From Parabacteroides gordonii MS-1 = DSM 23371 (lineage in GTDB: Bacteria > Bacteroidota > Bacteroidia > Bacteroidales > Tannerellaceae), in the NCBI RefSeq assembly GCF_000969825.1, contig NZ_KQ033919.1, forward strand, positions 3,670,749 through 3,734,748: a DNA stretch of 64,000 bases, written 5' to 3'. Under the pieces are notes generated by a model. That model had not been told where the DNA came from. It was given only the letters and a program-made list of their open reading frames with translations, and ran no database searches. Below are positions 1 through 64,000 of this stretch, in pieces; positions within the stretch are counted from its first letter, which is position 1, and every line of letters starts with the position of its first letter. Position numbers and translations under genes: made by a program.

Positions 1-428
1 CTGATGTTTACAGTTCGGAGCGCATTGTGCAAGGATATATCTGTTCCGAGCCCGGTCGCACGGTACGTGTCCGTATCCGGGGGGAGAAAGGTTTCCTGAC
101 TATCAAAGGCCCTTCGGATGACAAAGGCCTGAGCCGTTACGAGTTCGAGCAGGAAATACCGTTAGCGGATGCCGAACAACTGTTGAAGCTCTGCGAACCG
201 GGAGCCATAGATAAAGTGCGCCATCTCGTCCGGGCCGGCAAGCACACTTGGGAAGTCGATGTCTTTCACGGAGCCAACGAAGGTCTGGTCATGGCTGAAA
301 TAGAATTGGCTTCCGAAGACGAACCTTTTGAAAAACCGGACTGGATAGGAGAGGAGGTAAGCGGCGACAGGAGATATTACAACTCGATGCTTACCAAACA
401 ACCCTATACACAATGGGCAAAGAAATAA
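1..428 (+). CDS. CYTH-domain protein, 5' truncated by window edge
   Basis: The reading frame is open from the first bases of the window, so the true start lies upstream. The visible part has the alternating charged strands of a CYTH (CyaB/thiamine triphosphatase-like) triphosphate tunnel: a TVRVRIRG strand, then FLTIKG, then YEFEQEIP, and further on HTWEVDVF and AEIELASE, the acidic strand expected to bind metal. CYTH proteins hydrolyse or bind organic or inorganic polyphosphates with Mg2+. Small bacterial members are about 155 residues, so only some 15-20 residues should be missing. It ends 24 bases before the peptidase gene on the same strand, so they may be co-transcribed. The physiological substrate cannot be read from sequence. 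The family call is firm. Confidence 0.85.
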   Translation, partial: DVYSSERIVQGYICSEPGRTVRVRIRGEKGFLTIKGPSDDKGLSRYEFEQEIPLADAEQLLKLCEPGAIDKVRHLVRAGKHTWEVDVFHGANEGLVMAEIELASEDEPFEKPDWIGEEVSGDRRYYNSMLTKQPYTQWAKK

Positions 429-452
429 TACTAATTTAAACGATAAAACACT

Positions 453-2612
453 ATGAAGAGAATCTTATTATCCCTTTTGGCAGGTGCCCTGTCGTTGCCG
501 GCGGTGGCGGATGAAGGAATGTGGTTGCTTCCGTTGCTTAAGCAGCAGAAGTTTCCGGAGATGCAGGCTTTAGGATTGAAGTTGCAGGATTACGATATCT
601 ACAGTCCCGACTCGGCTTCGCTGAAAGATGCCGTCGTGATCTTTGGCGGCGGCTGTACGGGCGAGATCGTATCACCGGATGGCTTGTTGTTGACCAACCA
701 TCATTGTGGATACGGCCAGATACAACAACACAGTACCCTGGAACATGATTACCTGACCGACGGCTTTTGGGCGACTACCCGCGACCAGGAACTACCCAAC
801 CCGGGACTGACCGTGACGTTCATCGACAAAATAGAAGACGTCACCGACTACGTAAAGAAGGAACTCGAAAAGGATACCGATCCGAACAGTATGAACTTCC
901 TCTCCCCCAAATATCTGAACGGACTGGCAAAGGCAAAGGTCGGTGAACAGTTCCTGCAGGATAACCCCGGAACAGAGGTGGAGATCAAAGCCTTCTATGG
1001 CGGTAACGTATATTATATGTTCACGAAGAAGATCTATTCGGATATCCGCCTTGTCGGAGCTCCCCCTTCGTCTATCGGTAAGTTTGGTGCGGATACCGAC
1101 AACTGGATGTGGCCGCGCCATACGGGCGACTTCTCCGTTTTCCGTGTCTATGCCGATGCAAACGGTAATCCGGCCGAATATTCGGAAACGAACGTTCCCC
1201 TTCGTCCGAAGCGCTGGTTCAAGATTTCAATAAAAGGAGTAGAGGAAGACGATTATGCCATGATGATGGGCTTCCCCGGGCGGACAAACAAATACTATAC
1301 ATCCTGGGAAGTAGCCGAGCGTCGCGATATCGACAATGCTGTCCGTATCAATATCCGTAATCTTCGTCAGGAAGTGATGTTGGACGAGATGCTGAAAGAT
1401 CCTTCCGTACGTATCCAGTACGCCAGCAAATATGCCGGATCGACCAATGCCTATAAAAATGCTATCGGTAGTAACTGGGCGATCAAGAAACGTAACTTTG
1501 AGAAGGTAAAGAAAGAAGAGCAGGATCGTCTGATTGCCTGGTCGGAAGATCACGATGAATCGGATTATCCCGAAGCATTGCTGACACTCGAACAGATCGT
1601 ATCCGACCGTAAAGACTTGCGCTTCCGTAGCTGGATGCTGGATGAAGCAATCCTTCGCGGTATTGAATTTACGAAAGTCCCTTCTGAGATACAACCGGTT
1701 TGTGATGCCCTGAAAGGCAAAGACCGCAACGAACAACAAAAGCAGGTGCGTATGCTGGATATGGCTTACCATCGTTTTGCCGATAAAGATTATGCTCCCG
1801 AGGTGGATAAGAAAATCGCCAAAGTGATGCTGAAGGAATACCGCCGCCTGGTTCCTGCCAAGTCGCAACCGGCTTACTTTGCTCTGATCGACAAGAAGTT
1901 CAAAGGAGATGTAGACCGTTTCGTTGACTATCTGTTCGACAAATCGATCTATGGCAGCGAAGAAAACTTCGATAAGTTTAAGACACATCCTTCCGTGAAG
2001 GCACTCGAACAAGACCCGATGATCCTGTTCGCTAAATCCGTGCAGGAAGAAAAGGCAAACCTCAATGCAGCGTTGGCCGACTTCGATGCCAGCTATGCCA
2101 TTGCCCACCGTAGGTATGTAGCAGGCCTGCTGGCTATGTATCAGGATAAAGCCAATTTCCCGGATGCCAACTTCTCTTTGCGCCTGACTTACGGACAGGT
2201 GAAGGGATACAGTCCGCGTGATGCCGACTATTACAGTTGCCAGACAACGCTGGATGGTGTGATGGAAAAGGAAGACTCTACGAATTGGGAATTTGTTGTC
2301 CCGACCCGTCTGAAAGAATTGTACGAAGCCAAAGACTTCGGCCGTTATCAGATGCCTGACGGTAGAATGCCGGTTGCTTTTAGCGCAACGACACATACCA
2401 CCGGAGGAAACTCGGGAAGCCCTGTGCTGAATGCCAACGGTGAACTGATCGGTATTAACTTCGACCGTAACTGGGAAGGGGTTGGTGGCGATATCCAGTA
2501 TCTGCCGGATTATCAGCGCAGTATTATCGTCGATATCCGTTACGTCCTGTTTATCATGGATAAGTACGCCGGAGCCAGCTATCTCCTGAAGGAAATGGAA
2601 CTGGTGGAATAA
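453..2612 (+). CDS. dpp11: S46 family dipeptidyl-peptidase, DPP11-type (Asp/Glu-specific)
   Basis: A 719-residue periplasmic serine exopeptidase of family S46 that should release dipeptides from peptide N-termini for amino-acid fermentation. A signal peptide occupies about residues 1-19. The catalytic His lies in TNHHCGYG (H84) and the nucleophilic Ser in GGNSGSPV (S654). Eighteen residues after the Ser is an Arg (R672) in FDRNWEG. In Porphyromonas gingivalis the equivalent residue (673) is Arg in DPP11 and Gly in DPP7, and it sets Asp/Glu preference at P1. This copy is therefore predicted to be DPP11-like. Length matches the family (about 700-720). The start is the ATG just before a clear signal peptide. 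A strong hairpin terminator follows. DPP7 is the alternative but would need Gly at that position. Confidence 0.93.
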   Translation: MKRILLSLLAGALSLPAVADEGMWLLPLLKQQKFPEMQALGLKLQDYDIYSPDSASLKDAVVIFGGGCTGEIVSPDGLLLTNHHCGYGQIQQHSTLEHDYLTDGFWATTRDQELPNPGLTVTFIDKIEDVTDYVKKELEKDTDPNSMNFLSPKYLNGLAKAKVGEQFLQDNPGTEVEIKAFYGGNVYYMFTKKIYSDIRLVGAPPSSIGKFGADTDNWMWPRHTGDFSVFRVYADANGNPAEYSETNVPLRPKRWFKISIKGVEEDDYAMMMGFPGRTNKYYTSWEVAERRDIDNAVRINIRNLRQEVMLDEMLKDPSVRIQYASKYAGSTNAYKNAIGSNWAIKKRNFEKVKKEEQDRLIAWSEDHDESDYPEALLTLEQIVSDRKDLRFRSWMLDEAILRGIEFTKVPSEIQPVCDALKGKDRNEQQKQVRMLDMAYHRFADKDYAPEVDKKIAKVMLKEYRRLVPAKSQPAYFALIDKKFKGDVDRFVDYLFDKSIYGSEENFDKFKTHPSVKALEQDPMILFAKSVQEEKANLNAALADFDASYAIAHRRYVAGLLAMYQDKANFPDANFSLRLTYGQVKGYSPRDADYYSCQTTLDGVMEKEDSTNWEFVVPTRLKELYEAKDFGRYQMPDGRMPVAFSATTHTTGGNSGSPVLNANGELIGINFDRNWEGVGGDIQYLPDYQRSIIVDIRYVLFIMDKYAGASYLLKEMELVE

Positions 2613-2636
2613 CCGGCCAGCGGGAGTTGATTCCAT

Positions 2637-2675
2637 AAAAAAAGCGAATGATCGAAAGATCACTCGCTTTTTTTA
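2637..2675. terminator. Bidirectional intrinsic terminator
   Basis: A stem with arms AGCGAnTGATC / GATCAnTCGCT around a GAAA loop is flanked by an A tract on the left and a T tract on the right. It can therefore stop both the peptidase gene (+ strand) and the small gene ending at 2689 (- strand). Confidence 0.85.
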
Positions 2676-2688
2676 TATCCTAATATAA

Positions 2689-2859
2689 TTAAAATATGCC
2701 TTTTTCCAGGTCAGCTGCCTTTACACGGAAAATATATCCGTTGCGTGAGAAGACTAATTCTCCGTCTTCTTTCTTTTTCTGGTTAACTAAGCGTTGAAAA
2801 GCTATATTGGCACCTTTAACTATATTCTCTTCAAATTCTCTTACTTCTTGTTCACTCAT
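2689..2859 (-). CDS. Small 56-residue protein overlapping the zeta-type kinase gene
   Basis: I choose the start MSEQEVREFEEN because its ATG overlaps the end of the kinase gene by 8 bases (ATGAGTGA), a typical translational-coupling arrangement; a longer upstream start would lie deep inside the kinase. The protein has a charged helical N-terminal half (residues 3-31) and a short beta-like tail (GELVFSRNGYIFRVKA). I do not recognise a named family. Its position immediately downstream of a zeta-toxin-like kinase suggests a functional partner, possibly an antitoxin, but classical epsilon antitoxins are longer (about 90 residues) and lie upstream. Function is unknown. That it is a real gene is likely from the overlap and the terminator that follows. 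Confidence 0.6.
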   Translation of the reverse strand: MSEQEVREFEENIVKGANIAFQRLVNQKKKEDGELVFSRNGYIFRVKAADLEKGIF

Positions 2860-3427
2860 GATGTTCAAGTTTAGTGTAAATATCCGAATTATATATCTCT
2901 TTTTTATCATTCCTGAATCCTTTGGCGATTACTTCCATCGGAGACATAGAATTGTCTGTTACCATCCAATAATCACTAATGGGGATATATAGTTCAAAAA
3001 GATTGTGAATACCCGCCTCGTATCTACGGCGGATAGTACTTTCCGGTATGTTATGACCACCGGCTGCCACTCTCATTTTTACCCGTTCCACTGCCAGATC
3101 CGGTGTATTCAACCAGAAATATAACAATGTAACATAATATCCTTCCCTTTGTGCTTCCCTGATCAGGTTTGCGACTGACCGGGTGGCGAGCGTAGTTTCC
3201 ATTGCAAAAGTCTCACCTGCTGCGATGAGTTCTTTAATGCGCTTATACATAATTCGGCTTGCTTCTACAGCTACGGCGATACTATCTGCATTAAAAGGGG
3301 AAAGCCCCTTGGCTATCTCGTCGGAATTCACGAACTCCTTACACTTCAACATTTCTGGAAGTATTGTAAAGGACGCTGTTGTTTTCCCTGCTCCGTTGCA
3401 ACCTGATATTATATATAAATATGGCAC
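2852..3427 (-). CDS. Zeta-toxin-family P-loop kinase
   Basis: A 191-residue cytoplasmic protein with a Walker A motif GCNGAGKTT at residues 9-17. It has the zeta-type layout: FVNSDEIAKGLSPF (the NxDxI-type substrate-binding segment), ETTLATRS (conserved catalytic region), then a lid with arginines (ERVKMRVAAGGHNIPESTIRRRY). The GGHNIPEstIrrRY block is typical of chromosomal zeta-like kinases. Zeta toxins phosphorylate UDP-N-acetylglucosamine and block wall synthesis, but many stand-alone chromosomal relatives have unproven substrates. No classical epsilon antitoxin precedes it; a 56-residue ORF overlaps its 3' end. The family call is strong; toxicity is inference. Confidence 0.85.
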   Translation of the reverse strand: MPYLYIISGCNGAGKTTASFTILPEMLKCKEFVNSDEIAKGLSPFNADSIAVAVEASRIMYKRIKELIAAGETFAMETTLATRSVANLIREAQREGYYVTLLYFWLNTPDLAVERVKMRVAAGGHNIPESTIRRRYEAGIHNLFELYIPISDYWMVTDNSMSPMEVIAKGFRNDKKEIYNSDIYTKLEHHE

Positions 3428-3567
3428 TATTTGCTGCTTTTTGACAGGGCAAATATAGATAATAGTTTAATACGTTGTATAATTTATTTCTCAAAAATAG
3501 TAAAAATGTGCAGAATTTGTACGAATAACCCCGTGTTTCGTTGTTTCGGAGGCCTGTTTTGTTAAAA

Positions 3568-4695
3568 TTAGACCCATAAAAGATCGCTCATTATACTATC
3601 TGATATGAAAATTCCGTTGCGCGAAAGCGTCAGGGTATCGTCTTTTTCGATAAGTAATCCTTGTTTGAGGTAAGGGGCGGCCTGTTTTTGACAGTAGATT
3701 AATTTGTCTTTTCCGAACTGTTGTTGAATTTCATTAAATTTGATGCCCCACATGGTGCGAAGTCCGGTGATAATAAAATCGTTGTACCGGGTATTTATGT
3801 CCAGATTTTCGATTTCGATATCCGGTACTCCTTTCTTGATGGCCTGCAGGTAACCCGGTAACGAGGAAATGTTCCATTGGCGGTTTTGTCCGTTATAGGA
3901 ATGGGCGGACGGCCCTATGCCCAGGTACTTTTTCCCGATCCAGTAGGAACTGTTGTGTCGGGAGAGCATGCCGGGACGGGCGAAGTTGGATATTTCATAA
4001 TGAAGATAACCGTTTGCCGTCAGCTGGTCGATCAGTGAAGTGAAAAGTGCTACGCTCAGGTCTTCATCCACCGGGGTGATCTTTCCGGCTTCCTTCAGCT
4101 TGTAAAGGGCAGTTCCTTCTTCATATATTAAATGGTAGGCGGAGATATGAGGGATGTCGAGGCTGATCACTGTGTCGAGGTTCTGCTTCCACTCTTCGAG
4201 GTTTTGTCCCGGAAGTCCGTAGATCAGGTCGACACTGATATTCTCCAGGCCGTTCTTTTTGCATAAATCCACCGCAAGCAAGGCTTGTTCCCGGTTATGC
4301 CGCCGATTAAGGAAGCGCAGGTCTTCCTCCTTGAAACTTTGCACGCCCATACTGACCCGGTTGAAGGGAAGCGTTTGTAATCCAGCAACGTATCCGGGTG
4401 TCATATCGTCCGGATTGGCCTCAAGCGTAATCTCTGCACAAGGGCTGACATCGAACAGGCGGTGGATCGCTTCAAAGATACGGCTGAAATCTGCCGCCTG
4501 CAACTGGGAAGGGGTTCCTCCACCGAAATAAATGGTTTCGACAGGCTCACCTTCCAGATAATCTTTCCGCAATTCCAGTTCACGGATCACGGCGGACAGG
4601 TACGGCTCTTTATACTTCATCTCCGTATTGGAGAAAAAATCGCAGTACAAACAACGTTTCGTACAAAAAGGAATATGGATATAAAGGCCTGCCAT
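3568..4695 (-). CDS. hemW: Radical SAM heme chaperone HemW
   Basis: A 375-residue protein starting MAGLYIHIPFC, the usual beginning of this family; an in-frame ATG nine bases upstream is less likely. The radical-SAM cluster motif is CTKRCLYC (CX3CX2C), followed by DF rather than the extra GC Cys of true HemN oxidases. This places it with HemW (formerly HemN-like), a heme-binding chaperone, and not with coproporphyrinogen dehydrogenase. Other marks are GGGTPSQL (SAM-binding glycines), EANPDDMT, RVSMGVQSF and the C-terminal HemN_C-like winged helix region. It appears monocistronic. The role is cytoplasmic heme delivery to respiratory proteins. Confidence 0.9.
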   Translation of the reverse strand: MAGLYIHIPFCTKRCLYCDFFSNTEMKYKEPYLSAVIRELELRKDYLEGEPVETIYFGGGTPSQLQAADFSRIFEAIHRLFDVSPCAEITLEANPDDMTPGYVAGLQTLPFNRVSMGVQSFKEEDLRFLNRRHNREQALLAVDLCKKNGLENISVDLIYGLPGQNLEEWKQNLDTVISLDIPHISAYHLIYEEGTALYKLKEAGKITPVDEDLSVALFTSLIDQLTANGYLHYEISNFARPGMLSRHNSSYWIGKKYLGIGPSAHSYNGQNRQWNISSLPGYLQAIKKGVPDIEIENLDINTRYNDFIITGLRTMWGIKFNEIQQQFGKDKLIYCQKQAAPYLKQGLLIEKDDTLTLSRNGIFISDSIMSDLLWV

Positions 4696-4822
4696 ACTAT
4701 ACATATATTTAATAGCAAAAGTACGGAATCTATTCCTGAAATCATAGTCTGCTGCATAACATAGTTCTCAAACAGGGCTGTAATGATTGGATTTTTCCTG
4801 TACATTCTCTAATTTGCGGCCT

Positions 4823-4837
4823 CGTGAGTAATTCACG
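4823..4837. promoter_or_regulatory. CRP-like palindrome upstream of the EF-G2 gene
   Basis: CGTGAGTAATTCACG is a perfect inverted repeat (CGTGA/TCACG, 5-base centre) ending 42 bases before the EF-G2 start. It resembles a CRP-family site (TGTGA-N6-TCACA) but with a shorter centre. In Bacteroides thetaiotaomicron the EF-G2 gene is activated by the CRP-family regulator Cur during carbon limitation. Assigning this palindrome to Cur is inference. Confidence 0.4.
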
Positions 4838-4878
4838 TGGTTGATATTTATTGTTAAACTCAATTAATACCTGATATC

Positions 4879-7035
4879 ATGAAAGTATACCAAACAAACG
4901 AAATTAAGAACATCTCTATCTTGGGAAGTTCGGGCTCTGGGAAAACCACTCTCGCTGAAGCTATGCTTTACGAGGGTGGAGTTATAAAACGTCGCGGTAC
5001 TGTAGACGCAGGAAATACGGTGAGCGACTATTTCCCGGTTGAGAAAGAGTATGGATACTCAGTGTTCTCAACCGTTTTCAGTGTTGAATGGCAGGACAGA
5101 AAGCTGAACTTTATCGATTGTCCGGGTTCGGACGACTTTATCGGTGGAGCGGTTTCAGCCCTGAACGTGACCGATACGGCACTGATGGTTTTAAATGCCC
5201 AGTATGGTGTGGAAGTGGGAACATTGAACCAGTTCCGGTATACAGAACAATTTCATAAACCCGTTATTTTTGTTGTCAACCAGTTGGATAACGACAAAGC
5301 GGATTTCGATGGAACTATTGCCCAGTTGAAAGATCAATATGGTGGTAAAGTCATTCAGGTTCAGTATCCGATCAGTACGGGGGCTTCTTTCAATGCCGTA
5401 GTCGATGTATTGAAGATGAAAATGTACCGTTGGAAACCGGAAGGCGGCGTGCCTGATGTTTTGGAAATCCCCGAAGAGGAAATGGACAAAGCAATGGAAC
5501 TTCACAAAGCTCTTGTGGAAGCGGCAGCCGAAAATGACGATATGCTGATGGAAAAGTTCTTTGAAGAAGGAACTTTGAGCGAAGACGACATGCGTGTAGG
5601 TATCCGTGCCGGTCTGGTGACCCGTGGCATGTTCCCTGTATTCTGTGTTTGTGCAGGACGCGATATGTGTGTGCGCCGTACATTGGAATTCCTTGGAAAT
5701 GTAGTTCCTTGTACAGATAAGATGCCTCGCCCGGTGACTACCGATGGTGTGGAAGTGACTCCCGATTCAAACGGACCGACCAGCTTGTTCTTCTTTAAGA
5801 CAACGATGGAACCCCATATCGGCCAGGTTTCCTATTTTAAAGTGATATCAGGAAAAATAAAAGAAGGAGATGACTTGTTGAATGCCGACCGTGGTTCGAA
5901 AGAACGTATCGCCCAGTTGTTCTCTGTGGCAGGTCAGACACGTAATCCGGTAACTGAAATGGTGGCCGGTGATATCGGTGCAACAGTAAAACTGAAAGAA
6001 GTACGCCGGGGTAATACGCTGAATGGTAAGGGTTGCGACTATCGTTTCGACTTCATCAAATATCCGGATCCTAAGTATCGTCGTGCTATAAAGCCGGTCA
6101 ATGAATCGGATTCTGAAAAGATGATGGAGATCCTGAACCGTATGCGTGAGGAAGATCCGACATGGGTGATCGAACAATCCAAAGAACTGAAACAAACGAT
6201 TGTTTCCGGTCAGGGAGAATTCCACCTGCGTACATTGAAATGGAGAATAGAAAATAATGATAAACTGCCGATCGAATATATCGAACCGAAGATACCGTAT
6301 CGCGAAACGATCACGAAGGCTGCCCGTGCAGATTACCGCCATAAGAAACAATCCGGTGGTGCTGGTCAGTTTGGTGAAGTTCACCTGATTGTGGAACCGT
6401 ATTACGAAGGTATGCCGGCTCCGGATATGTATCGTTTTGGCGGACAGGAATTTAAAATTAGCGTACGTGATACGCAAACTATTGATTTGGACTGGGGTGG
6501 TAAGCTGGTATTTATTAACAGTATCGTTGGTGGAGCCATCGATGCACGTTTCTTGCCGGCTATTCTGAAAGGTATTATGGCACGTATGGAACAGGGACCG
6601 TTGACCGGTTCGTACGCCCGTGATGTGCGCATCATTGTTTATGATGGCAAGATGCACCCGGTAGACAGTAATGAAATTTCTTTCATGCTGGCCGGTCGTA
6701 ATGCCTTCAGTACTGCCTTTAAAGAAGCAGGGCCAAAGATCCTGGAACCTGTCTATGACGTAGAAGTATCCGTACCTGGCGATTATCTGGGTGATGTAAT
6801 GAGTGACCTGCAAGGCCGCCGTGCTATCATTATGGGTATGAACAGCGAAAAGGGATTTGAAAAGTTGCTGGCTAAAGTTCCTCTGAAGGAAATGTCTAGC
6901 TATTCAACTTCTTTGAGTTCTATCACCGGTGGACGTGCTTCATTCACAATGAAGTTTGCCGCTTACGAACTTGTTCCTTCCGATGTACAGGATAAGCTGT
7001 TGAAGGCTTATGAAGCTACTCAGGCGGAAGATTAA
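4879..7035 (+). CDS. fusA2: EF-G paralogue (EF-G2) with degenerate GTPase motifs
   Basis: A 718-residue protein with the five-domain EF-G layout. The P-loop is GSSGSGKTT (about 16-24), not the GHIDAGKTT form usual in EF-G. Switch I is altered: the region that normally carries RGITI reads YGYSVFST. The G3 box is DCPGS (80-84) instead of DTPGH, so the catalytic His is replaced by Ser. G4 is NQLD (134-137) instead of NKMD. Domains II-V continue to the C-terminus, including GGAGQFGEV and the GARFLPAILKG-like region. This matches Bacteroides EF-G2, reported to support translocation without GTP hydrolysis and to be needed for gut colonisation. It is monocistronic and ends at a hairpin terminator. 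It is not the housekeeping EF-G. Confidence 0.9.
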   Translation: MKVYQTNEIKNISILGSSGSGKTTLAEAMLYEGGVIKRRGTVDAGNTVSDYFPVEKEYGYSVFSTVFSVEWQDRKLNFIDCPGSDDFIGGAVSALNVTDTALMVLNAQYGVEVGTLNQFRYTEQFHKPVIFVVNQLDNDKADFDGTIAQLKDQYGGKVIQVQYPISTGASFNAVVDVLKMKMYRWKPEGGVPDVLEIPEEEMDKAMELHKALVEAAAENDDMLMEKFFEEGTLSEDDMRVGIRAGLVTRGMFPVFCVCAGRDMCVRRTLEFLGNVVPCTDKMPRPVTTDGVEVTPDSNGPTSLFFFKTTMEPHIGQVSYFKVISGKIKEGDDLLNADRGSKERIAQLFSVAGQTRNPVTEMVAGDIGATVKLKEVRRGNTLNGKGCDYRFDFIKYPDPKYRRAIKPVNESDSEKMMEILNRMREEDPTWVIEQSKELKQTIVSGQGEFHLRTLKWRIENNDKLPIEYIEPKIPYRETITKAARADYRHKKQSGGAGQFGEVHLIVEPYYEGMPAPDMYRFGGQEFKISVRDTQTIDLDWGGKLVFINSIVGGAIDARFLPAILKGIMARMEQGPLTGSYARDVRIIVYDGKMHPVDSNEISFMLAGRNAFSTAFKEAGPKILEPVYDVEVSVPGDYLGDVMSDLQGRRAIIMGMNSEKGFEKLLAKVPLKEMSSYSTSLSSITGGRASFTMKFAAYELVPSDVQDKLLKAYEATQAED

Positions 7036-7059
7036 TTGAAAAGAATTCTAACAACAATC

Positions 7060-7092
7060 AGGCAGCCCTTGTTTCAAGCGGCTGCCTTTTTT
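7060..7092 (+). terminator. Intrinsic terminator after EF-G2 gene
   Basis: The stem AGGCAGCC/GGCTGCCT has an additional inner CTTG/CAAG pairing and is followed by a run of T. It begins 25 bases after the stop codon. Confidence 0.85.
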
Positions 7093-7116
7093 ATAAGTCG
7101 AAATGTCCGGTCAACA

Positions 7117-7539
7117 CTATAATTGCATGTGCAAGATAGGATATTCTTTACCTTCTCCGTCTAATTCGGATCTCCTTACTATGTTGAATCCCATATATTT
7201 GTAGAAACCGACAGCTTGCGTATTTTGCTCATTCACATCTACTTTCGTTACGTGTAAATTAGCTGTCGCATACGCAATCAGTTTTTTCCCTATTCCGGTG
7301 CCCCGGTACTCGTTATCGACAAATAACATTTCAAGGTTTTCCTCTGCAATTCCCATGAATCCGGCTAAGATTCCCTCTTGCTCAAATCCAACCAGGGTGA
7401 CATATTGAAAATATACAGGAAGCTGTTTCTTATAATATAAGAAGTCCTCTTCTTTAAGAAAATCATGTGTATTCAGCACTGCACTTTCCCAAATCTCTAT
7501 CAAACGAGGATAATCCGTTTCTTTAATTTTTCTGATCAT
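7117..7539 (-). CDS. GNAT family N-acetyltransferase, YjaB-like
   Basis: A 140-residue cytoplasmic GNAT-fold protein. The acetyl-CoA pyrophosphate-binding loop is YRGTGIGKKL (around residue 98). The C-terminal block VDVNEQNTQAVGFYKYMGF followed by RSELDGEGKEYPIL closely resembles E. coli YjaB, a small GNAT enzyme whose physiological substrate is not established. A complete N-terminal helix pair and the central strand ILAGFMGI are present, so the gene looks intact. It lies 21 bases downstream of the cysteine-cluster gene on the same strand and is probably co-transcribed with it. The substrate cannot be predicted. Confidence 0.85.
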   Translation of the reverse strand: MIRKIKETDYPRLIEIWESAVLNTHDFLKEEDFLYYKKQLPVYFQYVTLVGFEQEGILAGFMGIAEENLEMLFVDNEYRGTGIGKKLIAYATANLHVTKVDVNEQNTQAVGFYKYMGFNIVRRSELDGEGKEYPILHMQL

Positions 7540-7560
7540 AATTGTAAATACAGTATGCTA

Positions 7561-8043
7561 TCAAAGCTCCCTCTTCAACTGTTCCAATACTTCAAAAACA
7601 CCCGGACAAGTCTGTGCATTCTTAATTGTCAGCGAGTGTATCTGGTAAAACTTTTTCCTGTCCGTATGCGGGTACTCGCGACAAGCTTTCGGTCTGTCCT
7701 CATATATACTGCAATAGTTATCCGTTCCCAGAAAAGGGCAAGGCATCGACCGGAATACATAGTCTTTATCCTCGTCGATATGCAAATGGCGTGTTACCAC
7801 TTCGTGCGGCTTGATACGTAATGCCTGTGCAATCCGTTCGATGTCGCGGTCGGTAATACGCGGGCCCAGCGTACGGCAACAGTTACCGCATTCCAGGCAA
7901 TTTATCGAGTCGAACACCTCTTCGTGGATGGCATGAACCGTATCATCCAGTACCCGTAAACGATTCTTCTTAATTGATTTGAAAAAAGCTTTTGTCTCTT
8001 TTTCTACTTTCTTAGCTCTCTCAGGGAGGGAGTTAATATCCAT
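7561..8043 (-). CDS. YkgJ-like cysteine cluster protein (Fe/Zn-chelating domain)
   Basis: A 160-residue cytoplasmic protein with the CxxCxxCC motif (CLECGNCC, C49, C52, C55 and C56). A second cluster, PCPFLGTDNYCSIYEDRPKAC, is followed by REYP, as in the CxxCxxCC/YkgJ family. The cysteines are expected to bind iron or zinc. Relatives are conserved but biochemically undefined; some have been linked to metal-centre assembly or protein modification. The protein has a basic, helical N-terminus. It is the first gene of a likely two-gene unit with the GNAT gene downstream. The function is not assigned further. Confidence 0.85.
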   Translation of the reverse strand: MDINSLPERAKKVEKETKAFFKSIKKNRLRVLDDTVHAIHEEVFDSINCLECGNCCRTLGPRITDRDIERIAQALRIKPHEVVTRHLHIDEDKDYVFRSMPCPFLGTDNYCSIYEDRPKACREYPHTDRKKFYQIHSLTIKNAQTCPGVFEVLEQLKREL

Positions 8044-8175
8044 AAAACGATTGGGTTTTAATTTGAGGGAACAAATGTAATCATTTACAGCGGAAAAAGA
8101 AAAAGCATCTTCATACCGTTGTTGTATCCCTGTAACAGCAAACAGATTCTTTTGTACAGTGTAAATATCTTACGT

Positions 8176-8979
8176 ATGAAACTAAGAAAATATTATCCGA
8201 CCGTTGTGCTTTCTGACATTCACCTGGGTTCTGAACACTCGAGGACAAAAGAAGTAACCAATTTCCTTAAGCATATCGACTGCGACCGCCTGATCTTGAA
8301 TGGCGACATTATCGATGGCTGGCAACTCCAAAAGTCCGGCAAGCGCTGGAAACAGGCTCAGACCGATTTCTTCAAAGTGCTTATGAAAATGATGGAGAAG
8401 AAAGGGACGCAAATCATTTATGTGCGTGGTAATCATGATGACTTTCTCGATAAACTGGTTCCGTTCCGGTTTTCCAATATCTCTATAGTAAAAGATTATC
8501 TGCTGAACAGCCACGGGAAGCGTTACTTGGTGACTCACGGCGATATCTTCGATACGGTTACTACCAATATGCGCTGGCTCGCCATGCTGGGTGATATCGG
8601 CTATACTTTTCTGTTATGGCTGAATAAAATTTATAACAGGAATCGTGAGAAACAGGGTAAACCTTATTTCTCTCTATCCCAGCATGTAAAGCATCGGGTG
8701 AAAAGTGCCGTCTCTTATATCTCCGATTTTGAGAGGGAGCTGGTGAAACTGGCCCAGGCTAAGAGGTTGGACGGTATTATCTGTGGCCATATCCATCAGG
8801 CAGCCAATGTTTGGTATGGAGACGTCCATTATCTTAATTCCGGTGACTGGGTGGAAAGTATGACTGCCCTGGTGGAGAATGAGCAAGGTGAATGGGGTAT
8901 CGTTACTTACAATAAGGCTGAATATGAGTCTGATGAGGAAACCGTTTCAAGAAACGCATTATACGCAGAAGTAATATGA
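8176..8979 (+). CDS. Metallophosphoesterase, UDP-2,3-diacylglucosamine hydrolase-like
   Basis: I place the start at the ATG of MKLRKYYPTVVLSDIHLG (267 residues); a 19-residue upstream extension is possible but not supported. Calcineurin-like metal-binding motifs are in order: DIHLG (D14, H16), NGDIIDGW, RGNHDDF, THGD and GHIHQA. The layout fits the COG2908 group related to LpxH, which cleaves UDP-2,3-diacylglucosamine in lipid A synthesis. The stop codon overlaps the next start (ATGA), so it is translationally coupled to a glycosyltransferase. That pairing suggests a role in envelope or glycolipid metabolism, and the protein may not be the main LpxH. The superfamily call is firm and the exact substrate is not. 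Confidence 0.85.
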   Translation: MKLRKYYPTVVLSDIHLGSEHSRTKEVTNFLKHIDCDRLILNGDIIDGWQLQKSGKRWKQAQTDFFKVLMKMMEKKGTQIIYVRGNHDDFLDKLVPFRFSNISIVKDYLLNSHGKRYLVTHGDIFDTVTTNMRWLAMLGDIGYTFLLWLNKIYNRNREKQGKPYFSLSQHVKHRVKSAVSYISDFERELVKLAQAKRLDGIICGHIHQAANVWYGDVHYLNSGDWVESMTALVENEQGEWGIVTYNKAEYESDEETVSRNALYAEVI

Positions 8980-10130
8980 AGATACTATTTATCATACAGG
9001 GAGAGGGCCGGGGACATCTTACCCAAGCTTTATCTCTTCGTCAGAAACTGACGGATGAGGGGCATCAGATAGTCGGTGTACTGGTGGGGAAAAGTCCGGC
9101 CCGCCGTATCCCGGAATTCTTTACGGAGAAGATCAATGCACCGCTCTACGATTTCGAAAGTCCAAACTTCCTGCCTACGGCAAAGAACAAGCAGATAAAC
9201 TTGTTGGGTAGTATCGGCTATAATCTGTTGCGTTTACATAAATATATAGGTAGTATCCGTTATATCGACCGGATGATCAAAGAGACCGGAGCCGATGTGG
9301 TAGTCAATTTCTATGAATTGCTGACGGGACTGACTTATCTTTTTGCCCGTCCGAAGGCCGTTATGATCTGTATCGCCCATCAATACCTTTTCCTGCATCC
9401 CGATTTCTCCTTCCCGAAATTGAATCCAGTCTCTTTATCTTTGTTGAAATTCTTTACCCGTGTGACAGCTATCGGTGCAACGAAGAAACTGGCTTTATCT
9501 TTCCGGAAGATGCGGGAAGTCCCGAATGATAAGATTGTCGTAGTTCCCCCTTTGCTGCGTAAAGAAGTGATGAGCAGGACTTCGCGTAAAGGAAATTATT
9601 TGCATGGGTATCTGTTGAATAGTGGCTTTAGTGAAGAAGTAAAGGCGTGGCACACTGAGCATCCTGATGTTCCGATGCACATTTTCTGGGATAAAAGAGG
9701 TGCGAAAGAAACGACCAAAGTAGACGATACCCTTTCTTTTCATCAACTGAACGATATTCGTTTCGTTAAGTACATGGCTGGAGCGAAAGCTTATGCAACC
9801 ACAGCCGGCTTCGAGTCTGTTTGTGAGGCGATGTATCTGAATAAGCCTGTATTGATGGTACCCACCCATATCGAGCAGGCATGCAATGCTTACGATGCCT
9901 CTTTATCGGGAGCCGGAGTGATCGCCGATCGTTTCGACCTGGATGCCTTATTACATCTATCCGAAACTCACCAACCGAACTCTTCTTTCCGTCATTGGGT
10001 GAAACAGGCGGATTGGCTGATCCTGCGCGAGTTCCGTGAAGATCTGCTAATGGAAGAAATGCCTTCTTCCGTATTGCATCGTTTGTCGATGCAATGGGTG
10101 TATAGGGTGGCAAAGAACTTTTCGCTGTAG
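8976..10130 (+). CDS. Glycosyltransferase family 28-like protein
   Basis: A 384-residue protein whose first codon overlaps the stop of the phosphoesterase gene. The N-terminal Rossmann domain begins MKILFIIQGEGRGHLTQAL, where the glycine-rich GEGRGH loop is typical of GT28/MurG-type and MJ1255-type transferases. The C-terminal half has KYMAGAKAYATTAGFESVCEAMYLNKPVLMVP, the usual nucleotide-sugar binding block with an ExxN/P-like acidic residue. No signal peptide is seen, so it should be cytoplasmic or membrane-peripheral. The coupled phosphoesterase suggests both act on a lipid- or nucleotide-linked sugar intermediate. Donor and acceptor are unknown. Confidence 0.82.
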   Translation: MKILFIIQGEGRGHLTQALSLRQKLTDEGHQIVGVLVGKSPARRIPEFFTEKINAPLYDFESPNFLPTAKNKQINLLGSIGYNLLRLHKYIGSIRYIDRMIKETGADVVVNFYELLTGLTYLFARPKAVMICIAHQYLFLHPDFSFPKLNPVSLSLLKFFTRVTAIGATKKLALSFRKMREVPNDKIVVVPPLLRKEVMSRTSRKGNYLHGYLLNSGFSEEVKAWHTEHPDVPMHIFWDKRGAKETTKVDDTLSFHQLNDIRFVKYMAGAKAYATTAGFESVCEAMYLNKPVLMVPTHIEQACNAYDASLSGAGVIADRFDLDALLHLSETHQPNSSFRHWVKQADWLILREFREDLLMEEMPSSVLHRLSMQWVYRVAKNFSL

Positions 10131-10514
10131 GATACTAAGCCAAGTTTCCTTGTATTATATTAATGTATGCGTACATTATATATAAGCAATCTTTCATCTC
10201 TATTTGCAAACCTCTCTCTTTCCTTGTTGTAGTAAGCGAATTCAATGTAAAAGCGAAAAGCCGGCCTGAAATAAGAGACTTGTAGAATCGAGGTTTGTGA
10301 TAGAACCCTATGCTTTTGTACAAACTAAGCTATTCAATTGATAAGAAAGGGTATGACAGAGAAAAAAAATAAGTGAAAATAATTGCGGATAAAAAACTAT
10401 TGCTTACTTTTGCTGAAGTATTTGACGATCGTACAAGCAAGCCGATAGAAGATAAGTCGGCATTATATAGAATAGAACTTAGAATTACTTAGTATTAATA
10501 TTAAATTTTTGATT
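10131..10514. other. Intergenic region before the large secreted protein gene
   Basis: These 384 bases hold no gene I would support. A 62-codon frame on the minus strand (10135-10323) has no homology I recognise, an atypical composition and no start signal. The right half carries the promoter of the large downstream gene and an AT-rich leader of about 95 bases. Confidence 0.6.
10382..10412 (+). promoter_or_regulatory. Bacteroidales-type promoter for the large secreted protein
   Basis: ATTG at 10382-10385, a 19-base spacer, then TACTTTTG at 10405-10412 matches the -33/-7 consensus (TTTG and TAnnTTTG). The predicted start of transcription is near 10419, giving an AT-rich leader of about 95 bases, as is common for highly expressed Bacteroidales genes. 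Confidence 0.6.
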
Positions 10515-13500
10515 ATGAACAAAAAGTTTTCTACGCTTTTGTGTACAGGCTTGTTATCTGCTTTTGCTTTCACAACTGTGAATGCTGCTGATATTACAGG
10601 TTTTGTCACAGGGACAGATGCTGCTGCTATCTCCAAATTAGATAAAGCAGCATTGAATGGAGTTTATCAATTAAGAGTGCACGCCGATAGCGTACTTGTT
10701 ATTAAAGACAGTAAATATGTTGTTGAAGGCGCGGATGCAATTTCTAATCTACAAAACTCTTTATGGTGTATCACTATCACAGAACAAGGACAAGGTAAAG
10801 AACCTATTTATGATTTCATAAATAAGGGTACTGGTGAATTTTTGGCTATTGCTGAAGCTGATGTTAATACATTGACTGTAGGTGATATGACTGCTGATAC
10901 TTTGTCAGTAGGTGAAACTTATGGTGGTTGGGCTTTTTCAAGTACTTATGCGACTGCGTTGGAACAAGCAAAACCTATGTTTACTTATCAGGAAGCTGAC
11001 CATGTACTTGTTTTGGTAAATGATAATGGTGCTGTTAAGGCAAAGAAAGTTCTTGCTAGTGCTGCTAGAAGTGAAGCTGATGCTTTTAAATTTACGGTGT
11101 ATGATGCAGGTACTTATGTGTTGAGTGCAAGCGAGATCAATGGTTACCTGAAAAATAACAAGGATGTTCTTACATTTCATCTGGATGCAAACGCTGATGT
11201 AAACCCGTTCTCTACTACAGCTTTTGTAGCAAAAGAACTTGATGGTGGTGCAGCTACTGATCATAACTTCGTTTATGTAACATCTAAAGCTAATGCGAAC
11301 TCTTATTTGAAGGTTGATACTGCTGCTAACGGTGTAGGTATTCAATTCTTGAAATTTGGTTGGACGGATGCAACTAAAGAAACTAATGATAGTATTAAAA
11401 ATTCTAAATTAGCTGATCAACACAAATTTTTATTCACTTACAAACCTTCTATTGATAGTTTGTATATTCAGGTTAAACAGGTTCGTTACAAATCTGACAA
11501 AAATGCTGAAACATGGTGGAGCGAAATTGATGGTACAACTAAAGGCACTATCTATAACTATGGTGATAGTTATACTGGATTAGATGATGCAGACCCAGCT
11601 AATCTTTATCCTTCTAAATTGTTCGTTAAACTTCAGAACTTTACAGTTGCTGATAGAATCGCTACAATCGGTGAAAGACCTATCAATACTCATATTGGTT
11701 TTGGAGTAAAGGGTTGTAATCCTACAAACGATAAGACTTCTTTGGCTAATGGTTTGTATATCATTAAGAATGCTAAAGGTCAGGTATTAGCTGCTCCTAT
11801 CCATGAAAATGCTAATGTTGGAACTAATGTAGTTGAATGGGTAACGTTAGATGAACAAGATCCGTTGCATATGCCTGCTTATCAGTGGGTTATTACAAAA
11901 ACATTAAGTTCTGCTGTATCACAGTCTACTTCTCCTATTAAAGTTGTGAACCGTGAGTTCCCTGCTGCTCAAAATTGGGCTAATCTTCAGTTGAAACTGA
12001 ATGACAAAGGTGAAATTGTTACAGGTGACAATTTGCTGGGAAATGCAACTTTTGTTCAGATCACTGACTCTGCTATCATCAAAGATAAGAAGTTAGGTTA
12101 TAAATACATCCCTTCTCAGGATTTGCAGATTACAAAATATCAGTTCAATTATTTGAACCCGTTCACTCAGGATTACTGGATTGCTAACGGTGCAGGTAAA
12201 GACTCTTTAGTATATGTAAAACAGGATGCTAACGAATATTCATTGGTTGAAGGTTCAACTGCTGAATATGGTATCGAAGTAAATGCTGCTGTGTTGGCTA
12301 AGATTCCTGGTCTTGCACAATTGGAAAGAACTAATTATGTAATAGCTAAGGACAAAGCTAACCGTTTGGTTAAGGCTTATGGTAGCAAGTTCTCTATGGG
12401 GGCTGCTAACTATAATACTGCAGAAGTTGATACTTTCTTCTTCAAAGAAAATAACCATTTCGATGGAAAACATTTCTATGCAATTGTAGAAACAGATTAT
12501 GATGCAGTTAATCATAAAGCTTATATTAAAGATATCAAAACTACATCTAAAGTGGGTATCGCTGATGATGGTATGACTGCAGGTTTGAAAGTTCAGTTAT
12601 TGAACGAATCAAGAACTTCTGCTTTCACTGTAGAACCGTCTACAACTCCGTTGTATCGTCGTTTCAACTCTGAATTACTGGAAGGCAACGCAGGTGATGC
12701 TACAGACTCATTACGTTTCGTTGAAATGTATCGTGGTGAAAACTTACAGGTTGAAGCTAACCCGAACTTCATGAAAGAAGGTATCGATTTCTTAGGTATT
12801 TATACAGCAGATAAAGCTACTTCTGGTTTAGCATTTATCGTTGATACAGCTTGGGTTAATCGTGGTCTTGGTTATATCAAACCTCAATATTTGATTTCTA
12901 TTGATCGTCATGACTTTGAAGGTGTTGCTGGTGAACCTTGCCAGGAAGCTGGTCCTCACGTAGATAAAGATGGTAATATAACTGATGCTGATCATTGCGT
13001 TCACGCAAAACCGGCTATTCCTAGCTTCGAAAGAGGTAAATATTTGATCAACTTCCATAACTTTGCAGCAGAAAACGAAGATCTTCTTTGGAAGAAATAT
13101 GATCGTGCAGGTTTTGTTGAAGCAATCCGTGTTCAGGATACTCTTTATATCTTAAGAGATGAATTCAAAGATTTAGCAAATGACAAGATCAACTTTGCAT
13201 CTATTAAGGCTGCTGAAGAAGTTGCTAAGAAAGCTAACGGTTATGTAAATCATATCTATAACTTGGCAGGTGATAATCACAAATATGTAACTTGGTCAAT
13301 GCGTTTCAAGAACAAAGAAGTTGCTTCAAACGAAAAAGAAGAAGACAGAGCTTTCTTGATTGAATCTATGAAGGATTGTGTAAGACCGGGTGCTTTGTAT
13401 ACTGCAGGTGCAGGTGAAGGCGATATCGCTCCGTTGCAGGCTTCTTGGTTGAAGATGCAGAACGGTTGCTTGGTATTGTCAACAGGTGACTCTAAGTTTG

Positions 13501-13796
13501 ATGAATTCGCTACAGGTAATGATGATGCATTGATCTTCAATGTTAAACACGTTGCTAACGATGAAATCGCTACAGATACTGAAGATATCACAACTAACAC
13601 TGTAAGTGTAATTGCTGGTAACGGTACTGTAACTATCAAGGGCGCTGCTGGTAAGAAAGTTACTATTGCTAACGTTCTTGGTCAGACAATCGCTAACACA
13701 GTTCTTTCTTCTGACGATGCTACAATCGCTGCTCCTGCTGGTGTTGCTGTAGTTGCTGTTGAAGGTGAAGCTGCTGTTAAAGCAATTGTAAAATAA
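10515..13796 (+). CDS. Large secreted surface protein with DUF6383-like C-terminal domain
   Basis: A 1,093-residue protein starting at the ATG of MNKKFSTLLCTG; an in-frame TTG two codons earlier is not used. The signal peptide ends at VNA-AD (about residue 23). The bulk is repeated beta-rich segments with SYLKV, NGLYIIKNAKGQ and YLINFHN strands and no enzyme motif. The last 75 residues (from EDITTNTVSV) end VTIANVLGQTIANTV...PAGVAVVAVEGEAAVKAIVK, which resembles the DUF6383 tails of Parabacteroides proteins and has the spacing of type IX secretion C-terminal domains (GQ, then PAGV, then a final K). Codon use is strongly biased to GCT, GGT, GTT and AAA, unlike its neighbours, suggesting very high expression. 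An S-layer or major surface role is plausible but inferred. It is monocistronic, with its own promoter and terminator. Confidence 0.8.
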   Translation: MNKKFSTLLCTGLLSAFAFTTVNAADITGFVTGTDAAAISKLDKAALNGVYQLRVHADSVLVIKDSKYVVEGADAISNLQNSLWCITITEQGQGKEPIYDFINKGTGEFLAIAEADVNTLTVGDMTADTLSVGETYGGWAFSSTYATALEQAKPMFTYQEADHVLVLVNDNGAVKAKKVLASAARSEADAFKFTVYDAGTYVLSASEINGYLKNNKDVLTFHLDANADVNPFSTTAFVAKELDGGAATDHNFVYVTSKANANSYLKVDTAANGVGIQFLKFGWTDATKETNDSIKNSKLADQHKFLFTYKPSIDSLYIQVKQVRYKSDKNAETWWSEIDGTTKGTIYNYGDSYTGLDDADPANLYPSKLFVKLQNFTVADRIATIGERPINTHIGFGVKGCNPTNDKTSLANGLYIIKNAKGQVLAAPIHENANVGTNVVEWVTLDEQDPLHMPAYQWVITKTLSSAVSQSTSPIKVVNREFPAAQNWANLQLKLNDKGEIVTGDNLLGNATFVQITDSAIIKDKKLGYKYIPSQDLQITKYQFNYLNPFTQDYWIANGAGKDSLVYVKQDANEYSLVEGSTAEYGIEVNAAVLAKIPGLAQLERTNYVIAKDKANRLVKAYGSKFSMGAANYNTAEVDTFFFKENNHFDGKHFYAIVETDYDAVNHKAYIKDIKTTSKVGIADDGMTAGLKVQLLNESRTSAFTVEPSTTPLYRRFNSELLEGNAGDATDSLRFVEMYRGENLQVEANPNFMKEGIDFLGIYTADKATSGLAFIVDTAWVNRGLGYIKPQYLISIDRHDFEGVAGEPCQEAGPHVDKDGNITDADHCVHAKPAIPSFERGKYLINFHNFAAENEDLLWKKYDRAGFVEAIRVQDTLYILRDEFKDLANDKINFASIKAAEEVAKKANGYVNHIYNLAGDNHKYVTWSMRFKNKEVASNEKEEDRAFLIESMKDCVRPGALYTAGAGEGDIAPLQASWLKMQNGCLVLSTGDSKFDEFATGNDDALIFNVKHVANDEIATDTEDITTNTVSVIAGNGTVTIKGAAGKKVTIANVLGQTIANTVLSSDDATIAAPAGVAVVAVEGEAAVKAIVK

Positions 13797-13828
13797 GAAT
13801 AAAGAATAATTAAATGAAAATAGCTTCT

Positions 13829-13858
13829 CTACTCTTCCCTTCGGGGAAGGGTGAGTAG
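13829..13858 (+). terminator. Hairpin downstream of the large secreted protein gene
   Basis: CTACTC..CCCTTC pairs with GAAGGG.GAGTAG around a tight GG loop, 30 bases after the stop. It lacks a T tract, so it may act as a 3'-end stabiliser or processing hairpin rather than a terminator. Confidence 0.45.
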
Positions 13859-13954
13859 CCTGTGAAGGTGAACAGATTGGAAGCTGAATTTTAGTAATAA
13901 AAATAAAATAAAGTTCATCCGTGAGTATCCCTGTGAAGGGAGAAAATGGACAAA

Positions 13955-13998
13955 AAACAACCCCGGCGGTATTTATTACCATCGGGGTTCTGTTTTTA
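13955..13998. terminator. Bidirectional terminator between the large secreted protein gene and metY
   Basis: The arms ACCCCG/CGGGGT and inner GGTA/TACC are flanked by an A tract on the left and a T tract on the right. It can end transcription from both convergent genes. Confidence 0.8.
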
Positions 13999-14082
13999 AA
14001 GAGCTCACGGAAACGGAGTTCATTATGTTTAATAGAAAAGTCGCCTTCCATAGAAGACGACTCCTGCTTTATCTGTTTATTT

Positions 14083-15363
14083 TTACTGCTTCAACGCCTG
14101 TTCGATATCCGCAATGATATCGTCCGCACTTTCGATACCGACTGAGAAACGGATCAGGTCGGGAGCGATACCCGCTTCCTTCAACTGCTCGTCAGTCAGC
14201 TGGCGGTGTGTATGGCTTGCCGGGTGAAGTACACAAGTACGTGCATCTGCTACGTGAGTAACGATTGCAGCCAGCTTCAGGCTATCCATGAACTTGATGG
14301 CAACCTCGCGTCCACCTTTCAGGCCGAATGACAGTACACCACAAGAACCGTTCGGTAGATACTTCTTTGTCAGTTCGTAATACTTATTACCTTCCAGATC
14401 TGGATAATTGACCCAGGCAACCTTGTCGCAGTTCTGAAGCCATTTAGCTACAGCCAATGCATTCTTACAATGCTGTGGCATGCGCAGGTGTAACGTTTCC
14501 AGTCCCAGGTTCAGCAGGAACGCATTTTGCGGAGATTGGATAGAACCCAGGTCACGCATCAACTGGCTCGTAGCCTTGATGATATACGCCATTTTACCGA
14601 AAGTCTTTGTGTAAGTCAGGCCATGATAAGATTCGTCCGGTTGGCAAAGACCCGGGTATTTGTCGGCATGTGCTTCCCAGTCGAAGTTGCCGCTGTCGAC
14701 GATACAACCACCGACAGCAGTAGCATGTCCGTCCATATATTTTGTAGTAGAATGCGTTACGATGTCGGCCCCCCATTCAAACGGGCGGCAGTTGATTGGT
14801 GTCGCGAATGTATTGTCGACAATCAAAGGCACTCCGTGGCTATGGGCGATACGGGCAAACTTCTCGATATCCAGCACCATTACGCCCGGATTGGAGATCG
14901 TTTCGCCAAACAATAACTTTGTATTCGGACGGAAAGCCTTGCCGATCTCTTCTTCGCTGGCATCCTGATCGATGAAAGTACATTCGATACCCAGTTTCTT
15001 CAATGTAACGGACAGTAAGTTATAAGTACCTCCGTAGATACCGGTTGCACTTACAATATGGTCGCCGGCTTCACAGATATTGAAACAAGCGAAGAAGTTT
15101 GCAGCCTGTCCCGAAGAAGTCAGCATCGCTGCAACACCGCCTTCCAACGCGGCGATCTTGGATGCTACGGCATCATTTGTCGGGTTTTGCAGGCGGGTAT
15201 AGAAGTAACCGCTTTCTTCCAGGTCGAACAATTTAGCCATCTGTTCGCTGGTTTCATACTTGAATGTAGTACTCTGATAGATAGGGAGTACGCGCGGTTC
15301 CCCCTTTTTCGGTTGCCAACCACCTTGCACGCAGAGGGTTGCCGGCTTAAATGAATTGCTCAT
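14083..15363 (-). CDS. metY: O-acetylhomoserine aminocarboxypropyltransferase/cysteine synthase
   Basis: A 427-residue PLP enzyme starting MSNSFKPATLCVQGG; a 13-residue upstream extension is less likely. Family hallmarks are YxRxxNPT (YTRLQNPTND), SSGQAA, DNTFATP and the PLP lysine K208 in THSTTKYMDGH. The Cys/Met metabolism PLP family is clear. The long insertion after the PLP lysine (about 235-260, covering the LCQPDESYHGLTY segment) marks MetY-type O-acetylhomoserine sulfhydrylases and not cystathionine synthases. It makes homocysteine from O-acetylhomoserine and sulfide. The gene is monocistronic with its own -7 element upstream. I saw no SAM riboswitch-like fold in the short leader. Confidence 0.92.
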   Translation of the reverse strand: MSNSFKPATLCVQGGWQPKKGEPRVLPIYQSTTFKYETSEQMAKLFDLEESGYFYTRLQNPTNDAVASKIAALEGGVAAMLTSSGQAANFFACFNICEAGDHIVSATGIYGGTYNLLSVTLKKLGIECTFIDQDASEEEIGKAFRPNTKLLFGETISNPGVMVLDIEKFARIAHSHGVPLIVDNTFATPINCRPFEWGADIVTHSTTKYMDGHATAVGGCIVDSGNFDWEAHADKYPGLCQPDESYHGLTYTKTFGKMAYIIKATSQLMRDLGSIQSPQNAFLLNLGLETLHLRMPQHCKNALAVAKWLQNCDKVAWVNYPDLEGNKYYELTKKYLPNGSCGVLSFGLKGGREVAIKFMDSLKLAAIVTHVADARTCVLHPASHTHRQLTDEQLKEAGIAPDLIRFSVGIESADDIIADIEQALKQ

Positions 15364-15399
15364 GTCTTTTATGTTTGTTATGTAATTATATTCTGCCGA

Positions 15400-15407
15400 C
15401 AAAAGTA
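15400..15407 (-). promoter_or_regulatory. -7 element of the metY promoter
   Basis: CAAAAGTA on the + strand is TACTTTTG on the coding strand, a match to TAnnTTTG, 37 bases before the metY ATG. I could not place a -33 TTG at the ideal distance, so this is a partial promoter call. Confidence 0.45.
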
Positions 15408-15500
15408 AAGAATAGTTTGTACCATTTATACAAATCTTTGATCAATTATATAAAATCCACTGCTGTTTCAGAATAACCTGTACCTTTGTTGCCGATTTTG

Positions 15501-15641
15501 GTGTCACAATTCCATTATCTGAACATCCGTTGGCTGGTAGAAGACGATCGCCATGTGGACGCTATGCCTGAGTGGTGCATCCCTTTCGCTGACAGGGAAA
15601 AAGGAGAGAGTATCCTTATTTATACAACAAAAGTTTTCTAA
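15501..15641 (+). pseudogene. Possible gene remnant running into the repeat element
   Basis: A 47-codon frame opens with GTG and reads VSQFHYLNIRWLVEDDRHVD then AMPEWCIPFADREKGESI, a protein-like composition unlike the AT-rich surroundings. It runs 17 bases into the left end of the inverted-repeat element, where it stops. This looks like the 5' part of a gene cut by insertion of the element, although it could also be a small real gene. I do not recognise the family. Confidence 0.3.
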
Positions 15642-16218
15642 AATAAATCCTTCATTCATTCAGTGCTGTGGATACACAGTTGATTATCTATTGTTTATGG
15701 CTGAAGGAAATTGATTGGGCTGAAGGATCTATACCGGATTTTTAGATTTTTCATTCATAAATGGTCGCTTCCGGTATTATAAAAAGGACGAGTTAACACC
15801 GATCGGTTATCTGTTAGCCTATTTCCTTCTGACACATAGGTAGTGACTTTCTAGCACTATTGTCCTTTCTTTTTTTCAGTTTGTCATTTGTCGAACGCTT
15901 GTTTGCCAGCTGTCAAACGCTTGTTCGACAGTTGTGCTACAAGTGTTCGACAAATGACAAACAATGAAAAAGTACTAACTTACATGCTAATAAGATATTA
16001 TATATCCCATTATTACTCATTACTTCAGCTTTACTCTTTGCCTGAAGATGTGAGCTAAGAAGAATGTTGATTCCTGACAGAAATATGAAGCATTAATCTA
16101 AAAATAAAGCAATATCCTTCATTTAGTTGAAAATTCATTCAGCTATAAATGGTAGATAATCAACCGTATATCTACAGTGCTGAATGAATGAAGGATTTAT
16201 TTTAGAAAACTTTTGTTG
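15625..16218. mobile_element. 594-bp inverted-duplication (MITE-like) element
   Basis: Two 81-base terminal arms (15625-15705 and 16138-16218) are inverted copies. The outer 39 bases are identical and 72 of 81 match overall. Inward, the halves still resemble each other in inverted order (for example TTTTTAGATT with a nearby TTCATA), and the centre (about 15921) coincides with the centre of a tight internal palindrome. No transposase is encoded and I saw no clear target-site duplication. It may be a non-autonomous element or a long structured RNA. Confidence 0.6.
15880..15961. repeat. Tandem 22-base palindromic units
   Basis: Arms 15880-15902 and 15939-15961 are 23-base inverted repeats with one difference. 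Between and including them are three 22-base units beginning TGTCGAACGC, TGTCAAACGC and TGTGCTACAA, each near-palindromic. This forms the core of the 594-bp element. Confidence 0.65.
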
Positions 16219-16309
16219 GTGCATTCAGAGATAAAGGATAACGTATGGGAGATAAAGGAGAAAATATAGAAAGATATGAACTAAATGTAGAAAAAGGTGA
16301 ACTTTTTCA

Positions 16310-16340
16310 ATTGACAATTGATAATTGACAATTGACAATT
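16310..16340. repeat. Short AATTGACAATTG tandem repeat
   Basis: A low-complexity run of ATTGACA/ATTGATA units, itself partly palindromic (CAATTG). A related single copy occurs near 37095. Confidence 0.6.
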
Positions 16341-16401
16341 AGGCTTCGCGCTCGAAGTTAGGGAAAGGATAAGCTTTTATCCTATGATGCCAACCCTCTT
16401 T

Positions 16402-16488
16402 CTGTCATGGCGGGCTTGACCCGCCATCTCATCCTACTGGTTGGTTACTGGTAGAGTATGAGGTCCCGGGTCGAGCCCGGGATGACAG
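16402..16488. repeat. REP-like palindrome pair
   Basis: Two GC-rich hairpins (GGCGGG/CCCGCC and CCCGGG/CCCGGG) face each other as inverted copies sharing the outer CTGTCAT and ATCTCAT/ACCTCAT blocks. They are separated by a 25-base spacer with repeated TACTGG. A half copy (CCGTCATGCCAGGG) lies at about 16575. This is the usual architecture of repetitive extragenic palindromes. Confidence 0.65.
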
Positions 16489-16614
16489 AGCAGGCGCTCT
16501 GATAAAAAAAGATAGTTCATGTCTAGAAAGTGGACTATTATCAAAGACTCACATCTGGCAAAATGTGAACTTTTATTCCGTCATGCCAGGGCTGGTGCTT
16601 TGGTAATCTTCCCC

Positions 16615-17946
16615 TTATTTCAATATTTTCTTTTGCAATGCCCTGAACCAGACAAATGAAACAACCCCTTTCAGCATGCTGGAAATACTGATAGCCCACC
16701 AGACGCCGACAACACCTAATCCCATAGCCGATAAAGCGATCGCCATCGGGATACGCAATGAGTTGAATGTTATGCTGATAATGGCAGGTGGAACCGTCCG
16801 TCCTGTTCCGTAAAACAATCCTTGCATGGTTATTTCGAGCATCATGAACAACATGGAATAACCATCTATCCGCAGGAAAATACCTCCGGCTTCATAGGCC
16901 TCTCTCTGGGGAACGATCAACGAGAATACTTCGCTGCCATAGAATACGAACAATAACGTACAGAGAATACCGAACACGGTAGTCATCTTTAACGTCGTGT
17001 GATAAGCTTCCAACACCCTGTTCTTCTCGGATGCGGCATAGTTCTGGGCGACAAATGCGCTCAATGCCGTGCTGAATCCCTGAGAGGTGTTCCACGCAAT
17101 GGCTTCTATCTGTCCTCCGGCGGTGAGCGTCATTAACCCGATATGTCCTCCGTAGGTAGATGCCGTGCGGGCCATGAATATATTGATGATGGCAAACAGC
17201 GTATTCAGCATGGCAACCGGTAATCCTAATTGCAATATCCTTTTCGAATAACTTTTCTTTAATCTGACAAAGAAGGTGAAGCCGCCCAGTAATTTGCTTC
17301 TCCATTTCAGCTGGTAGACGAACAGGGCGCATACGGTAGCCTGCGATAACCAGGTAGCCCAGGCCGCTCCGGCAGTCCCCATGTCAAACACGAAGATAAA
17401 TACCGGGTCGAGTATCATATTCATAATAAGTCCTGCTCCACTGATATAGAACGGGATTTTACTTAATCCGGCAGCATTGTGGATGCCCGTGAAAGCGGCA
17501 GACAAGAATATAAAAGGGAAGGCGGTAGAAATGATCCGCAGATACTCTACCGCATTAGCTGCGATAGGAGCTTCCAGTTTATATATCCCGATAATTGGAT
17601 TGGCAAACACAAAAAGAAGTAACCCCCAGCAAATGGAAATGAGCAGGGCGATGGTGAGGTTGTGGGAAGAATAACTCCGCGCATCCTCTTCATTGCGGGC
17701 ACCGATACTTTGTCCTACGCTCACTTCCGAACCTACTTTATTCAGTAAGGAGATCGAGTTGGTCATCCAGGTCAGAATACCTACGGCACCGATGGCGGCA
17801 ACGGCTTCACTACCCAGGCGTCCCACCCAGGCCATGTCGGTGATGCTGTAAGCCATCTGTATAAAAGAAGTCCCCATGATAGGTAATGCCAGGTTGAATA
17901 GTTGGCGTTTGATGGGACCTTGTGTCAGGTTCTTTGTTCCTTGCAT
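16615..17946 (-). CDS. MATE family multidrug/Na+ efflux transporter
   Basis: A 443-residue inner-membrane protein of about 12 membrane segments starting MQGTKNLTQGPIKRQLFNLALPIM. The LTxGPIxrQLfnLAlPI opening and WVGRLGSEAVAAIGA are MATE hallmarks, and the two six-helix halves are recognisable by repeat of the same layout. A TTG-initiated frame seven codons longer overlaps the promoter -7 box (TACTTTTG), so the ATG at 17946 is the likely start with a leader of about 12 bases. It exports cationic compounds by Na+ or H+ exchange. The substrate is unknown. It sits downstream of the terminator of the next gene to the right and is probably monocistronic. Confidence 0.9.
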   Translation of the reverse strand: MQGTKNLTQGPIKRQLFNLALPIMGTSFIQMAYSITDMAWVGRLGSEAVAAIGAVGILTWMTNSISLLNKVGSEVSVGQSIGARNEEDARSYSSHNLTIALLISICWGLLLFVFANPIIGIYKLEAPIAANAVEYLRIISTAFPFIFLSAAFTGIHNAAGLSKIPFYISGAGLIMNMILDPVFIFVFDMGTAGAAWATWLSQATVCALFVYQLKWRSKLLGGFTFFVRLKKSYSKRILQLGLPVAMLNTLFAIINIFMARTASTYGGHIGLMTLTAGGQIEAIAWNTSQGFSTALSAFVAQNYAASEKNRVLEAYHTTLKMTTVFGILCTLLFVFYGSEVFSLIVPQREAYEAGGIFLRIDGYSMLFMMLEITMQGLFYGTGRTVPPAIISITFNSLRIPMAIALSAMGLGVVGVWWAISISSMLKGVVSFVWFRALQKKILK

Positions 17947-17964
17947 GTTTGTCTTATTTGGATG

Positions 17965-17972
17965 CAAAAGTA
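17965..17972 (-). promoter_or_regulatory. -7 element before the MATE gene
   Basis: CAAAAGTA on + is TACTTTTG on the coding strand. It lies 19-26 bases before the ATG and just after the terminator of the preceding gene. A matching -33 element was not obvious. Confidence 0.45.
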
Positions 17973-17973
17973 G

Positions 17974-18009
17974 GAATAAAAAAGGAGAACCCGATATCGG
18001 ATTCTCCTT
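17974..18009 (-). terminator. Terminator of the outer-membrane barrel gene
   Basis: A near-perfect palindrome (AAGGAGAA..CCGATATCGG..TTCTCCTT) is followed on the minus strand by a T-rich run, 25 bases after the stop of the barrel gene. Confidence 0.8.
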
Positions 18010-18033
18010 CTCTGTTATGTTTCTTTTGTCGGA

Positions 18034-19830
18034 TCAGAAATTAATATTCACTCCGATCATCGCACTGAACTTCTGCAACGGATAACCGTAATAAAGTTCG
18101 TATTTCTGGAACAGTACGTTGTTCAGCTTCAGATACAGGCCGAAGGTGTCGTTGAAGTTGTAGGCTCCGGTCAGGTTCAGTTCGTTGATATTTTTCATTT
18201 TAATATAATCAAGACCTAACGGAGTTTTACGTCCTGTGGCCAGGTAGTAATCCAACGATGCAGATAAGTTCTTGATCGGACGGACGGTTACACCGGCTGT
18301 GATTTCCATTTCCGGCATTCCGTAGGCTTCAGCTTCGTGTGTGTTGAGGAAACCTGTTGAATGATCTTCAGAATATTCAACGTCCCAGTTATTGTAAACT
18401 CCTTTTAAGGATATTTCAAATAGTTGCTGGTAACTGTATTTCAGGTTGGCTCCGACAAACAGTTGTTTGGAGTCCATTAAGTTTGACGGGTAACAAAGGT
18501 TTCCGAAATTATCCTTTGTATTCTGAAATGCCGGAACATAGAAATAATCGTCACTTGTGATCTTATATCCTCCGAAAACATCAAACCAGAATCCCGGTGC
18601 TACGCCGCTCCTGATCCCAAGTATTCCGTCCAGCCAGTTCCGTGAAGGAGTTATTCTAGAAACTGGAGAAGTATAACGGTTTACCTGGAACAAGTCATAC
18701 ATGCTGTTTGACTTCAATTTGCCGTTAGCACTCAGGTATAGTACAGTTTTGTCTGCTACTTCCACGTCAGCCGAAATATTGGGAGATGCCATGAACTCTT
18801 TATGTTCTCCGCTGAAGAACATTGCGTTTACTCCCAGTTTGACATGCCAGTTTTCGCCTTCTATCTTGTAATAAGGGCTTAAGGTTGCGGCTGCAAAATT
18901 ATCAAAATAATACGTGTATCCGGCTTTTTCACCATCAGGTATCTTCATATCATTCGGCAAACTATAGTTGAAGTACTGGAAGTTTCCGTCCAATCCGACT
19001 CTTTGATTACCTCCGAAGCCGGCATTTAATCCGAAATTAAGATTGAATGTTCCTTCTGTCGGGCCGTCGAAAGATTCTCCGGCTCCATATTTATAAGAGA
19101 AATTAGTATAGCCTATATCCAGCAGATAGCCTACCGGAGCATCTTCTTTCGATTCGACACCTACATTCGCTTTGATCGTCTGAGCCACCTGGTTTGTCTC
19201 AATGTCACTCAATATTTCGGGAATAGCACTTGAACTCGGGTCTAAATACATTGGGAAGCCATAATAATTAAATCCTGAATACCCGTATTTAACCCCCATC
19301 TTCAACGCCAGCTTATCGAAGTTGTGCTTGAAGTTGAGACCTCCCAGGTTATCGTTCAGTTTTGCTTTTACCTTTTCGTCTATCTGAAGGTATTTCACCT
19401 TACCATTGGTGGAACGGTGCGAGAGCCAGATATTCAACTGATCCTTATCTGTGCTGAGGATGTGGTATCCCAGGTCGCCATTCAGATTCAGATACGTACC
19501 GGCACCGAAGTTGAAATAACCGCGGCGTTTGTTGTAGAGGATATCCGTCATGATATTGCCTGAAGGAAGCAGGCTGATCTCCTTTTCCGGATCGGCCGGA
19601 ACCGTGAAGCCGGCATAGTCGATCGGCATCTTCTTCACTGTCGGCTCCTTGATGACCGGCAGGGTGTTGACTTTACTGGCATCCTGAACCGACGGATCGT
19701 ATTCGCGTTCGAGCGTCATTTCCCGGTCAAGATTCTGTTTCTTCGAAGTATCTTCCTGTGCATTGACTGTGGCTGCTGTTCCCAACAGAGCAACGACGCA
19801 CAGTGTTTTTACATTATATATAGTCTTCAT
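18034..19830 (-). CDS. Outer-membrane beta-barrel protein
   Basis: A 598-residue protein with signal peptide (cleavage about residue 24, VNA-QE), a short proline/charge-rich periplasmic linker (about 25-95), then alternating aromatic strands to the C-terminus. It ends with the barrel signature MIGVNINF (terminal Phe). There is no plug, TonB box or carboxypeptidase-like domain, so it is not a SusC-type receptor even though automated tools may call it TonB-dependent-receptor-like. The barrel resembles uncharacterised Bacteroidales proteins encoded beside a large TPR protein. It begins 9 bases after the TPR gene, and the two are clearly one operon. A role in envelope assembly or transport with the TPR partner is inference. 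Confidence 0.75.
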   Translation of the reverse strand: MKTIYNVKTLCVVALLGTAATVNAQEDTSKKQNLDREMTLEREYDPSVQDASKVNTLPVIKEPTVKKMPIDYAGFTVPADPEKEISLLPSGNIMTDILYNKRRGYFNFGAGTYLNLNGDLGYHILSTDKDQLNIWLSHRSTNGKVKYLQIDEKVKAKLNDNLGGLNFKHNFDKLALKMGVKYGYSGFNYYGFPMYLDPSSSAIPEILSDIETNQVAQTIKANVGVESKEDAPVGYLLDIGYTNFSYKYGAGESFDGPTEGTFNLNFGLNAGFGGNQRVGLDGNFQYFNYSLPNDMKIPDGEKAGYTYYFDNFAAATLSPYYKIEGENWHVKLGVNAMFFSGEHKEFMASPNISADVEVADKTVLYLSANGKLKSNSMYDLFQVNRYTSPVSRITPSRNWLDGILGIRSGVAPGFWFDVFGGYKITSDDYFYVPAFQNTKDNFGNLCYPSNLMDSKQLFVGANLKYSYQQLFEISLKGVYNNWDVEYSEDHSTGFLNTHEAEAYGMPEMEITAGVTVRPIKNLSASLDYYLATGRKTPLGLDYIKMKNINELNLTGAYNFNDTFGLYLKLNNVLFQKYELYYGYPLQKFSAMIGVNINF

Positions 19831-19839
19831 TGTATTCTA

Positions 19840-22800
19840 TTATTGCTTTAGTTTACCTAATCTGTCTTCTATCATGCCGGCAATTTCGTCGTCACCCTTA
19901 TAGTTGTTCTTCAGGTTGTTCAGATAAGCGCGTGCCTGAAGGTCGTCTCCCTGGCGGATATAAATATCAGCCCAGAGGATAAAGCCGCGTGCCAGCCAGT
20001 ACTGATGAGGCGTGCCGTTCTTGGCGAAATCTTCTAGGATCTTTTCTGCGTTCTTATCATCCTTCGTATCGTAGAAATACTGTGCCAGCAGATACTTCGC
20101 TTCGGCACCGTGAACGGTACGGGTATCCTGGCTGAGTACTTTCAGGTCTTCGACAGCTTTTGCAGGCTGCTTATGGTCGATATAAGCTTTGGCACGAATG
20201 TAACGTGCTTCCGCTTCCACTTCGGGTGATAGCTTCGATTCTTTCAGCAACTCGTTGGCGGCCAGTTGCGCTTCTTCCTGTTGTCCGGTCTGTAAGGCAC
20301 AACGCATAACACCCAGGCGGGCAGCCAGTTTGTTTTCCGGATTTTCGGCAATGACCTGCAAACGCTTGAAGCTTTCCAGTGCAGACGGGAAATCTTTGGT
20401 GAGATATTGCATTTCGGCCGTACGTGCAACCGCCTCTTCCAGGAACTTCGTGTCGCCACTTTCGATAACCGACTGGAAGCGCTGCAGTGCTTCGTCATAT
20501 TCTTTCTTGCTGAAGGCAATGCTTGCCAGGTAATAGTTCGCATTCGAACTGAAGGCACCTTCCGGGAATGTCTGCAGGTAGTTGATCAGGCTGCGGCGTG
20601 CTTCTTCGTTGTTGCCACGGTTGAACAGTTTCTCGGCAGCAATATAAGTCAGTGAATCCTGTTCGCCTACTTCCAGGCGGACATTGCCACCCAGGGAGTT
20701 TACATAGTTGGCATACGCATTGATATCGTTCAGGTCGATGTAGACCGATTTCAAGTCTTGCAGCGCCACTCTGGCTTCTTCACTTCCCGGATAATTGCTG
20801 ATCACCTTTTTATAGGCGTCGGCCGCTTTCTCCGGATGGTTGTCGTTGAAGTAGAGCAGACCCAGCTGGATACCGGCTTTACGTGCCAGACTGCTTTGCG
20901 GGAACTCTTGCACTAATGTTTCAAACGCTTTGGCAGCCTGCGAACTGTTATCCAGCAATACATAAGAACGTCCTTTTTCGAAAAGGGCATCATCTACATA
21001 TTGCGATTCGGGATAGTCGCGGATCAGGCGATCCATCATATTGATCTTTCCTTTATAATCTTTCTGCAAGCCCAGCAGGAAGCCTTTCTGGTAGACTGAA
21101 TAATCTCCGGCGGAAGGTTGCAGTTGTGCGGCACGCGAATAATTTTCTTCGGCCTGTGCGAACTGGCGGTTCTGATACAGACAGTCGCCTACACGGTTGT
21201 AGGCATCCGCCAGAGCCGGAGCATTCTGGTTGCTTTCCAGGTCGATATACTGGCGGAAGCGGTTCTGGGCTTCTCCGTATTGTTTCTGTTTGAAGTAGCA
21301 GTAACCCAGGTTGTAATGAGCCAGGGCATACATATCCGTATTGCGCTGACGGGTATTGTTCAGATACGTACGGTAATCTGAAATAGCTTTCTGGTATTCA
21401 CCCTGGCGGTAGTAAGACTCTCCGCGCCAGAAATAAGCATCGTTACGCGATTCCATATTATAAGAACCCAGATTGATAGCCTGGGTGAACAGGTCTACCG
21501 CATCGTCCAGTTTCATATTGGTGAATGCCTGTGTACCGAGCTGGAACAAAATGTCCTGCTTGGCTTCCAGTATCTTGGTGCTCGGACGGTTGATCTTATT
21601 GATAGAGTTCAGGGCAGCCTGATAGTTCTTTGTCGTTAAATAGACTTCCACCAGGTAGTCGTTCACCTTGTCCGCATATTGGGAGTTAGGGAAGTCATTC
21701 AGGAAGTCCTCGAAAATCGTAACCGATTCGCCGAAGCCGGTGAAAGCTGTCTCATGGATCAGGAGGGCGTAGTTGAACATGGCCGTTTCCTTGATCTGTT
21801 TGTCGAATGAAGAAGTTGCTGCCGCTTCGAATGCCATACGGGCGTTGTTCTTGTCGTTCAGCTTCAGATAACATTGTCCGAGATAGAGATAGGCATTCTG
21901 GGTGAGTGCATCATCCTGGCGGACGGTCTGCGACAGGGCATTGACTGCACTGTTGTAGTTACCTTTATTATAATAGCAAACACCGAGGATATACAGGTCG
22001 CCTCGCAACGGGCTGTCGGTAGACGATACATATTTGCTTAACATGTTGATCGCCTTGTCCTGATTCCCCAGATGATAGTAAGAGTTACCCAGAACGCGGT
22101 AAAGTTCGCTGTTATTCTTGCTGTTCGGATAAGAGGAGAGAAGCTCTTCCCCTTCGCTGATCACCTTGTCGTATTTGTTCTGTATAAAGTATATCTGCGT
22201 GATGTAATATAATGACTGTTCGCGGTAGTCAGGCATCTCTTTCAGGCGGCTGAATTCGACCAGTGCATTGTTGTACTTGCCGGTAGCGTAATCGATATAA
22301 GCCACATAGTAGGTGGCAGCTTCGCGGTACTGTGTCCCGACCTGCTGGATGCGTGAGAAATATCCTCTCGCTTTGTCCATTTCCCCGTTTTGCAGCAGTG
22401 AGTAGGCCAGGCGGAAACTGTAAGTCTCCTGTTGTTCCGGACTCAGCATGTCGATGTTCGACTCATTGAACCAGAAGATGGCCTTCTGATATTCGCCACG
22501 TCCGAAATGAACCGAACCGATCAGGAAGTTCACCTCGTCACTATGGCGTGATGCCGGATAGTCTTCCAGGTAATCTTTCAGTAGTTGGTCGGCATTAGGT
22601 CGTCCCTGCTCATAAGCCGCATATACGATCATATAGTTGGCTTCCTGGATCAGGTCGGCATCTTTCGAATGCTGCTTGTAAGCTTCCAGCTTATCGATGC
22701 AACCCGGATAATTCTTTAAACTAAACAATTCTTTACCTTCTACGAACAATCGGTCCGGTGCCTCAAACTGGTACGACCGTTGCCCGCTAGCCACATGACT

Positions 22801-22842
22801 TCCTACCACCAGGCACAGTGGAATAAGTATTCTTTTCATCAC
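19840..22842 (-). CDS. Large periplasmic TPR-repeat protein
   Basis: A 1,000-residue protein with a signal peptide (about residues 1-20, ending ASG-QR) and an almost continuous array of tetratricopeptide repeats with typical A/G-Y-P spacing (for example YLGQCYLKLNDKNNARMAFEAA, and several blocks ending in YPGS/YPES/FPQS). It is therefore a periplasmic or outer-membrane-associated scaffold resembling the YbgF/BamD class but far longer. It lacks a lipobox. It is followed after 9 bases by the beta-barrel gene, so they probably work together at the outer membrane. A -7-like element (TATATTTG) lies 52 bases upstream. Specific partners are unknown. Confidence 0.85.
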   Translation of the reverse strand: MMKRILIPLCLVVGSHVASGQRSYQFEAPDRLFVEGKELFSLKNYPGCIDKLEAYKQHSKDADLIQEANYMIVYAAYEQGRPNADQLLKDYLEDYPASRHSDEVNFLIGSVHFGRGEYQKAIFWFNESNIDMLSPEQQETYSFRLAYSLLQNGEMDKARGYFSRIQQVGTQYREAATYYVAYIDYATGKYNNALVEFSRLKEMPDYREQSLYYITQIYFIQNKYDKVISEGEELLSSYPNSKNNSELYRVLGNSYYHLGNQDKAINMLSKYVSSTDSPLRGDLYILGVCYYNKGNYNSAVNALSQTVRQDDALTQNAYLYLGQCYLKLNDKNNARMAFEAAATSSFDKQIKETAMFNYALLIHETAFTGFGESVTIFEDFLNDFPNSQYADKVNDYLVEVYLTTKNYQAALNSINKINRPSTKILEAKQDILFQLGTQAFTNMKLDDAVDLFTQAINLGSYNMESRNDAYFWRGESYYRQGEYQKAISDYRTYLNNTRQRNTDMYALAHYNLGYCYFKQKQYGEAQNRFRQYIDLESNQNAPALADAYNRVGDCLYQNRQFAQAEENYSRAAQLQPSAGDYSVYQKGFLLGLQKDYKGKINMMDRLIRDYPESQYVDDALFEKGRSYVLLDNSSQAAKAFETLVQEFPQSSLARKAGIQLGLLYFNDNHPEKAADAYKKVISNYPGSEEARVALQDLKSVYIDLNDINAYANYVNSLGGNVRLEVGEQDSLTYIAAEKLFNRGNNEEARRSLINYLQTFPEGAFSSNANYYLASIAFSKKEYDEALQRFQSVIESGDTKFLEEAVARTAEMQYLTKDFPSALESFKRLQVIAENPENKLAARLGVMRCALQTGQQEEAQLAANELLKESKLSPEVEAEARYIRAKAYIDHKQPAKAVEDLKVLSQDTRTVHGAEAKYLLAQYFYDTKDDKNAEKILEDFAKNGTPHQYWLARGFILWADIYIRQGDDLQARAYLNNLKNNYKGDDEIAGMIEDRLGKLKQ

Positions 22843-22893
22843 TCCTTCGCTTTAATGTACAGATATTAAACAGTCTCTGTTAGTTCTAAGTTG

Positions 22894-22901
22894 CAAATAT
22901 A
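22894..22901 (-). promoter_or_regulatory. -7 element of the TPR/barrel operon
   Basis: CAAATATA on + is TATATTTG on the coding strand, an exact TAnnTTTG match 52 bases upstream of the TPR start. No -33 TTTG is found at the ideal spacing, although one lies 12 bases away. Confidence 0.4.
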
Positions 22902-23055
22902 AAGAATAACATACAAATGCTTAGTAAGTTATTAACAAAAAGAATTAATATTTGATTTCATAAACAAATCGGCCTGAATAAAAAGAGAGACGTTCTTTAC
23001 TAAAGAAGAATAAAAAATGTTCTATATTTACGCTTTCTACGAATGAAAGGGCATA

Positions 23056-23622
23056 ATGAAGGGATCGGAAGACATAAAGAAATTAAATCAGCTATTTGAA
23101 GATTATAAAAGCCGCTTTATCAGCTTTGCAAATTCGTATGTGCAAGATTTGACAGTGGCCGAAGACTTTGTAATGGAAGCTTTTATGGATTACTGGGAAG
23201 TGAGGGATATCCTGCGTGAAGACTCCAATATTCCTGCCTATATCCTGACATTGATTAAGCATAAATGCCTGAACCACCTGAAGCGTAAACAGCTTCAGGA
23301 AGATGTATCTCAGCGGATCAGGAATGTGGCCGAATGGGAATTGAACATTCAAATATCTTCCCTGGAAGTCTGTGAACCGACAGAGCTTTTCACCAATGAA
23401 ATAAAAGAAATAGTCAACCGGACTTTGGAGCAGTTGCCGGAACAGACCCGCCGTATTTTCATCATGAGCCGGGTTGCCAACAAAACCCGCAAAGAGATAG
23501 CCGAGGAAATGAATATGACCGCGAAAGGAGTAGAATACCATATCGCTAAAGCATTATCAGCTTTGCGCGTCAATCTCAAGGATTATTATGTGTTGCTTCC
23601 CTTTTTACTCTACCAATTGTGA
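23056..23622 (+). CDS. ECF RNA polymerase sigma factor of a PUL
   Basis: A 188-residue ECF sigma-70 factor. Region 2 covers about residues 10-80 (FISFANSYVQDLTVAEDFVMEAFMDYW, then the KHKCLNHLKRKQ region 2.4 helix). Region 4 covers about 120-175 (LPEQTRRIFIMSRVANKTRKEIAEEMNMTAKGVEYHIAKAL, a helix-turn-helix). It is the Bacteroidetes expansion type, followed by a FecR-like anti-sigma gene 64 bases downstream and an STN-containing SusC. This is the trans-envelope signalling arrangement in which SusC senses a glycan, the anti-sigma factor releases the sigma factor, and the SusC/SusD genes are switched on. The C-terminal LLPFLLYQL tail is short and hydrophobic. Confidence 0.93.
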   Translation: MKGSEDIKKLNQLFEDYKSRFISFANSYVQDLTVAEDFVMEAFMDYWEVRDILREDSNIPAYILTLIKHKCLNHLKRKQLQEDVSQRIRNVAEWELNIQISSLEVCEPTELFTNEIKEIVNRTLEQLPEQTRRIFIMSRVANKTRKEIAEEMNMTAKGVEYHIAKALSALRVNLKDYYVLLPFLLYQL

Positions 23623-23686
23623 CTTTTTCCATTTTTTAACTAGGCACTTCCTTCTCCCGATTTCTATATAGACAGAAACAGGAAAA

Positions 23687-24628
23687 ATGGAAAAAGAATT
23701 ATTACATAAATTTTTTGCCGGAGCGGCTACGCTGGAGGAGAAAGAAGCAATCATGCACTGGATGGAATCAGATCCGGGCAATAAGCAATTTCTTTTGAAA
23801 GAGCGGAAGCTTTATAATGCCGTCTTATTGCATGGGGAGGATAAACAGGTACAGCAACAGGCCGGCAGACAGCAATACTTCCTGCGTCGTGGCGTGGCCC
23901 GGTTCCTGAGAGTTGCCGCAATGATTGTCGTTGCCTTTGGCCTCGGTTACTTCTGGCAATCGGAAAAAACGGAAGGGCCGATCGCTATGCAGACCATATC
24001 GGTTCCGGCCGGTCAATGCGTAAACGTAACTTTGCCTGACGGCAGTAATATCTGGCTGAATGCCCAGACCACTATACAATATCCGGTATCCTTCAATAAG
24101 GAAAACCGTCAGGTTAAGCTGGATGGAGAAGCCTATTTCGACGTTGCAAAAGATTCGAAAAGGCCATTTATCGTTAATACCAAAGAATGTAGTGTCGAGG
24201 TACTGGGTACCAAGTTCAATATAGATGCTTATTCTTCCCGGGATAAATTTGAAACGGTGTTGATGGAAGGAAGTGTAAAGGTCTCGATGCTCGACGATCC
24301 GACACAGGCCGTTTCGCTGAAGCCTAATAATAAGGTATATCGGTCAAACGGGAAGCTACTGACGCAAAAAGTCAGTAACTATGAGCGGTACCGTTGGAAA
24401 GAAGGCCTGATCTGCTTTGTCGACGAGCCTTTCAAAGTGGTTATGGAAGACTTTGAAAAGTTTTATGGCCTGACTATTGTAGTTAACAATCAGAAAGTCA
24501 CTCAATATCTGTATACCGGTAAATTCAAACAAACGGATGGAGTGGATTACGCACTGAGCCTGTTGCAGAAGAATATTCATTTTACCTATCAACGGGATCG
24601 TGAGAATCATATCGTTTATATAAACTGA
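23687..24628 (+). CDS. FecR-family anti-sigma factor
   Basis: A 313-residue single-pass inner-membrane protein. The cytoplasmic N-terminal segment (about 1-63) contains the anti-sigma-like ATLEEKEAIMHWMESDPGN. One membrane helix follows at about 66-85 (FLRVAAMIVVAFGLGYFW). A periplasmic FecR domain covers about 100-200 (VPAGQCVNVTLPDGSNIWLNA, GEAYFDVAKDSKRPFIV). A C-terminal DUF4974-like domain (FKVVMEDFEKFYGLTIVV) contacts the receptor's STN domain. It should hold the upstream ECF sigma factor until the SusC receptor signals. Spacing and order match known Bacteroidetes sigma/anti-sigma/SusC modules. Confidence 0.93.
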   Translation: MEKELLHKFFAGAATLEEKEAIMHWMESDPGNKQFLLKERKLYNAVLLHGEDKQVQQQAGRQQYFLRRGVARFLRVAAMIVVAFGLGYFWQSEKTEGPIAMQTISVPAGQCVNVTLPDGSNIWLNAQTTIQYPVSFNKENRQVKLDGEAYFDVAKDSKRPFIVNTKECSVEVLGTKFNIDAYSSRDKFETVLMEGSVKVSMLDDPTQAVSLKPNNKVYRSNGKLLTQKVSNYERYRWKEGLICFVDEPFKVVMEDFEKFYGLTIVVNNQKVTQYLYTGKFKQTDGVDYALSLLQKNIHFTYQRDRENHIVYIN

Positions 24629-24694
24629 TCCAATTTAGTATTAACCTTTTAATCTTGTTTGCCTATGACATAAAAAATCCTTGTTAACGAAAAT

Positions 24695-24722
24695 GCCGGC
24701 TGATGGTGACGCATCAACCGGC
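24695..24722 (+). promoter_or_regulatory. Intercistronic hairpin between the anti-sigma gene and susC
   Basis: An 11-base stem (GCCGGCTGATG with CATCAACCGGC, one mismatch) closes a 6-base loop, 66 bases after the FecR stop and 52 bases before the SusC start. There is no T tract. It could be an attenuator or a 5' stabiliser for susC mRNA. The sigma-dependent promoter of susC may lie near here, but I cannot identify it. Confidence 0.4.
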
Positions 24723-24774
24723 AAGAATCTATAACACAATTCATTAAATTGTATTACTTTGAAACAACAAATGT

Positions 24775-27700
24775 ATGAAAAAAAATACTTTACAGGGACA
24801 TTATTGCCTAAAAAGTCCCAACCTTAAACAACTATTCAGAATTATGCGAATAACTACATTCCTGTTATTAGTCTGTATATTTTGTTCGTTCGCTTCTACA
24901 ACTCATTCGCAGAATATGCGGGTAAGCATCAGTAAATCCAGTACGCAGTTAAACAAGATATTCTCTGAAATAGAGAAACAGACAGAGTATCTCTTTGTGT
25001 ATAACAACCAGATCGATGTAAATCGTAAAGTTTCCGTAAAAGTAAAGGATAAACAGGTAAGCCAGGTGTTGGACGAATTGTTCGAGGATACGAACATCGA
25101 GTATATGATCCAAGGAAACCATATCGTTTTATCCTCGAAGGAAAATAATATTATCGCACTGCAGCAACAGCAGCAGGCCGGTCGCCGGATATCAGGTGTT
25201 GTGGTCGACGGCAATGGAGAACCCGTTATCGGAGCGAATGTATTGGTAAAAGGCACGACTATCGGGAATATGACAGATGTAGACGGGAAGTTTGCTTTTG
25301 AGATACCGGATAATGCCACATTGGTCGTTTCGTATATCGGTTACTTGTCGCAGGAAATAAGTACCAGGAATAAATCGATTCTAAAGATCACTTTACAGGA
25401 AGATACTCAGAATATTGACGAGATCGTTGTGGTGGGTTACGGTACGATGAAGAAAAGTGACCTGACGGGAGCATCCGGTTCCGTCAAGGAAGATGCCTTG
25501 GCACAACGTACGGTTACCTCTTTCGGACAGGCTTTGTCGGGTAGGGTTTCCGGTGTGAATATCTCCACCAACTCAGGCCGTCCGGGCGGACGCGCTTCTA
25601 TTCGTATCCGTGGTAATTCTTCCATCAGCGTAACGAATGATCCGCTCTATGTTGTGGACGGTGTTATATTGAACGTCAGTACATTGACGAACGGAACTTC
25701 TCCGATCGATTACCTGAACCCGAATGACATCAAATCGGTAGAGGTTTTGAAAGATGCATCTGCAACAGCCATCTACGGTGCACGCGGAGCCAACGGTGTG
25801 ATCCTGATTACCACCAAGAAAGGTGAAGGGATGGGAACAACCATCCGTTACGATACAGACTTCGGTATAGGTGTCCTTCCTAAGAAACTGGATGTCCTAA
25901 ATGCTTCGGAGTTTTTACAACTGGAAGAACTGGCCTATGCCAATGCACAGAAGTTTGATCCTGATGGATGGAAGAATGGCAGTTATAAGGATCCGAAACT
26001 GAAAAGAACCGATCCGAGGTTGTTCGATTCAAACGGCCGGCCGTTGTATGATACCGATTGGCAGGATGAAACGATACGGAATGCCTTCTCCCAGACACAC
26101 CAGATATCTGTGTCCAATACGAAGGGGGGCGATAGCTACGGCCTGTCTGTCGGATTCAGAGGAGAAGACGGTCTGATCATCGAGTCTTATCTGAAACGCT
26201 ATTCCGCCCGTTTCTTTATGGATAGCGAACTGACCAAATGGTTGAAGGTAGGAGGTAGCTTAAGTTACGCTTACCAACAGGAACGCCAGACCGACTCTAT
26301 GGGCGATGGCGGTATAACCGTAGGACGCCAGATAGTAGAGGCGTTGCCTTTCCTGCCGGTTCGCTATGAGGATGGTACTTTCGCCGGAAATAACGATTAT
26401 CCGGGAATGGAAGGTGGCAACAGCCCCGTACAGGTAGCTAAAGACCGTAACTACACCATGGAGACACAGACAATGCTGGGTAATGTGTATGCTAATATTA
26501 CATTGATGCCCGGTCTGGAATTCCGTTCGGTATTAGGTGCTAATATCATTAACCAGAAATCCGGTTACTATGGTGGCCGTCAGCTGATTTGGATCTCTTC
26601 ACCCAATGGTAGCGCTTCTGTTAATAATAATAGAAATAACTCCTGGCAGTTTGAGAACTACCTGACTTATAATAAAGAGTTTGCCCGTATGCATTCGCTG
26701 ACCGGTATGGTCGGCTTGTCCTGGCAGCATGTCGATAACGCATCGGCTACAGCCTCTGCAACAGGTTTCGAAGATGACTTCTTCCAGTATAATAACCTGG
26801 GAATAGGAACTTCTCCTACGGCTGCATCCAATGCGAACGCCTATGGTTTGAACTCTTATTTTGCGCGTGTGAATTACGGCTTTAAAAGTAAATATTTACT
26901 GACGGCAACGGCTCGTCTGGATGGTTCTTCCAAATTCGGCCAGTCGAACAGGTATGCGTTCTTCCCGTCTGTAGGTGCTGCCTGGCGTATCTCTGAAGAA
27001 GCATTCTTAAAACCGGTAACGGCGATCTCCAACATGAAACTGAGAGCCAGTTATGGTTTGACCGGTAACTCGGAAACGGGTGCTTATGCTTCGCAGGGAA
27101 GTTTAGGAAATTACACGACTGTATTCGGTAGTTCCAAAGCTTCCGGTATCGGAGTCTCCTCATTGGCTAACCCGGATTTGAAATGGGAAAAGACTTCTCA
27201 GGTGAATGCTGGGTTGGATATCGGTTTGCTCGATAACCGGATCAACCTGGAAATGGATGTATATTATAAGAAAACGACGGATATGTTGCTGAATGCACCG
27301 GTGCCGGCTTCCAGTGGTTTTACCTCTATCACAAAGAATATCGGTAGTATGAGTAATAAAGGTTTCGAGTTTTCTATCAATACGGTGAATATCCGGAATG
27401 AGAACTTTACATGGGAGTCGACTTTCAATATCTCTTTCAATAAGAACAAGGTCTTGGCATTGAGCGAAGGTGGCGATGATATTTATCCGGGGCCGGACAT
27501 TTTGTCGTCCAGCAATAATATCATCCGTGTAGGTGAACCGGTAGGTTCTTTCTACGGCTACAAACGCCTGGGTACCTGGAGTACGGACGAAGCTGCGGAA
27601 GCCGCTAAATATAACCTTCGCCCGGGTGACCTGAAACTTTGGGACAGGAATAACGACGGACAGATCAATGACCTCGACCGTATGATCATCGGTAAGGGTA

Positions 27701-28200
27701 TTCCCGACGGTTACGGAACATTCTCCAACTCGTTCCGTTATAAAAACTTCGACCTGGTTGTCGACCTGCAATATATGTTTGGCAACGATGTAATGGATAT
27801 CTCTAAACACTCGGCAGAAGACCGTACAGGTATAGCCAACAGCTACAAGACCGTGCTGAATGCCTGGACGCCTGAAAACCAGAATACGATGATTGCCCAG
27901 ATCAGGCCGACCGGTGCTGGATATACAACGAATATCGACTCTCATTTTATAGAAGACGGCTCGTTCCTGCGTGGTAAGAACCTGGTAGTGGGATATACAT
28001 TCCCTTCGGAACTGACCAATAAGTTCTATGTAAAATACCTGAGGATATACGGCAGTGTGCAGAACTTCTTCCTGATCACGAAGTACAATGGTTATGATCC
28101 GGAAGTATCCGATGCCACACAAACCTTTGCCCAGGGTATAACTGTATTCGGTTATCCGAAACCACGTACGTTTACCATCGGGCTGAATGTTAGTTTTTAA
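24775..28200 (+). CDS. SusC/RagA TonB-dependent receptor with STN signalling domain
   Basis: A 1,141-residue outer-membrane importer/transducer. After a signal segment (hydrophobic stretch about 26-42) come an STN/secretin-N domain (about 50-125, with EKQTEYLFVYNN and VSVKVKDKQVSQVLDELF), a carboxypeptidase-regulatory-like domain (about 138-215, ISGVVVDGNGEPVIGANVLVKGT), a TonB box-like DEIVVVGYG, a plug (RIRGNSSISVTNDPLYVVDGV, the SusC signature) and a barrel ending GLNVSF. The STN domain indicates coupling to the FecR/sigma pair just upstream. The SusD partner starts 19 bases downstream. The substrate is presumably a fucosylated glycan, from the GH29 gene in the same unit. Confidence 0.95.
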   Translation: MKKNTLQGHYCLKSPNLKQLFRIMRITTFLLLVCIFCSFASTTHSQNMRVSISKSSTQLNKIFSEIEKQTEYLFVYNNQIDVNRKVSVKVKDKQVSQVLDELFEDTNIEYMIQGNHIVLSSKENNIIALQQQQQAGRRISGVVVDGNGEPVIGANVLVKGTTIGNMTDVDGKFAFEIPDNATLVVSYIGYLSQEISTRNKSILKITLQEDTQNIDEIVVVGYGTMKKSDLTGASGSVKEDALAQRTVTSFGQALSGRVSGVNISTNSGRPGGRASIRIRGNSSISVTNDPLYVVDGVILNVSTLTNGTSPIDYLNPNDIKSVEVLKDASATAIYGARGANGVILITTKKGEGMGTTIRYDTDFGIGVLPKKLDVLNASEFLQLEELAYANAQKFDPDGWKNGSYKDPKLKRTDPRLFDSNGRPLYDTDWQDETIRNAFSQTHQISVSNTKGGDSYGLSVGFRGEDGLIIESYLKRYSARFFMDSELTKWLKVGGSLSYAYQQERQTDSMGDGGITVGRQIVEALPFLPVRYEDGTFAGNNDYPGMEGGNSPVQVAKDRNYTMETQTMLGNVYANITLMPGLEFRSVLGANIINQKSGYYGGRQLIWISSPNGSASVNNNRNNSWQFENYLTYNKEFARMHSLTGMVGLSWQHVDNASATASATGFEDDFFQYNNLGIGTSPTAASNANAYGLNSYFARVNYGFKSKYLLTATARLDGSSKFGQSNRYAFFPSVGAAWRISEEAFLKPVTAISNMKLRASYGLTGNSETGAYASQGSLGNYTTVFGSSKASGIGVSSLANPDLKWEKTSQVNAGLDIGLLDNRINLEMDVYYKKTTDMLLNAPVPASSGFTSITKNIGSMSNKGFEFSINTVNIRNENFTWESTFNISFNKNKVLALSEGGDDIYPGPDILSSSNNIIRVGEPVGSFYGYKRLGTWSTDEAAEAAKYNLRPGDLKLWDRNNDGQINDLDRMIIGKGIPDGYGTFSNSFRYKNFDLVVDLQYMFGNDVMDISKHSAEDRTGIANSYKTVLNAWTPENQNTMIAQIRPTGAGYTTNIDSHFIEDGSFLRGKNLVVGYTFPSELTNKFYVKYLRIYGSVQNFFLITKYNGYDPEVSDATQTFAQGITVFGYPKPRTFTIGLNVSF

Positions 28201-28219
28201 TTCTAAATACGATTAAGTT

Positions 28220-29713
28220 ATGAAAACAAGATATGCACTATTGATAGTATCGCTGGTTCTGGGGTGTAGTAGTTGTACAGACTTTCTGGATGAATCGAAC
28301 CCGTCTAATTTTACCCAGCAGAATTATTTCAGAACGGCAGAACACGCCCGCAGCGTAGTGAATTCGATTTATCAGGATTTAAGATATTCGGCCAATGGCG
28401 ACTATGGCGGTAACCCTTATTTCATGACCGATTTCCAGACCGGACTTGCCGGAACGAAAGTGAGCCAGAATGTCAACATCAATAATATCCGACTGGTGGT
28501 GAATAACTCCGACAACGAATACAGCAAGAGCTGGTGGAACTATACTTACCGTGCAATAGCGAATGCGAATCTGGCAATTACCTATATACCCGGTATCGAA
28601 ATGGATAACAGTACAAAGAAAAAATGTCTGGGTGAGGCTTATTTTCTCCGGGCGTATAACTATTTTAACCTGGTTCGTTTGTTCGGGTCGATACCTTTGG
28701 TTCTGGTACCGGTAGATGCTTCTTCTCCCGAATTATATCCGCAGCAGGCTTCTGTTGAGGAAGTTTATAACCAGATCATCTCCGACTTGAAGGAAGCTGA
28801 AAAATCAGAGTTGCCCTGGGTAGATGAAAGTGGCAAAGTAACAATGGCTACTATTAAGTCCGTGTTGGCAAACGTCTATCTGACAATGGCTGGTTATCCG
28901 TTGGAAAAGGGGAAGGAATATTACTCGCTGGCTGCATCCAAGGCGAAGGAAGTGATAGATAACGGTAGTTACAAGCTGTTTTCTTCCTACGGCGATCTGC
29001 ATAATATTGAAATGGAAAATAAAGGGGAACATCTTTTTATGATCCAATATCAGTCGGGAATAGTGGAAAGTCCGTTCCAAAGCTTATATTTGCCTTATAA
29101 TATGGATATTTCCTACTACTCGACTGAAACAGGTTCGATAGTCGTACTGGATGAATTTATTAATACCTATGAAGAAGGAGATAAGCGGACAGAGGAAGGC
29201 GAATTCTATTATACCCAGTTTACTTCGAATGCGAACAGGGAAGAGATCGTTAAGTTCGGTGCTTATCATATCTTTAAGTTCTTCGATATGGATGCGAACC
29301 TGAATACGGCGAAAAGCAGTTTGAATTATCCGTTGCTTCGTTATGCAGACGTATTATTAATGTATGCTGAAGCACAGAATGAAGCCGATGGAAGTCCTTC
29401 AGCCGATGCATATTCCTGCGTGAACCAGGTGCGGCAGCGGGCAAACCTGAAAGGTCTTAGCGGCTTGTCGCAGGATGAGTTTCGCCAGGCAGTCTGGAAA
29501 GAACGTTATCATGAACTGTCTTTTGAAAATAAGATATGGTTTGATATGGCTCGTACCCGCAAGGTGCTGAATCTGACAACCGGAAAGTTTGATAACTATG
29601 TTGGCCATAAATTCACTTACGGGCCGGCTCTGAGCGAACGGGAACTGTTATTCCCGATCCCGACCAACGAGATCAAGAATAACAAGAACCTGAAACAGAA
29701 TGATGGTTATTGA
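28220..29713 (+). CDS. SusD/RagB glycan-binding lipoprotein
   Basis: A 497-residue surface lipoprotein with lipobox VLGC (C16) and the SusD-family opening CTDFLDESNPSNFTQQNYFRTAEHA. TPR-like helices (GEAYFLRAYNYFNLVRLFG) and the typical C-terminal block YPLLRYADVLLMYAEAQNEA followed by VNQVRQRA and ERYHELSFENKIWFDMARTRK identify it. The end is LFPIPTNEIKNNKNLKQNDGY, the usual SusD finish. It forms the lid of the SusC transporter encoded just upstream and captures glycan at the cell surface. The length is normal and no defect is seen. Confidence 0.95.
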   Translation: MKTRYALLIVSLVLGCSSCTDFLDESNPSNFTQQNYFRTAEHARSVVNSIYQDLRYSANGDYGGNPYFMTDFQTGLAGTKVSQNVNINNIRLVVNNSDNEYSKSWWNYTYRAIANANLAITYIPGIEMDNSTKKKCLGEAYFLRAYNYFNLVRLFGSIPLVLVPVDASSPELYPQQASVEEVYNQIISDLKEAEKSELPWVDESGKVTMATIKSVLANVYLTMAGYPLEKGKEYYSLAASKAKEVIDNGSYKLFSSYGDLHNIEMENKGEHLFMIQYQSGIVESPFQSLYLPYNMDISYYSTETGSIVVLDEFINTYEEGDKRTEEGEFYYTQFTSNANREEIVKFGAYHIFKFFDMDANLNTAKSSLNYPLLRYADVLLMYAEAQNEADGSPSADAYSCVNQVRQRANLKGLSGLSQDEFRQAVWKERYHELSFENKIWFDMARTRKVLNLTTGKFDNYVGHKFTYGPALSERELLFPIPTNEIKNNKNLKQNDGY

Positions 29714-29742
29714 AATAACGATTATTCAGTAAAATAAAAAGG

Positions 29743-29782
29743 TATATTTGCCGGTTGACTTTTCGGAGAAACCGGCAAATAT
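29743..29782 (+). promoter_or_regulatory. 13-bp perfect hairpin before the fucosidase gene
   Basis: ATATTTGCCGGTT (29744-29756) is the exact reverse complement of 29770-29782 across a 13-base loop. Its left arm overlaps a TATATTTG -7 match (29743-29750). It sits between susD and the GH29 gene and may reduce read-through, protect the upstream mRNA, or belong to a secondary promoter. Confidence 0.45.
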
Positions 29783-29799
29783 TTTAATAAGGAACAGTT

Positions 29800-31206
29800 A
29801 TGAGAAAAAATGTATCTATTCTTTTGTGTCTCGCTTTTTTATGCAGTCTGGCAGTGCAGGGATTAAAAGCACAACCGACAAGTGGAATTTCGGATTTAAA
29901 GACTTTGCAGCAGCAGTTTGTCGACCTGAAGTTCGGTATGTTTATCCACTTCAATATCCCTACGTTTATGGATGACGACTGGGCGGATCCGGAAGCGAGT
30001 CCGGCCATTTTCAATCCGGTGAAGCTGGATTGCGGGCAGTGGGCCAAAGCTGCGAAAGCCGCTAAGATGCGTTACGGATGCCTGACGACCAAACATCATA
30101 GTGGTTTCTGTATCTGGGATACGAAAACGACCGGTTATAATGTGATGAATAGTCCGCTCAAACGTGATGTCGTAAAAGAATATACCGAAGCATTCCGTAA
30201 GGAAGGACTGAAAACGATGCTTTATTATTCCATACTCGATACCCATCATAAACTGCGTCCCGGCTTTATCACTAAAGCCCATGTCGAAATGGTCAAAGAG
30301 CAGTTAACGGAACTTCTTACCAACTATGGGGAGATAACTGCAATCATCATTGATGGCTGGGACGCTCCCTGGTCGCGTATCTCCTATGAGACAATACCGT
30401 TTGAGGAAGTGTACCGGTTGATAAAAAGACTTCAGCCCAATTGCCTGGTGATGGATCTGAATGCCGCCAAGTATCCGAAGGATGCCTTGTTCTACACAGA
30501 TATAAAATCGTATGAGCAGAATGCCGGACAACATATTTCAAAAGAGACGAACCAACTACCCGCTTTATCTTGCTTACCGATCAATAAGAGCTGGTTCTGG
30601 AAAGAAAACTTTCCGGTATCGCCTGTAAAAGATCCCGTTACGATTGTAAAGGATAATCTGGAACCATTCAATCAGGCTTATTGCAATTTTATATTGAATG
30701 TGGCTCCTAACCGTGACGGCCTGATCGATCCGAATGCTGTTGAGGGATTGAAGAAAATCGGAGAACTCTGGAAAGACGATGTAGCCGTACCCCAACTTCC
30801 GGCTTATGATGCCCCAATAATTGCAACGAATATAGCCAAAGGTAAACCGGCTAATTCCAGTTGGAGTGAGGATATGTGGATTATGGATTTTGGAAATGAC
30901 GATGATTTTACAACCAGTTGGCGGTCGAACAAGGCTGTAGCAACCCCCTGGTTGGAAGTGGATCTGGATAAATGCCATTCTTTCAATATGATAACAATAA
31001 CCGATCTTCAGGGAAGTATACAACGGTATCGCTTATTATATGAAACGGATGGTATCTGGAAAGAGATCTGTTCGGGAGATAAGGCTGATAAAGTTAAAGT
31101 GCATCGTTTTGACCGTGTTTGGGGAAACAAAGTCAAAATAGAAATAGAGAACACCAATGGGCAGGCTTCAATTGCTGAGTTCGGGGTGTATGATGAACAA
31201 CGCTAA
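29800..31206 (+). CDS. Secreted GH29 alpha-L-fucosidase with C-terminal discoidin-like domain
   Basis: A 468-residue protein with a signal peptide (about 1-25, ending LKA-QP). GH29 hallmarks are FGMFIHF, YGCLTTKHHSGFCIWDT (the substrate-pocket His pair), NSPLKRDVVKE, and the nucleophile region AIIIDGWD (likely D185). NFILNVAPNRDGLI is the usual end of the catalytic domain. Residues about 335-468 form an F5/8-type C (discoidin) beta-sandwich (IAKGKPANSSW, FTTSWRSN, PWLEVDLD). It removes terminal alpha-L-fucose from glycans in the periplasm or at the surface. It is the only enzyme in this locus, so the PUL may target fucosylated host O-glycans or an oligosaccharide processed by others. Linkage specificity is unknown. 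Confidence 0.9.
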   Translation: MRKNVSILLCLAFLCSLAVQGLKAQPTSGISDLKTLQQQFVDLKFGMFIHFNIPTFMDDDWADPEASPAIFNPVKLDCGQWAKAAKAAKMRYGCLTTKHHSGFCIWDTKTTGYNVMNSPLKRDVVKEYTEAFRKEGLKTMLYYSILDTHHKLRPGFITKAHVEMVKEQLTELLTNYGEITAIIIDGWDAPWSRISYETIPFEEVYRLIKRLQPNCLVMDLNAAKYPKDALFYTDIKSYEQNAGQHISKETNQLPALSCLPINKSWFWKENFPVSPVKDPVTIVKDNLEPFNQAYCNFILNVAPNRDGLIDPNAVEGLKKIGELWKDDVAVPQLPAYDAPIIATNIAKGKPANSSWSEDMWIMDFGNDDDFTTSWRSNKAVATPWLEVDLDKCHSFNMITITDLQGSIQRYRLLYETDGIWKEICSGDKADKVKVHRFDRVWGNKVKIEIENTNGQASIAEFGVYDEQR

Positions 31207-31223
31207 TTATAGTATATAAATAA

Positions 31224-31253
31224 AAACCGCCGCGAATCACTTCGGGGCGGTTT
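31224..31253. terminator. Terminator between convergent PULs
   Basis: AAACCGCC pairs with GGCGGTTT around a 14-base loop, with A-rich and T-rich flanks, between the GH29 gene (+) and the SusD-like gene (-). It probably serves both directions. Confidence 0.7.
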
Positions 31254-31313
31254 CGGTTTCCACATTTACCATCAATTATGTTTTATATAATTGTGTGGAG
31301 ATATTTTTGTTGA

Positions 31314-33035
31314 TTATCTAACCATCTTATAATAAGTTTTCTTAGCCCAGAAGAGGTTGGTGTAATAACCACTTGGCTCTTCATAGTTTTTAGCGATAGC
31401 TGCCTGGCAGTTTTCGCTGTTGTAAGTCAACTCATCGTTTGGATAAGGCAAACGGTTAGGAGGAGTAGGGAAACCAGATACCTGGTTATCTGTTGCAAAT
31501 TCAACTACAGGATAACCTGTACGGCGTACTACGTTCCATGCTTCCAGCTTGTTCATGAAGCCGAAGTTCAGCCATAACTGCGTGCAGATAACCTCCTGGG
31601 TCGGTTTCCAGATGCTTTCGGCGTAGGCTGCAATAGCATCGTTTGTTGGTCTAACCAATGGACGGAATCCTCTGTAGCTATCGTTGCCTTCTTTATGAAG
31701 CGAGCTGGTTTCCTTCATGTCCCAATAGTATTCGGTAGACTGTTTCACTCCTTCAATGAAGTTTGCTTTCGCCTTGTTGGCATCGGTACTCACGCCATAT
31801 CCCATCAAATAAGCTTCGGCTTTGCTGAAACTTACTTCGGCTGCACTTAACCATAGGCCGAATATGTTTTCGTTTCCTTGATATGTAGCCCAACCGGCGG
31901 CAGCGATTGTGTCGATTTCACAGAAATAATTGGCTTGTGTCATACCTCTTTCTACATACTCTTTCTGTTTTTGGTCTTTCAAGGTTGTGATTTCAGCCTC
32001 GGTCATCATGACATCATAAGCGATGTATTGTCCATCGGGGTTGCAATCGTACATAACTTCCAGACGTGGGTCGGTATTTTCGTCAGGTAAACCGTTTGTC
32101 GGCAAGTTCATAGCATCCAGAATAGTCTGTGAACAAGCAGCCATACCACCTGAGCGAAGCGCTTGTGAGAAACTTTTACCGAAATTGAAATCGTCCTTCT
32201 GGGTATTGGCTGTCACACCCATATTTTCCGTATTGTTGTCAATCAGCGGATACTGTCCCGGATTGTTCAGGATTTCGGCAATGGCAGCATGGGCTTCTGC
32301 TGTGCAATCGCCGGCAGTAGACAAATGAAGAGCAATACGCAGACGGAGTGAGTTGACATATTTGCGCCATAATGTAGCATCACCGGCCGCGATCGTGTAG
32401 TCTTGACGGCTTAATGAGGTAAGACCAATCTGGTTTACATTGCCACTGGCAAAATAGTCGCCGACTTCTTTCAGGTCGACAAGGATCTGCTTATAAAGTG
32501 CTACATCGTCATCATAAACGCATTTTTCTTTGGCTGCATTGTAATCGCCATCTCTCCAAAGTGTACCTGCACCGTTGAAAGGTACATCTCCGAATATGGA
32601 CAACATTTCATGTAATTGTGATTCAACCAGTGTGCGACCCAGATAATAGAATACAATGTTTGAGGGCTTTTCTGTTTCGGAAAGATTTTCATAAGTATAT
32701 TCTAACAAACGCTGTTGGGTTAGCATATCGTAAAATTCTTTCCAACGATCATTGTAACGTCCTTCACCGGAACCCATATAGCGAGCACGCGAATTGGTTG
32801 TACCGATAACTCCGGAGAACAGACCTGAGGTGGTTGATTGTACCCAATGACGATAATAAATCGGGTTCATCCAGGTGTTCCCTTTAAACATTACGGCGGT
32901 AAATACCTGAGGTACACCTACTGTTGTTGTTTGAGAAGGATCTGCGTACTTATCATCATACGCTGAATCGGCGCATGATGAGGCAAGCGATACTAGTGCG
33001 ATTCCTCCTGCTAACAATGAAAATATCTTTTTCAT
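31314..33035 (-). CDS. SusD-like lipoprotein of the second SusC/SusD pair
   Basis: A 573-residue lipoprotein with lipobox SLASSC (C21) followed by ADSAYDDKYADPSQ. The sequence is of the divergent SusD-like group: MNPIYYRHWVQSTTSGLFSG near the N-terminus, YYLGRTLVESQLHEMLSIFGDVPFNGAG, then LWLSAAEVSFSKAEAYLMG. It ends with RLPYPNDELTYNSENCQAAI and a tail without the standard SusD finish. It lies 37 bases downstream of a SusC gene and surely forms a complex with it. No glycosidase or sigma factor accompanies the pair, so the ligand cannot be inferred; peptide or amino-sugar ligands are also possible for this group. Confidence 0.88.
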   Translation of the reverse strand: MKKIFSLLAGGIALVSLASSCADSAYDDKYADPSQTTTVGVPQVFTAVMFKGNTWMNPIYYRHWVQSTTSGLFSGVIGTTNSRARYMGSGEGRYNDRWKEFYDMLTQQRLLEYTYENLSETEKPSNIVFYYLGRTLVESQLHEMLSIFGDVPFNGAGTLWRDGDYNAAKEKCVYDDDVALYKQILVDLKEVGDYFASGNVNQIGLTSLSRQDYTIAAGDATLWRKYVNSLRLRIALHLSTAGDCTAEAHAAIAEILNNPGQYPLIDNNTENMGVTANTQKDDFNFGKSFSQALRSGGMAACSQTILDAMNLPTNGLPDENTDPRLEVMYDCNPDGQYIAYDVMMTEAEITTLKDQKQKEYVERGMTQANYFCEIDTIAAAGWATYQGNENIFGLWLSAAEVSFSKAEAYLMGYGVSTDANKAKANFIEGVKQSTEYYWDMKETSSLHKEGNDSYRGFRPLVRPTNDAIAAYAESIWKPTQEVICTQLWLNFGFMNKLEAWNVVRRTGYPVVEFATDNQVSGFPTPPNRLPYPNDELTYNSENCQAAIAKNYEEPSGYYTNLFWAKKTYYKMVR

Positions 33036-33072
33036 AAATTCTTCTTTTTAATCTGATTTAATAAAATGTAAA

Positions 33073-36000
33073 TTAGAAGTTTGCACGAACAGAGAAACCG
33101 AATGTGCGTGCACTGGCCGTTGAACCGCCTAATTGTGCCTGATAAATCCAGTTTGTACCGTCTGTTGTTTCAGAGTCGAACAATTTTAATGTGCGATATA
33201 CATAGAACGGGTTACGTACGAAAGCTGAAACCATCAGGTTATTGCAAGCAAACTTCTTGGTCAAGTCTTTCGGCAGTGTATAACCCAGGCTGATTTCACG
33301 ACATTTGATGTAGCTGTTCTTTTGGATAGCATCCTGATAACTCATGCTGGCGCCTGTACCCCAACCATATTGGCTGACGTTTGCTTCCATTTGAGTTACA
33401 ATGATGTCGTTTGGTGTGCCGTCTTCTTTTACACCCGGCAAGATCAAACCGTTGTCCCAAACATAGTGACCGTTTATCATCGTTTCACCTCGTTTGTAGT
33501 TGCTTACTTCACTTGGGTTAACGATATGGATAGAACCTTTGTCGTCCATTTTTTCTGTGTCGCAGTAGTAGAATAAACCTCCTGTGGAATGGTCGCGAAC
33601 ACCTACGGCGTCGGTAATATTACCTACAGCCATCATGTATTGCCAAGGTGTGTTCAATACATCGCCACCAAAACGGAAGTCGAAGGCCATATCCAAAGTA
33701 AAGTTCTTATAGCTTAAACTTGTACCGAAACCTCCGGTAACTTTTGGCATGGCGTTACCTACTTTGTGACGTTCGGATGTATCGGTTATATACAAACCGT
33801 TGCTGCCTACGATGTAATTGCCGTTTTCGTCTGTTTTCCAAGTATAAGTATACCAGTCACCCATAGATTCGCCTACATGTGATTCAAGCGAGGCTGCACC
33901 ACCATCAATATCCGAGTGATTTAATACATCCAAACCATCAGCTAACTTTTTTACTGTATTTTTGTTCCAAGCTACATTTGCACGCAGATCCCATTTCCAA
34001 TCTTTGTTTTCAATAGGAGTACCGTATACGCTAAATTCAACACCCTTGTTGCTCAACTCACCTACATTCATCAACATGCTCTGTGCACCCATAGAAGCGG
34101 CACTGGTCGTTTGAAGAATCTGGTCTTTGATGGTATTGCTATAGAAGTTGAATTCCATGCCTAAGCGGTTTCCAAAGAATTTGTTTTCCAAACCGATTTC
34201 AAATTCATACTTGGTTTCCGGCTTGATACTTTCATTACCGATACTCTTATCAATGTAATTATAACTGTAAGTAGATCCTCTCAGCAATGATTCTTGTTTG
34301 AATGCCAAAACGGCGCGATAAAGTTCAGGGGCATTACCTACAATACCATAAGAAGCGCGTACTTTACCATAGTTCCACCAAGTTGGCATTTGGTCTTTAA
34401 GTAATTCCGTATAGAGTACGCTGGCGCTGGCAGAAGGATACCAGAATGAATTGTTGCCTTTCTTCAGGGTAGAGGTCTTTTCCTGGCGGATAGAACCTTC
34501 CAGAAATCCCCAGCCGTTGTAGCCGTAGCTGGCAGTCAGGAAAGCACCTGTTTTAAGCAAATCTTGTTTGGTCATACTTGCATTCTTTGTGCCGACAGAG
34601 GCGTTCAAGTGGAACCAGTTTTCTTGTGTCAGACCTTGGCTGGTGCTAACATCCGATTTGTAATAAGATTCCTGGCGAGCTGTCCAACCTAGGTTGGCTG
34701 TTACATTATGAAGCTCATTGAATGTTCTATCGAACATCAACATCACATCGCTATAAACAATCTGGTAGCGGCTGTTATTTAATCCATAAGAGTCGCTATA
34801 CTGACCGTTGGTAGAGAATACATGTGCGTTTTCTGCACGGTTTTTGTTTTCAATCTTGTCAACAGTCAAGTCGGCTGCTACACGACCGTTCAATGTTAAT
34901 CCAGGGATGATTTCCCAAGTCGGGTTGACTGCACCGATGAAACGCTGGTGTTCTTCCAACTGTTCTTTACCCATAATGTTCCAGAAGTATTCACTCATTA
35001 ATGAGGTAGATCCCATTGGGGTATAAAGGAATTGTTCGTCTGGTGTTAATGTATCGCTTGTTCCACCGTTATACGATGATGTGCTGTTTTGATAACCAAG
35101 GCTTGTTACTGTATGGTCGCGTATGTAAGCAACATCGGTGAAGCCACCGAACATACCACTGAAGTTGTTGGTTAAACGGCTGATACGATACGGGCGGTTC
35201 TTAATGAACTGGTTCTGATAAGTGGCCGTGTAGTTCAACTTGATGGTATTGGTTACATTGAATGTTCCGTTTAAGTTGAAATTATGCTTATGGTTGTTAG
35301 AGTTGAGCTGCATAGCTTTTACATCGTTGTAAGTGTATGAGAAACGTACGTTGTTTTTCTCGGAACTGTTGGTCAACGATAGGTTGTAAGTTTGGTTTAC
35401 ACCGGTACGGAAGATATCTGCCCATTGGTTGTTGTCAATCGGTGCGAATGCACGCTGTGTACCGTCAAAGTAAGTAACCATTTTGCTGGGATCATATTTA
35501 GCCCCCCACGAATAATAAGTTTCACGGTTCGGCGTAACAATTGCGTTACCGTTGCGGTCTACACGTAACTGACGGAAACCAGTTAAAGCTTCTTGACTAT
35601 CGTTTCCTAATTGTGAGTTATCGTAACCCGGACCGTATTCCTTTTGTATTTCAGGCATATAAGCCACTTTGTCGAAACTTACATTTGCACTGAAGTCAAT
35701 CTGAGTACCTGAACCGGCTTTAGCTTTTTTGGTAGTAATCATCACAACACCGTTGGCAGCTTCCGATCCGTACAGGGCAGAAGCGGCAGCTCCTTTCAGG
35801 ATAGAGATGTTTTCGACATCTTCGGGGTTGATATCTACCATACCGTTGGAGTTGATACGCTGGTTACCCCAGTAACCATCATTGTTGGTGTTACTGTTGT
35901 GAAGAGGTACACCGTCCATGATGATCAGCGGTTGAGTATTACCCGTGATAGAAGAAAGACCACGAACGGAGATAGATACCGCTGATGTACCGCCACCAGG

Positions 36001-36513
36001 AGCAGCCTGAATACGTACACCGGTAGCTTTACCGTAAAGTCCGGTTGCAATGTTTGAACCGCCAGTTCTGGTTAATTCTTCAGATGATACATTACTTACG
36101 GCATAACCTAATTTCTTGGCATCTTTCTTGATACCCAAAGCTGTTACGACAACTTCGTCCAGCTTCTGAGTGTCTTCTGCTAGTTTAATGTTTAATGAAG
36201 ATTGGCCAGTGTAGGTGACTTCCTGAGTAGCATATCCGATAAAAGAAATCTGGATAATGTCTCCCTTTTTTACTCCTTCCAGGTTGAATTTACCATCCAT
36301 ATCGGTAATACTACCGTGAGTGGTTCCTTTGATCACTACTGATGCTCCGGCAACAGGTCCGAAATCATCTTCTACAACACCGCTTACTTTACCACTTTGT
36401 TGGGTAATAGCAGTTTCGTGCTTTTCTGGCGCTAAGTCTGCATATACACTTGTAGGAAGTGTTATTGCTCCTGCGACAAGAATTAAGCTGACAGGTTTGA
36501 AGTGTTTCAACAT
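33073..36513 (-). CDS. SusC/RagA TonB-dependent receptor of the second pair
   Basis: A 1,146-residue outer-membrane transporter: signal peptide about 1-25 (ending VYA-DL), carboxypeptidase-regulatory-like domain (about 42-115, VSGVVEDDFGPVAGASVVIKGT), TonB box KLDEVVVTALG, plug with VSISVRGLSSITGNTQPLIIMDGVP, and a barrel ending GFSVRANF. There is no STN domain, so it cannot signal through a FecR/sigma pair. Expression is more likely set by the upstream region, which carries AGTTC-N5-GAACT inverted repeats typical of invertible promoters. Its SusD partner follows after 37 bases. Compared with the other SusC in this window, its plug/barrel sequence is quite divergent. Confidence 0.94.
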   Translation of the reverse strand: MLKHFKPVSLILVAGAITLPTSVYADLAPEKHETAITQQSGKVSGVVEDDFGPVAGASVVIKGTTHGSITDMDGKFNLEGVKKGDIIQISFIGYATQEVTYTGQSSLNIKLAEDTQKLDEVVVTALGIKKDAKKLGYAVSNVSSEELTRTGGSNIATGLYGKATGVRIQAAPGGGTSAVSISVRGLSSITGNTQPLIIMDGVPLHNSNTNNDGYWGNQRINSNGMVDINPEDVENISILKGAAASALYGSEAANGVVMITTKKAKAGSGTQIDFSANVSFDKVAYMPEIQKEYGPGYDNSQLGNDSQEALTGFRQLRVDRNGNAIVTPNRETYYSWGAKYDPSKMVTYFDGTQRAFAPIDNNQWADIFRTGVNQTYNLSLTNSSEKNNVRFSYTYNDVKAMQLNSNNHKHNFNLNGTFNVTNTIKLNYTATYQNQFIKNRPYRISRLTNNFSGMFGGFTDVAYIRDHTVTSLGYQNSTSSYNGGTSDTLTPDEQFLYTPMGSTSLMSEYFWNIMGKEQLEEHQRFIGAVNPTWEIIPGLTLNGRVAADLTVDKIENKNRAENAHVFSTNGQYSDSYGLNNSRYQIVYSDVMLMFDRTFNELHNVTANLGWTARQESYYKSDVSTSQGLTQENWFHLNASVGTKNASMTKQDLLKTGAFLTASYGYNGWGFLEGSIRQEKTSTLKKGNNSFWYPSASASVLYTELLKDQMPTWWNYGKVRASYGIVGNAPELYRAVLAFKQESLLRGSTYSYNYIDKSIGNESIKPETKYEFEIGLENKFFGNRLGMEFNFYSNTIKDQILQTTSAASMGAQSMLMNVGELSNKGVEFSVYGTPIENKDWKWDLRANVAWNKNTVKKLADGLDVLNHSDIDGGAASLESHVGESMGDWYTYTWKTDENGNYIVGSNGLYITDTSERHKVGNAMPKVTGGFGTSLSYKNFTLDMAFDFRFGGDVLNTPWQYMMAVGNITDAVGVRDHSTGGLFYYCDTEKMDDKGSIHIVNPSEVSNYKRGETMINGHYVWDNGLILPGVKEDGTPNDIIVTQMEANVSQYGWGTGASMSYQDAIQKNSYIKCREISLGYTLPKDLTKKFACNNLMVSAFVRNPFYVYRTLKLFDSETTDGTNWIYQAQLGGSTASARTFGFSVRANF

Positions 36514-37125
36514 AATTAATGAGTTTATTGATAATAATACTAGTGTTAGTGGAGTTGCTTTAGATTTGACGTTTATTGATGTTTTTGATCTTAGTTCTAA
36601 AAGAACTATGGTGTGATGTAAGCAGAAAACATCTAATTATCAATAGTATTCTATTGGTTAAGTAAGGTTAAAAGCTTTTTTTTATAACATTGGTTCATAT
36701 GAATTACTTTCTGTTTATCTATCTGGCATTAATAAATATTGTTTAATATGAATAGGAGGATATTACGATTAACATACAAATTTATAATGATATCAAAATG
36801 TACAATATGAATATAATCAAAGGATAAGATTTGTAGTCAGATTGAATGCTGATTATTTTCTTTGTTATTGTTGAAGTTGTTAAAAACAAAGCATAATATA
36901 TCTTTTTTTGACGTAAAATAACAGTGTTTGATAATTTATTAATATATTTGCGCCGGATATTTAGTACGGAGTTCTTTTAGAACTATGGCTTTTTTTAGGG
37001 TTATGTATCTTCTTTTTTATAAAAAAACAATAAGTAGGATGTGGTAGAGAAATTGTAATACGGAAAATAAGAAGGACGAAATATTTCGTCCCCTAATTGT
37101 CAATTGATAGATAAAAAGATGGAAG
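36514..37125. promoter_or_regulatory. Putative invertible promoter region upstream of the second susC
   Basis: This 612-base AT-rich interval has no gene. The sites AGTTCTAAAAGAACT (36593-36607) and AGTTCTTTTAGAACT (36970-36984) are exact 15-base inverted copies of each other, 362 bases apart. A consensus -7 box, TATATTTG (36943-36950), points away from susC in this orientation, 19 bases inside the right repeat. Inversion would place it at about 36627-36634, pointing at susC about 115 bases from its ATG. A weaker leftward candidate (CAAATTTA, 36777-36784) also exists. The promoter may therefore be captured in the OFF state. Confidence 0.65.
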
Positions 37126-37650
37126 TTAACGATTGTTTTCTTTGTAAATTTCAATTGCTTTCTTTATTGATATCAATCCGAAGTCATCCGCTTTCAGCTC
37201 TTCCTCTTTCAAAATAACAATTTCAGCTGCATCGTCTTCTGCATGAGCGTTGTTGAAGTTTTCTACATGGCATTCGAAAAACATATCTATCGTGTGTACT
37301 TCAAAACCGCAATATGGATAAAGGTTAGGAATAGAAAACAGGTAACAGCATTCGGTGATATCCAGTCCTGTTTCTTCTTTCACTTCGCGATGTGCTGCTT
37401 CTTCAGCCGATTCATGCATGTCGACAAAACCTCCCGGCAAATCGAGTGTTCCTTTGGCCGGATCCTTCGCACGACGTACCAATAAAACTTCCCCGGCTGC
37501 GTTACGGATAAAACAGGCTACTGCCGATGAGGGGTTAAAATAATAGACGAAACCGCAAGTGGTACACATTTTGGCCTTCTCGTTACGTTCGACGAATGTT
37601 TTGGCACCACATTTCGGACAATAGATAAACTGATGTAAAGGATGACTCAT
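37126..37650 (-). CDS. NUDIX hydrolase with N-terminal zinc ribbon
   Basis: A 174-residue cytoplasmic enzyme. Residues 11-33 form a zinc ribbon (CPKCG ... CTTCG). The NUDIX box GGFVDMHESAEEAAHREVKEETGL fits GX5EX7REUXEEXGU exactly. The combination of zinc ribbon and NUDIX domain recalls NADH pyrophosphatase NudC, but it lacks the SQPWPFPxS motif, so a general NUDIX pyrophosphohydrolase acting on NDP-X is the safer call. It lies downstream of rokA (same strand), separated from it by a terminator-like hairpin, so it may be transcribed separately. Confidence 0.88.
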   Translation of the reverse strand: MSHPLHQFIYCPKCGAKTFVERNEKAKMCTTCGFVYYFNPSSAVACFIRNAAGEVLLVRRAKDPAKGTLDLPGGFVDMHESAEEAAHREVKEETGLDITECCYLFSIPNLYPYCGFEVHTIDMFFECHVENFNNAHAEDDAAEIVILKEEELKADDFGLISIKKAIEIYKENNR

Positions 37651-37664
37651 ATTATTAATATATA

Positions 37665-37707
37665 TATAATGTATATAAACAAATAAGGGCGGCCTGAAGC
37701 CGCCCTC
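37665..37707 (-). terminator. Terminator downstream of rokA
   Basis: AGGGCGGC and GCCGCCCT form a perfect 8-base stem with a 5-base loop, followed on the minus strand by a T-rich run. A second small GGGG/CCCC hairpin lies just inside (about 37713-37725). Confidence 0.8.
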
Positions 37708-37737
37708 GATCTGGGGCTGAACCCCGTTGAAATACGA

Positions 37738-38703
37738 TTACTCTTTTACTTCCCAACCTAATGCGCTGGCACCGAGTACAGCTGCATCGCTTTCTTTCAA
37801 TTGAGAGAAAAGCAGTTTAGTTTTACCTTCGTATACTTTCAGCATATTCTTTTCCATAGAACGTTTGATCGGATTCATGATCAGATCGCCTGCCTTGGTC
37901 AGACCGCCGAACAGAATGATTGCTTCCGGGCTTGAGAATGCAACAGCATCAGCAAAAGCTTCACCCAGGATGTTTCCTGTGAATTCGAAGATTTCAAGAG
38001 CCAGCTTATCATTCTTCATAGCTGCTTCATATACATCTTTTGAAGTGATTTCGTCCGGATCGAGTTCGCGCAATAAACTGTCGTCCTTACGGATTTCCAG
38101 ATATTCACGGGCTGTACGAGCCACACCTGTTGCCGAAGCATACGTTTCCAAACATCCCTGACGACCACAACCGCAAGGACGTCCGTTGTTACGACGCATG
38201 ATTACGTGACCCAATTCACCGGCAAATCCATCGTGTCCGTAAACCAGGTTACCACCGATAACGATACCGCTACCAACTCCTGTTCCCAGTGTGATTACGA
38301 TAAAGTCTTTCAGACCACGAGCTGCACCATAAGTCATTTCACCAATCGCAGCAGCGTTGGCATCATTTGTTAATGCTACAGGAATACCACCGATTTGTTC
38401 GCTGATCAACTGAGCCAAAGGAATTTTACCCTTCCACGGAAGGTTTGGGGCAAATTCGATACAGCCGTTGAAGAAGTTACCATTAGGAGCTCCTACGCCT
38501 ACACCTTTGATTTTGTCGGGACCACCGGCCTGATCGATTACTTGTAGCAAACCTTGACCAAGTTCTGATACATACTCATCGATATCAGTATATTTACCTG
38601 TTTTGATTGATCCACTGTACAAAATTGTACCTCTCGCATCTACTACTCCAAAAACAGTATTGGTACCGCCTATATCAATACCTACTACATAAGGCTTCTC
38701 CAT
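37738..38703 (-). CDS. rokA: ROK family glucokinase/hexokinase
   Basis: A 321-residue cytoplasmic sugar kinase. The phosphate-binding loop is GIDIGGTNTVFG (about 8-19). The catalytic segment is TNDANAAAIGE, the second glycine loop is LGTGVGSGIVIGG, and the ROK zinc site is GHVIM..GRPCGCGRQGCLETYAS (His and three Cys). It phosphorylates glucose, and in Bacteroides fragilis RokA also handles other hexoses. It is monocistronic, with a well-matched promoter upstream (CAAATATA and CAAT on the + strand). It has the usual length and intact motifs. Confidence 0.92.
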   Translation of the reverse strand: MEKPYVVGIDIGGTNTVFGVVDARGTILYSGSIKTGKYTDIDEYVSELGQGLLQVIDQAGGPDKIKGVGVGAPNGNFFNGCIEFAPNLPWKGKIPLAQLISEQIGGIPVALTNDANAAAIGEMTYGAARGLKDFIVITLGTGVGSGIVIGGNLVYGHDGFAGELGHVIMRRNNGRPCGCGRQGCLETYASATGVARTAREYLEIRKDDSLLRELDPDEITSKDVYEAAMKNDKLALEIFEFTGNILGEAFADAVAFSSPEAIILFGGLTKAGDLIMNPIKRSMEKNMLKVYEGKTKLLFSQLKESDAAVLGASALGWEVKE

Positions 38704-38743
38704 GATTTTATATTTATGATTAATAATGAGTTTTTCTGGAAAG

Positions 38744-38773
38744 CAAATATAAGAGGAATATGGTTAGCTGCAA
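38744..38773 (-). promoter_or_regulatory. rokA promoter
   Basis: On the coding strand, TTG (complement of 38771-38773), a 19-base spacer, and TATATTTG (complement of 38744-38751) match the Bacteroidales -33/-7 consensus. The leader is about 35 bases. Confidence 0.6.
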
Positions 38774-38912
38774 TGATTTTCTTTAAAAAAATGCGTAATG
38801 ATGTTTTATTTCATCTATTACAATAAATGAAAGATTGCTTGTAGGTTGGATCAAAATATGTCATTTTCAGTTTTTTTCTGCATTCTGGTACCGCTTCATT
38901 GAATGTTTATTT

Positions 38913-38920
38913 TACCTTTG
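38913..38920 (+). promoter_or_regulatory. -7 element of the GyrI-like gene
   Basis: TACCTTTG matches TAnnTTTG, 20 bases before the ATG at 38940. A -33 TTG was not found at the ideal distance. Confidence 0.4.
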
Positions 38921-38939
38921 GTAAATTCTTAACCCATTA

Positions 38940-39425
38940 ATGAATAACACTATGCCACAGGTTTCAGATATACGGCTCATGGTCCGGGCGGAACAGCCTG
39001 TTTTATCGGCCCGCATGAAAGCCAGCTATAAAGATATGGAACGGCTGTTTGCCGAAAAACGCGAAGTCGCACTGTCACTTCTCCGGCCGACCGGAGTATA
39101 TATGACCGATGTCCCTTTTATTATTTACTACGATTACCTGGATCTGGATATACATAATCTGGATATAGAGATCTGTTTCCCTCTTTCTACCTGGATGGAA
39201 GGTAACGAGAGCCTGCAATCACGCATCATCCCTGAAACGAAAGTAGTCCATTGTTTGTTCAAAGGCGATTATGATGAAATGGATTATCTGTATGGGGAAA
39301 TGACGGCCTGGATCATGCAGAAGGGATATGAACCCGAAGGTACGGCCTATGAATTTTACTATAAGAAGAAGGAGCAGACGTATGAAGAACGGTTGACCAA
39401 AATTGTATTGCCGGTAAAAGGCTGA
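38940..39425 (+). CDS. GyrI-like small-molecule-binding domain protein
   Basis: A 161-residue stand-alone protein of the SOUL/GyrI-like (AraC effector-binding) fold. Strands at the start (VLSARMKAS), then the helix-rich YKDMERLFAEKREVALSLL, then PFIIYYDYLDLDIHNLDIEICFPL, VVHCLFKGDYDEMDYLYGEMTAWI and AYEFYYKKKEQ make up the two SHS2-like repeats. There is no DNA-binding domain, so it may bind or sequester a ligand and act independently of transcription. It is divergently transcribed from rokA. The ligand is unknown. Confidence 0.75.
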   Translation: MNNTMPQVSDIRLMVRAEQPVLSARMKASYKDMERLFAEKREVALSLLRPTGVYMTDVPFIIYYDYLDLDIHNLDIEICFPLSTWMEGNESLQSRIIPETKVVHCLFKGDYDEMDYLYGEMTAWIMQKGYEPEGTAYEFYYKKKEQTYEERLTKIVLPVKG

Positions 39426-39461
39426 TACAATTTTGGTGCAAGATGATTGGTATGCTGTCTT

Positions 39462-39839
39462 TTATCTGGCTGGCAGAACCTCGATCCAGTAATCGTCGGG
39501 ATCGTTGATGAAATATAGCCCCATAGCCGTATTCTCATAACATACGCAGTCCATTTCCTTATGGAATTTGCGTACTTCGTCGTAATCACCGGCTACACGG
39601 AAGCAGAGATGACTTTCGTTGTCTCCCAGTTCGTAGGGGGCGTTGCGGTCTTTCAGCCAGGTCAGTTCCAGCAGGAATCCCGTCTGATCGTCCGTCAGGT
39701 AAACGAGGACGAAAGAGCCGTCCTGTGCCTCTTTGCGGTGATGTTCTTTTAGCCCGAGTGCCTTATTATAGAAAGCGATACTTCTGTCGAGGTCGAGAAC
39801 ATTGATGTTGAAATGATCGAATTTACTTTTAATTTCCAT
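39462..39839 (-). CDS. VOC family protein (glyoxalase-like)
   Basis: A 125-residue protein with the two beta-alpha-beta-beta-beta modules of the vicinal oxygen chelate fold. Metal-ligand candidates occur in the right places: His in FDHFNINV (residue 8), Glu in GFLLELTW, His in NESHLCFRV and Glu in YWIEVLPAR. This is the H/E/H/E set of glyoxalase I-type enzymes, so a lactoylglutathione lyase-like activity is possible. Bacteroidota usually lack glutathione, so another thiol or substrate is likely. It is transcribed in the same direction as, and 18 bases downstream of, the MBL-fold gene, so the two may be co-expressed. Confidence 0.85.
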   Translation of the reverse strand: MEIKSKFDHFNINVLDLDRSIAFYNKALGLKEHHRKEAQDGSFVLVYLTDDQTGFLLELTWLKDRNAPYELGDNESHLCFRVAGDYDEVRKFHKEMDCVCYENTAMGLYFINDPDDYWIEVLPAR

Positions 39840-39857
39840 GATTGTTTTCTTTATAAA

Positions 39858-40580
39858 TTAAAAATCAGTGCCTTCTCCGGGTACGGACAACAAGATATAA
39901 CGGCAGCCTTTCGACTCGGCGTAAGGGCCGAAAGCCATTACTTCGGCCGGCCGTTCCCAGAAATGCATGGGGACTAAAACGTCTGTCTTTATCCTGTCGA
40001 CAAATTGCTGGGCTCCCCGCATAAAATCCGTCCCGATACGCGGATCGACAGGAAACATGGCCAGATGCAGATGATTGGTCGTTTCGGCCAGTGTATTCAG
40101 TTCATGCAGGTAGTCGCCTTCTGCTTTGGCCACTTCCGCAGGTGTCGATTCATCTTTCCAATGCCAGTTATTCAGATCGCCAGCATGGAAAAGTTTTTTC
40201 CCATCACAATCTATCAGGAAAGAAATACCCACATCGGTAGAACCGAAAGCCTGGATGCGGATGTTTTCATCCTCAAACACGTCTCCCTTCTTCAGGTATA
40301 ACGCATCTTCGGGTTTAGCCCTGCGCCTTTTCAGTATGTCTTTGGAGAATATATACTTGATATCCTTTTTTATCTTTTTCCATTCGAGTATTTCCGGGTT
40401 GAAATGGTCGGGATGGAAATGTGACGATAATATATATAATGTACCGGGACGGTGAAGCAGTTCGTCATGAACGAAGCCTGTGTCCGGTGTCTTTCCCGTA
40501 TCTTGGAAATAATCTATCAGGATGGCATATCCTTCCGCTTCGATGGCAAATCCGCTATGGTAGATATAAGTAAGTCTCAT
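39858..40580 (-). CDS. MBL-fold metallo-hydrolase (UlaG-like)
   Basis: I use the ATG of MRLTYIYHSGFAIEAEG at 40580, which has the purine-rich sequence AAGAAGAAG just upstream; a longer frame to 40652 lacks support. It is 240 residues. The metallo-beta-lactamase motif is SSHFHPDHFNP (HxHxDH), with further metal ligands in HAGDLNN and MHFW. It resembles the UlaG/YcbL-like group of cytoplasmic hydrolases (lactonase or phosphodiesterase). It lacks a signal peptide. The substrate is unknown. The VOC gene follows 18 bases downstream. Confidence 0.85.
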   Translation of the reverse strand: MRLTYIYHSGFAIEAEGYAILIDYFQDTGKTPDTGFVHDELLHRPGTLYILSSHFHPDHFNPEILEWKKIKKDIKYIFSKDILKRRRAKPEDALYLKKGDVFEDENIRIQAFGSTDVGISFLIDCDGKKLFHAGDLNNWHWKDESTPAEVAKAEGDYLHELNTLAETTNHLHLAMFPVDPRIGTDFMRGAQQFVDRIKTDVLVPMHFWERPAEVMAFGPYAESKGCRYILLSVPGEGTDF

Positions 40581-41175
40581 AATCTTCTTCTTGTTTGTTG
40601 ATCTGTAATAAAAACACGGGAATCGCCGCTTTGGTTGTTTCGGCGGGTACAAATATACAAAAGGATTTCGATGAATTTTTATTTACTATGCGTACTAATC
40701 CCAATTACTATACATACTAATTCAAATTAGTATGGCGACTAATCAGCTGTTGATAACCGTCAGCCGTATGGTTGATAATCGTTGGCCGCTTGGCTGATAA
40801 TTGTCAACCATACGGCCGATAATTATCAGCCGCTGATTTGTTCCGTTCCCAATATAATAAATAAAGCAATAAGTTATTCATAAACAAGGGAGTAAAATGA
40901 TTGAACCTCATGTTAAAAAAGAGAATTCTTAAAAAGTCTCATTGTTTTTATATTAGCGGATATGCAGTATAAATAGTATCAGGTCGTTTATTTATTGATG
41001 TGTTTACTTACGTATTCTTACATATCGATAAAAGTAATAGTTAATATGAATTAAAAATTAGTACCTTGCGATACAAGGTATCTTATATAAGCATACATTT
41101 GTTGCGTAGAAATGAAAAAAAGTTCCTTAAACATGTAACATTTTTAGCAATGTGTACGTCTAATAATAAAAAGAA
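40581..41175. other. Intergenic region with palindromic repeats before the MacAB operon
   Basis: This is about 595 bases without a gene. The left part has a CATACTAATT/AATTAGTATG hairpin (about 40713-40734), then a 98-base run of tandem ~22-base palindromic units (40741-40838). The right part is AT-rich and carries the leader of the ABC operon, with a perfect TACCTTG/CAAGGTA hairpin (41062-41080) and a TACATTTG -7 match at 41094-41101. Confidence 0.65.
40741..40838. repeat. Tandem palindromic units (four copies of about 22 bases)
   Basis: Four units follow each other: GTTGATAACCGTCAGCC, GTTGATAATCGTTGGCC, GCTGATAATTGTCAACC and GCCGATAATTATCAGCC, each near-palindromic and joined by ~4-5-base spacers. 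The outer halves (40741-40785 and 40794-40838) are 45-base inverted repeats matching at 34 positions, and 10 of the 11 differences are transitions. The architecture matches the core of the element at 15880-15961. Confidence 0.65.
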
Positions 41176-41877
41176 ATGACAGATATTATGATTCAGCTGA
41201 AAGGAATTAACAAAACGTATTTCAATGGTGCTCCGCTACATGTATTGAAAGGTATAGACCTGGAGATAGAAAAAGGGGAAATGGTTTCCATCATGGGGGC
41301 TTCCGGGTCGGGAAAATCGACACTATTGAATATACTGGGGATATTAGATACTTACGACACCGGTACCTATCATTTGAATGGACAATTGATTCAGAACCTG
41401 AGCGAAACCCGTGCAGCTGAACTTCGTAACCAGATGATCGGCTTTATTTTCCAGTCGTTTAATCTGATCTCTTTTAAAAATGCGATGGAGAATGTCGCCC
41501 TTCCCTTATATTATCAGGGGATAAACCGCAAGAAAAGAAATGCTATGGCAATGGAATACCTCGATATGGTCGGCCTGAAAGATTGGGCGGAGCATATGCC
41601 GAATGAAATGTCCGGGGGACAGAAGCAGCGTGTAGCTATTGCCCGTGCCCTGATTGCCCGGCCGCAGGTGATTCTGGCCGACGAACCTACCGGTGCTCTC
41701 GACAGTGTTACCACGGTAGAGGTAATGGAGCTTTTGCGTAACGTAAATAAAGAAGGTATGACTATGGTGATCGTTACCCACGAGCAATCCGTAGCTGATG
41801 CGACTGAAAAAATCATCCGTGTGAAAGACGGTTTGATTGAAAACATAGAAAAAGGAAAAGGATATGTTCGACTTTGA
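41176..41877 (+). CDS. ABC transporter ATP-binding protein (MacB/LolD-type)
   Basis: A 233-residue ATPase. Walker A is GASGSGKST, followed by the Q-loop FIFQSFNLI, the signature NEMSGGQKQRVAIARALI, Walker B VILADEPTGALD, and the switch His in VIVTHEQ. This is the LolD/MacB-type ATPase that pairs with FtsX-like permeases (mechanotransmission type). Its 3' end overlaps the first permease gene by 14 bases, so they are translationally coupled. Together with the two permeases, the adaptor and the TolC-like gene it forms a tripartite exporter. Confidence 0.94.
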   Translation: MTDIMIQLKGINKTYFNGAPLHVLKGIDLEIEKGEMVSIMGASGSGKSTLLNILGILDTYDTGTYHLNGQLIQNLSETRAAELRNQMIGFIFQSFNLISFKNAMENVALPLYYQGINRKKRNAMAMEYLDMVGLKDWAEHMPNEMSGGQKQRVAIARALIARPQVILADEPTGALDSVTTVEVMELLRNVNKEGMTMVIVTHEQSVADATEKIIRVKDGLIENIEKGKGYVRL

Positions 41878-43129
41878 TAACTTCCGTGAGATTTGGAGTA
41901 CGATCAAAAAGAACAAACTCCGTACGTTCCTCACCGGTTTTTCCGTGGCGTGGGGGATTTTCATGCTGATCGTCTTGCTGGGAGCGGGCAACGGAATGAA
42001 GAACGGTATAATGAAAAACTTCGACCGTTGGGCCGGAAACCGTGTGGAAACATGGCCCCGTTATGCCAGCAAACCTTACAAGGGGATGCAGACAAACCGG
42101 CGTATACAATATAAGGATGACGACCTGGTGGCTTTGAGACAGCAAAATCCTGAAGTGAATCTGGTGTCGGGCGTACTTTACCAGAGCGATACGCTTTCAT
42201 ATAAGGAGGAATATAATACCTATTCTTTGCAAGGTGTCCATCCGGATAAGGCGATCATCGACAAGATTGAAATGACCGTGGGCAACGGGCGTTTTGTCAA
42301 TGAGGTGGATATATTGCAGAAGCGAAAAGTGATCGTGATAAGTCCCCGGATGAAGGAAGTCTTGTTCCGTGGAGAAGACCCGCTGGGTAAATATGTGAAT
42401 GCCAGTGATATTGCTTATCAGGTGATCGGTGTCTATACCGATGAGGATAACAATAACAATGCTCCGGCTTATATTCCTTTTTCTACGGCACAACAACTTT
42501 ACCGTTCGGGCTATGGTCTGGATAATATCATCTTTTCTCTCGACGGTATCAGTTCCAAAGAAGAATATGAGGCTTTCGAGAAACGTTTCCGTGCACAGAT
42601 GGGAAAAAGGCATCGCTTTGATCCTGAAGACTTACGGGCGATCGGTATGTGGAGTACGATTGAAGACTTTGCCATGTTTAACGGAATGCTGAACGGGATA
42701 ACCCTGTTTATCTGGGTGATCGGAATCGGAACATTGGCTGCCGGTATCGTGGGAGTAAGTAATATCATGTTGATCACCGTACGGGAAAGAACCCGCGAGT
42801 TCGGTATCCGTAAAGCGATCGGGGCAACCCCTTTCTCTATCCTGAAACTGATCATCGTGGAGTCGATCCTGATAACGGCCGTCTTCGGCTACTTCGGTAT
42901 GATTACCGGGGTAGGGTTGACGGAAGGGATCAATGCCGTGATGGAAAGTAATAATATGGGGCAGGCCTCTTCGAATGACGATATGAGTATCTTCCTGAAT
43001 CCGACGGTAAGCCTGGGTATTGCCTTGTCGGCTACGGCCCTGATTATTGTGGCCGGTGTGCTGGCTGGTTATTTCCCAGCACGTAAAGCAGTGAAAATTA
43101 CGGCTATCGAAGCCATGAGAAACGAATAA
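41864..43129 (+). CDS. MacB-type permease, first copy
   Basis: A 421-residue inner-membrane protein. An N-terminal membrane helix (about 20-40, FLTGFSVAWGIFMLIVLLGAGNG) precedes a long periplasmic domain (about 45-270) and then three C-terminal helices (WVIGIGTLAAGIVGVSNIMLI, LKLIIVESILITAVFGYFGM, SATALIIVAGVLAGYFPARKA) with the FtsX-type motif TVRERTREFGIRKAIGATP. It overlaps the ATPase gene by 14 bases. It is about 40% similar by eye to the next gene, so two non-identical subunits probably form a heterodimer. Confidence 0.92.
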   Translation: MFDFDNFREIWSTIKKNKLRTFLTGFSVAWGIFMLIVLLGAGNGMKNGIMKNFDRWAGNRVETWPRYASKPYKGMQTNRRIQYKDDDLVALRQQNPEVNLVSGVLYQSDTLSYKEEYNTYSLQGVHPDKAIIDKIEMTVGNGRFVNEVDILQKRKVIVISPRMKEVLFRGEDPLGKYVNASDIAYQVIGVYTDEDNNNNAPAYIPFSTAQQLYRSGYGLDNIIFSLDGISSKEEYEAFEKRFRAQMGKRHRFDPEDLRAIGMWSTIEDFAMFNGMLNGITLFIWVIGIGTLAAGIVGVSNIMLITVRERTREFGIRKAIGATPFSILKLIIVESILITAVFGYFGMITGVGLTEGINAVMESNNMGQASSNDDMSIFLNPTVSLGIALSATALIIVAGVLAGYFPARKAVKITAIEAMRNE

Positions 43130-43141
43130 AACAAGAAAGAT

Positions 43142-44407
43142 ATGTTCGATATAGACCGTTGGGTGGAAATATGGGTGACGATCACCCGCAATAAAACCAG
43201 AAGTTTTCTGACCGGTTTCGGTGTGTTCTGGGGAATCCTGATGCTTGTGATCCTGCTGGGGTCGGGTACGGGGTTCAAGAATGGCGTGCTGAAGAATGTG
43301 GATGGCTTTGCGACGAACTCTGCATTTTTCTTTTCCGAACGTACCGGGGAAGCTTATAAAGGATATAAGAAAGGCCGTTACTGGCAGATGCGCAACCGCG
43401 ATTTGGAAACCATTCGCCAACGTGTGAAAGGTGTCAGTTACCTGTCGCCGATGGCCATGTCGTGGGGCGGACAGAATAATGTGGTGAGAGGCCAGAAAGC
43501 CGGTACATATAATGTACGCGGGGTGCACTCGGAATATTTTCAGATCGAGACGCAGCATGTGCTGGAAGGGCGTTTGCTGAACGAGATCGACGTACTGGAA
43601 AAACGAAAAGTATGTGTGATCGGTAGTATTGTCCGTGAGGTATTGTTTACTCCGGCCGAAGATCCGATAGGCGAATATATCCGTGTAAACGGAATTTATT
43701 ACCAGGTGGTCGGGGTGGTAAAACCCAAACCGCGTGTACAGATCGGCGGACGTACGGAAGAAAGTATCATGACGCCTTTTACCACTTTGCAGCAGGTGGC
43801 TAACCAGGGAGACAAGTTCTGGTTCCTCTGTGCTACGGCCGAGGATGGTTATTCCTGCGACAAGATGGTGGAGGATATAACGATGGTGTTGAAGCTGCAG
43901 AACGAGATCTCGCCGACCGACCCGCAGGCTGTCAGCAGCTTTACGATAGCCAAACAGTTCGAGACATTCGATATGCTTTTTACCGGGATCAATATCCTGG
44001 TGTGGCTGGTCGGTATGGGAACCTTGCTGGCGGGAATCATCGGGGTGAGTAATATTATGATGGTGACCGTGAGAGAACGTACCCGTGAGATCGGTGTACG
44101 CCGTGCGATCGGAGCCAAGCCTTTCGATATCATTTCCCAGATCATGAGCGAAAGTTTGTTGCTTACGGCTCTGGCCGGATTGATGGGGCTGAGTTGCGGA
44201 GTATTCCTGCTGGATGTAGTGAACCGGATGATGGCAAGTAGCGGAGACGCTTCTAACAACGGCACTTTCTTCAGTAATCCGGAGATACATATCGGAGCAG
44301 CAGTGGCCGCAACCGTCGTTTTGCTTATCAGTGGTTTGCTGGCTGGTCTGATCCCGGCCTGGCGTGCCATGCAGATCAAGGCTATTGATGCAATCAGAGA
44401 AGAATAA
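43142..44407 (+). CDS. MacB-type permease, second copy
   Basis: A 421-residue paralogue of the preceding permease, starting 12 bases after it. It has the same layout: N-terminal helix (FLTGFGVFWGILMLVILLGSGTG), a periplasmic domain, then three helices with TVRERTREIGVRRAIGAKP and a C-terminal PAWRAMQIKAIDAIREE. The periplasmic domains differ most between the two copies. Encoding two FtsX-type permeases with one ATPase suggests a heterodimeric MacB-like exporter, as seen in several Bacteroidota and Firmicutes peptide exporters. The substrate is unknown; a peptide, lipoprotein or drug is possible. Confidence 0.92.
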   Translation: MFDIDRWVEIWVTITRNKTRSFLTGFGVFWGILMLVILLGSGTGFKNGVLKNVDGFATNSAFFFSERTGEAYKGYKKGRYWQMRNRDLETIRQRVKGVSYLSPMAMSWGGQNNVVRGQKAGTYNVRGVHSEYFQIETQHVLEGRLLNEIDVLEKRKVCVIGSIVREVLFTPAEDPIGEYIRVNGIYYQVVGVVKPKPRVQIGGRTEESIMTPFTTLQQVANQGDKFWFLCATAEDGYSCDKMVEDITMVLKLQNEISPTDPQAVSSFTIAKQFETFDMLFTGINILVWLVGMGTLLAGIIGVSNIMMVTVRERTREIGVRRAIGAKPFDIISQIMSESLLLTALAGLMGLSCGVFLLDVVNRMMASSGDASNNGTFFSNPEIHIGAAVAATVVLLISGLLAGLIPAWRAMQIKAIDAIREE

Positions 44408-44446
44408 CAGTATATCATTTGTCAATTAAAATAAACTAGATAAATT

Positions 44447-45565
44447 ATGAAGAATCGTATCGTAAAGAAAGTCCTGCGAATCATCTTTTTAGTATTGGTG
44501 GGAGCCGCGGTGATCGGCACTTTCTACTTCTTGTGGAAAAAATCACAACCTGTCATTACTGTTTATGAAGTAGTAACACCTAAACGCGACTCCGTAGAAA
44601 CGAAAACCGTAGCTACCGGAAAAGTAGAACCCCGCGATGAAGTCCTTATCAAGCCGCAGATGTCGGGTATTATTTCCGAATTGCTGAAAGAGGCCGGCCA
44701 GATGGTAAAGGAGGGCGAGATCATTGCAAGGATCAAGGTGATCCCGGAAATGGTTCAGTTGAACAGTGCCGAATCACGTGTGCGTGTGGCTAAGATCAAC
44801 CTGGAGCAGATCACGGCTACTTATAAGCGGGATGAAGGCTTGCACAAACAGGGAGTGATCGCGAAAGAAGATTATGAAACCTCTCTGTCTAACTATAAGA
44901 AAGCACAGGAAGAAGCCGAAAATGCACAGGATGCATTGGAGATTATCCGCGAAGGTATTTCGCGCCGGTCTGCTTCATCCAGTACGACACAAGTGCGTTC
45001 TACTATTACGGGTATGATTCTGGATGTTCCTATTAAAGTAGGTAACTCCGTGATCCAGTCCAATACGTTCAACGACGGTACGACGATCGCTTCTGTGGCA
45101 GATATGAATAATATGATCTTCCGTGGAAAGGTGGATGAAACCGAAGTTGGCCGTATCCATGAAGGAATGCCGATCAAGTTGACCGTCGGAGCGTTGGATA
45201 GCCGTTCGTTCAATGCCCTGTTGGAATATGTAGCACCGAAAGGTACGGAAGAAAACGGTGCTGTTTTGTTCGAGATCAAGGCCGCCGTCCAGATGCCGGA
45301 AGATGCTTTCATCCGTGCCGGATACAGTGCGAATGCTGAGATCGTCTTGAAACGTGCATTGGATGTCTTGACCATCCCTGAAAGCTGCGTGGAGTTCAGT
45401 GGTGATTCCACTTTCGTACAGATCGTAAAACAGGAAAAGCCGGAACAGTTATTCGAGAAACGTCCTGTAACAGTCGGTTTGTCTGACGGTATCAAGATTG
45501 AAGTGAAAGAAGGTCTGACGGAAAATGATAAGATCCGTGGCGGTATTGTATCTGCAAATAAGTAA
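44447..45565 (+). CDS. MacA/HlyD-type periplasmic adaptor
   Basis: A 372-residue membrane-anchored adaptor with one N-terminal helix (about 12-30), an alpha-helical hairpin (EQITATYKRDEGLHKQ, then YKKAQEEAENAQ), a lipoyl-like domain (PRDEVLIKPQMSGIISELLKEAGQMVKEGEIIARI), a beta-barrel domain (FRGKVDETEVGRIHEGMP) and a membrane-proximal domain. It links the MacB-like permeases to the TolC-like channel encoded downstream. It lies in the same operon, 39 bases after the second permease. Confidence 0.92.
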   Translation: MKNRIVKKVLRIIFLVLVGAAVIGTFYFLWKKSQPVITVYEVVTPKRDSVETKTVATGKVEPRDEVLIKPQMSGIISELLKEAGQMVKEGEIIARIKVIPEMVQLNSAESRVRVAKINLEQITATYKRDEGLHKQGVIAKEDYETSLSNYKKAQEEAENAQDALEIIREGISRRSASSSTTQVRSTITGMILDVPIKVGNSVIQSNTFNDGTTIASVADMNNMIFRGKVDETEVGRIHEGMPIKLTVGALDSRSFNALLEYVAPKGTEENGAVLFEIKAAVQMPEDAFIRAGYSANAEIVLKRALDVLTIPESCVEFSGDSTFVQIVKQEKPEQLFEKRPVTVGLSDGIKIEVKEGLTENDKIRGGIVSANK

Positions 45566-45585
45566 TAGAAATAAACGAATAAGCT

Positions 45586-46935
45586 ATGAAACAAGTAATA
45601 TCATCAGTAGCGTTGGCATCTTTCCTCTTCTGTCTCCCTGCCGGAGCACAGGAAACGGCTAAACAATGGTCGCTGGAGGAATGTATCCGCTACGCTATCG
45701 AAAACAATATAGACCTGAAACAAAGGGAGCTGGAACAGCAAAGCCGTGAAGTGGATCTGCACACCAGCAAATATAGCTGGTTACCCAGTTTGAATGCCAG
45801 TGTCGGTGAAAACTTCGGCTTCGGCCGTTCGGAATCGAAAGACGGTCTGATCGTAGACCGCAACTCGGCAAATACGACGGCCGGTATCCAGTTGAGTATG
45901 CCTTTGCTTGACTTGAAGATCCCCAGCGATATCGCTGCCCGGAAACTAGATTTGAAAGCTTCTTTCGAAACCTTGAATAAGGCTAAGGAAGACCTGTCCA
46001 TAAACGTGGCTTCCTATTTTCTGCAAGCTCTTTATAATAAAGAAATGCTAAAGATCGCCGAGTTGCAGGTTGCACTGAGTTCGGAGCAGGTTACGAAAAC
46101 CGAAGCACTCTATAATGCCGGTAAAGTGCCTGTTTCTCAACTTTACGACATGAAAGCGCAGTTGGCGAAGGATGAGGTTACACTGACCGAGTCGAAAAAC
46201 AACGTAAAACTGGCATTACTAGATCTGGCTCAGAGCCTGGAATTGGAACGTGACGGTGAGAATTTCGATATATTGGAACCGGAAACAGGCGATGCTGTGG
46301 AGCAATATATGAGCAGTATCATCCCGCCTGATCAGGTGTACGATCATGCTGTTGGTTTCAAACCACAGATCAAGGAACAGGAGTATTTGCTCGAAAGCCA
46401 AAAGAAGATGCTGAAAGTAGCTCAGGCCGGATATTATCCGAAACTGAATTTCAGTGCAGGTTACAGCAATGGTTACTATCACAATTTCGGTGATGGCGAT
46501 TATAACAATGCTTCTTTTAGCGATCAGTTGAAGAATAACGGACAGAAGTCGGTCGGCTTTTCGCTCAGTATTCCTATCTTCAATCGTTTTCAGGTACGCA
46601 ACAGTGTTCGTTCCGCCCGCATCAATATCCATAACCGCGAGTTGATGATGGAGAACAGCAAAAAGACACTTTACAAAGAGATCCAGCAGGCTTATTATAA
46701 TGCAACGGCAGCACAGGAAAAATATGTGTCATCCGACAAATCGGTGGATGCAAGTAAGATCGCATTCTCTTATGCGGAAGAGCGTTATGGGGCAGGCAAA
46801 AGTACGGTTTTCGAATATAGCGAAGCGAAGACGAAGTATGCACAGAGCCTTGCCGAACAAACGCAATCGAAGTATAACTTTATCTTCCGTGCCAAGATAC
46901 TGGACTTTTATAACGGAACACCAATCACCTTATAA
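45586..46935 (+). CDS. TolC-family outer-membrane channel
   Basis: A 449-residue protein with signal peptide (about 1-22, ending AGA-QE) and two repeats of the outer-membrane efflux protein family (ENNIDLKQRELEQQSREVDLHTSKYSWLPSL; LKVAQAGYYPKLNFSAGYSNG). The long helices QQAYYNATAAQEKYVSSDKS and YGAGKSTVFEYSEAKTKYAQSLAEQ are typical. It forms the trimeric channel across the outer membrane for the export complex and ends the operon at a strong terminator. Confidence 0.93.
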   Translation: MKQVISSVALASFLFCLPAGAQETAKQWSLEECIRYAIENNIDLKQRELEQQSREVDLHTSKYSWLPSLNASVGENFGFGRSESKDGLIVDRNSANTTAGIQLSMPLLDLKIPSDIAARKLDLKASFETLNKAKEDLSINVASYFLQALYNKEMLKIAELQVALSSEQVTKTEALYNAGKVPVSQLYDMKAQLAKDEVTLTESKNNVKLALLDLAQSLELERDGENFDILEPETGDAVEQYMSSIIPPDQVYDHAVGFKPQIKEQEYLLESQKKMLKVAQAGYYPKLNFSAGYSNGYYHNFGDGDYNNASFSDQLKNNGQKSVGFSLSIPIFNRFQVRNSVRSARINIHNRELMMENSKKTLYKEIQQAYYNATAAQEKYVSSDKSVDASKIAFSYAEERYGAGKSTVFEYSEAKTKYAQSLAEQTQSKYNFIFRAKILDFYNGTPITL

Positions 46936-46999
46936 TATTATTTACAGTTGGATTTTAGATCCTATTTTTAAACATAATTGATGGACACACCAAAAAGGG

Positions 47000-47031
47000 A
47001 AGGAAGTTTCCGGGAGGAAACTTCCTTTTTG
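47000..47031 (+). terminator. Terminator of the MacAB-TolC operon
   Basis: A 12-base stem AAGGAAGTTTCC/GGAAACTTCCTT with a GGGA loop is followed by T5. It lies 65 bases after the TolC stop. Confidence 0.9.
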
Positions 47032-47060
47032 CTGTTTGGAGAGAGGTTCGTTTATTTTTA

Positions 47061-47112
47061 TTGGAGAATATCAAATTAAACGATATATTTGTATCCGAAG
47101 TTAATCGGTTAA
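47061..47112 (+). promoter_or_regulatory. LacI-type regulator promoter with overlapping operator
   Basis: TTG (47061-47063), a 20-base spacer, then TATATTTG (47084-47091) give a good Bacteroidales promoter with the start near 47098. Directly at the start is the palindrome TTAATCGGTTAA (47101-47112) with the central CG typical of LacI-family operators. A matching site, TTAACCGGTAAA (48318-48329), precedes the glycosidase operon. The position suggests autorepression. Confidence 0.6.
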
Positions 47113-47132
47113 GTGACCTAAATTAAAAACAG

Positions 47133-48125
47133 ATGGGAAAATCTCTTAAGGATATTGCAGAAGCTCTTAATCTCTCAAAGACAACGGTTTCATGGGTTTT
47201 GTCAGGACATGGCGATGAACGGAAGATAAGTCCGGCTACACAGAAAAAAATAAAGGATTATGCTAAGCTAGTTAAATATAAGCCTAACTATCTTGCCAAA
47301 AGCCTTAGTTCGGGTAAAACTAAAACTATAGGGCTGATTGTTCCTTTTATTGGAGATACATTTTATGCACAAGTGGCTATGGAAGTTGAACTTGTGGCTG
47401 AGCAGCTGGGGTATACTGTCACTTTTTGCAGTTCAGAGTCTAATCCGGTAAGAGAGAATAATATAATTCAAATGTTAAGATCAAAGAAGATTGACGGATT
47501 AATCATCGCTCCGACAAACTATGCCAAAGGGGAGCTGGAGAATTTGATGAAAGAAAAATATCCGTTTGTCTTAATAGATCGTTTTTTTCCGGAATTGAAT
47601 ACGAATTATATTATTATTGACAATGTTGAATGTAGTTACAATCTGGTTAATAAACTGATTAATGAAGGGCGCAAAAAGATTGCTATTATAACTACGGCGT
47701 CAGCACTCTTTACCATGAGTTTGAGATATGAAGGATACAAGGCTGCTCTGACTGAGCATGACTGTTTTATTTCCCCTCACTTATATGGTGAAGTATCACG
47801 AAATGAATATGAATCGGATATTATTCGTGTATTGGATACTATTTTTGAAACGGAGCCGGATGTTGATGGATTCTATTTTACTACGCATTATTTAGGTATG
47901 GAGGGATTACGTTATTTTTATAAACGGAATATAGATGTCAGTAAAATAGGTCTGGCGTGTCTGCATAGTACTCCTAGTTTTGAACTTTTGGCACCCAATA
48001 TGCATATAGCACTTTTGCCTATAAAAGAAATAGGACGTGAAGCAGTCCGTATTTTAATTGAAAAATTAGAAACATCTGATAATGAAGATGAAAAGGTAAA
48101 ACTGATTTTGCCGGCATACAGTTAA
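47133..48125 (+). CDS. LacI-family transcriptional regulator
   Basis: A 330-residue repressor. A LacI helix-turn-helix covers residues 1-50 (SLKDIAEALNLSKTTVSWVLSG ... ISPATQKKIKDYAKLVKYKPN), the hinge is LAKSLSSGKT, and a periplasmic-binding-like effector domain follows (IGLIVPFIGDTFYAQ, DGLIIAPTNY, YPFVLIDRFFPE, INEGRKKIAIIT, PDVDGFYFTT). The expected effector is a sugar or sugar-derived metabolite released by the enzymes encoded downstream. A palindrome with a central CG overlaps its own transcription start, and a similar one lies before the downstream operon, so it probably regulates both. It is on the same strand as the operon, 238 bases upstream. Confidence 0.9.
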   Translation: MGKSLKDIAEALNLSKTTVSWVLSGHGDERKISPATQKKIKDYAKLVKYKPNYLAKSLSSGKTKTIGLIVPFIGDTFYAQVAMEVELVAEQLGYTVTFCSSESNPVRENNIIQMLRSKKIDGLIIAPTNYAKGELENLMKEKYPFVLIDRFFPELNTNYIIIDNVECSYNLVNKLINEGRKKIAIITTASALFTMSLRYEGYKAALTEHDCFISPHLYGEVSRNEYESDIIRVLDTIFETEPDVDGFYFTTHYLGMEGLRYFYKRNIDVSKIGLACLHSTPSFELLAPNMHIALLPIKEIGREAVRILIEKLETSDNEDEKVKLILPAYS

Positions 48126-48172
48126 AAAACACATTAATCGTAAGATTGTGTAAGAAAATCAGAATAAAGGTC

Positions 48173-48204
48173 ATTGTTTATTTCTGATAAGACATATATG
48201 TTTG
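48173..48204 (+). promoter_or_regulatory. Promoter of the glycosidase/methyltransferase operon
   Basis: ATTG (48173-48176), 20 bases, then TATGTTTG (48197-48204) match the -33/-7 consensus. The -7 box overlaps a perfect GTTTGCAAAC palindrome (48200-48209). The leader would be about 150 bases and contain the LacI-type site at 48318-48329. Confidence 0.5.
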
Positions 48205-48317
48205 CAAACAAAATAAGTAACAAGATCGATTAAATGGGTAGAATACTGTATGCTTTTGGTATATAGTGTTTTAATGTGTTGTTTGACTCGATACTGTTAT
48301 TTTTTTTCTATTTTCAC

Positions 48318-48329
48318 TTAACCGGTAAA
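48318..48329 (+). promoter_or_regulatory. Candidate LacI-type operator before the operon
   Basis: TTAACCGGTAAA, within CACTTAACCGGTAAAG, resembles the reverse complement of the site at the regulator's own start (CACTTAACCGATTAA). It sits in the leader of the operon 35 bases before the first ATG, where a bound repressor could block elongation. Confidence 0.55.
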
Positions 48330-48363
48330 GTTGGGTGTGAAAAGAAACATAATACCATGAAAT

Positions 48364-51057
48364 ATGAAAAGACAATTTATTCTTTCAGTATGTATCTTCA
48401 TACTATCTGTATATTCACTAAAGGCTCAGATCGCAGCTATAGATGTGGATAAAGGAGCCGATAAAGCAGCTGTAGAAGATATAATCATTGTTTTCAAAAT
48501 GCATTTTGACATTGGTTATACCGACTGGTCGGAATCTATTTTGCAGAAATATACTACCTCTATGATGGATGAAACATTACGTTCGGTAGAGGAAACAGGG
48601 AAGTTACCTAAAGAAGATCAATTTGTCTGGACTCTCCCCGGGTGGCCGATGAAATATATTATGGAAAATACCTCGGAAGCTTATAAACCCGGAATTGAAA
48701 AAGCTTTGCGGGACGGACGTTTCAAAGTTCATGCGCTTCCGTTTACTTTTGAGACAGAATCGAGTGATCTGGAAACATTGGTACGGGGAATGTCTTATTC
48801 TTCGCAGATAAACAGAAAATATGGTCAACCGCTGGTGCGGGGAGCTAAACTGACTGATGTTCCCAGTCATTCGTGGATACTACCGACGTTATTGACACAA
48901 GCCGGTGTGAAGATTCTACATATCGGATGTAATCCAGGGTCTGTATCTCCGGATATACCAACCTTGTTCTGGTGGGAAGGGCCGGATGGTTCAAGATTAT
49001 TAACCTTTAATTGGGCGGAATACTACGGCTCAGGTGTGTTACCTCCGGCAACCTGGAAATATAAGACCTGGCTGGCAATGATACATACACATGAGAATTC
49101 AGGTGCTCCGACCCCGGAAGATGTCGCAGCCGTGTTGAGAGAAGCTCGTGAAAAAGCCCCCAATGCTCGGATACGAATCGGCCAGTTGGAGGATTTTTAT
49201 GATACTTTGATGAAAGAAAATCCATCACTACCTGTTGTAAGGGGAGATATGCCTGATACCTGGATTCATGGATATATGTCGATGCCGAAAGAGGTAAAGA
49301 CCAATAAGGCCATGCAGCGTATCATTTATAATACGGAAACGTTGAACACTTTGCTGAAGCAATGGAATATAACTTCCGAACCTGTTGAACCTTATGTTGA
49401 AAAGGCTATCGAACAATCTTTATTGTTTGATGAACATACTTTTGGCCTGGCAATGAGCCACGGTCATCAGGAGTCCTGGAAATATGGAGACGACTTTACT
49501 ATTGCCAGGGCACAAGGCCAGTACGATTTTATAGAAACTTCCTGGTATGAAAAAAGTAGCCGGGTACATCAAACTGAGCTTTCTGTTGTTCCTTCTTTAC
49601 GAAAGGACTTGAAAAAACTTGCTCAGAACATAGTCCTCAAAGGTCGTAAAATAGTGGTATATAATCCTCTTCCCTGGAAACGTTCCGGTTCGGTTTCTTT
49701 CCATATGGGAGTATATCAGAAGAATTTCGAAGTATATGCTTTGAAAGATGAATCGACAGGGAAAGTTATACCGGCATACAACGACAATAACTATTTAACT
49801 TTTTGTGCAGAAGAAGTTCCTTCCCTAGGTTATAAAACATATACGCTGGTGACAACTCCGCTTCCTGAAGATTCCCGAAGTTCCCGTATTGATGAAACGA
49901 ATGCAATATTGGAGAATAGCTATTTTAAAATAGAAATAAACAAGGAAAACGGTGCATTGCTTTCTGTTTGGGATAAACAACAGCAGAAAGAAATGGTCGA
50001 TGAAAAGAGTGAATACGGATTCGGAGAATATATCCACGAAAAATTCGGGAAGGAGGAAATCGACCGCTATAATGCGCGTTATGTGAAACCAGGGCATCAT
50101 GGTTGGGCTGATCAGGAAATGGGACGGCCGGAAAATCCAAACCTGAAATATGAGATGATAAAGGGGCAATTGAATAAAGTCAAATATTTGCAGACTGTCC
50201 ATTCTGTTAGTGCTACCGCATTTTGCCGGACTGTTGCCGGAGATGATTATACATTAACTTATACCTTAGAGGAAAATTCACCTTATTTGGAAATCTGTTG
50301 GGGAATACGAAATAAACCGGCAGAGCCCCAACCGGAAGGAGGTTGGCTTGCTTTCCCGTTCAATTTATCGAATCCTTCATTTAGGTTGGGTAGAATCGGC
50401 GGTGTTGTTGATCCGGCCGTCGATTTTGTAAAGAATACTAATCACGATTATTTCTTTCTGAACACAGGAATGGCTGTTATCGATGACCAGGGGAAAGGGT
50501 TTGGCTTAAATACACCGAATGCTCCGGCTGTAAGTCTGGATCGTCCGGGCTTGTACCGTTTCTCCGGAGAGTTTATTCCGCAACGGCCTAATGTCTTTGT
50601 CAACCTGTTCAATAATCAGTGGGGAACCAATTTTACAGAATGGATAGAAGGTGGTTTCTCTGCAAAGGTATATTTATGGTCGGTCGATAAATACACCAAT
50701 GAGGCTTCCTTGATTACACCGATGGAAGAAACACGTGTCCCTTTGATGGCAACATATACTGAAAATGAAGGAGGCGAGCTTCCAGTCTCTTCCGAGGGTG
50801 TTACTTTGTCAGAAAAAGGGGTTTTGGTTACGGCTTTTGGGCCGAATACAGATGGTGAAGGTGACTTACTGAGACTTTGGGAACAGGCTGGTAAAAGGGG
50901 TAAATGCACAGTTACGTTACCCGGAAAATCATATCGTTCTGCTCAATTCTGTAATTTACGGGGGGAAGCAATCGGAAAGCCGTTCTCTATTGAAAATAAT
51001 AAATTCTCTGTTGAATTGCAGGCCTATCAACCTGTATCGATCATATTAACAAAGTAG
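48364..51057 (+). CDS. Secreted GH38-like alpha-mannosidase-related enzyme 1
   Basis: An 897-residue secreted protein (signal peptide about 1-21, ending LKA-QI). The N-terminal domain carries the metal motif KMHFDIGYTD (H47, D49, the HxD of GH38) and LTDVPSHSWILPTLLTQAGV (D165, the position of the GH38 nucleophile). The middle and C-terminal parts are beta-sandwiches (WGIRNKPAEPQPEGGWLAFPFNL; FVNLFNNQWGTNFTEWIEGG) like the GH38 C-terminal domains. The HFDIGYTD form places it in a distant GH38-like (DUF5054-type) group and not among classical alpha-mannosidases (HTHWD). It is first in the operon. The substrate is unknown; it probably acts on glycan in the periplasm or outside. Confidence 0.78.
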   Translation: MKRQFILSVCIFILSVYSLKAQIAAIDVDKGADKAAVEDIIIVFKMHFDIGYTDWSESILQKYTTSMMDETLRSVEETGKLPKEDQFVWTLPGWPMKYIMENTSEAYKPGIEKALRDGRFKVHALPFTFETESSDLETLVRGMSYSSQINRKYGQPLVRGAKLTDVPSHSWILPTLLTQAGVKILHIGCNPGSVSPDIPTLFWWEGPDGSRLLTFNWAEYYGSGVLPPATWKYKTWLAMIHTHENSGAPTPEDVAAVLREAREKAPNARIRIGQLEDFYDTLMKENPSLPVVRGDMPDTWIHGYMSMPKEVKTNKAMQRIIYNTETLNTLLKQWNITSEPVEPYVEKAIEQSLLFDEHTFGLAMSHGHQESWKYGDDFTIARAQGQYDFIETSWYEKSSRVHQTELSVVPSLRKDLKKLAQNIVLKGRKIVVYNPLPWKRSGSVSFHMGVYQKNFEVYALKDESTGKVIPAYNDNNYLTFCAEEVPSLGYKTYTLVTTPLPEDSRSSRIDETNAILENSYFKIEINKENGALLSVWDKQQQKEMVDEKSEYGFGEYIHEKFGKEEIDRYNARYVKPGHHGWADQEMGRPENPNLKYEMIKGQLNKVKYLQTVHSVSATAFCRTVAGDDYTLTYTLEENSPYLEICWGIRNKPAEPQPEGGWLAFPFNLSNPSFRLGRIGGVVDPAVDFVKNTNHDYFFLNTGMAVIDDQGKGFGLNTPNAPAVSLDRPGLYRFSGEFIPQRPNVFVNLFNNQWGTNFTEWIEGGFSAKVYLWSVDKYTNEASLITPMEETRVPLMATYTENEGGELPVSSEGVTLSEKGVLVTAFGPNTDGEGDLLRLWEQAGKRGKCTVTLPGKSYRSAQFCNLRGEAIGKPFSIENNKFSVELQAYQPVSIILTK

Positions 51058-51098
51058 TAAACTTGGTTTACTGATTAAAAATCAATATTATTCCTGCG

Positions 51099-53747
51099 AT
51101 GAAAAAGATTACATCATTGGTTTTGTTACTGGGTATTTCAAACTTAGTTGTAGAGGGGCAGTCGGTCAGCCGGTACAATCCGAATGTAAAGGAGATCATT
51201 GTTGTTTGCAAAACACATTTCGACATTGGCTATACACACCGGGTAGATGAAGTCGTGGATTATTATCGGACATCTATGATTGATAAGGCTTTGGATATTA
51301 TGGATAGCTCAGATAATGTACCCGAAGAACAACAGTTTGCCTGGACTTTACCCGGATGGGTTCTATACAAGACAATGGAAGATTGGAATGGACAAACAAA
51401 GGAACGAAAAGAAAAACTGGACGAGAAATTCCTGTCTGGTAAAATTATTACACATGCATTGCCTTTTACATTTGAGTCGGATGCTTGTGAAGCAGAATGT
51501 ATGGCCCGTGGGATGATATTTTCATCCCAATTGACACGAAAATACGGTCTTGCACTTTCTCGTTCCGGCAAGCAAACGGATGTCCCTTCCCATGGAGGAG
51601 CCTTGGCTACTGTCCTGGCGAATGCGGATGTGAAATTTCTGCATATAGGTTGTAACTGGCCAAGTGCATTTGTAAATACTCCTGGGTTATTTTGGTGGGA
51701 AGGGCCGGATAAGTCGAAAGTTCTGACTTTTTATTCAACGGTGTATGGTACTTTTTTAGGTAGAGGTTCTGATTGGTTGAGTCCGATAGATTATATGTTG
51801 GGGGAAAATCTAATCCCACCTATTGAATGGCCTTACAAGGTATGGCCGGCCATAATGGTGACTATGGATAATTCCGGACCGCCAACGGCTGAATATATAG
51901 AATCCTTATTTAATGAGATAAAGGAAAAAATGCCGGATGTAAAAATCCGTATGGGAACTATGGATGATTTTTATAATGCTATTATAAAGGAAAACCCCGA
52001 AATACCTGTAGTAAGAGGGGAAATGCCGGATACCTGGGTGCATGGAATCATGTGTGACCCTGAAGGTTCGCGTTTGTCCCGAGAGGTAAATGCCCGGATC
52101 GCATCGACGGAAGTGTTGAATACTCAATTGAAATCCTGGGGAATAGAGACATCTCCTATAGCACAGGATGTAGCAGATGTATATGAAAAGATAGCCTTGT
52201 ACGGAGAGCATACCTGGGGAGGTTCCAAATCTATTAGTGCGTATGGTAAGGCTTTTGAGGAATTATCCTCCGGGGAATATGAAAATCTGGAGGCATCCTG
52301 GGAAGACAAGACCGGTTATATTTGTGATGCTTCGGAAAGAACCCGTTCTCTTTCTGCCGCCAATATGGAATATCTGACAGCTTCTGTCAGGCGAAAGGAT
52401 AACTCTGTTATTGTTTATAACCCGTTGCCGTGGGCTCGTTCCGGTGTGGTTGAAGTAGGGGGGAAGACAATAGATGTGAAAAATGTTCCACCTTGCGGGT
52501 ATCGTTCATATCCTATTCCGGTGTCCTCTCCGAAAAAAACGATACCGAATATGAATTCGATAGAAAATGAGTTCTTCAAAATAACATTAGACCCGGCTAA
52601 AGGTATAATAAGTTCGCTGATTGATAAACGAACCGGCCGCGAATGGGTGGATAAGGATGTAGACCAAGGGTTGGGGCGGTATATGAATGAACGTTTTACA
52701 TTGGAACAGTCGTTGGATTACACGAAGGCTTATCAACTGGGACGGGCCAAAGACTGGATGCATCCCGGTCTGCATAAACCTGGAATGGTTTCAGAAAAGC
52801 AGGTCCCTTACAAGGCCGTTTTATCAGGGAACGGAGAACTATCTGTTTCTACTGTCGGGAATAAGCAAATGGCAGAATTGGTAATGCCGGGAGATATTTC
52901 CAACCATCTTGTAAAAACGACTCTTCGGGTTACTTTATATCAGGGTGAACCTTATGTTGATATGGAAGTAACTATTCATGATAAACCGAGGGATAACTGG
53001 CCGGAAGCGGATTGGCTTTGTCTCCCGTTCAAAATTAATGAACCGGAATTTCGTGTTCATCGTTCTTTGGGTGTTATGAATCCGGCGACAGATATTCTAC
53101 CAGGAGCCAATCGTCACCTATACACAGTAGGCAATGGAGTGACGATAACAGATCCGGATGGTTCGGGGGTTGCAGTATGTCCGCTGGATCATCCGCTAAT
53201 CAGTTTGGGCGAACCCGGTTGTTGGAAATTTACATACGATTTTATTCCCCAAAAACCAGTCGTATATGTTAATCTGTATAACAATCAATGGAATACTAAT
53301 TTCCGATATTGGTATCCCGGCACATGGAGTTCGCGGGTACGTATCTGGACATTGGATCAAAGGAAAAGTCAGGATGAAAATTCTCGCCTTTTTACACAAA
53401 ATGCAATGGAAACCCGTAATCCGTTGCTGGTTGTTACGGCAGGGAAAGGGAATCGTGATGGAGTGCTACCTGATAAACAGTCTGGCATACAGGTATCCCG
53501 TTCTGGAATATTGGTAACTGCTTTCGGACAGGACCCGGACGGAAATAAAGGTACACTGTTACGTGTATGGGAACAGGCAGGTGAATCCGGTAGGGTGACA
53601 CTTCGTTTACCGGCTGGATTGAAAGTGACCCAGGCAATTCCTGTCAATCTACGGGGAGAGATAAAAGGCGAACCTGTATCGGTTAAATCAGGAAAGATAG
53701 AGTTTGAATTGGGAGCTTATGCCCCTGCTAGTTTCATTTTAAAATAA
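51099..53747 (+). CDS. Secreted GH38-like enzyme 2 (paralogue)
   Basis: An 882-residue paralogue of the previous protein with a signal peptide (about 1-20, ending VEG-QS). It has KTHFDIGYTH (H40, D42) and the nucleophile segment QTDVPSHGGALATVLANADV, conserved in position with enzyme 1, but the following residues differ (PSHGG for PSHSW). It shares HALPFTFESD, FLHIGCNWPS and the C-terminal YVNLYNNQWNTNFRYWYPGTW. The second copy suggests a different linkage or acceptor. It lies 41 bases after enzyme 1, and its stop is 9 bases before a methyltransferase-like gene. No lipobox. Confidence 0.78.
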   Translation: MKKITSLVLLLGISNLVVEGQSVSRYNPNVKEIIVVCKTHFDIGYTHRVDEVVDYYRTSMIDKALDIMDSSDNVPEEQQFAWTLPGWVLYKTMEDWNGQTKERKEKLDEKFLSGKIITHALPFTFESDACEAECMARGMIFSSQLTRKYGLALSRSGKQTDVPSHGGALATVLANADVKFLHIGCNWPSAFVNTPGLFWWEGPDKSKVLTFYSTVYGTFLGRGSDWLSPIDYMLGENLIPPIEWPYKVWPAIMVTMDNSGPPTAEYIESLFNEIKEKMPDVKIRMGTMDDFYNAIIKENPEIPVVRGEMPDTWVHGIMCDPEGSRLSREVNARIASTEVLNTQLKSWGIETSPIAQDVADVYEKIALYGEHTWGGSKSISAYGKAFEELSSGEYENLEASWEDKTGYICDASERTRSLSAANMEYLTASVRRKDNSVIVYNPLPWARSGVVEVGGKTIDVKNVPPCGYRSYPIPVSSPKKTIPNMNSIENEFFKITLDPAKGIISSLIDKRTGREWVDKDVDQGLGRYMNERFTLEQSLDYTKAYQLGRAKDWMHPGLHKPGMVSEKQVPYKAVLSGNGELSVSTVGNKQMAELVMPGDISNHLVKTTLRVTLYQGEPYVDMEVTIHDKPRDNWPEADWLCLPFKINEPEFRVHRSLGVMNPATDILPGANRHLYTVGNGVTITDPDGSGVAVCPLDHPLISLGEPGCWKFTYDFIPQKPVVYVNLYNNQWNTNFRYWYPGTWSSRVRIWTLDQRKSQDENSRLFTQNAMETRNPLLVVTAGKGNRDGVLPDKQSGIQVSRSGILVTAFGQDPDGNKGTLLRVWEQAGESGRVTLRLPAGLKVTQAIPVNLRGEIKGEPVSVKSGKIEFELGAYAPASFILK

Positions 53748-53756
53748 AGGAGAAAT

Positions 53757-54821
53757 ATGAATACATTTGAACCCGACTACAGAAATATTTTGAAGGTCTT
53801 ATACAATCAGAGACCAGATTACCTGCCGTTGTACGAGCATAATATCGATGCCCCTTTCGTCTCTAAATGTATTGGGGAAGAATTGTCATTGAATGGGCGT
53901 AAAAGCCAGTCTGAACTGGATGAATATTTTAGTAAATACATATCCTTCTGGAAGGAAAATACCTATGATGCATTCAGTTATGAAGCTGCTATCTGTGAGA
54001 TCCTACCTGGTCATGGTGCTATCTTGGGGGGAATGCTTGGCCCTATCCAGACTCGTGATGATTTTGAAAGATATCCCTTTGACGATATTCCACGTATTTT
54101 CTGGGAAACATATGGTCCTCGTCTGGAATCTATCCGGAGAATGATGCCGGTCGGAATGAAAGCTTATGGAGGCTGCGGATACGGAATTTTTGAGACGGCT
54201 CAGGATCTGGTTGGCTATGAAAGCCTTTGCGTAATGCAATATCTTGATCCGGAACTTTTTGCTGATTTATTTTGTAAGATTGGTGAATTGTATGAAACTC
54301 TATGGACTAAAATGCTGGAAGATTATGACGATCTTTTTGTTTTTTATCGCATGGGAGATGATTTGGGACACCGTACGGCAACTATGCTTGAACCGGATAC
54401 GATCCGTCAGTTCATTTTGCCTCAGCATAAAAAGGTGATCGATATAGTACACCGCAAAAACAAAAAGTTCCTGCTGCACTGTTGCGGTAATATCAAGGAG
54501 ATCATGCCTGATATTCTAAAGAACGGGATAGATGCCAAGCATTCGAATGAAGACCAGATATGCCTTTTTGATGAATGGATCGATAACTATGCAGATAAGA
54601 TCGGGCTGTTCGGAGGATTCGATATGAACTATCTGATTTTAAATCCGTATGATCAGGTTTTCAGCAAGGTGCTGGAAGAAGGTGCCCGGTTCCGTGAAAA
54701 GGCAAACGGATATGGACTGGGATCAGGTAATTCAATACCTGATTATATGCAGATAGAAGGATTTTACGCAATGGTCGATGCCGTAAAAGAGATAAGAAGA
54801 AGAGAACAATTGACTAAATAA
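53757..54821 (+). CDS. Uroporphyrinogen-decarboxylase-fold methyltransferase-like protein A
   Basis: A 354-residue cytoplasmic TIM-barrel protein of the URO-D/MtaA superfamily. The metal site corresponds to FLLHCCGNI (H241, C243 within HCCG), equivalent to the HxCG of MtaA. Other family blocks are FYRMGDDLGHRT and LFGGFDMNYLI. It lacks URO-D-specific porphyrin residues and sits next to a corrinoid protein gene, so it is better read as a corrinoid-dependent methyltransferase than as a heme enzyme. It starts 9 bases after the second GH38-like gene. Whether it is the substrate methyltransferase (MT1) or the acceptor methyltransferase (MT2) is unclear. Confidence 0.75.
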   Translation: MNTFEPDYRNILKVLYNQRPDYLPLYEHNIDAPFVSKCIGEELSLNGRKSQSELDEYFSKYISFWKENTYDAFSYEAAICEILPGHGAILGGMLGPIQTRDDFERYPFDDIPRIFWETYGPRLESIRRMMPVGMKAYGGCGYGIFETAQDLVGYESLCVMQYLDPELFADLFCKIGELYETLWTKMLEDYDDLFVFYRMGDDLGHRTATMLEPDTIRQFILPQHKKVIDIVHRKNKKFLLHCCGNIKEIMPDILKNGIDAKHSNEDQICLFDEWIDNYADKIGLFGGFDMNYLILNPYDQVFSKVLEEGARFREKANGYGLGSGNSIPDYMQIEGFYAMVDAVKEIRRREQLTK

Positions 54822-54834
54822 ATAGGAGAATAGT

Positions 54835-55506
54835 ATGGAAAACACATTAGAAAGAATAGCGCTTTGCGTTGAAGTAGGTAAGATCAATGCAAAAACACCT
54901 TATCCTCCGGCAATGAAAGGAGAAGACGGAGCTGATGAATTGACACGAAAAGCCTTGGAGGAAGGATATTCTCCGAATGATATTCTAACAAAAGGTTTGA
55001 TCGTAGGTATGAATCGTATCGGTGTAAAGTTTAAGGAAAACAAAGTGTTTGTGCCGCAGGTCTTGATGAGTGCGAAAGCTATGAGCGGAGGAATGCAACA
55101 TTTGAAAAAATATTTCAATGACGGATCTGTCAAACGGAAAGGAAAGCTTATCATTGGTACGGTAAAGGGTGATTTACACGATATAGGGAAAAACCTTGTC
55201 TGTATGATGGTGGAAGGTAACGGATATGAGATTATCGATCTGGGGGTAGACGTTCCGGAAGAAAGATTTGTGGATGCTGTTAGAGAAAACCCGGATGCTT
55301 TTGTCGGAATGTCTGCTTTGTTGACAACGACAATGGTAAATATGGAAACGATAAATAATGCAATAAAAGCTGAATTTCCTCAAGTGAAAACATTTATAGG
55401 CGGAGCGCCGGTGAGCAGCGATTTTGCCAGGCAAATAGGAGTCGATTATTACACGGAAGAACCTCAGCGGTTGGTAGAAATCTTAAACCAGTTAACATCA
55501 AATTAA
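54835..55506 (+). CDS. Corrinoid (B12-binding) methyltransferase carrier protein
   Basis: A 223-residue protein with an N-terminal four-helix B12-binding_2 cap (about 1-98, with ALEEGYSPNDILTKGLIVGMNRIGVKF) and a C-terminal Rossmann B12-binding domain. The His-on motif DLHDIG (D113, H115, G118) is followed by DLGVDVPEERFV and LTTTMVNM and then IGGAPVSS. This is the MtaC/MtbC/MtmC class of small corrinoid proteins that carry a methyl group between two methyltransferases. It is flanked on both sides by URO-D-fold genes (gaps of 13 and 1 bases), the usual arrangement in methyltransfer operons. The substrate is not known. Confidence 0.93.
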   Translation: MENTLERIALCVEVGKINAKTPYPPAMKGEDGADELTRKALEEGYSPNDILTKGLIVGMNRIGVKFKENKVFVPQVLMSAKAMSGGMQHLKKYFNDGSVKRKGKLIIGTVKGDLHDIGKNLVCMMVEGNGYEIIDLGVDVPEERFVDAVRENPDAFVGMSALLTTTMVNMETINNAIKAEFPQVKTFIGGAPVSSDFARQIGVDYYTEEPQRLVEILNQLTSN

Positions 55507-55507
55507 T

Positions 55508-56581
55508 ATGACATCGAGAGAACGTTTTTTAATCGCTTTGGCGGGAGGAGTACCCGATAGAATTCCTATAACGGAACATCTTTTCAGTTTAAAACTCATG
55601 CAGGAACTATTGGGATATACAACCGTCTTGTATGACGGAAAAACACAGGCAAAGTTGGCTACCCGATTGGGGATCGATGCCATCTGGACACCGATTAACG
55701 GTTTTTGCGGTATCGAAGAAACACCTCATGAACCGAATGAAGTTTATAAAGATGAATGGGGGGTAACCTATCAGAAGAACGGTTGGCCGATCATTGCACA
55801 AATCGATACTCCTGTAAAAAGCCGTGAAGACTGGGAAAAATACAGCTTGCCACCGGTCGATACTCCTTACCGGATCAAGATCCTTAAGGATGTGAAAACT
55901 GCCAATACGGAAAATCTGGCTGTTATGCTGGGAGTTCTGGGGCCGTTTACTATGTTGTCGTGGTATATTATGGATTTTGAAACGCTGGCTATTACCATGT
56001 ATACAGATCCGGAAATGGTTCATGAAATAAATGAAGCCGTATTAAAATGGACCCTCGAAGCCATTCGTTTGGCAGCGGATGAGGGAGGAATCGATTGTGT
56101 ACAGATTTCTGACGACTGGGGCGGAACGAATTCTTTACTGATCTCTCCGGATGATTTCCGCACCTTTTTCATCCCTTACTTCAAACGCCTGGTTGCCGGA
56201 ATTAAAGAGTTGGGACTGCCGGTAATCATGCACAACGATGGTAGAATCTGGGATGTTCTGGATGATCTGGTCGATTGTGGAATCAATGGACTTCATCCGG
56301 TTGAAAGAGCTGCCGGTATGGATCTGAAAAAAGTAAAGGAAAGGTATAAAGGTCAGCTGACACCTATCGGTAATATCAATAACAAAGTAACAATGGCTTC
56401 TTCCAATCCGGAAGATGTCCGCCGGGAAGTACTGGAATGCATAAGAGAAGCAGGAACTGAGGGAGGATATATAATCTCGACAGACCATAGTATCCATGAT
56501 CTGATACCAACGGATAATGTACGATGTTTGATAGATACGGTCAATAAATATGGACAATATCCTATCGATGTGAATTTCTGA
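55508..56581 (+). CDS. Uroporphyrinogen-decarboxylase-fold methyltransferase-like protein B
   Basis: A 357-residue TIM-barrel protein starting 1 base after the corrinoid protein stop. It begins TSRERFLIALAGGVPDRIPITEH, the common opening of this superfamily. The metal motif, however, reads MHNDGRI (H242, N243, D244) where MtaA-type enzymes have HxCG, so the Cys ligand is replaced. QISDDWGGTNSLLISPDDF and TDHSIHDLIP are present. Absence of the Cys thiolate suggests it does not use a thiol acceptor and may instead activate the methylated substrate (MT1 role). It lies between the corrinoid gene and the GH95-like gene. Confidence 0.75.
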   Translation: MTSRERFLIALAGGVPDRIPITEHLFSLKLMQELLGYTTVLYDGKTQAKLATRLGIDAIWTPINGFCGIEETPHEPNEVYKDEWGVTYQKNGWPIIAQIDTPVKSREDWEKYSLPPVDTPYRIKILKDVKTANTENLAVMLGVLGPFTMLSWYIMDFETLAITMYTDPEMVHEINEAVLKWTLEAIRLAADEGGIDCVQISDDWGGTNSLLISPDDFRTFFIPYFKRLVAGIKELGLPVIMHNDGRIWDVLDDLVDCGINGLHPVERAAGMDLKKVKERYKGQLTPIGNINNKVTMASSNPEDVRREVLECIREAGTEGGYIISTDHSIHDLIPTDNVRCLIDTVNKYGQYPIDVNF

Positions 56582-56623
56582 AAGATTTGATCATATAGAA
56601 ATAATTATTTTAAATTGTAAGAT

Positions 56624-58900
56624 ATGTGTAGAAAGACCTGTTCCCGGGGACTTTTTTATTGGGTACTGATGAGTTCTTTTTTTCTTTCATGTGGTGGAAA
56701 TAAAGAACAACTATCAGATGAAGTAGCAGATATTGTAGGTAAACATACCGTGCATTTTACCGCTCCGCCACGGCGTATTCCTGCCCGCTCCTCAGTGGAC
56801 GCTCCTCTAATGGGGAACGGATATACCGGAGTGACTATTGCCGGAGAACCGGAGGCACAGACTTTTTATCTGGCCCGGAATGATTTCTGGCGTCTGAAAT
56901 CTGCGCTGGACGAATCGTATCCCTGTGTCCTGGGAAAGGTCGAATTATCTGTCCCGGCTTTAAAAGGAGCAGGTTATCAGGTGGAACAATCGCTTTATGA
57001 TGCCATTACGACCGGCTGTTTCACACAACCCGGTTATACTGTCCGCTATAAAACTTATGTCGGTGCCTCAGATGATTTACTCGTTTTAGAACTGACTTTG
57101 GAAGGGGATACTACCCTTCAGGGACAGGTCAACTTATCTCTTCTCGGGGAAAAGGAAATGCTGAATAAACCGCCTTTGGAGCGTGTTTTCCCCGACATCA
57201 GGAAAGAAGGAGAAACGAGTGAAGGTGTTTACTACATATCTCGCGCTTTCGAAGACTCGGTCGATATACAGACATGTGCTGCGGTTGCTATGGATGTAAA
57301 GGAAAGCCGGGATAATACGTTTACGCTGAAAAACGGTCAGCCGGTACATATTGTTTGCGCCTTTTCCAGTAATTTTAAAAGTGAAAATTGTCAGGCAGAG
57401 GTACTTCGCACAATATCGGGCTGTTCCCTTAAAAGTTTAGAGCAAGCGGAACAGCGGCATAAGGATTGGTGGCATACTTATTGGGAGAAATCTTATGTCA
57501 GTATTCCCGATAGTATAATAGAAAAGCAATATTATGTTTCTCTCTATGGCACGGGTTCTTGTAGTCGTGACGAACTTTTTCCTCCTTCTATTTTTGGAAC
57601 CTGGATTACACAGGAATGGCCTTTCTGGAATGGAGACTATCATTTGAATTATAACCATATGGCTCCTTATTATGCACTTTTTCAGGCAAACCGGTTAGAA
57701 CAGGCTGTCCCCTATATCCAATCGATGTTAGCTCAGATACCGCGTGGTAATTATTACTCAGAAAAAGTTACAGGTATCCCCGGCGGTATTTTACTTCCTG
57801 TAGGGGCCGGACCATTGGGGATTGAAACGACTCGTCGTTCTCTTTTTATGGATACTTATTTTAAAGGCTGGATCGACCACGGTGAAGTTGAAGATGAGGG
57901 ATTCTTTATGGGACAGAAAAGTAATTCGGCTTACGCTGTCATAAATATGGCGATGTATTTTTATCATACCTGGGATAAAGAAATTGCTAATGAACTTTAT
58001 CCGTTTGTCAAAGGAGTTGCTACCTTCTGGGAGAACTATCTGCAGAAAGAAGGAGATCGCTATGTCATCTATAATGATGCAATCCATGAAGGAACAATCG
58101 GAACAAAAAATCCGATCTTGTCTCTTGGACTCGTTCGTCTGGTGATGAACACGGCTATCGATATGAGTGACTTCCTGCAAATAGATATGGATCGTCAGGC
58201 AAAGTGGCGTGATGTTTATGAGCATCTTTCCGATTACTCCTATCAGGAACGGAATGGAAAGACAGTCTTTCGCTATACAGAGAACGGAGTAGATTGGTGG
58301 GGAGATAATACGTTAGGTATTCAGCATATTTATCCGGCCGGCCAGATCGGTCTTGCCAGTGATTCGTCTTTATTGCAGATAGCCCATAACACAATTACGG
58401 AAATGCAACGCTGGATAGACTTCAATGGTAGCAACAGTTTCTTTCCGGCAGCCGTCCGGATTGGATATGATCCGGATAGTATTCTGGCTCATCTGAATGA
58501 ATACTCCCGTCATACTTATCCGAATGGATTTCAATTTCAAAATCCGCATGGTATCGAGAACTGGAGTACAGTACCCAATACTATCAATCAAATGTTATGC
58601 ATGGGGAACCAGAATATTATACGAGTCTTTGCTGTTTGGCCGAAAGATAAAGATGCTAAATTCTATCATCTGAGGACAGAAGGTGCCTTTCTGGTCTCTT
58701 CCGAGTTGAAGGACGGAGTGATACCATCGGTTACAATCGAAAGCGAACAAGGGCGAAAATTGTGTTTGCAGAATCCCTGGCCATTAATGAATGTCTTGGT
58801 CGATAGCAATGGAAAACAAACGGAGATGTCCGGAGAATATCTGGAGATTTCAACGACTCCGGGGACAATTTATCGGTTTACTCCCCGAAAGGAGCAATAA
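56624..58900 (+). CDS. GH95-like (six-hairpin) glycosidase, probable lipoprotein
   Basis: A 758-residue protein with an N-terminal hydrophobic segment ending FFLSCGGNKE, a likely but not perfect lipobox (C23). The GH95-type N-terminal beta domain has RSSVDAPLMGNGYTGVTIAG. The catalytic (alpha/alpha)6 part contains FWNGDYHLNYNHMAPYYALF and GVDWWGDNTLGIQHIYPAGQIG, and the C-terminal beta domain ends with TIYRFTP. GH95 enzymes are alpha-1,2-L-fucosidases or alpha-L-galactosidases. This one is shorter than many and divergent, so another specificity is possible. It follows the methyltransferase genes by 42 bases and is probably surface exposed or periplasmic. Confidence 0.72.
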   Translation: MCRKTCSRGLFYWVLMSSFFLSCGGNKEQLSDEVADIVGKHTVHFTAPPRRIPARSSVDAPLMGNGYTGVTIAGEPEAQTFYLARNDFWRLKSALDESYPCVLGKVELSVPALKGAGYQVEQSLYDAITTGCFTQPGYTVRYKTYVGASDDLLVLELTLEGDTTLQGQVNLSLLGEKEMLNKPPLERVFPDIRKEGETSEGVYYISRAFEDSVDIQTCAAVAMDVKESRDNTFTLKNGQPVHIVCAFSSNFKSENCQAEVLRTISGCSLKSLEQAEQRHKDWWHTYWEKSYVSIPDSIIEKQYYVSLYGTGSCSRDELFPPSIFGTWITQEWPFWNGDYHLNYNHMAPYYALFQANRLEQAVPYIQSMLAQIPRGNYYSEKVTGIPGGILLPVGAGPLGIETTRRSLFMDTYFKGWIDHGEVEDEGFFMGQKSNSAYAVINMAMYFYHTWDKEIANELYPFVKGVATFWENYLQKEGDRYVIYNDAIHEGTIGTKNPILSLGLVRLVMNTAIDMSDFLQIDMDRQAKWRDVYEHLSDYSYQERNGKTVFRYTENGVDWWGDNTLGIQHIYPAGQIGLASDSSLLQIAHNTITEMQRWIDFNGSNSFFPAAVRIGYDPDSILAHLNEYSRHTYPNGFQFQNPHGIENWSTVPNTINQMLCMGNQNIIRVFAVWPKDKDAKFYHLRTEGAFLVSSELKDGVIPSVTIESEQGRKLCLQNPWPLMNVLVDSNGKQTEMSGEYLEISTTPGTIYRFTPRKEQ

Positions 58901-58952
58901 TAATCCACGAAATAAGCAGCTATTTGCTATTTTTAATAGGAGTAGCTGCTTC

Positions 58953-58960
58953 TATATTTG
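58953..58960 (+). promoter_or_regulatory. Possible internal -7 element before the beta-helix gene
   Basis: TATATTTG lies 40 bases before the ATG at 59000. A hairpin with AGCAGCT/AGCTGCT arms (about 58916-58950) lies just upstream, so the beta-helix gene may have its own transcript. No -33 element at a good distance was found. Confidence 0.35.
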
Positions 58961-58999
58961 TGTGATTAAATCAGTGTAATAGTTTATAATATTCAAACC

Positions 59000-60895
59000 A
59001 TGAAAAAAGTACTATGCTTAATCTCGATATTCTGTTTATGTGGAAATGTTTTATCTGCTAAAGAATACCATGTCTCAGTAAAAGGAAGTGATGCTGATAA
59101 CGGAGATATTTCTTCTCCATTCAAAACGATCAATAGGGCTGCCCAGCAAGCTTTGCCGGGAGATACGGTTACAGTACATGATGGGACTTACCGTGAATGG
59201 GTAAATCCGTTGAGTGGAGGGGAACGGGAAGGTAAACGTATCCTGTATCGAGTAGCTGAAGGTGAAAAAGCGGAGATTAAAGGCTCTGAGTTAGTCACAA
59301 ACTGGAAAAAAGAAAAGAAAGCGAAAGGGGTATGGAAGGTGATATTGCCTAACTCATTCTTTGGTAATTACAATCCGTTTAATGACCGTTTGTATGGCGA
59401 CTGGCTTTGGTCTGAACGGATTCATCATACGGGAGATGTGTATTTGAACGATGTTTCGCTTTATGAAGAATTCAGTCTGGATAAGGTGTTTGCACCGGAT
59501 ACGCTCCGTACGATTCGTGATCCACAGGGCTGTACGAATGTATGGTTTGCAGAAGTAGATGCGGATAATACAACCATTTATGCGAATTTTGGTACTGTCG
59601 ATCCGAATAAGGAAACGGTAGAGGTTTCAGTTCGTCCCACTTGTTTTTATCCGACACGCGAGGGATTGGATTATATCACGATTCGCGGTTTTCACGTTAG
59701 TCAAGCTGCCACACAGTGGGCTGCTCCTACAGCCGAGCAGGTTGGTATGATCGCTACTCATTGGTGTAAAGGATGGATTATTGAGAATAATGTCATTAAG
59801 AATTCCCGTGCCAACGGTATTACTTTAGGTAAAGAGAGAAGCAGTGGGCATAATCTGGAATGTAACGACAAACGCCTCGATGGTACATTACATTATGTAG
59901 AAGTTATATTTAACACTCTACGTCGTGGATGGAGTAAGGACAATGTAGGATCTCATATCGTTCGGAATAACATCATTTCTGATTGTGAGCAAACCGGTAT
60001 CTGTGGTAGTATGGGGGCAGCGTTCAGCGAAATTTACGGAAATCATATCTACAATATTCTGGTAAAGCAACAATTTGGCGGAGCCGAAATGGCGGGTATC
60101 AAATTGCATGGTGCTATAGATACTTATATTCATCATAACCGGATTCATAAAACCGGACAGTATGGAATCTGGTTGGATTGGATGGCGCAAGGTGCACGGG
60201 TATCATCCAATCTGTTATACAATAATCTGATACAGGATTTGTTTTTCGAAGTGTCTCATGGACCTTATGTAGTAGATAACAACATCTCTCTTTCACCTCG
60301 CACAATACAGGAAAACACAGATGGTGGAGCATACTTGCATAATCTCTTTTCAGGGGACATCAACCGTTTGGACGACCAACGTTACACTCCATATCATTTG
60401 AACCATTCAACCGAGGTGAAAGGGATACGGACTATTACAGAAGGTGACCATCGTTTCTTTAATAATATCTTTATTGGAGGTGACAACAGTAAGTTAAAAT
60501 ATGGTATGATCGTATTTGATGTGTCACAACGTCCTATTTATGCAGAGAATAATCTGTTCCTGAACGGTTCTCTTCCGATGACGAATAAGACGCAGGATTG
60601 GGTGGAGAAAACAGTCAACCCCAAATTAAGAGTAGAGGAAACCCCTGAAGGTGAGGTGTATCTGGTAAGCGACATCAGTTTGCAGGAGTTATCTTCTTTT
60701 AAAGGAAAGAGTATAGATGCGGATCGTCTTGGTATTACGCAGTTGACAGGATTCCCGTTTGAGAACCCTGATGGAACTCCCTTCAAGTTAGAGAAAGACT
60801 TTTTCGGCAATGACCGTTCTGCCTCTCCGATTGTGGGACCGATAGAAAATGTACCTTCTTCTAAACGAATAAAAGTATGGCCTAATCTAAAATAA
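59000..60895 (+). CDS. Secreted right-handed parallel beta-helix protein
   Basis: A 631-residue protein with signal peptide (about 1-20). The N-terminal DUF1565-type segment has VKGSDADNGDISSPFKTINRAAQQALPGDTV and VHDGTYREWV. A parallel beta-helix follows with repeated NNVIKNSRANGIT, RNNIISDCEQTGI, GNHIYN and HHNRIHKTGQYGIWLD coils. Such folds occur in polysaccharide lyases, GH141 fucosidases/xylanases and GH28-like enzymes. The NxG/D coil pattern and the length (about 630) fit GH141-like or PL-like proteins, but I cannot assign a family. It lies in the glycosidase operon, so it is likely a glycan-acting enzyme. Confidence 0.7.
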   Translation: MKKVLCLISIFCLCGNVLSAKEYHVSVKGSDADNGDISSPFKTINRAAQQALPGDTVTVHDGTYREWVNPLSGGEREGKRILYRVAEGEKAEIKGSELVTNWKKEKKAKGVWKVILPNSFFGNYNPFNDRLYGDWLWSERIHHTGDVYLNDVSLYEEFSLDKVFAPDTLRTIRDPQGCTNVWFAEVDADNTTIYANFGTVDPNKETVEVSVRPTCFYPTREGLDYITIRGFHVSQAATQWAAPTAEQVGMIATHWCKGWIIENNVIKNSRANGITLGKERSSGHNLECNDKRLDGTLHYVEVIFNTLRRGWSKDNVGSHIVRNNIISDCEQTGICGSMGAAFSEIYGNHIYNILVKQQFGGAEMAGIKLHGAIDTYIHHNRIHKTGQYGIWLDWMAQGARVSSNLLYNNLIQDLFFEVSHGPYVVDNNISLSPRTIQENTDGGAYLHNLFSGDINRLDDQRYTPYHLNHSTEVKGIRTITEGDHRFFNNIFIGGDNSKLKYGMIVFDVSQRPIYAENNLFLNGSLPMTNKTQDWVEKTVNPKLRVEETPEGEVYLVSDISLQELSSFKGKSIDADRLGITQLTGFPFENPDGTPFKLEKDFFGNDRSASPIVGPIENVPSSKRIKVWPNLK

Positions 60896-60986
60896 TAATT
60901 TATGTGTTGCTCGAAACCAATTTTACCTAATGACTGGATGGCTTATATCTAGCAATGAGTCTAATAGTAAATTAAAGATTGATGCC

Positions 60987-61580
60987 ATGAAACGAAAATG
61001 GGTTGTTTTTTTAGGTGGTGTATTGTGTCAGGCTGTTTTGCTGGCACAAACATCTTATCAGACAAAAGTGATCAAGCCGGAATCTCGTCCGTGGGGCCCT
61101 TATCTCTGGCCTCATGAAATCCCGGAGACGCCGCCTGTCGGGCAATCTTCAGATTTGGTGGCTGCAGAGTTTAAAGGACAGTCCGTAAGTTATACGGCAG
61201 CGGATACCTGGTATCCTTCATGGGCTTCGAACGATACGTTGTATTCGCCTTTTACAGATGGTACGTGGGGTATATGGAAACTGGTCTTTTCTGCGACGGG
61301 GCCGAAGGCTATGACCGGTCAGGCCAAAATCGTAGGGAATGACCCGTTAAATTTGAAAGTAATCCCATTGGGAGCCACGACCGGTTCGGCGGCTCCTTAT
61401 GGCGGACGCTATCCGTGTGGCAGTTTGGTGCACAATGGCATTTGGTATTATGGAACTTATTGCCTGGATGGATACCCCAGCGGATATAACTGGGGTACTT
61501 TAGGCCCGTTTGTCGGTTTCCGGATCTCTAAAGATTACGGACTGACATGGGAAGATACTCCTGTAGAATTTGTAATATAG
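60987..61580 (+). pseudogene. Truncated secreted protein, N-terminal fragment of a beta-propeller-type glycosidase
   Basis: I start at the ATG of MKRKWVVFLGGVLCQAVLLAQ (197 residues, signal peptide about 1-20). The sequence RPWGPYLWPHEIPETPPVG ... SSDLVAAEFKG ... GTWGIWKLVFSATGP ... YGTYCLDGYPSGYNWG ... FRISKDYGLTWEDTP looks like the beginning of a five-bladed propeller or sialidase-like enzyme of about 500 residues or more. It stops after VEFVI in the first blades. The 91 bases to the next gene hold no continuation, so the gene is deleted at its 3' end and probably non-functional. An intact 197-residue protein is possible but less likely. Confidence 0.55.
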
Positions 61581-61671
61581 ATTAATTCCATGAAAACACA
61601 AGAAAATAAGAGTAAGGTATATCAACTGATTCATCTGAGGTAAATGATATATTTATATAAATAGAACGATT

Positions 61672-62739
61672 ATGAAAGAAATGACATCTTTACAGCGTTG
61701 TATGGCTGTTCTGAATGGAGAAGTACCTGATATGCTTCCTGTGATACCTCAAAGTTTTATGTATGCTGTCGAAACAGCCGGGTTGAAAATCAGCGATGTG
61801 AACAAGAACGGACGGAAGATGGCACAGGCACATATCTTGTCTCAGGAAAAATATGGATACGACGGTTGTGTGATCGATTTCGATGATGCCTCGATTGCCG
61901 AAGCGATCGGAGCGAAGGTGATTTTCCGGGAAGATGAACCGGCAACGGTCGATGAAGAACAACCTGTGCTGAAGAACTTGCGTGATATTTACGATTTGTC
62001 TTTGCCGGATCCATTAAAGTCAGGGCGTCTGAACGAATGGCTTGAAGCCACTCGCACCTTGGTCGATGCTATCGGCGATCATGTCTTTATCATGGGACGT
62101 GCCGATCAAGGACCATTCAGTATTGCTTGTATGTTAAGGGGCACTACTCAATTTATGATGGACCTGCTGACGGAAGATCCTAAATTAATAGCCGATGTGA
62201 TCGAGTATTGCCGGCAGGCAAGTGTCCTTTTTGCCAAAGCTCAGAAAGATGCCGGAGCCCATGCCACCTCTATTGGTGATGCTCTGGCTGGTCCGAACCT
62301 GATTTCGCCGGATATGTATCGTCAGTTTGCTCTGGAACCCGAAAAGAAAATGACGGAGGAGGTGCAGTCCTACGGAATACCTTTGTCCCTTCATATCTGT
62401 GGTAATACGAATGCCATCATCGGGGATATGGGAAAGACCGGAGCACGGATTCTGGAAGTCGACTGGAAGCTTGATATGGAAGAGGCACGTAAACTTGTCC
62501 CGATGGAGACAATCCTGATGGGGAATGTCGATCCCAGCTTCCCGCTGGTACATGGCACGCCGGCTGAAGTGGATGCCGCAGTAAAGAAACTGGTGGAAGC
62601 TACGGGAGGTAGAAGCCATATTATCAGTTCCGGGTGTGCTATGGGAAGAAACACGCCTGCGGAGAACTTTGAAGCCTTTATTGCAGCTGCCCGTAAATAC
62701 GGATCTTATGAGGAAATTATGCGTTTACAGAATCAATAG
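61672..62739 (+). CDS. MtaA-type methylcorrinoid methyltransferase-like protein C
   Basis: A 355-residue URO-D-fold protein that keeps the full MtaA-type zinc site: SLHICGNTN (H241, C243) and ISSGCAMGRNTP (C322, 79 residues after C243). In methanogens this set binds Zn and activates the thiol of coenzyme M. Bacteroidota do not make coenzyme M, so the acceptor is probably another thiol such as homocysteine, or a different substrate. It is the strongest candidate for the acceptor methyltransferase (MT2) of the locus. It lies after the truncated gene and 8 bases before the cupin gene. Confidence 0.82.
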   Translation: MKEMTSLQRCMAVLNGEVPDMLPVIPQSFMYAVETAGLKISDVNKNGRKMAQAHILSQEKYGYDGCVIDFDDASIAEAIGAKVIFREDEPATVDEEQPVLKNLRDIYDLSLPDPLKSGRLNEWLEATRTLVDAIGDHVFIMGRADQGPFSIACMLRGTTQFMMDLLTEDPKLIADVIEYCRQASVLFAKAQKDAGAHATSIGDALAGPNLISPDMYRQFALEPEKKMTEEVQSYGIPLSLHICGNTNAIIGDMGKTGARILEVDWKLDMEEARKLVPMETILMGNVDPSFPLVHGTPAEVDAAVKKLVEATGGRSHIISSGCAMGRNTPAENFEAFIAAARKYGSYEEIMRLQNQ

Positions 62740-62747
62740 GTGAAGAG

Positions 62748-63155
62748 ATGATAGAAACATATTATCACGATAAGGAAGGATATAATCCGTTTCTTATCAG
62801 GGAAGGGTGGCAGGTTGCCCAATTGAATCATGTGGCAAAACACGGTTTGGCAGATATCGACCAGATCGAAGTTCACCGGGCTACGGATGAAGTCTTTATT
62901 CTGTTTAAAGGGGAGGCTGTATTGATAGCGGCAAAACCTGACGATAAAGATGTTCATTTTGAATGTGTAAAAATGAAGCCGGGAGTCACTTATAATATTC
63001 CGGCAGGAACCTGGCACAATATCGCTATGGATCCGGAGGTTGAAATCATTATTGTTGAAAAATCGGATACTCATAAACAGGATTGTGCCTATTTGGATTT
63101 GACTCCTTTGCAAAGGAATCGTTTGTATGCAATAATTGAAGACGTATTAAAGTAA
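62748..63155 (+). CDS. Cupin-fold protein
   Basis: A 135-residue single-domain cupin. The first motif (DQIEVHRATDEVFILFKGEAVLI) and second motif (VTYNIPAGTWHNIAM) give the His/Glu metal-ligand positions (H in VHRATDE; H in WHN), although the first motif is not a full HxH. Small cupins of this kind often bind or isomerise sugars or act in sugar-derivative metabolism. Start at the ATG preceded by GGTGAAGAG. It is 8 bases after the MtaA-like gene and 5 bases before a GH38-like gene, so it belongs to the operon. Confidence 0.72.
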   Translation: MIETYYHDKEGYNPFLIREGWQVAQLNHVAKHGLADIDQIEVHRATDEVFILFKGEAVLIAAKPDDKDVHFECVKMKPGVTYNIPAGTWHNIAMDPEVEIIIVEKSDTHKQDCAYLDLTPLQRNRLYAIIEDVLK

Positions 63156-63160
63156 CCACG

Positions 63161-64000
63161 ATGAAAAAAGGAATTGTACTCACTGTTTTATGTGTTTTGT
63201 CGTCCTTATCTGTTAAGGCGCAACTACTGAACGATACTTATTCATGTGACAATGAATCATATGGACTTTTGAAGAATTTGTCGGATTCGCCGTTAAGCCG
63301 GGGAAATATTTATGTGTTCACCACGACGCACCAGGATCTGGCCTGGCTGAACCATCTTGATGCCTGTATAGCAGACCGGGATACGCTTTGGCTTACTCCG
63401 TTTCTGAAACGTCTGGCCGATGATCCCAATTTCAGGATGGATATAGAGCAAACATCTATTCTGAAAGAATATATTCATCGTCATCCGGAGACACAGCCCT
63501 TGTTTGCTAAATATATGAAAGAAGGGCGCATTTGTGTGGGAGGTACTTTTATTCAGCCTTATGAAGAAATGTATTCGGGAGAATCATTGGCCCGGCAGTT
63601 TTACCTTGGAAGTCGTTGGTTGAAAAAGAATTTTGACGGTTATGCTCCGTTGTCCTATTTTAATGTAGATGTACCGGGGCGCACGTTGCAAATGCCGCAG
63701 ATAATGAAGAAGGCAGGTATCGACAACCTGATTATCAGTCGTCACGAAAGAGGGTTGTTCTACTGGCAGTCACCCGACGGTTCGAAAGTCAGGACATATA
63801 CGCCGGGACATTATATTTATTTTTACAATGTATTGGGAAAAGAAGATACAGCGGCTATTAAAGAAATCGGTAAGGAATCCATCTTATGGTATACTAAATA
63901 TAACGATGTGAAAAAGGTGCCGACCGTGATGCCGGCCATGTTGAATTACGAGTTGTCGTGGGATAGGAAGCCGGTTGAAAATTGTCCTGTATTGATGGAT
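63161..64000 (+). CDS. GH38-like alpha-mannosidase, 3' end beyond window
   Basis: The frame is open from an ATG at 63161 to the window end (280 residues visible). A signal peptide covers about 1-20 (VKA-QL). The metal motif THQDLAWLN (H57, D59) has the HxD of GH38, and FNVDVPGRTLQMPQIMKKAGI carries the Asp expected as nucleophile. NLIISRHERGLFYWQSPDGSKV matches the GH38 pocket region. It is closer to classical GH38 enzymes (HQD..W) than the two GH38-like copies at 48364 and 51099. Most of the protein, including the C-terminal beta domains, lies outside the window. Confidence 0.82.
   Translation, partial: MKKGIVLTVLCVLSSLSVKAQLLNDTYSCDNESYGLLKNLSDSPLSRGNIYVFTTTHQDLAWLNHLDACIADRDTLWLTPFLKRLADDPNFRMDIEQTSILKEYIHRHPETQPLFAKYMKEGRICVGGTFIQPYEEMYSGESLARQFYLGSRWLKKNFDGYAPLSYFNVDVPGRTLQMPQIMKKAGIDNLIISRHERGLFYWQSPDGSKVRTYTPGHYIYFYNVLGKEDTAAIKEIGKESILWYTKYNDVKKVPTVMPAMLNYELSWDRKPVENCPVLMD

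Follow-up and report, generated by a model that had tools for sequence, protein, structure and literature searches.

A probable invertible promoter upstream of a susC/susD pair in Parabacteroides gordonii and a candidate recombinase acting in trans

Could the short intergenic segment upstream of a susC/susD pair in P. gordonii MS-1 = DSM 23371 be an invertible promoter, and which enzyme would then flip it? Being surface proteins, the susC/susD importers can come into contact with phages and with the immune system. The window, i.e. the whole stretch of 64,000 nucleotides that was analysed, comes from a genome (G000) of 6.79 Mb in 8 contigs that is 99.9% complete and is close to P. goldsteinii and P. 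massiliensis, with SusC of the window sharing 89% and 92% identity with its counterparts in the two species, respectively. We consider it very probable (about 0.87) that window positions 36592-36985 constitute an invertible promoter for susC/susD, which is OFF as assembled and is flipped in trans by a tyrosine recombinase.

Repeats and promoter boxes in front of susC

The features of the locus are as follows (window coordinates).

31314..33035, minus strand: SusD-like outer-membrane lipoprotein, 573 aa (SusD-like_2, SusD-like); ORF intact, 37 nt after susC
33073..36513, minus strand: SusC-like TonB-dependent outer-membrane transporter, 1146 aa (Plug, CarbopepD_reg_2); ORF intact
36514..36592, minus strand: susC leader, 79 nt, from the start codon to the 15-nt proximal repeat
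36592..36607, no strand: susC-proximal inverted repeat, TAGTTCTAAAAGAACT; half-sites AGTTCT/AGAACT, asymmetric 3-nt core AAA
36608..36969, no strand: predicted invertible segment, 362 nt; no listed ORF of at least 100 aa, promoter end kept in orthologs
36777..36784, minus strand: second perfect TAnnTTTG, TAAATTTG; faces susC in the assembled orientation
36900..36985, plus strand: promoter module, similar to the module of a susC/susD shufflon in the same genome and to orthologs in other Parabacteroides
36943-36950, plus strand: TATATTTG, putative -7 promoter box (TAnnTTTG); points away from susC as assembled
36970..36985, no strand: distal inverted repeat, AGTTCTTTTAGAACTA; core TTT
37072..37093, minus strand: terminator-like hairpin after the NUDIX gene, 9 pairs, T-rich tail on the minus strand
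37126..37650, minus strand: NUDIX hydrolase gene, its 3' end toward the segment at 37126

The original prediction had placed exact 15-base inverted copies 79 bases from the SusC start, and both statements held: AGTTCTAAAAGAACT was found at 36593-36607 and AGTTCTTTTAGAACT at 36970-36984, with 79 nt between the susC ORF start (36513, minus strand) and the 15-nt proximal repeat. The match reaches 16 nt, giving perfect inverted repeats at 36592-36607 and 36970-36985 that are 100% complementary, with arms 362 nt apart and an AT-rich interval between them. Each repeat is itself a near-palindrome of the form AGTTCT-NNN-AGAACT. When one mismatch was allowed, the repeat motif occurred in just 2 places in the window, while shuffles gave a mean of 0.16 and none of 100 contained two.

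The direction and spacing of TATATTTG were likewise as predicted (plus strand, away from susC, 19 nt from the right, distal repeat); its description as the only perfect TAnnTTTG in the interval proved wrong, as TAAATTTG also lies there. This second box is probably a chance occurrence, since the 800 nt upstream of susC at the P. goldsteinii (L066) and P. massiliensis (L087) loci contain no TAnnTTTG directed at susC and since the motif is common (4 found versus 3.2 expected in 3 kb); it could in principle give some susC expression, a reservation that applies to the word OFF. Taken alone, the placement of TATATTTG (p ~0.024 in shuffles of the window segment) is weak evidence, and its weight is drawn from the site family described below. 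No -33 TTTG stands at its usual spacing before the -7 box TATATTTG, where the upstream TTTGs sit 12 and 32 nt before the box, and the -33 TTTG was treated as an optional element of the inverton class and not as a defining one. A sigma-70 scan revealed no excess (4 found versus 5.0 expected). As would be expected of an inverton, the locus comprises an intergenic segment with a predicted promoter between inverted repeats, adjoining a gene start, and within this segment an outward-reading TAnnTTTG -7 box (TATATTTG).

In the proposed mechanism, a tyrosine recombinase acting in trans would synapse the two AGTTCT-NNN-AGAACT sites, cut and rejoin them by exchanging strands in their asymmetric core (AAA in one repeat, TTT in its partner), and thereby invert the 362-nt segment. 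In the assembled state, the promoter beside the distal repeat would read toward the 3' end of the NUDIX gene, transcribing antisense to it, and the susC and susD genes, presumed to be co-transcribed, would be OFF, an assignment that follows from the direction of the module. In the inverted state, the promoter would stand beside the proximal repeat and read through it into the 79-nt leader, turning susC/susD ON.

A family of related sites and a shufflon with the same core

Searching the whole genome for AGTTCTNNNAGAACT yielded 20 exact sites versus 0 for a reversed-pattern control, and the wider form AGTTC-N5-GAACT gave 54 versus 2. Both window sites also fit AGTYYYN4GDACT, which we take to be the site consensus of Tsr0667 of Bacteroides fragilis (BF0667 presumably being the gene name), and, as in that system, the repeats are short and inverted and each contains a dyad AGT...ACT site. 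This consensus was tried as a stand-alone search motif and discarded as too loose (83/76 versus 60/51 for the control), its enrichment being mild (83 versus 60) next to the strong one of the strict form (20 versus 0).

Among the loci examined, 18 exact inverted pairs of the AGTTC-N5-GAACT form lie less than 3 kb apart; they were selected as exact inverted copies and include the window pair and one shufflon pair (loci L158-L173, L017 and the window). An outward TAnnTTTG was found 12-22 nt inside one repeat in 11/18 pairs, the window among them, and an inward one in 0/18, the placement being absent in 7/18; in 1000 rounds of dinucleotide shuffling, the outward box was found in a mean of 0.32 pairs and a maximum of 3. 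A SusC-like gene is among the three nearest ORFs (at least 110 aa) on one side of eleven of the 18 pairs, a different eleven from those with the TAnnTTTG. Further pairs appear once the half-sites may vary, e.g. C1:276481/276698 and C1:328678/328832. The 5-nt core is exactly complementary within each pair and mostly differs between pairs: there are 15 distinct cores, of which 12 are used by a single pair and three are common to two pairs. With 15 distinct cores in 18 pairs and a match within each pair, the cores look like addresses that keep the switches apart. A subset of the invertons (L160-L163, L172 and L173) has segments of 216-271 nt, and 5/6 of these (not L163) are without a SusC-like gene among their nearest ORFs; this subset may be a second class.

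The same genome holds a susC/susD shufflon on contigs C2 and C3 in addition to 17 simple inverted pairs with such sites, the window pair included. Five more copies of the exact window site, core included, are located at the starts of C2 and C3, where the sites surround four susC genes, each then followed by a SusD-like ORF (C2:1-12112, C3:1-13170; L016, L017), the SusD-like assignments resting on BLAST similarity to one another and to the SusD of the window. Window positions 36900-36985 share 80.7% identity over 88 aligned positions with the shufflon promoter module at C3:80-167, and a stretch of 47-55 nt made up of the start-codon end of the window leader and the first susC codons is similar (80-84%) to where the shufflon susC genes begin. 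The first 80 nt of contig C3 match the leader of the susC at C3:8020 in 80/80 nt, the contig ending there. Across the site, the two copies differ, with the promoter module at C3:81 and a different sequence at C3:7875, and the 34 nt that open contig C2 are the end of the same module placed before yet another susC. One leader with two left flanks, interrupted precisely at the site where a contig also ends, would be expected of a shufflon active in the sequenced culture, and the assembly break suggests that several configurations were present; alternatively, it could reflect a true duplication of the C3 leader at an unresolved repeat.

The shufflons of two related genomes, G037 and G012, likewise place a single module between a divergent pair of susC genes. 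The impression that it faces opposite ways in G037 versus G012 was rejected, as the contigs are mirrored and the faced susC genes are related (84%). Our susC at C2:171, which is faced by the module here, is 94% identical to a G037 susC that the module does not face, and the module-faced susC differs between the two genomes. What these data add to the known picture is that a simple inverton and a shufflon use the same core and have a common promoter module, along with the core-address hypothesis. Since all 15 nt of the site, its core (AAA/TTT) among them, are the same in the window inverton and the shufflon, and since their promoter modules are homologous, recombination between the two is conceivable; it is a rather improbable further step that both form one recombination network, in which megabase inversions could swap the expressed susC between loci and the cores would be the address code for which switches recombine.

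A candidate recombinase encoded elsewhere in the genome

The original prediction called for a tyrosine recombinase elsewhere in the genome, and a plausible unlinked candidate was indeed found on contig C4. The genome contains 66 Phage_integrase matches. The enzymes of the genome were compared with those of two site-rich genomes, G014 and G006, a comparison that took in 70 own loci and not every one of the 66 matches, and clear full-length orthologs in both were seen only for XerC, XerD, L156 and the following gene.

G000 C4:85995-87155 (L304:9396-10556): tyrosine recombinase, 387 aa, with arm-binding, SAM-like and catalytic domains

The R...HxxR...H...Y residues of this recombinase are readable from the DNA, and it is the sole match at its threshold in its own genome. 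Full-length orthologs are present in 18/38 genomes of the genus, partial matches in 7 genomes being counted as absent. Genomes with an ortholog (18) have a mean of 7.6 AGTTCTNNNAGAACT sites versus 0.8 in those without (20), the reversed-pattern control giving 1.3 versus 1.1, and at least 3 sites occur in 12/18 versus 1/20 genomes; the association of enzyme and sites has p = 7e-5, a significance that is overstated because the genomes are related. Exceptions occur in both directions: the fragmented genome G021 has 10 sites and no 387-aa ortholog at the threshold used, holding another recombinase, and there are 0 AGTTCTNNNAGAACT sites in G005, G017 and G025, all of which possess the ortholog, with G005 and G017 carrying other AGTTC-N5-GAACT sites beside it. 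Near the enzyme, G005, G004 and G017 (0 or 1 AGTTCTNNNAGAACT sites each) carry the variants AGTTCATACAGAACT and AGTTCTGAATGAACT, which would fit a site and an enzyme diverging together.

Furthermore, a site of the class was found in 15/16 counted neighbourhoods of the enzyme (within ~10 kb of the gene, in regions of ~15-20 kb), compared with 14% of shuffles of five neighbourhoods, and 9/16 contain an exact inverted pair, frequently where a susC-like match begins or close to that point. The neighbourhood in G023 has the ortholog and no site of the class. Of 19 ortholog neighbourhoods, 16 entered the count; the other three, from G019 and G025 (short contigs) and from G028 (partial ortholog), contain no AGTTC-N5-GAACT site and no exact pair. 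In P. gordonii itself, only one site lies beside the 387-aa gene, and it has no inverted partner. In G090, a genome of another family with 0 AGTTCTNNNAGAACT sites, the enzyme (55%) lies directly beside a susC whose start region has AGTCTTTGCGGAACT. In an order-wide survey of 158 genomes spread evenly over the families, the 387-aa enzyme was present in 3/158, with mostly 0-1 sites per genome.

On these grounds, the 387-aa enzyme at C4 is quite likely to be the recombinase of the window inverton and is the foremost candidate; it would also serve the C2/C3 shufflon and many or all of the ~20 other invertons, possibly as a Tsr0667-like master invertase. It is also possible, though unlikely, that the segment is invertible and is flipped by one of fourteen tyrosine recombinases of 304-351 aa (groups A-C, or L142, L145, L149, L144). 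These fourteen paralogs are among the 66 Phage_integrase matches, the three that were scanned have SAM-like and catalytic domains, and several invertases may serve the AGTTC-N5-GAACT set. However, for all 60 matches on C1-C3 the nearest known AGTTC-N5-GAACT site is more than 17 kb away (53/54 sites used), and, among the own enzymes compared, clear full-length orthologs in both G014 and G006 were limited to XerC, XerD, L156 and the 387-aa gene. L145 (341 aa), the one of the fourteen that was searched individually across the genus, was rejected because its distribution does not follow the sites: it is 70-71% identical in only two other species and at most 55% in the other genomes listed. Near one recombinase (C1:3416142) the loose motif is present, with a background rate close to the control.

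Two other candidates were set aside, namely L156 (195 aa), which has a full-length ortholog in G014 and G006 and yet occurs in 5/38 genomes only, and a cluster of ~402-aa enzymes (at least 52% identity, 13 genomes), which has no member among the own proteins compared. NCBIfam gave only below-cut-off matches for ten candidates, mostly XerC/XerD-like. A trio of tyrosine recombinase genes occurs in four identical-scoring copies (C1:3110006-3112509, C2:507340-509843, C2:1783321-1785824 and C3:106243-108746) and is probably a mobile element.

Orientation in relatives, alternative readings and known systems

A comparison of orientation with other strains had been proposed as a check; among five orthologous loci that have both repeats, both orientations of the module are present. 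The module points away from susC in 4/5, i.e. in the window, P. goldsteinii (L066), G037 and P. massiliensis (L087), and toward susC in 1/5, in Parabacteroides sp. RGIG9024 (L065), where TACATTTG is in place. L066 is identical to L110 of G012 over 3,824 nt and L087 matches L111 of G013. RGIG9024 is a metagenome-assembled genome in which the interior of the segment is strongly diverged; its 80-nt end beside susC, compared with the promoter end of the 362-nt segment, gives a score of 43, and 1000 simple shuffles of it reach at most 32. Both orientations of the inverton thus occur in nature, as a difference between species only. In P. goldsteinii (L066/L110), the proximal repeat reads AGTACTTTTAGAACT, with one mismatch and an AGTACT half-site, which may impair recombination and lock the switch with the module facing away from susC. 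The upstream scan took in 12/43 homolog loci, of which 3 have the repeats (L066 with one mismatched copy), 5 lack them over 810 nt and 4 offer ~150 nt or less. The five without repeats, out of eight susC homologs that could be assessed, are the more distant ones (66-74% identity), and no AGTTC-N5-GAACT was found in their upstream 810 nt.

The proposal of a phase-variable locus of the B. fragilis SusC/SusD type is supported by the site family, the outward boxes in 11/18 pairs, the shufflon module with an identical core, the orientations in orthologs and the candidate recombinase. Another reading of the locus, which we consider improbable, is that of a relic, an inverton once active and now fixed OFF, with susC/susD silent or driven by the second TAnnTTTG. 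The common orientation of 4/5 orthologs and the mutated proximal site of P. goldsteinii would agree with a relic, but both sites of the window are perfect, the promoter module and intact susC/susD are kept, and the shufflon with the same site has two junctions for one leader in the assembly. It is very improbable that the repeats serve as operators, bound by a dimeric regulator of susC, and not in recombination: their 6-nt dyad half-sites around a 3-nt centre, in front of a transporter gene, would suit an operator, whereas across the 18 pairs, which were selected as exact inverted copies, the 5-nt centre mostly varies between pairs and is complementary within each pair, as a crossover site needs and an operator does not, and both the module orientation, which differs between orthologs, and the flanks that switch at the shufflon site argue in the same direction. 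Chance repeats in AT-rich DNA, a reading for which the AT-rich interval and the lone TAnnTTTG placement (p ~0.024) could be cited, are refuted by the 20 exact sites in the genome versus 0 in the control and by four other species that have the repeats in the corresponding position, a single copy in one of these species carrying a mismatch.

As an invertible promoter, the window locus adds a further case to a known class, the B. fragilis Tsr0667-type invertons and shufflons. Tsr0667 is reported to be in control of shufflon-type inversions at three SusC/SusD clusters, and of nine further regions (PMC4747536, PMC11852207); as described there, the recombinase acts in trans, a single enzyme serving both simple invertons and susC/susD shufflons far apart, and we propose likewise here. 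The present case differs in its genus and in that recombination is deduced from sequence; the 387-aa enzyme would be a possible counterpart of Tsr0667. In the intergenic shufflon of Region EE of B. fragilis NCTC 9343, an invertible promoter is followed by inverted repeats that overlap the susC/ragA starts (PMC5729914). The C2/C3 shufflon and the susC genes that neighbour the 387-aa recombinase resemble that arrangement, whereas the window locus is one susC/susD pair with a simple two-site inverton.

Invertons of gut Bacteroidales found with PhaseFinder are reported to have a promoter between inverted repeats (PMC8748976, PMC10939037) and to be often near SusC/SusD genes (PMC10939037); those were recognised from reads in both orientations, while the window inverton is read from sequence and comparison. 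The Mpi (serine) and Tsr19/BF2766 (tyrosine) invertons, described in PMC4747536 for B. fragilis capsule/exopolysaccharide loci, share the ON/OFF switching by promoter inversion and differ in their recombinases and target genes. Within the genus, invertible regions have been reported in P. distasonis (PMC5903667, PMC10773633), and for P. goldsteinii PMC8748976 lists resistance genes whose promoters are invertible. Among the matches listed from the open-licence literature, there was no paper on the window locus or on a SusC/SusD shufflon in its species. Of note here are a candidate recombinase with a conserved susC neighbourhood and a list of its probable targets; a gut Parabacteroides would join the bacteria whose susC/susD importers appear to be bet-hedged by one unlinked recombinase.

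Elsewhere in the window, at 23056-31206, a separate locus of conventional type encodes a sigma-70-family (ECF-like) factor, a FecR-like protein, a susC/susD pair and an alpha-L-fucosidase with an F5/8 type C domain.
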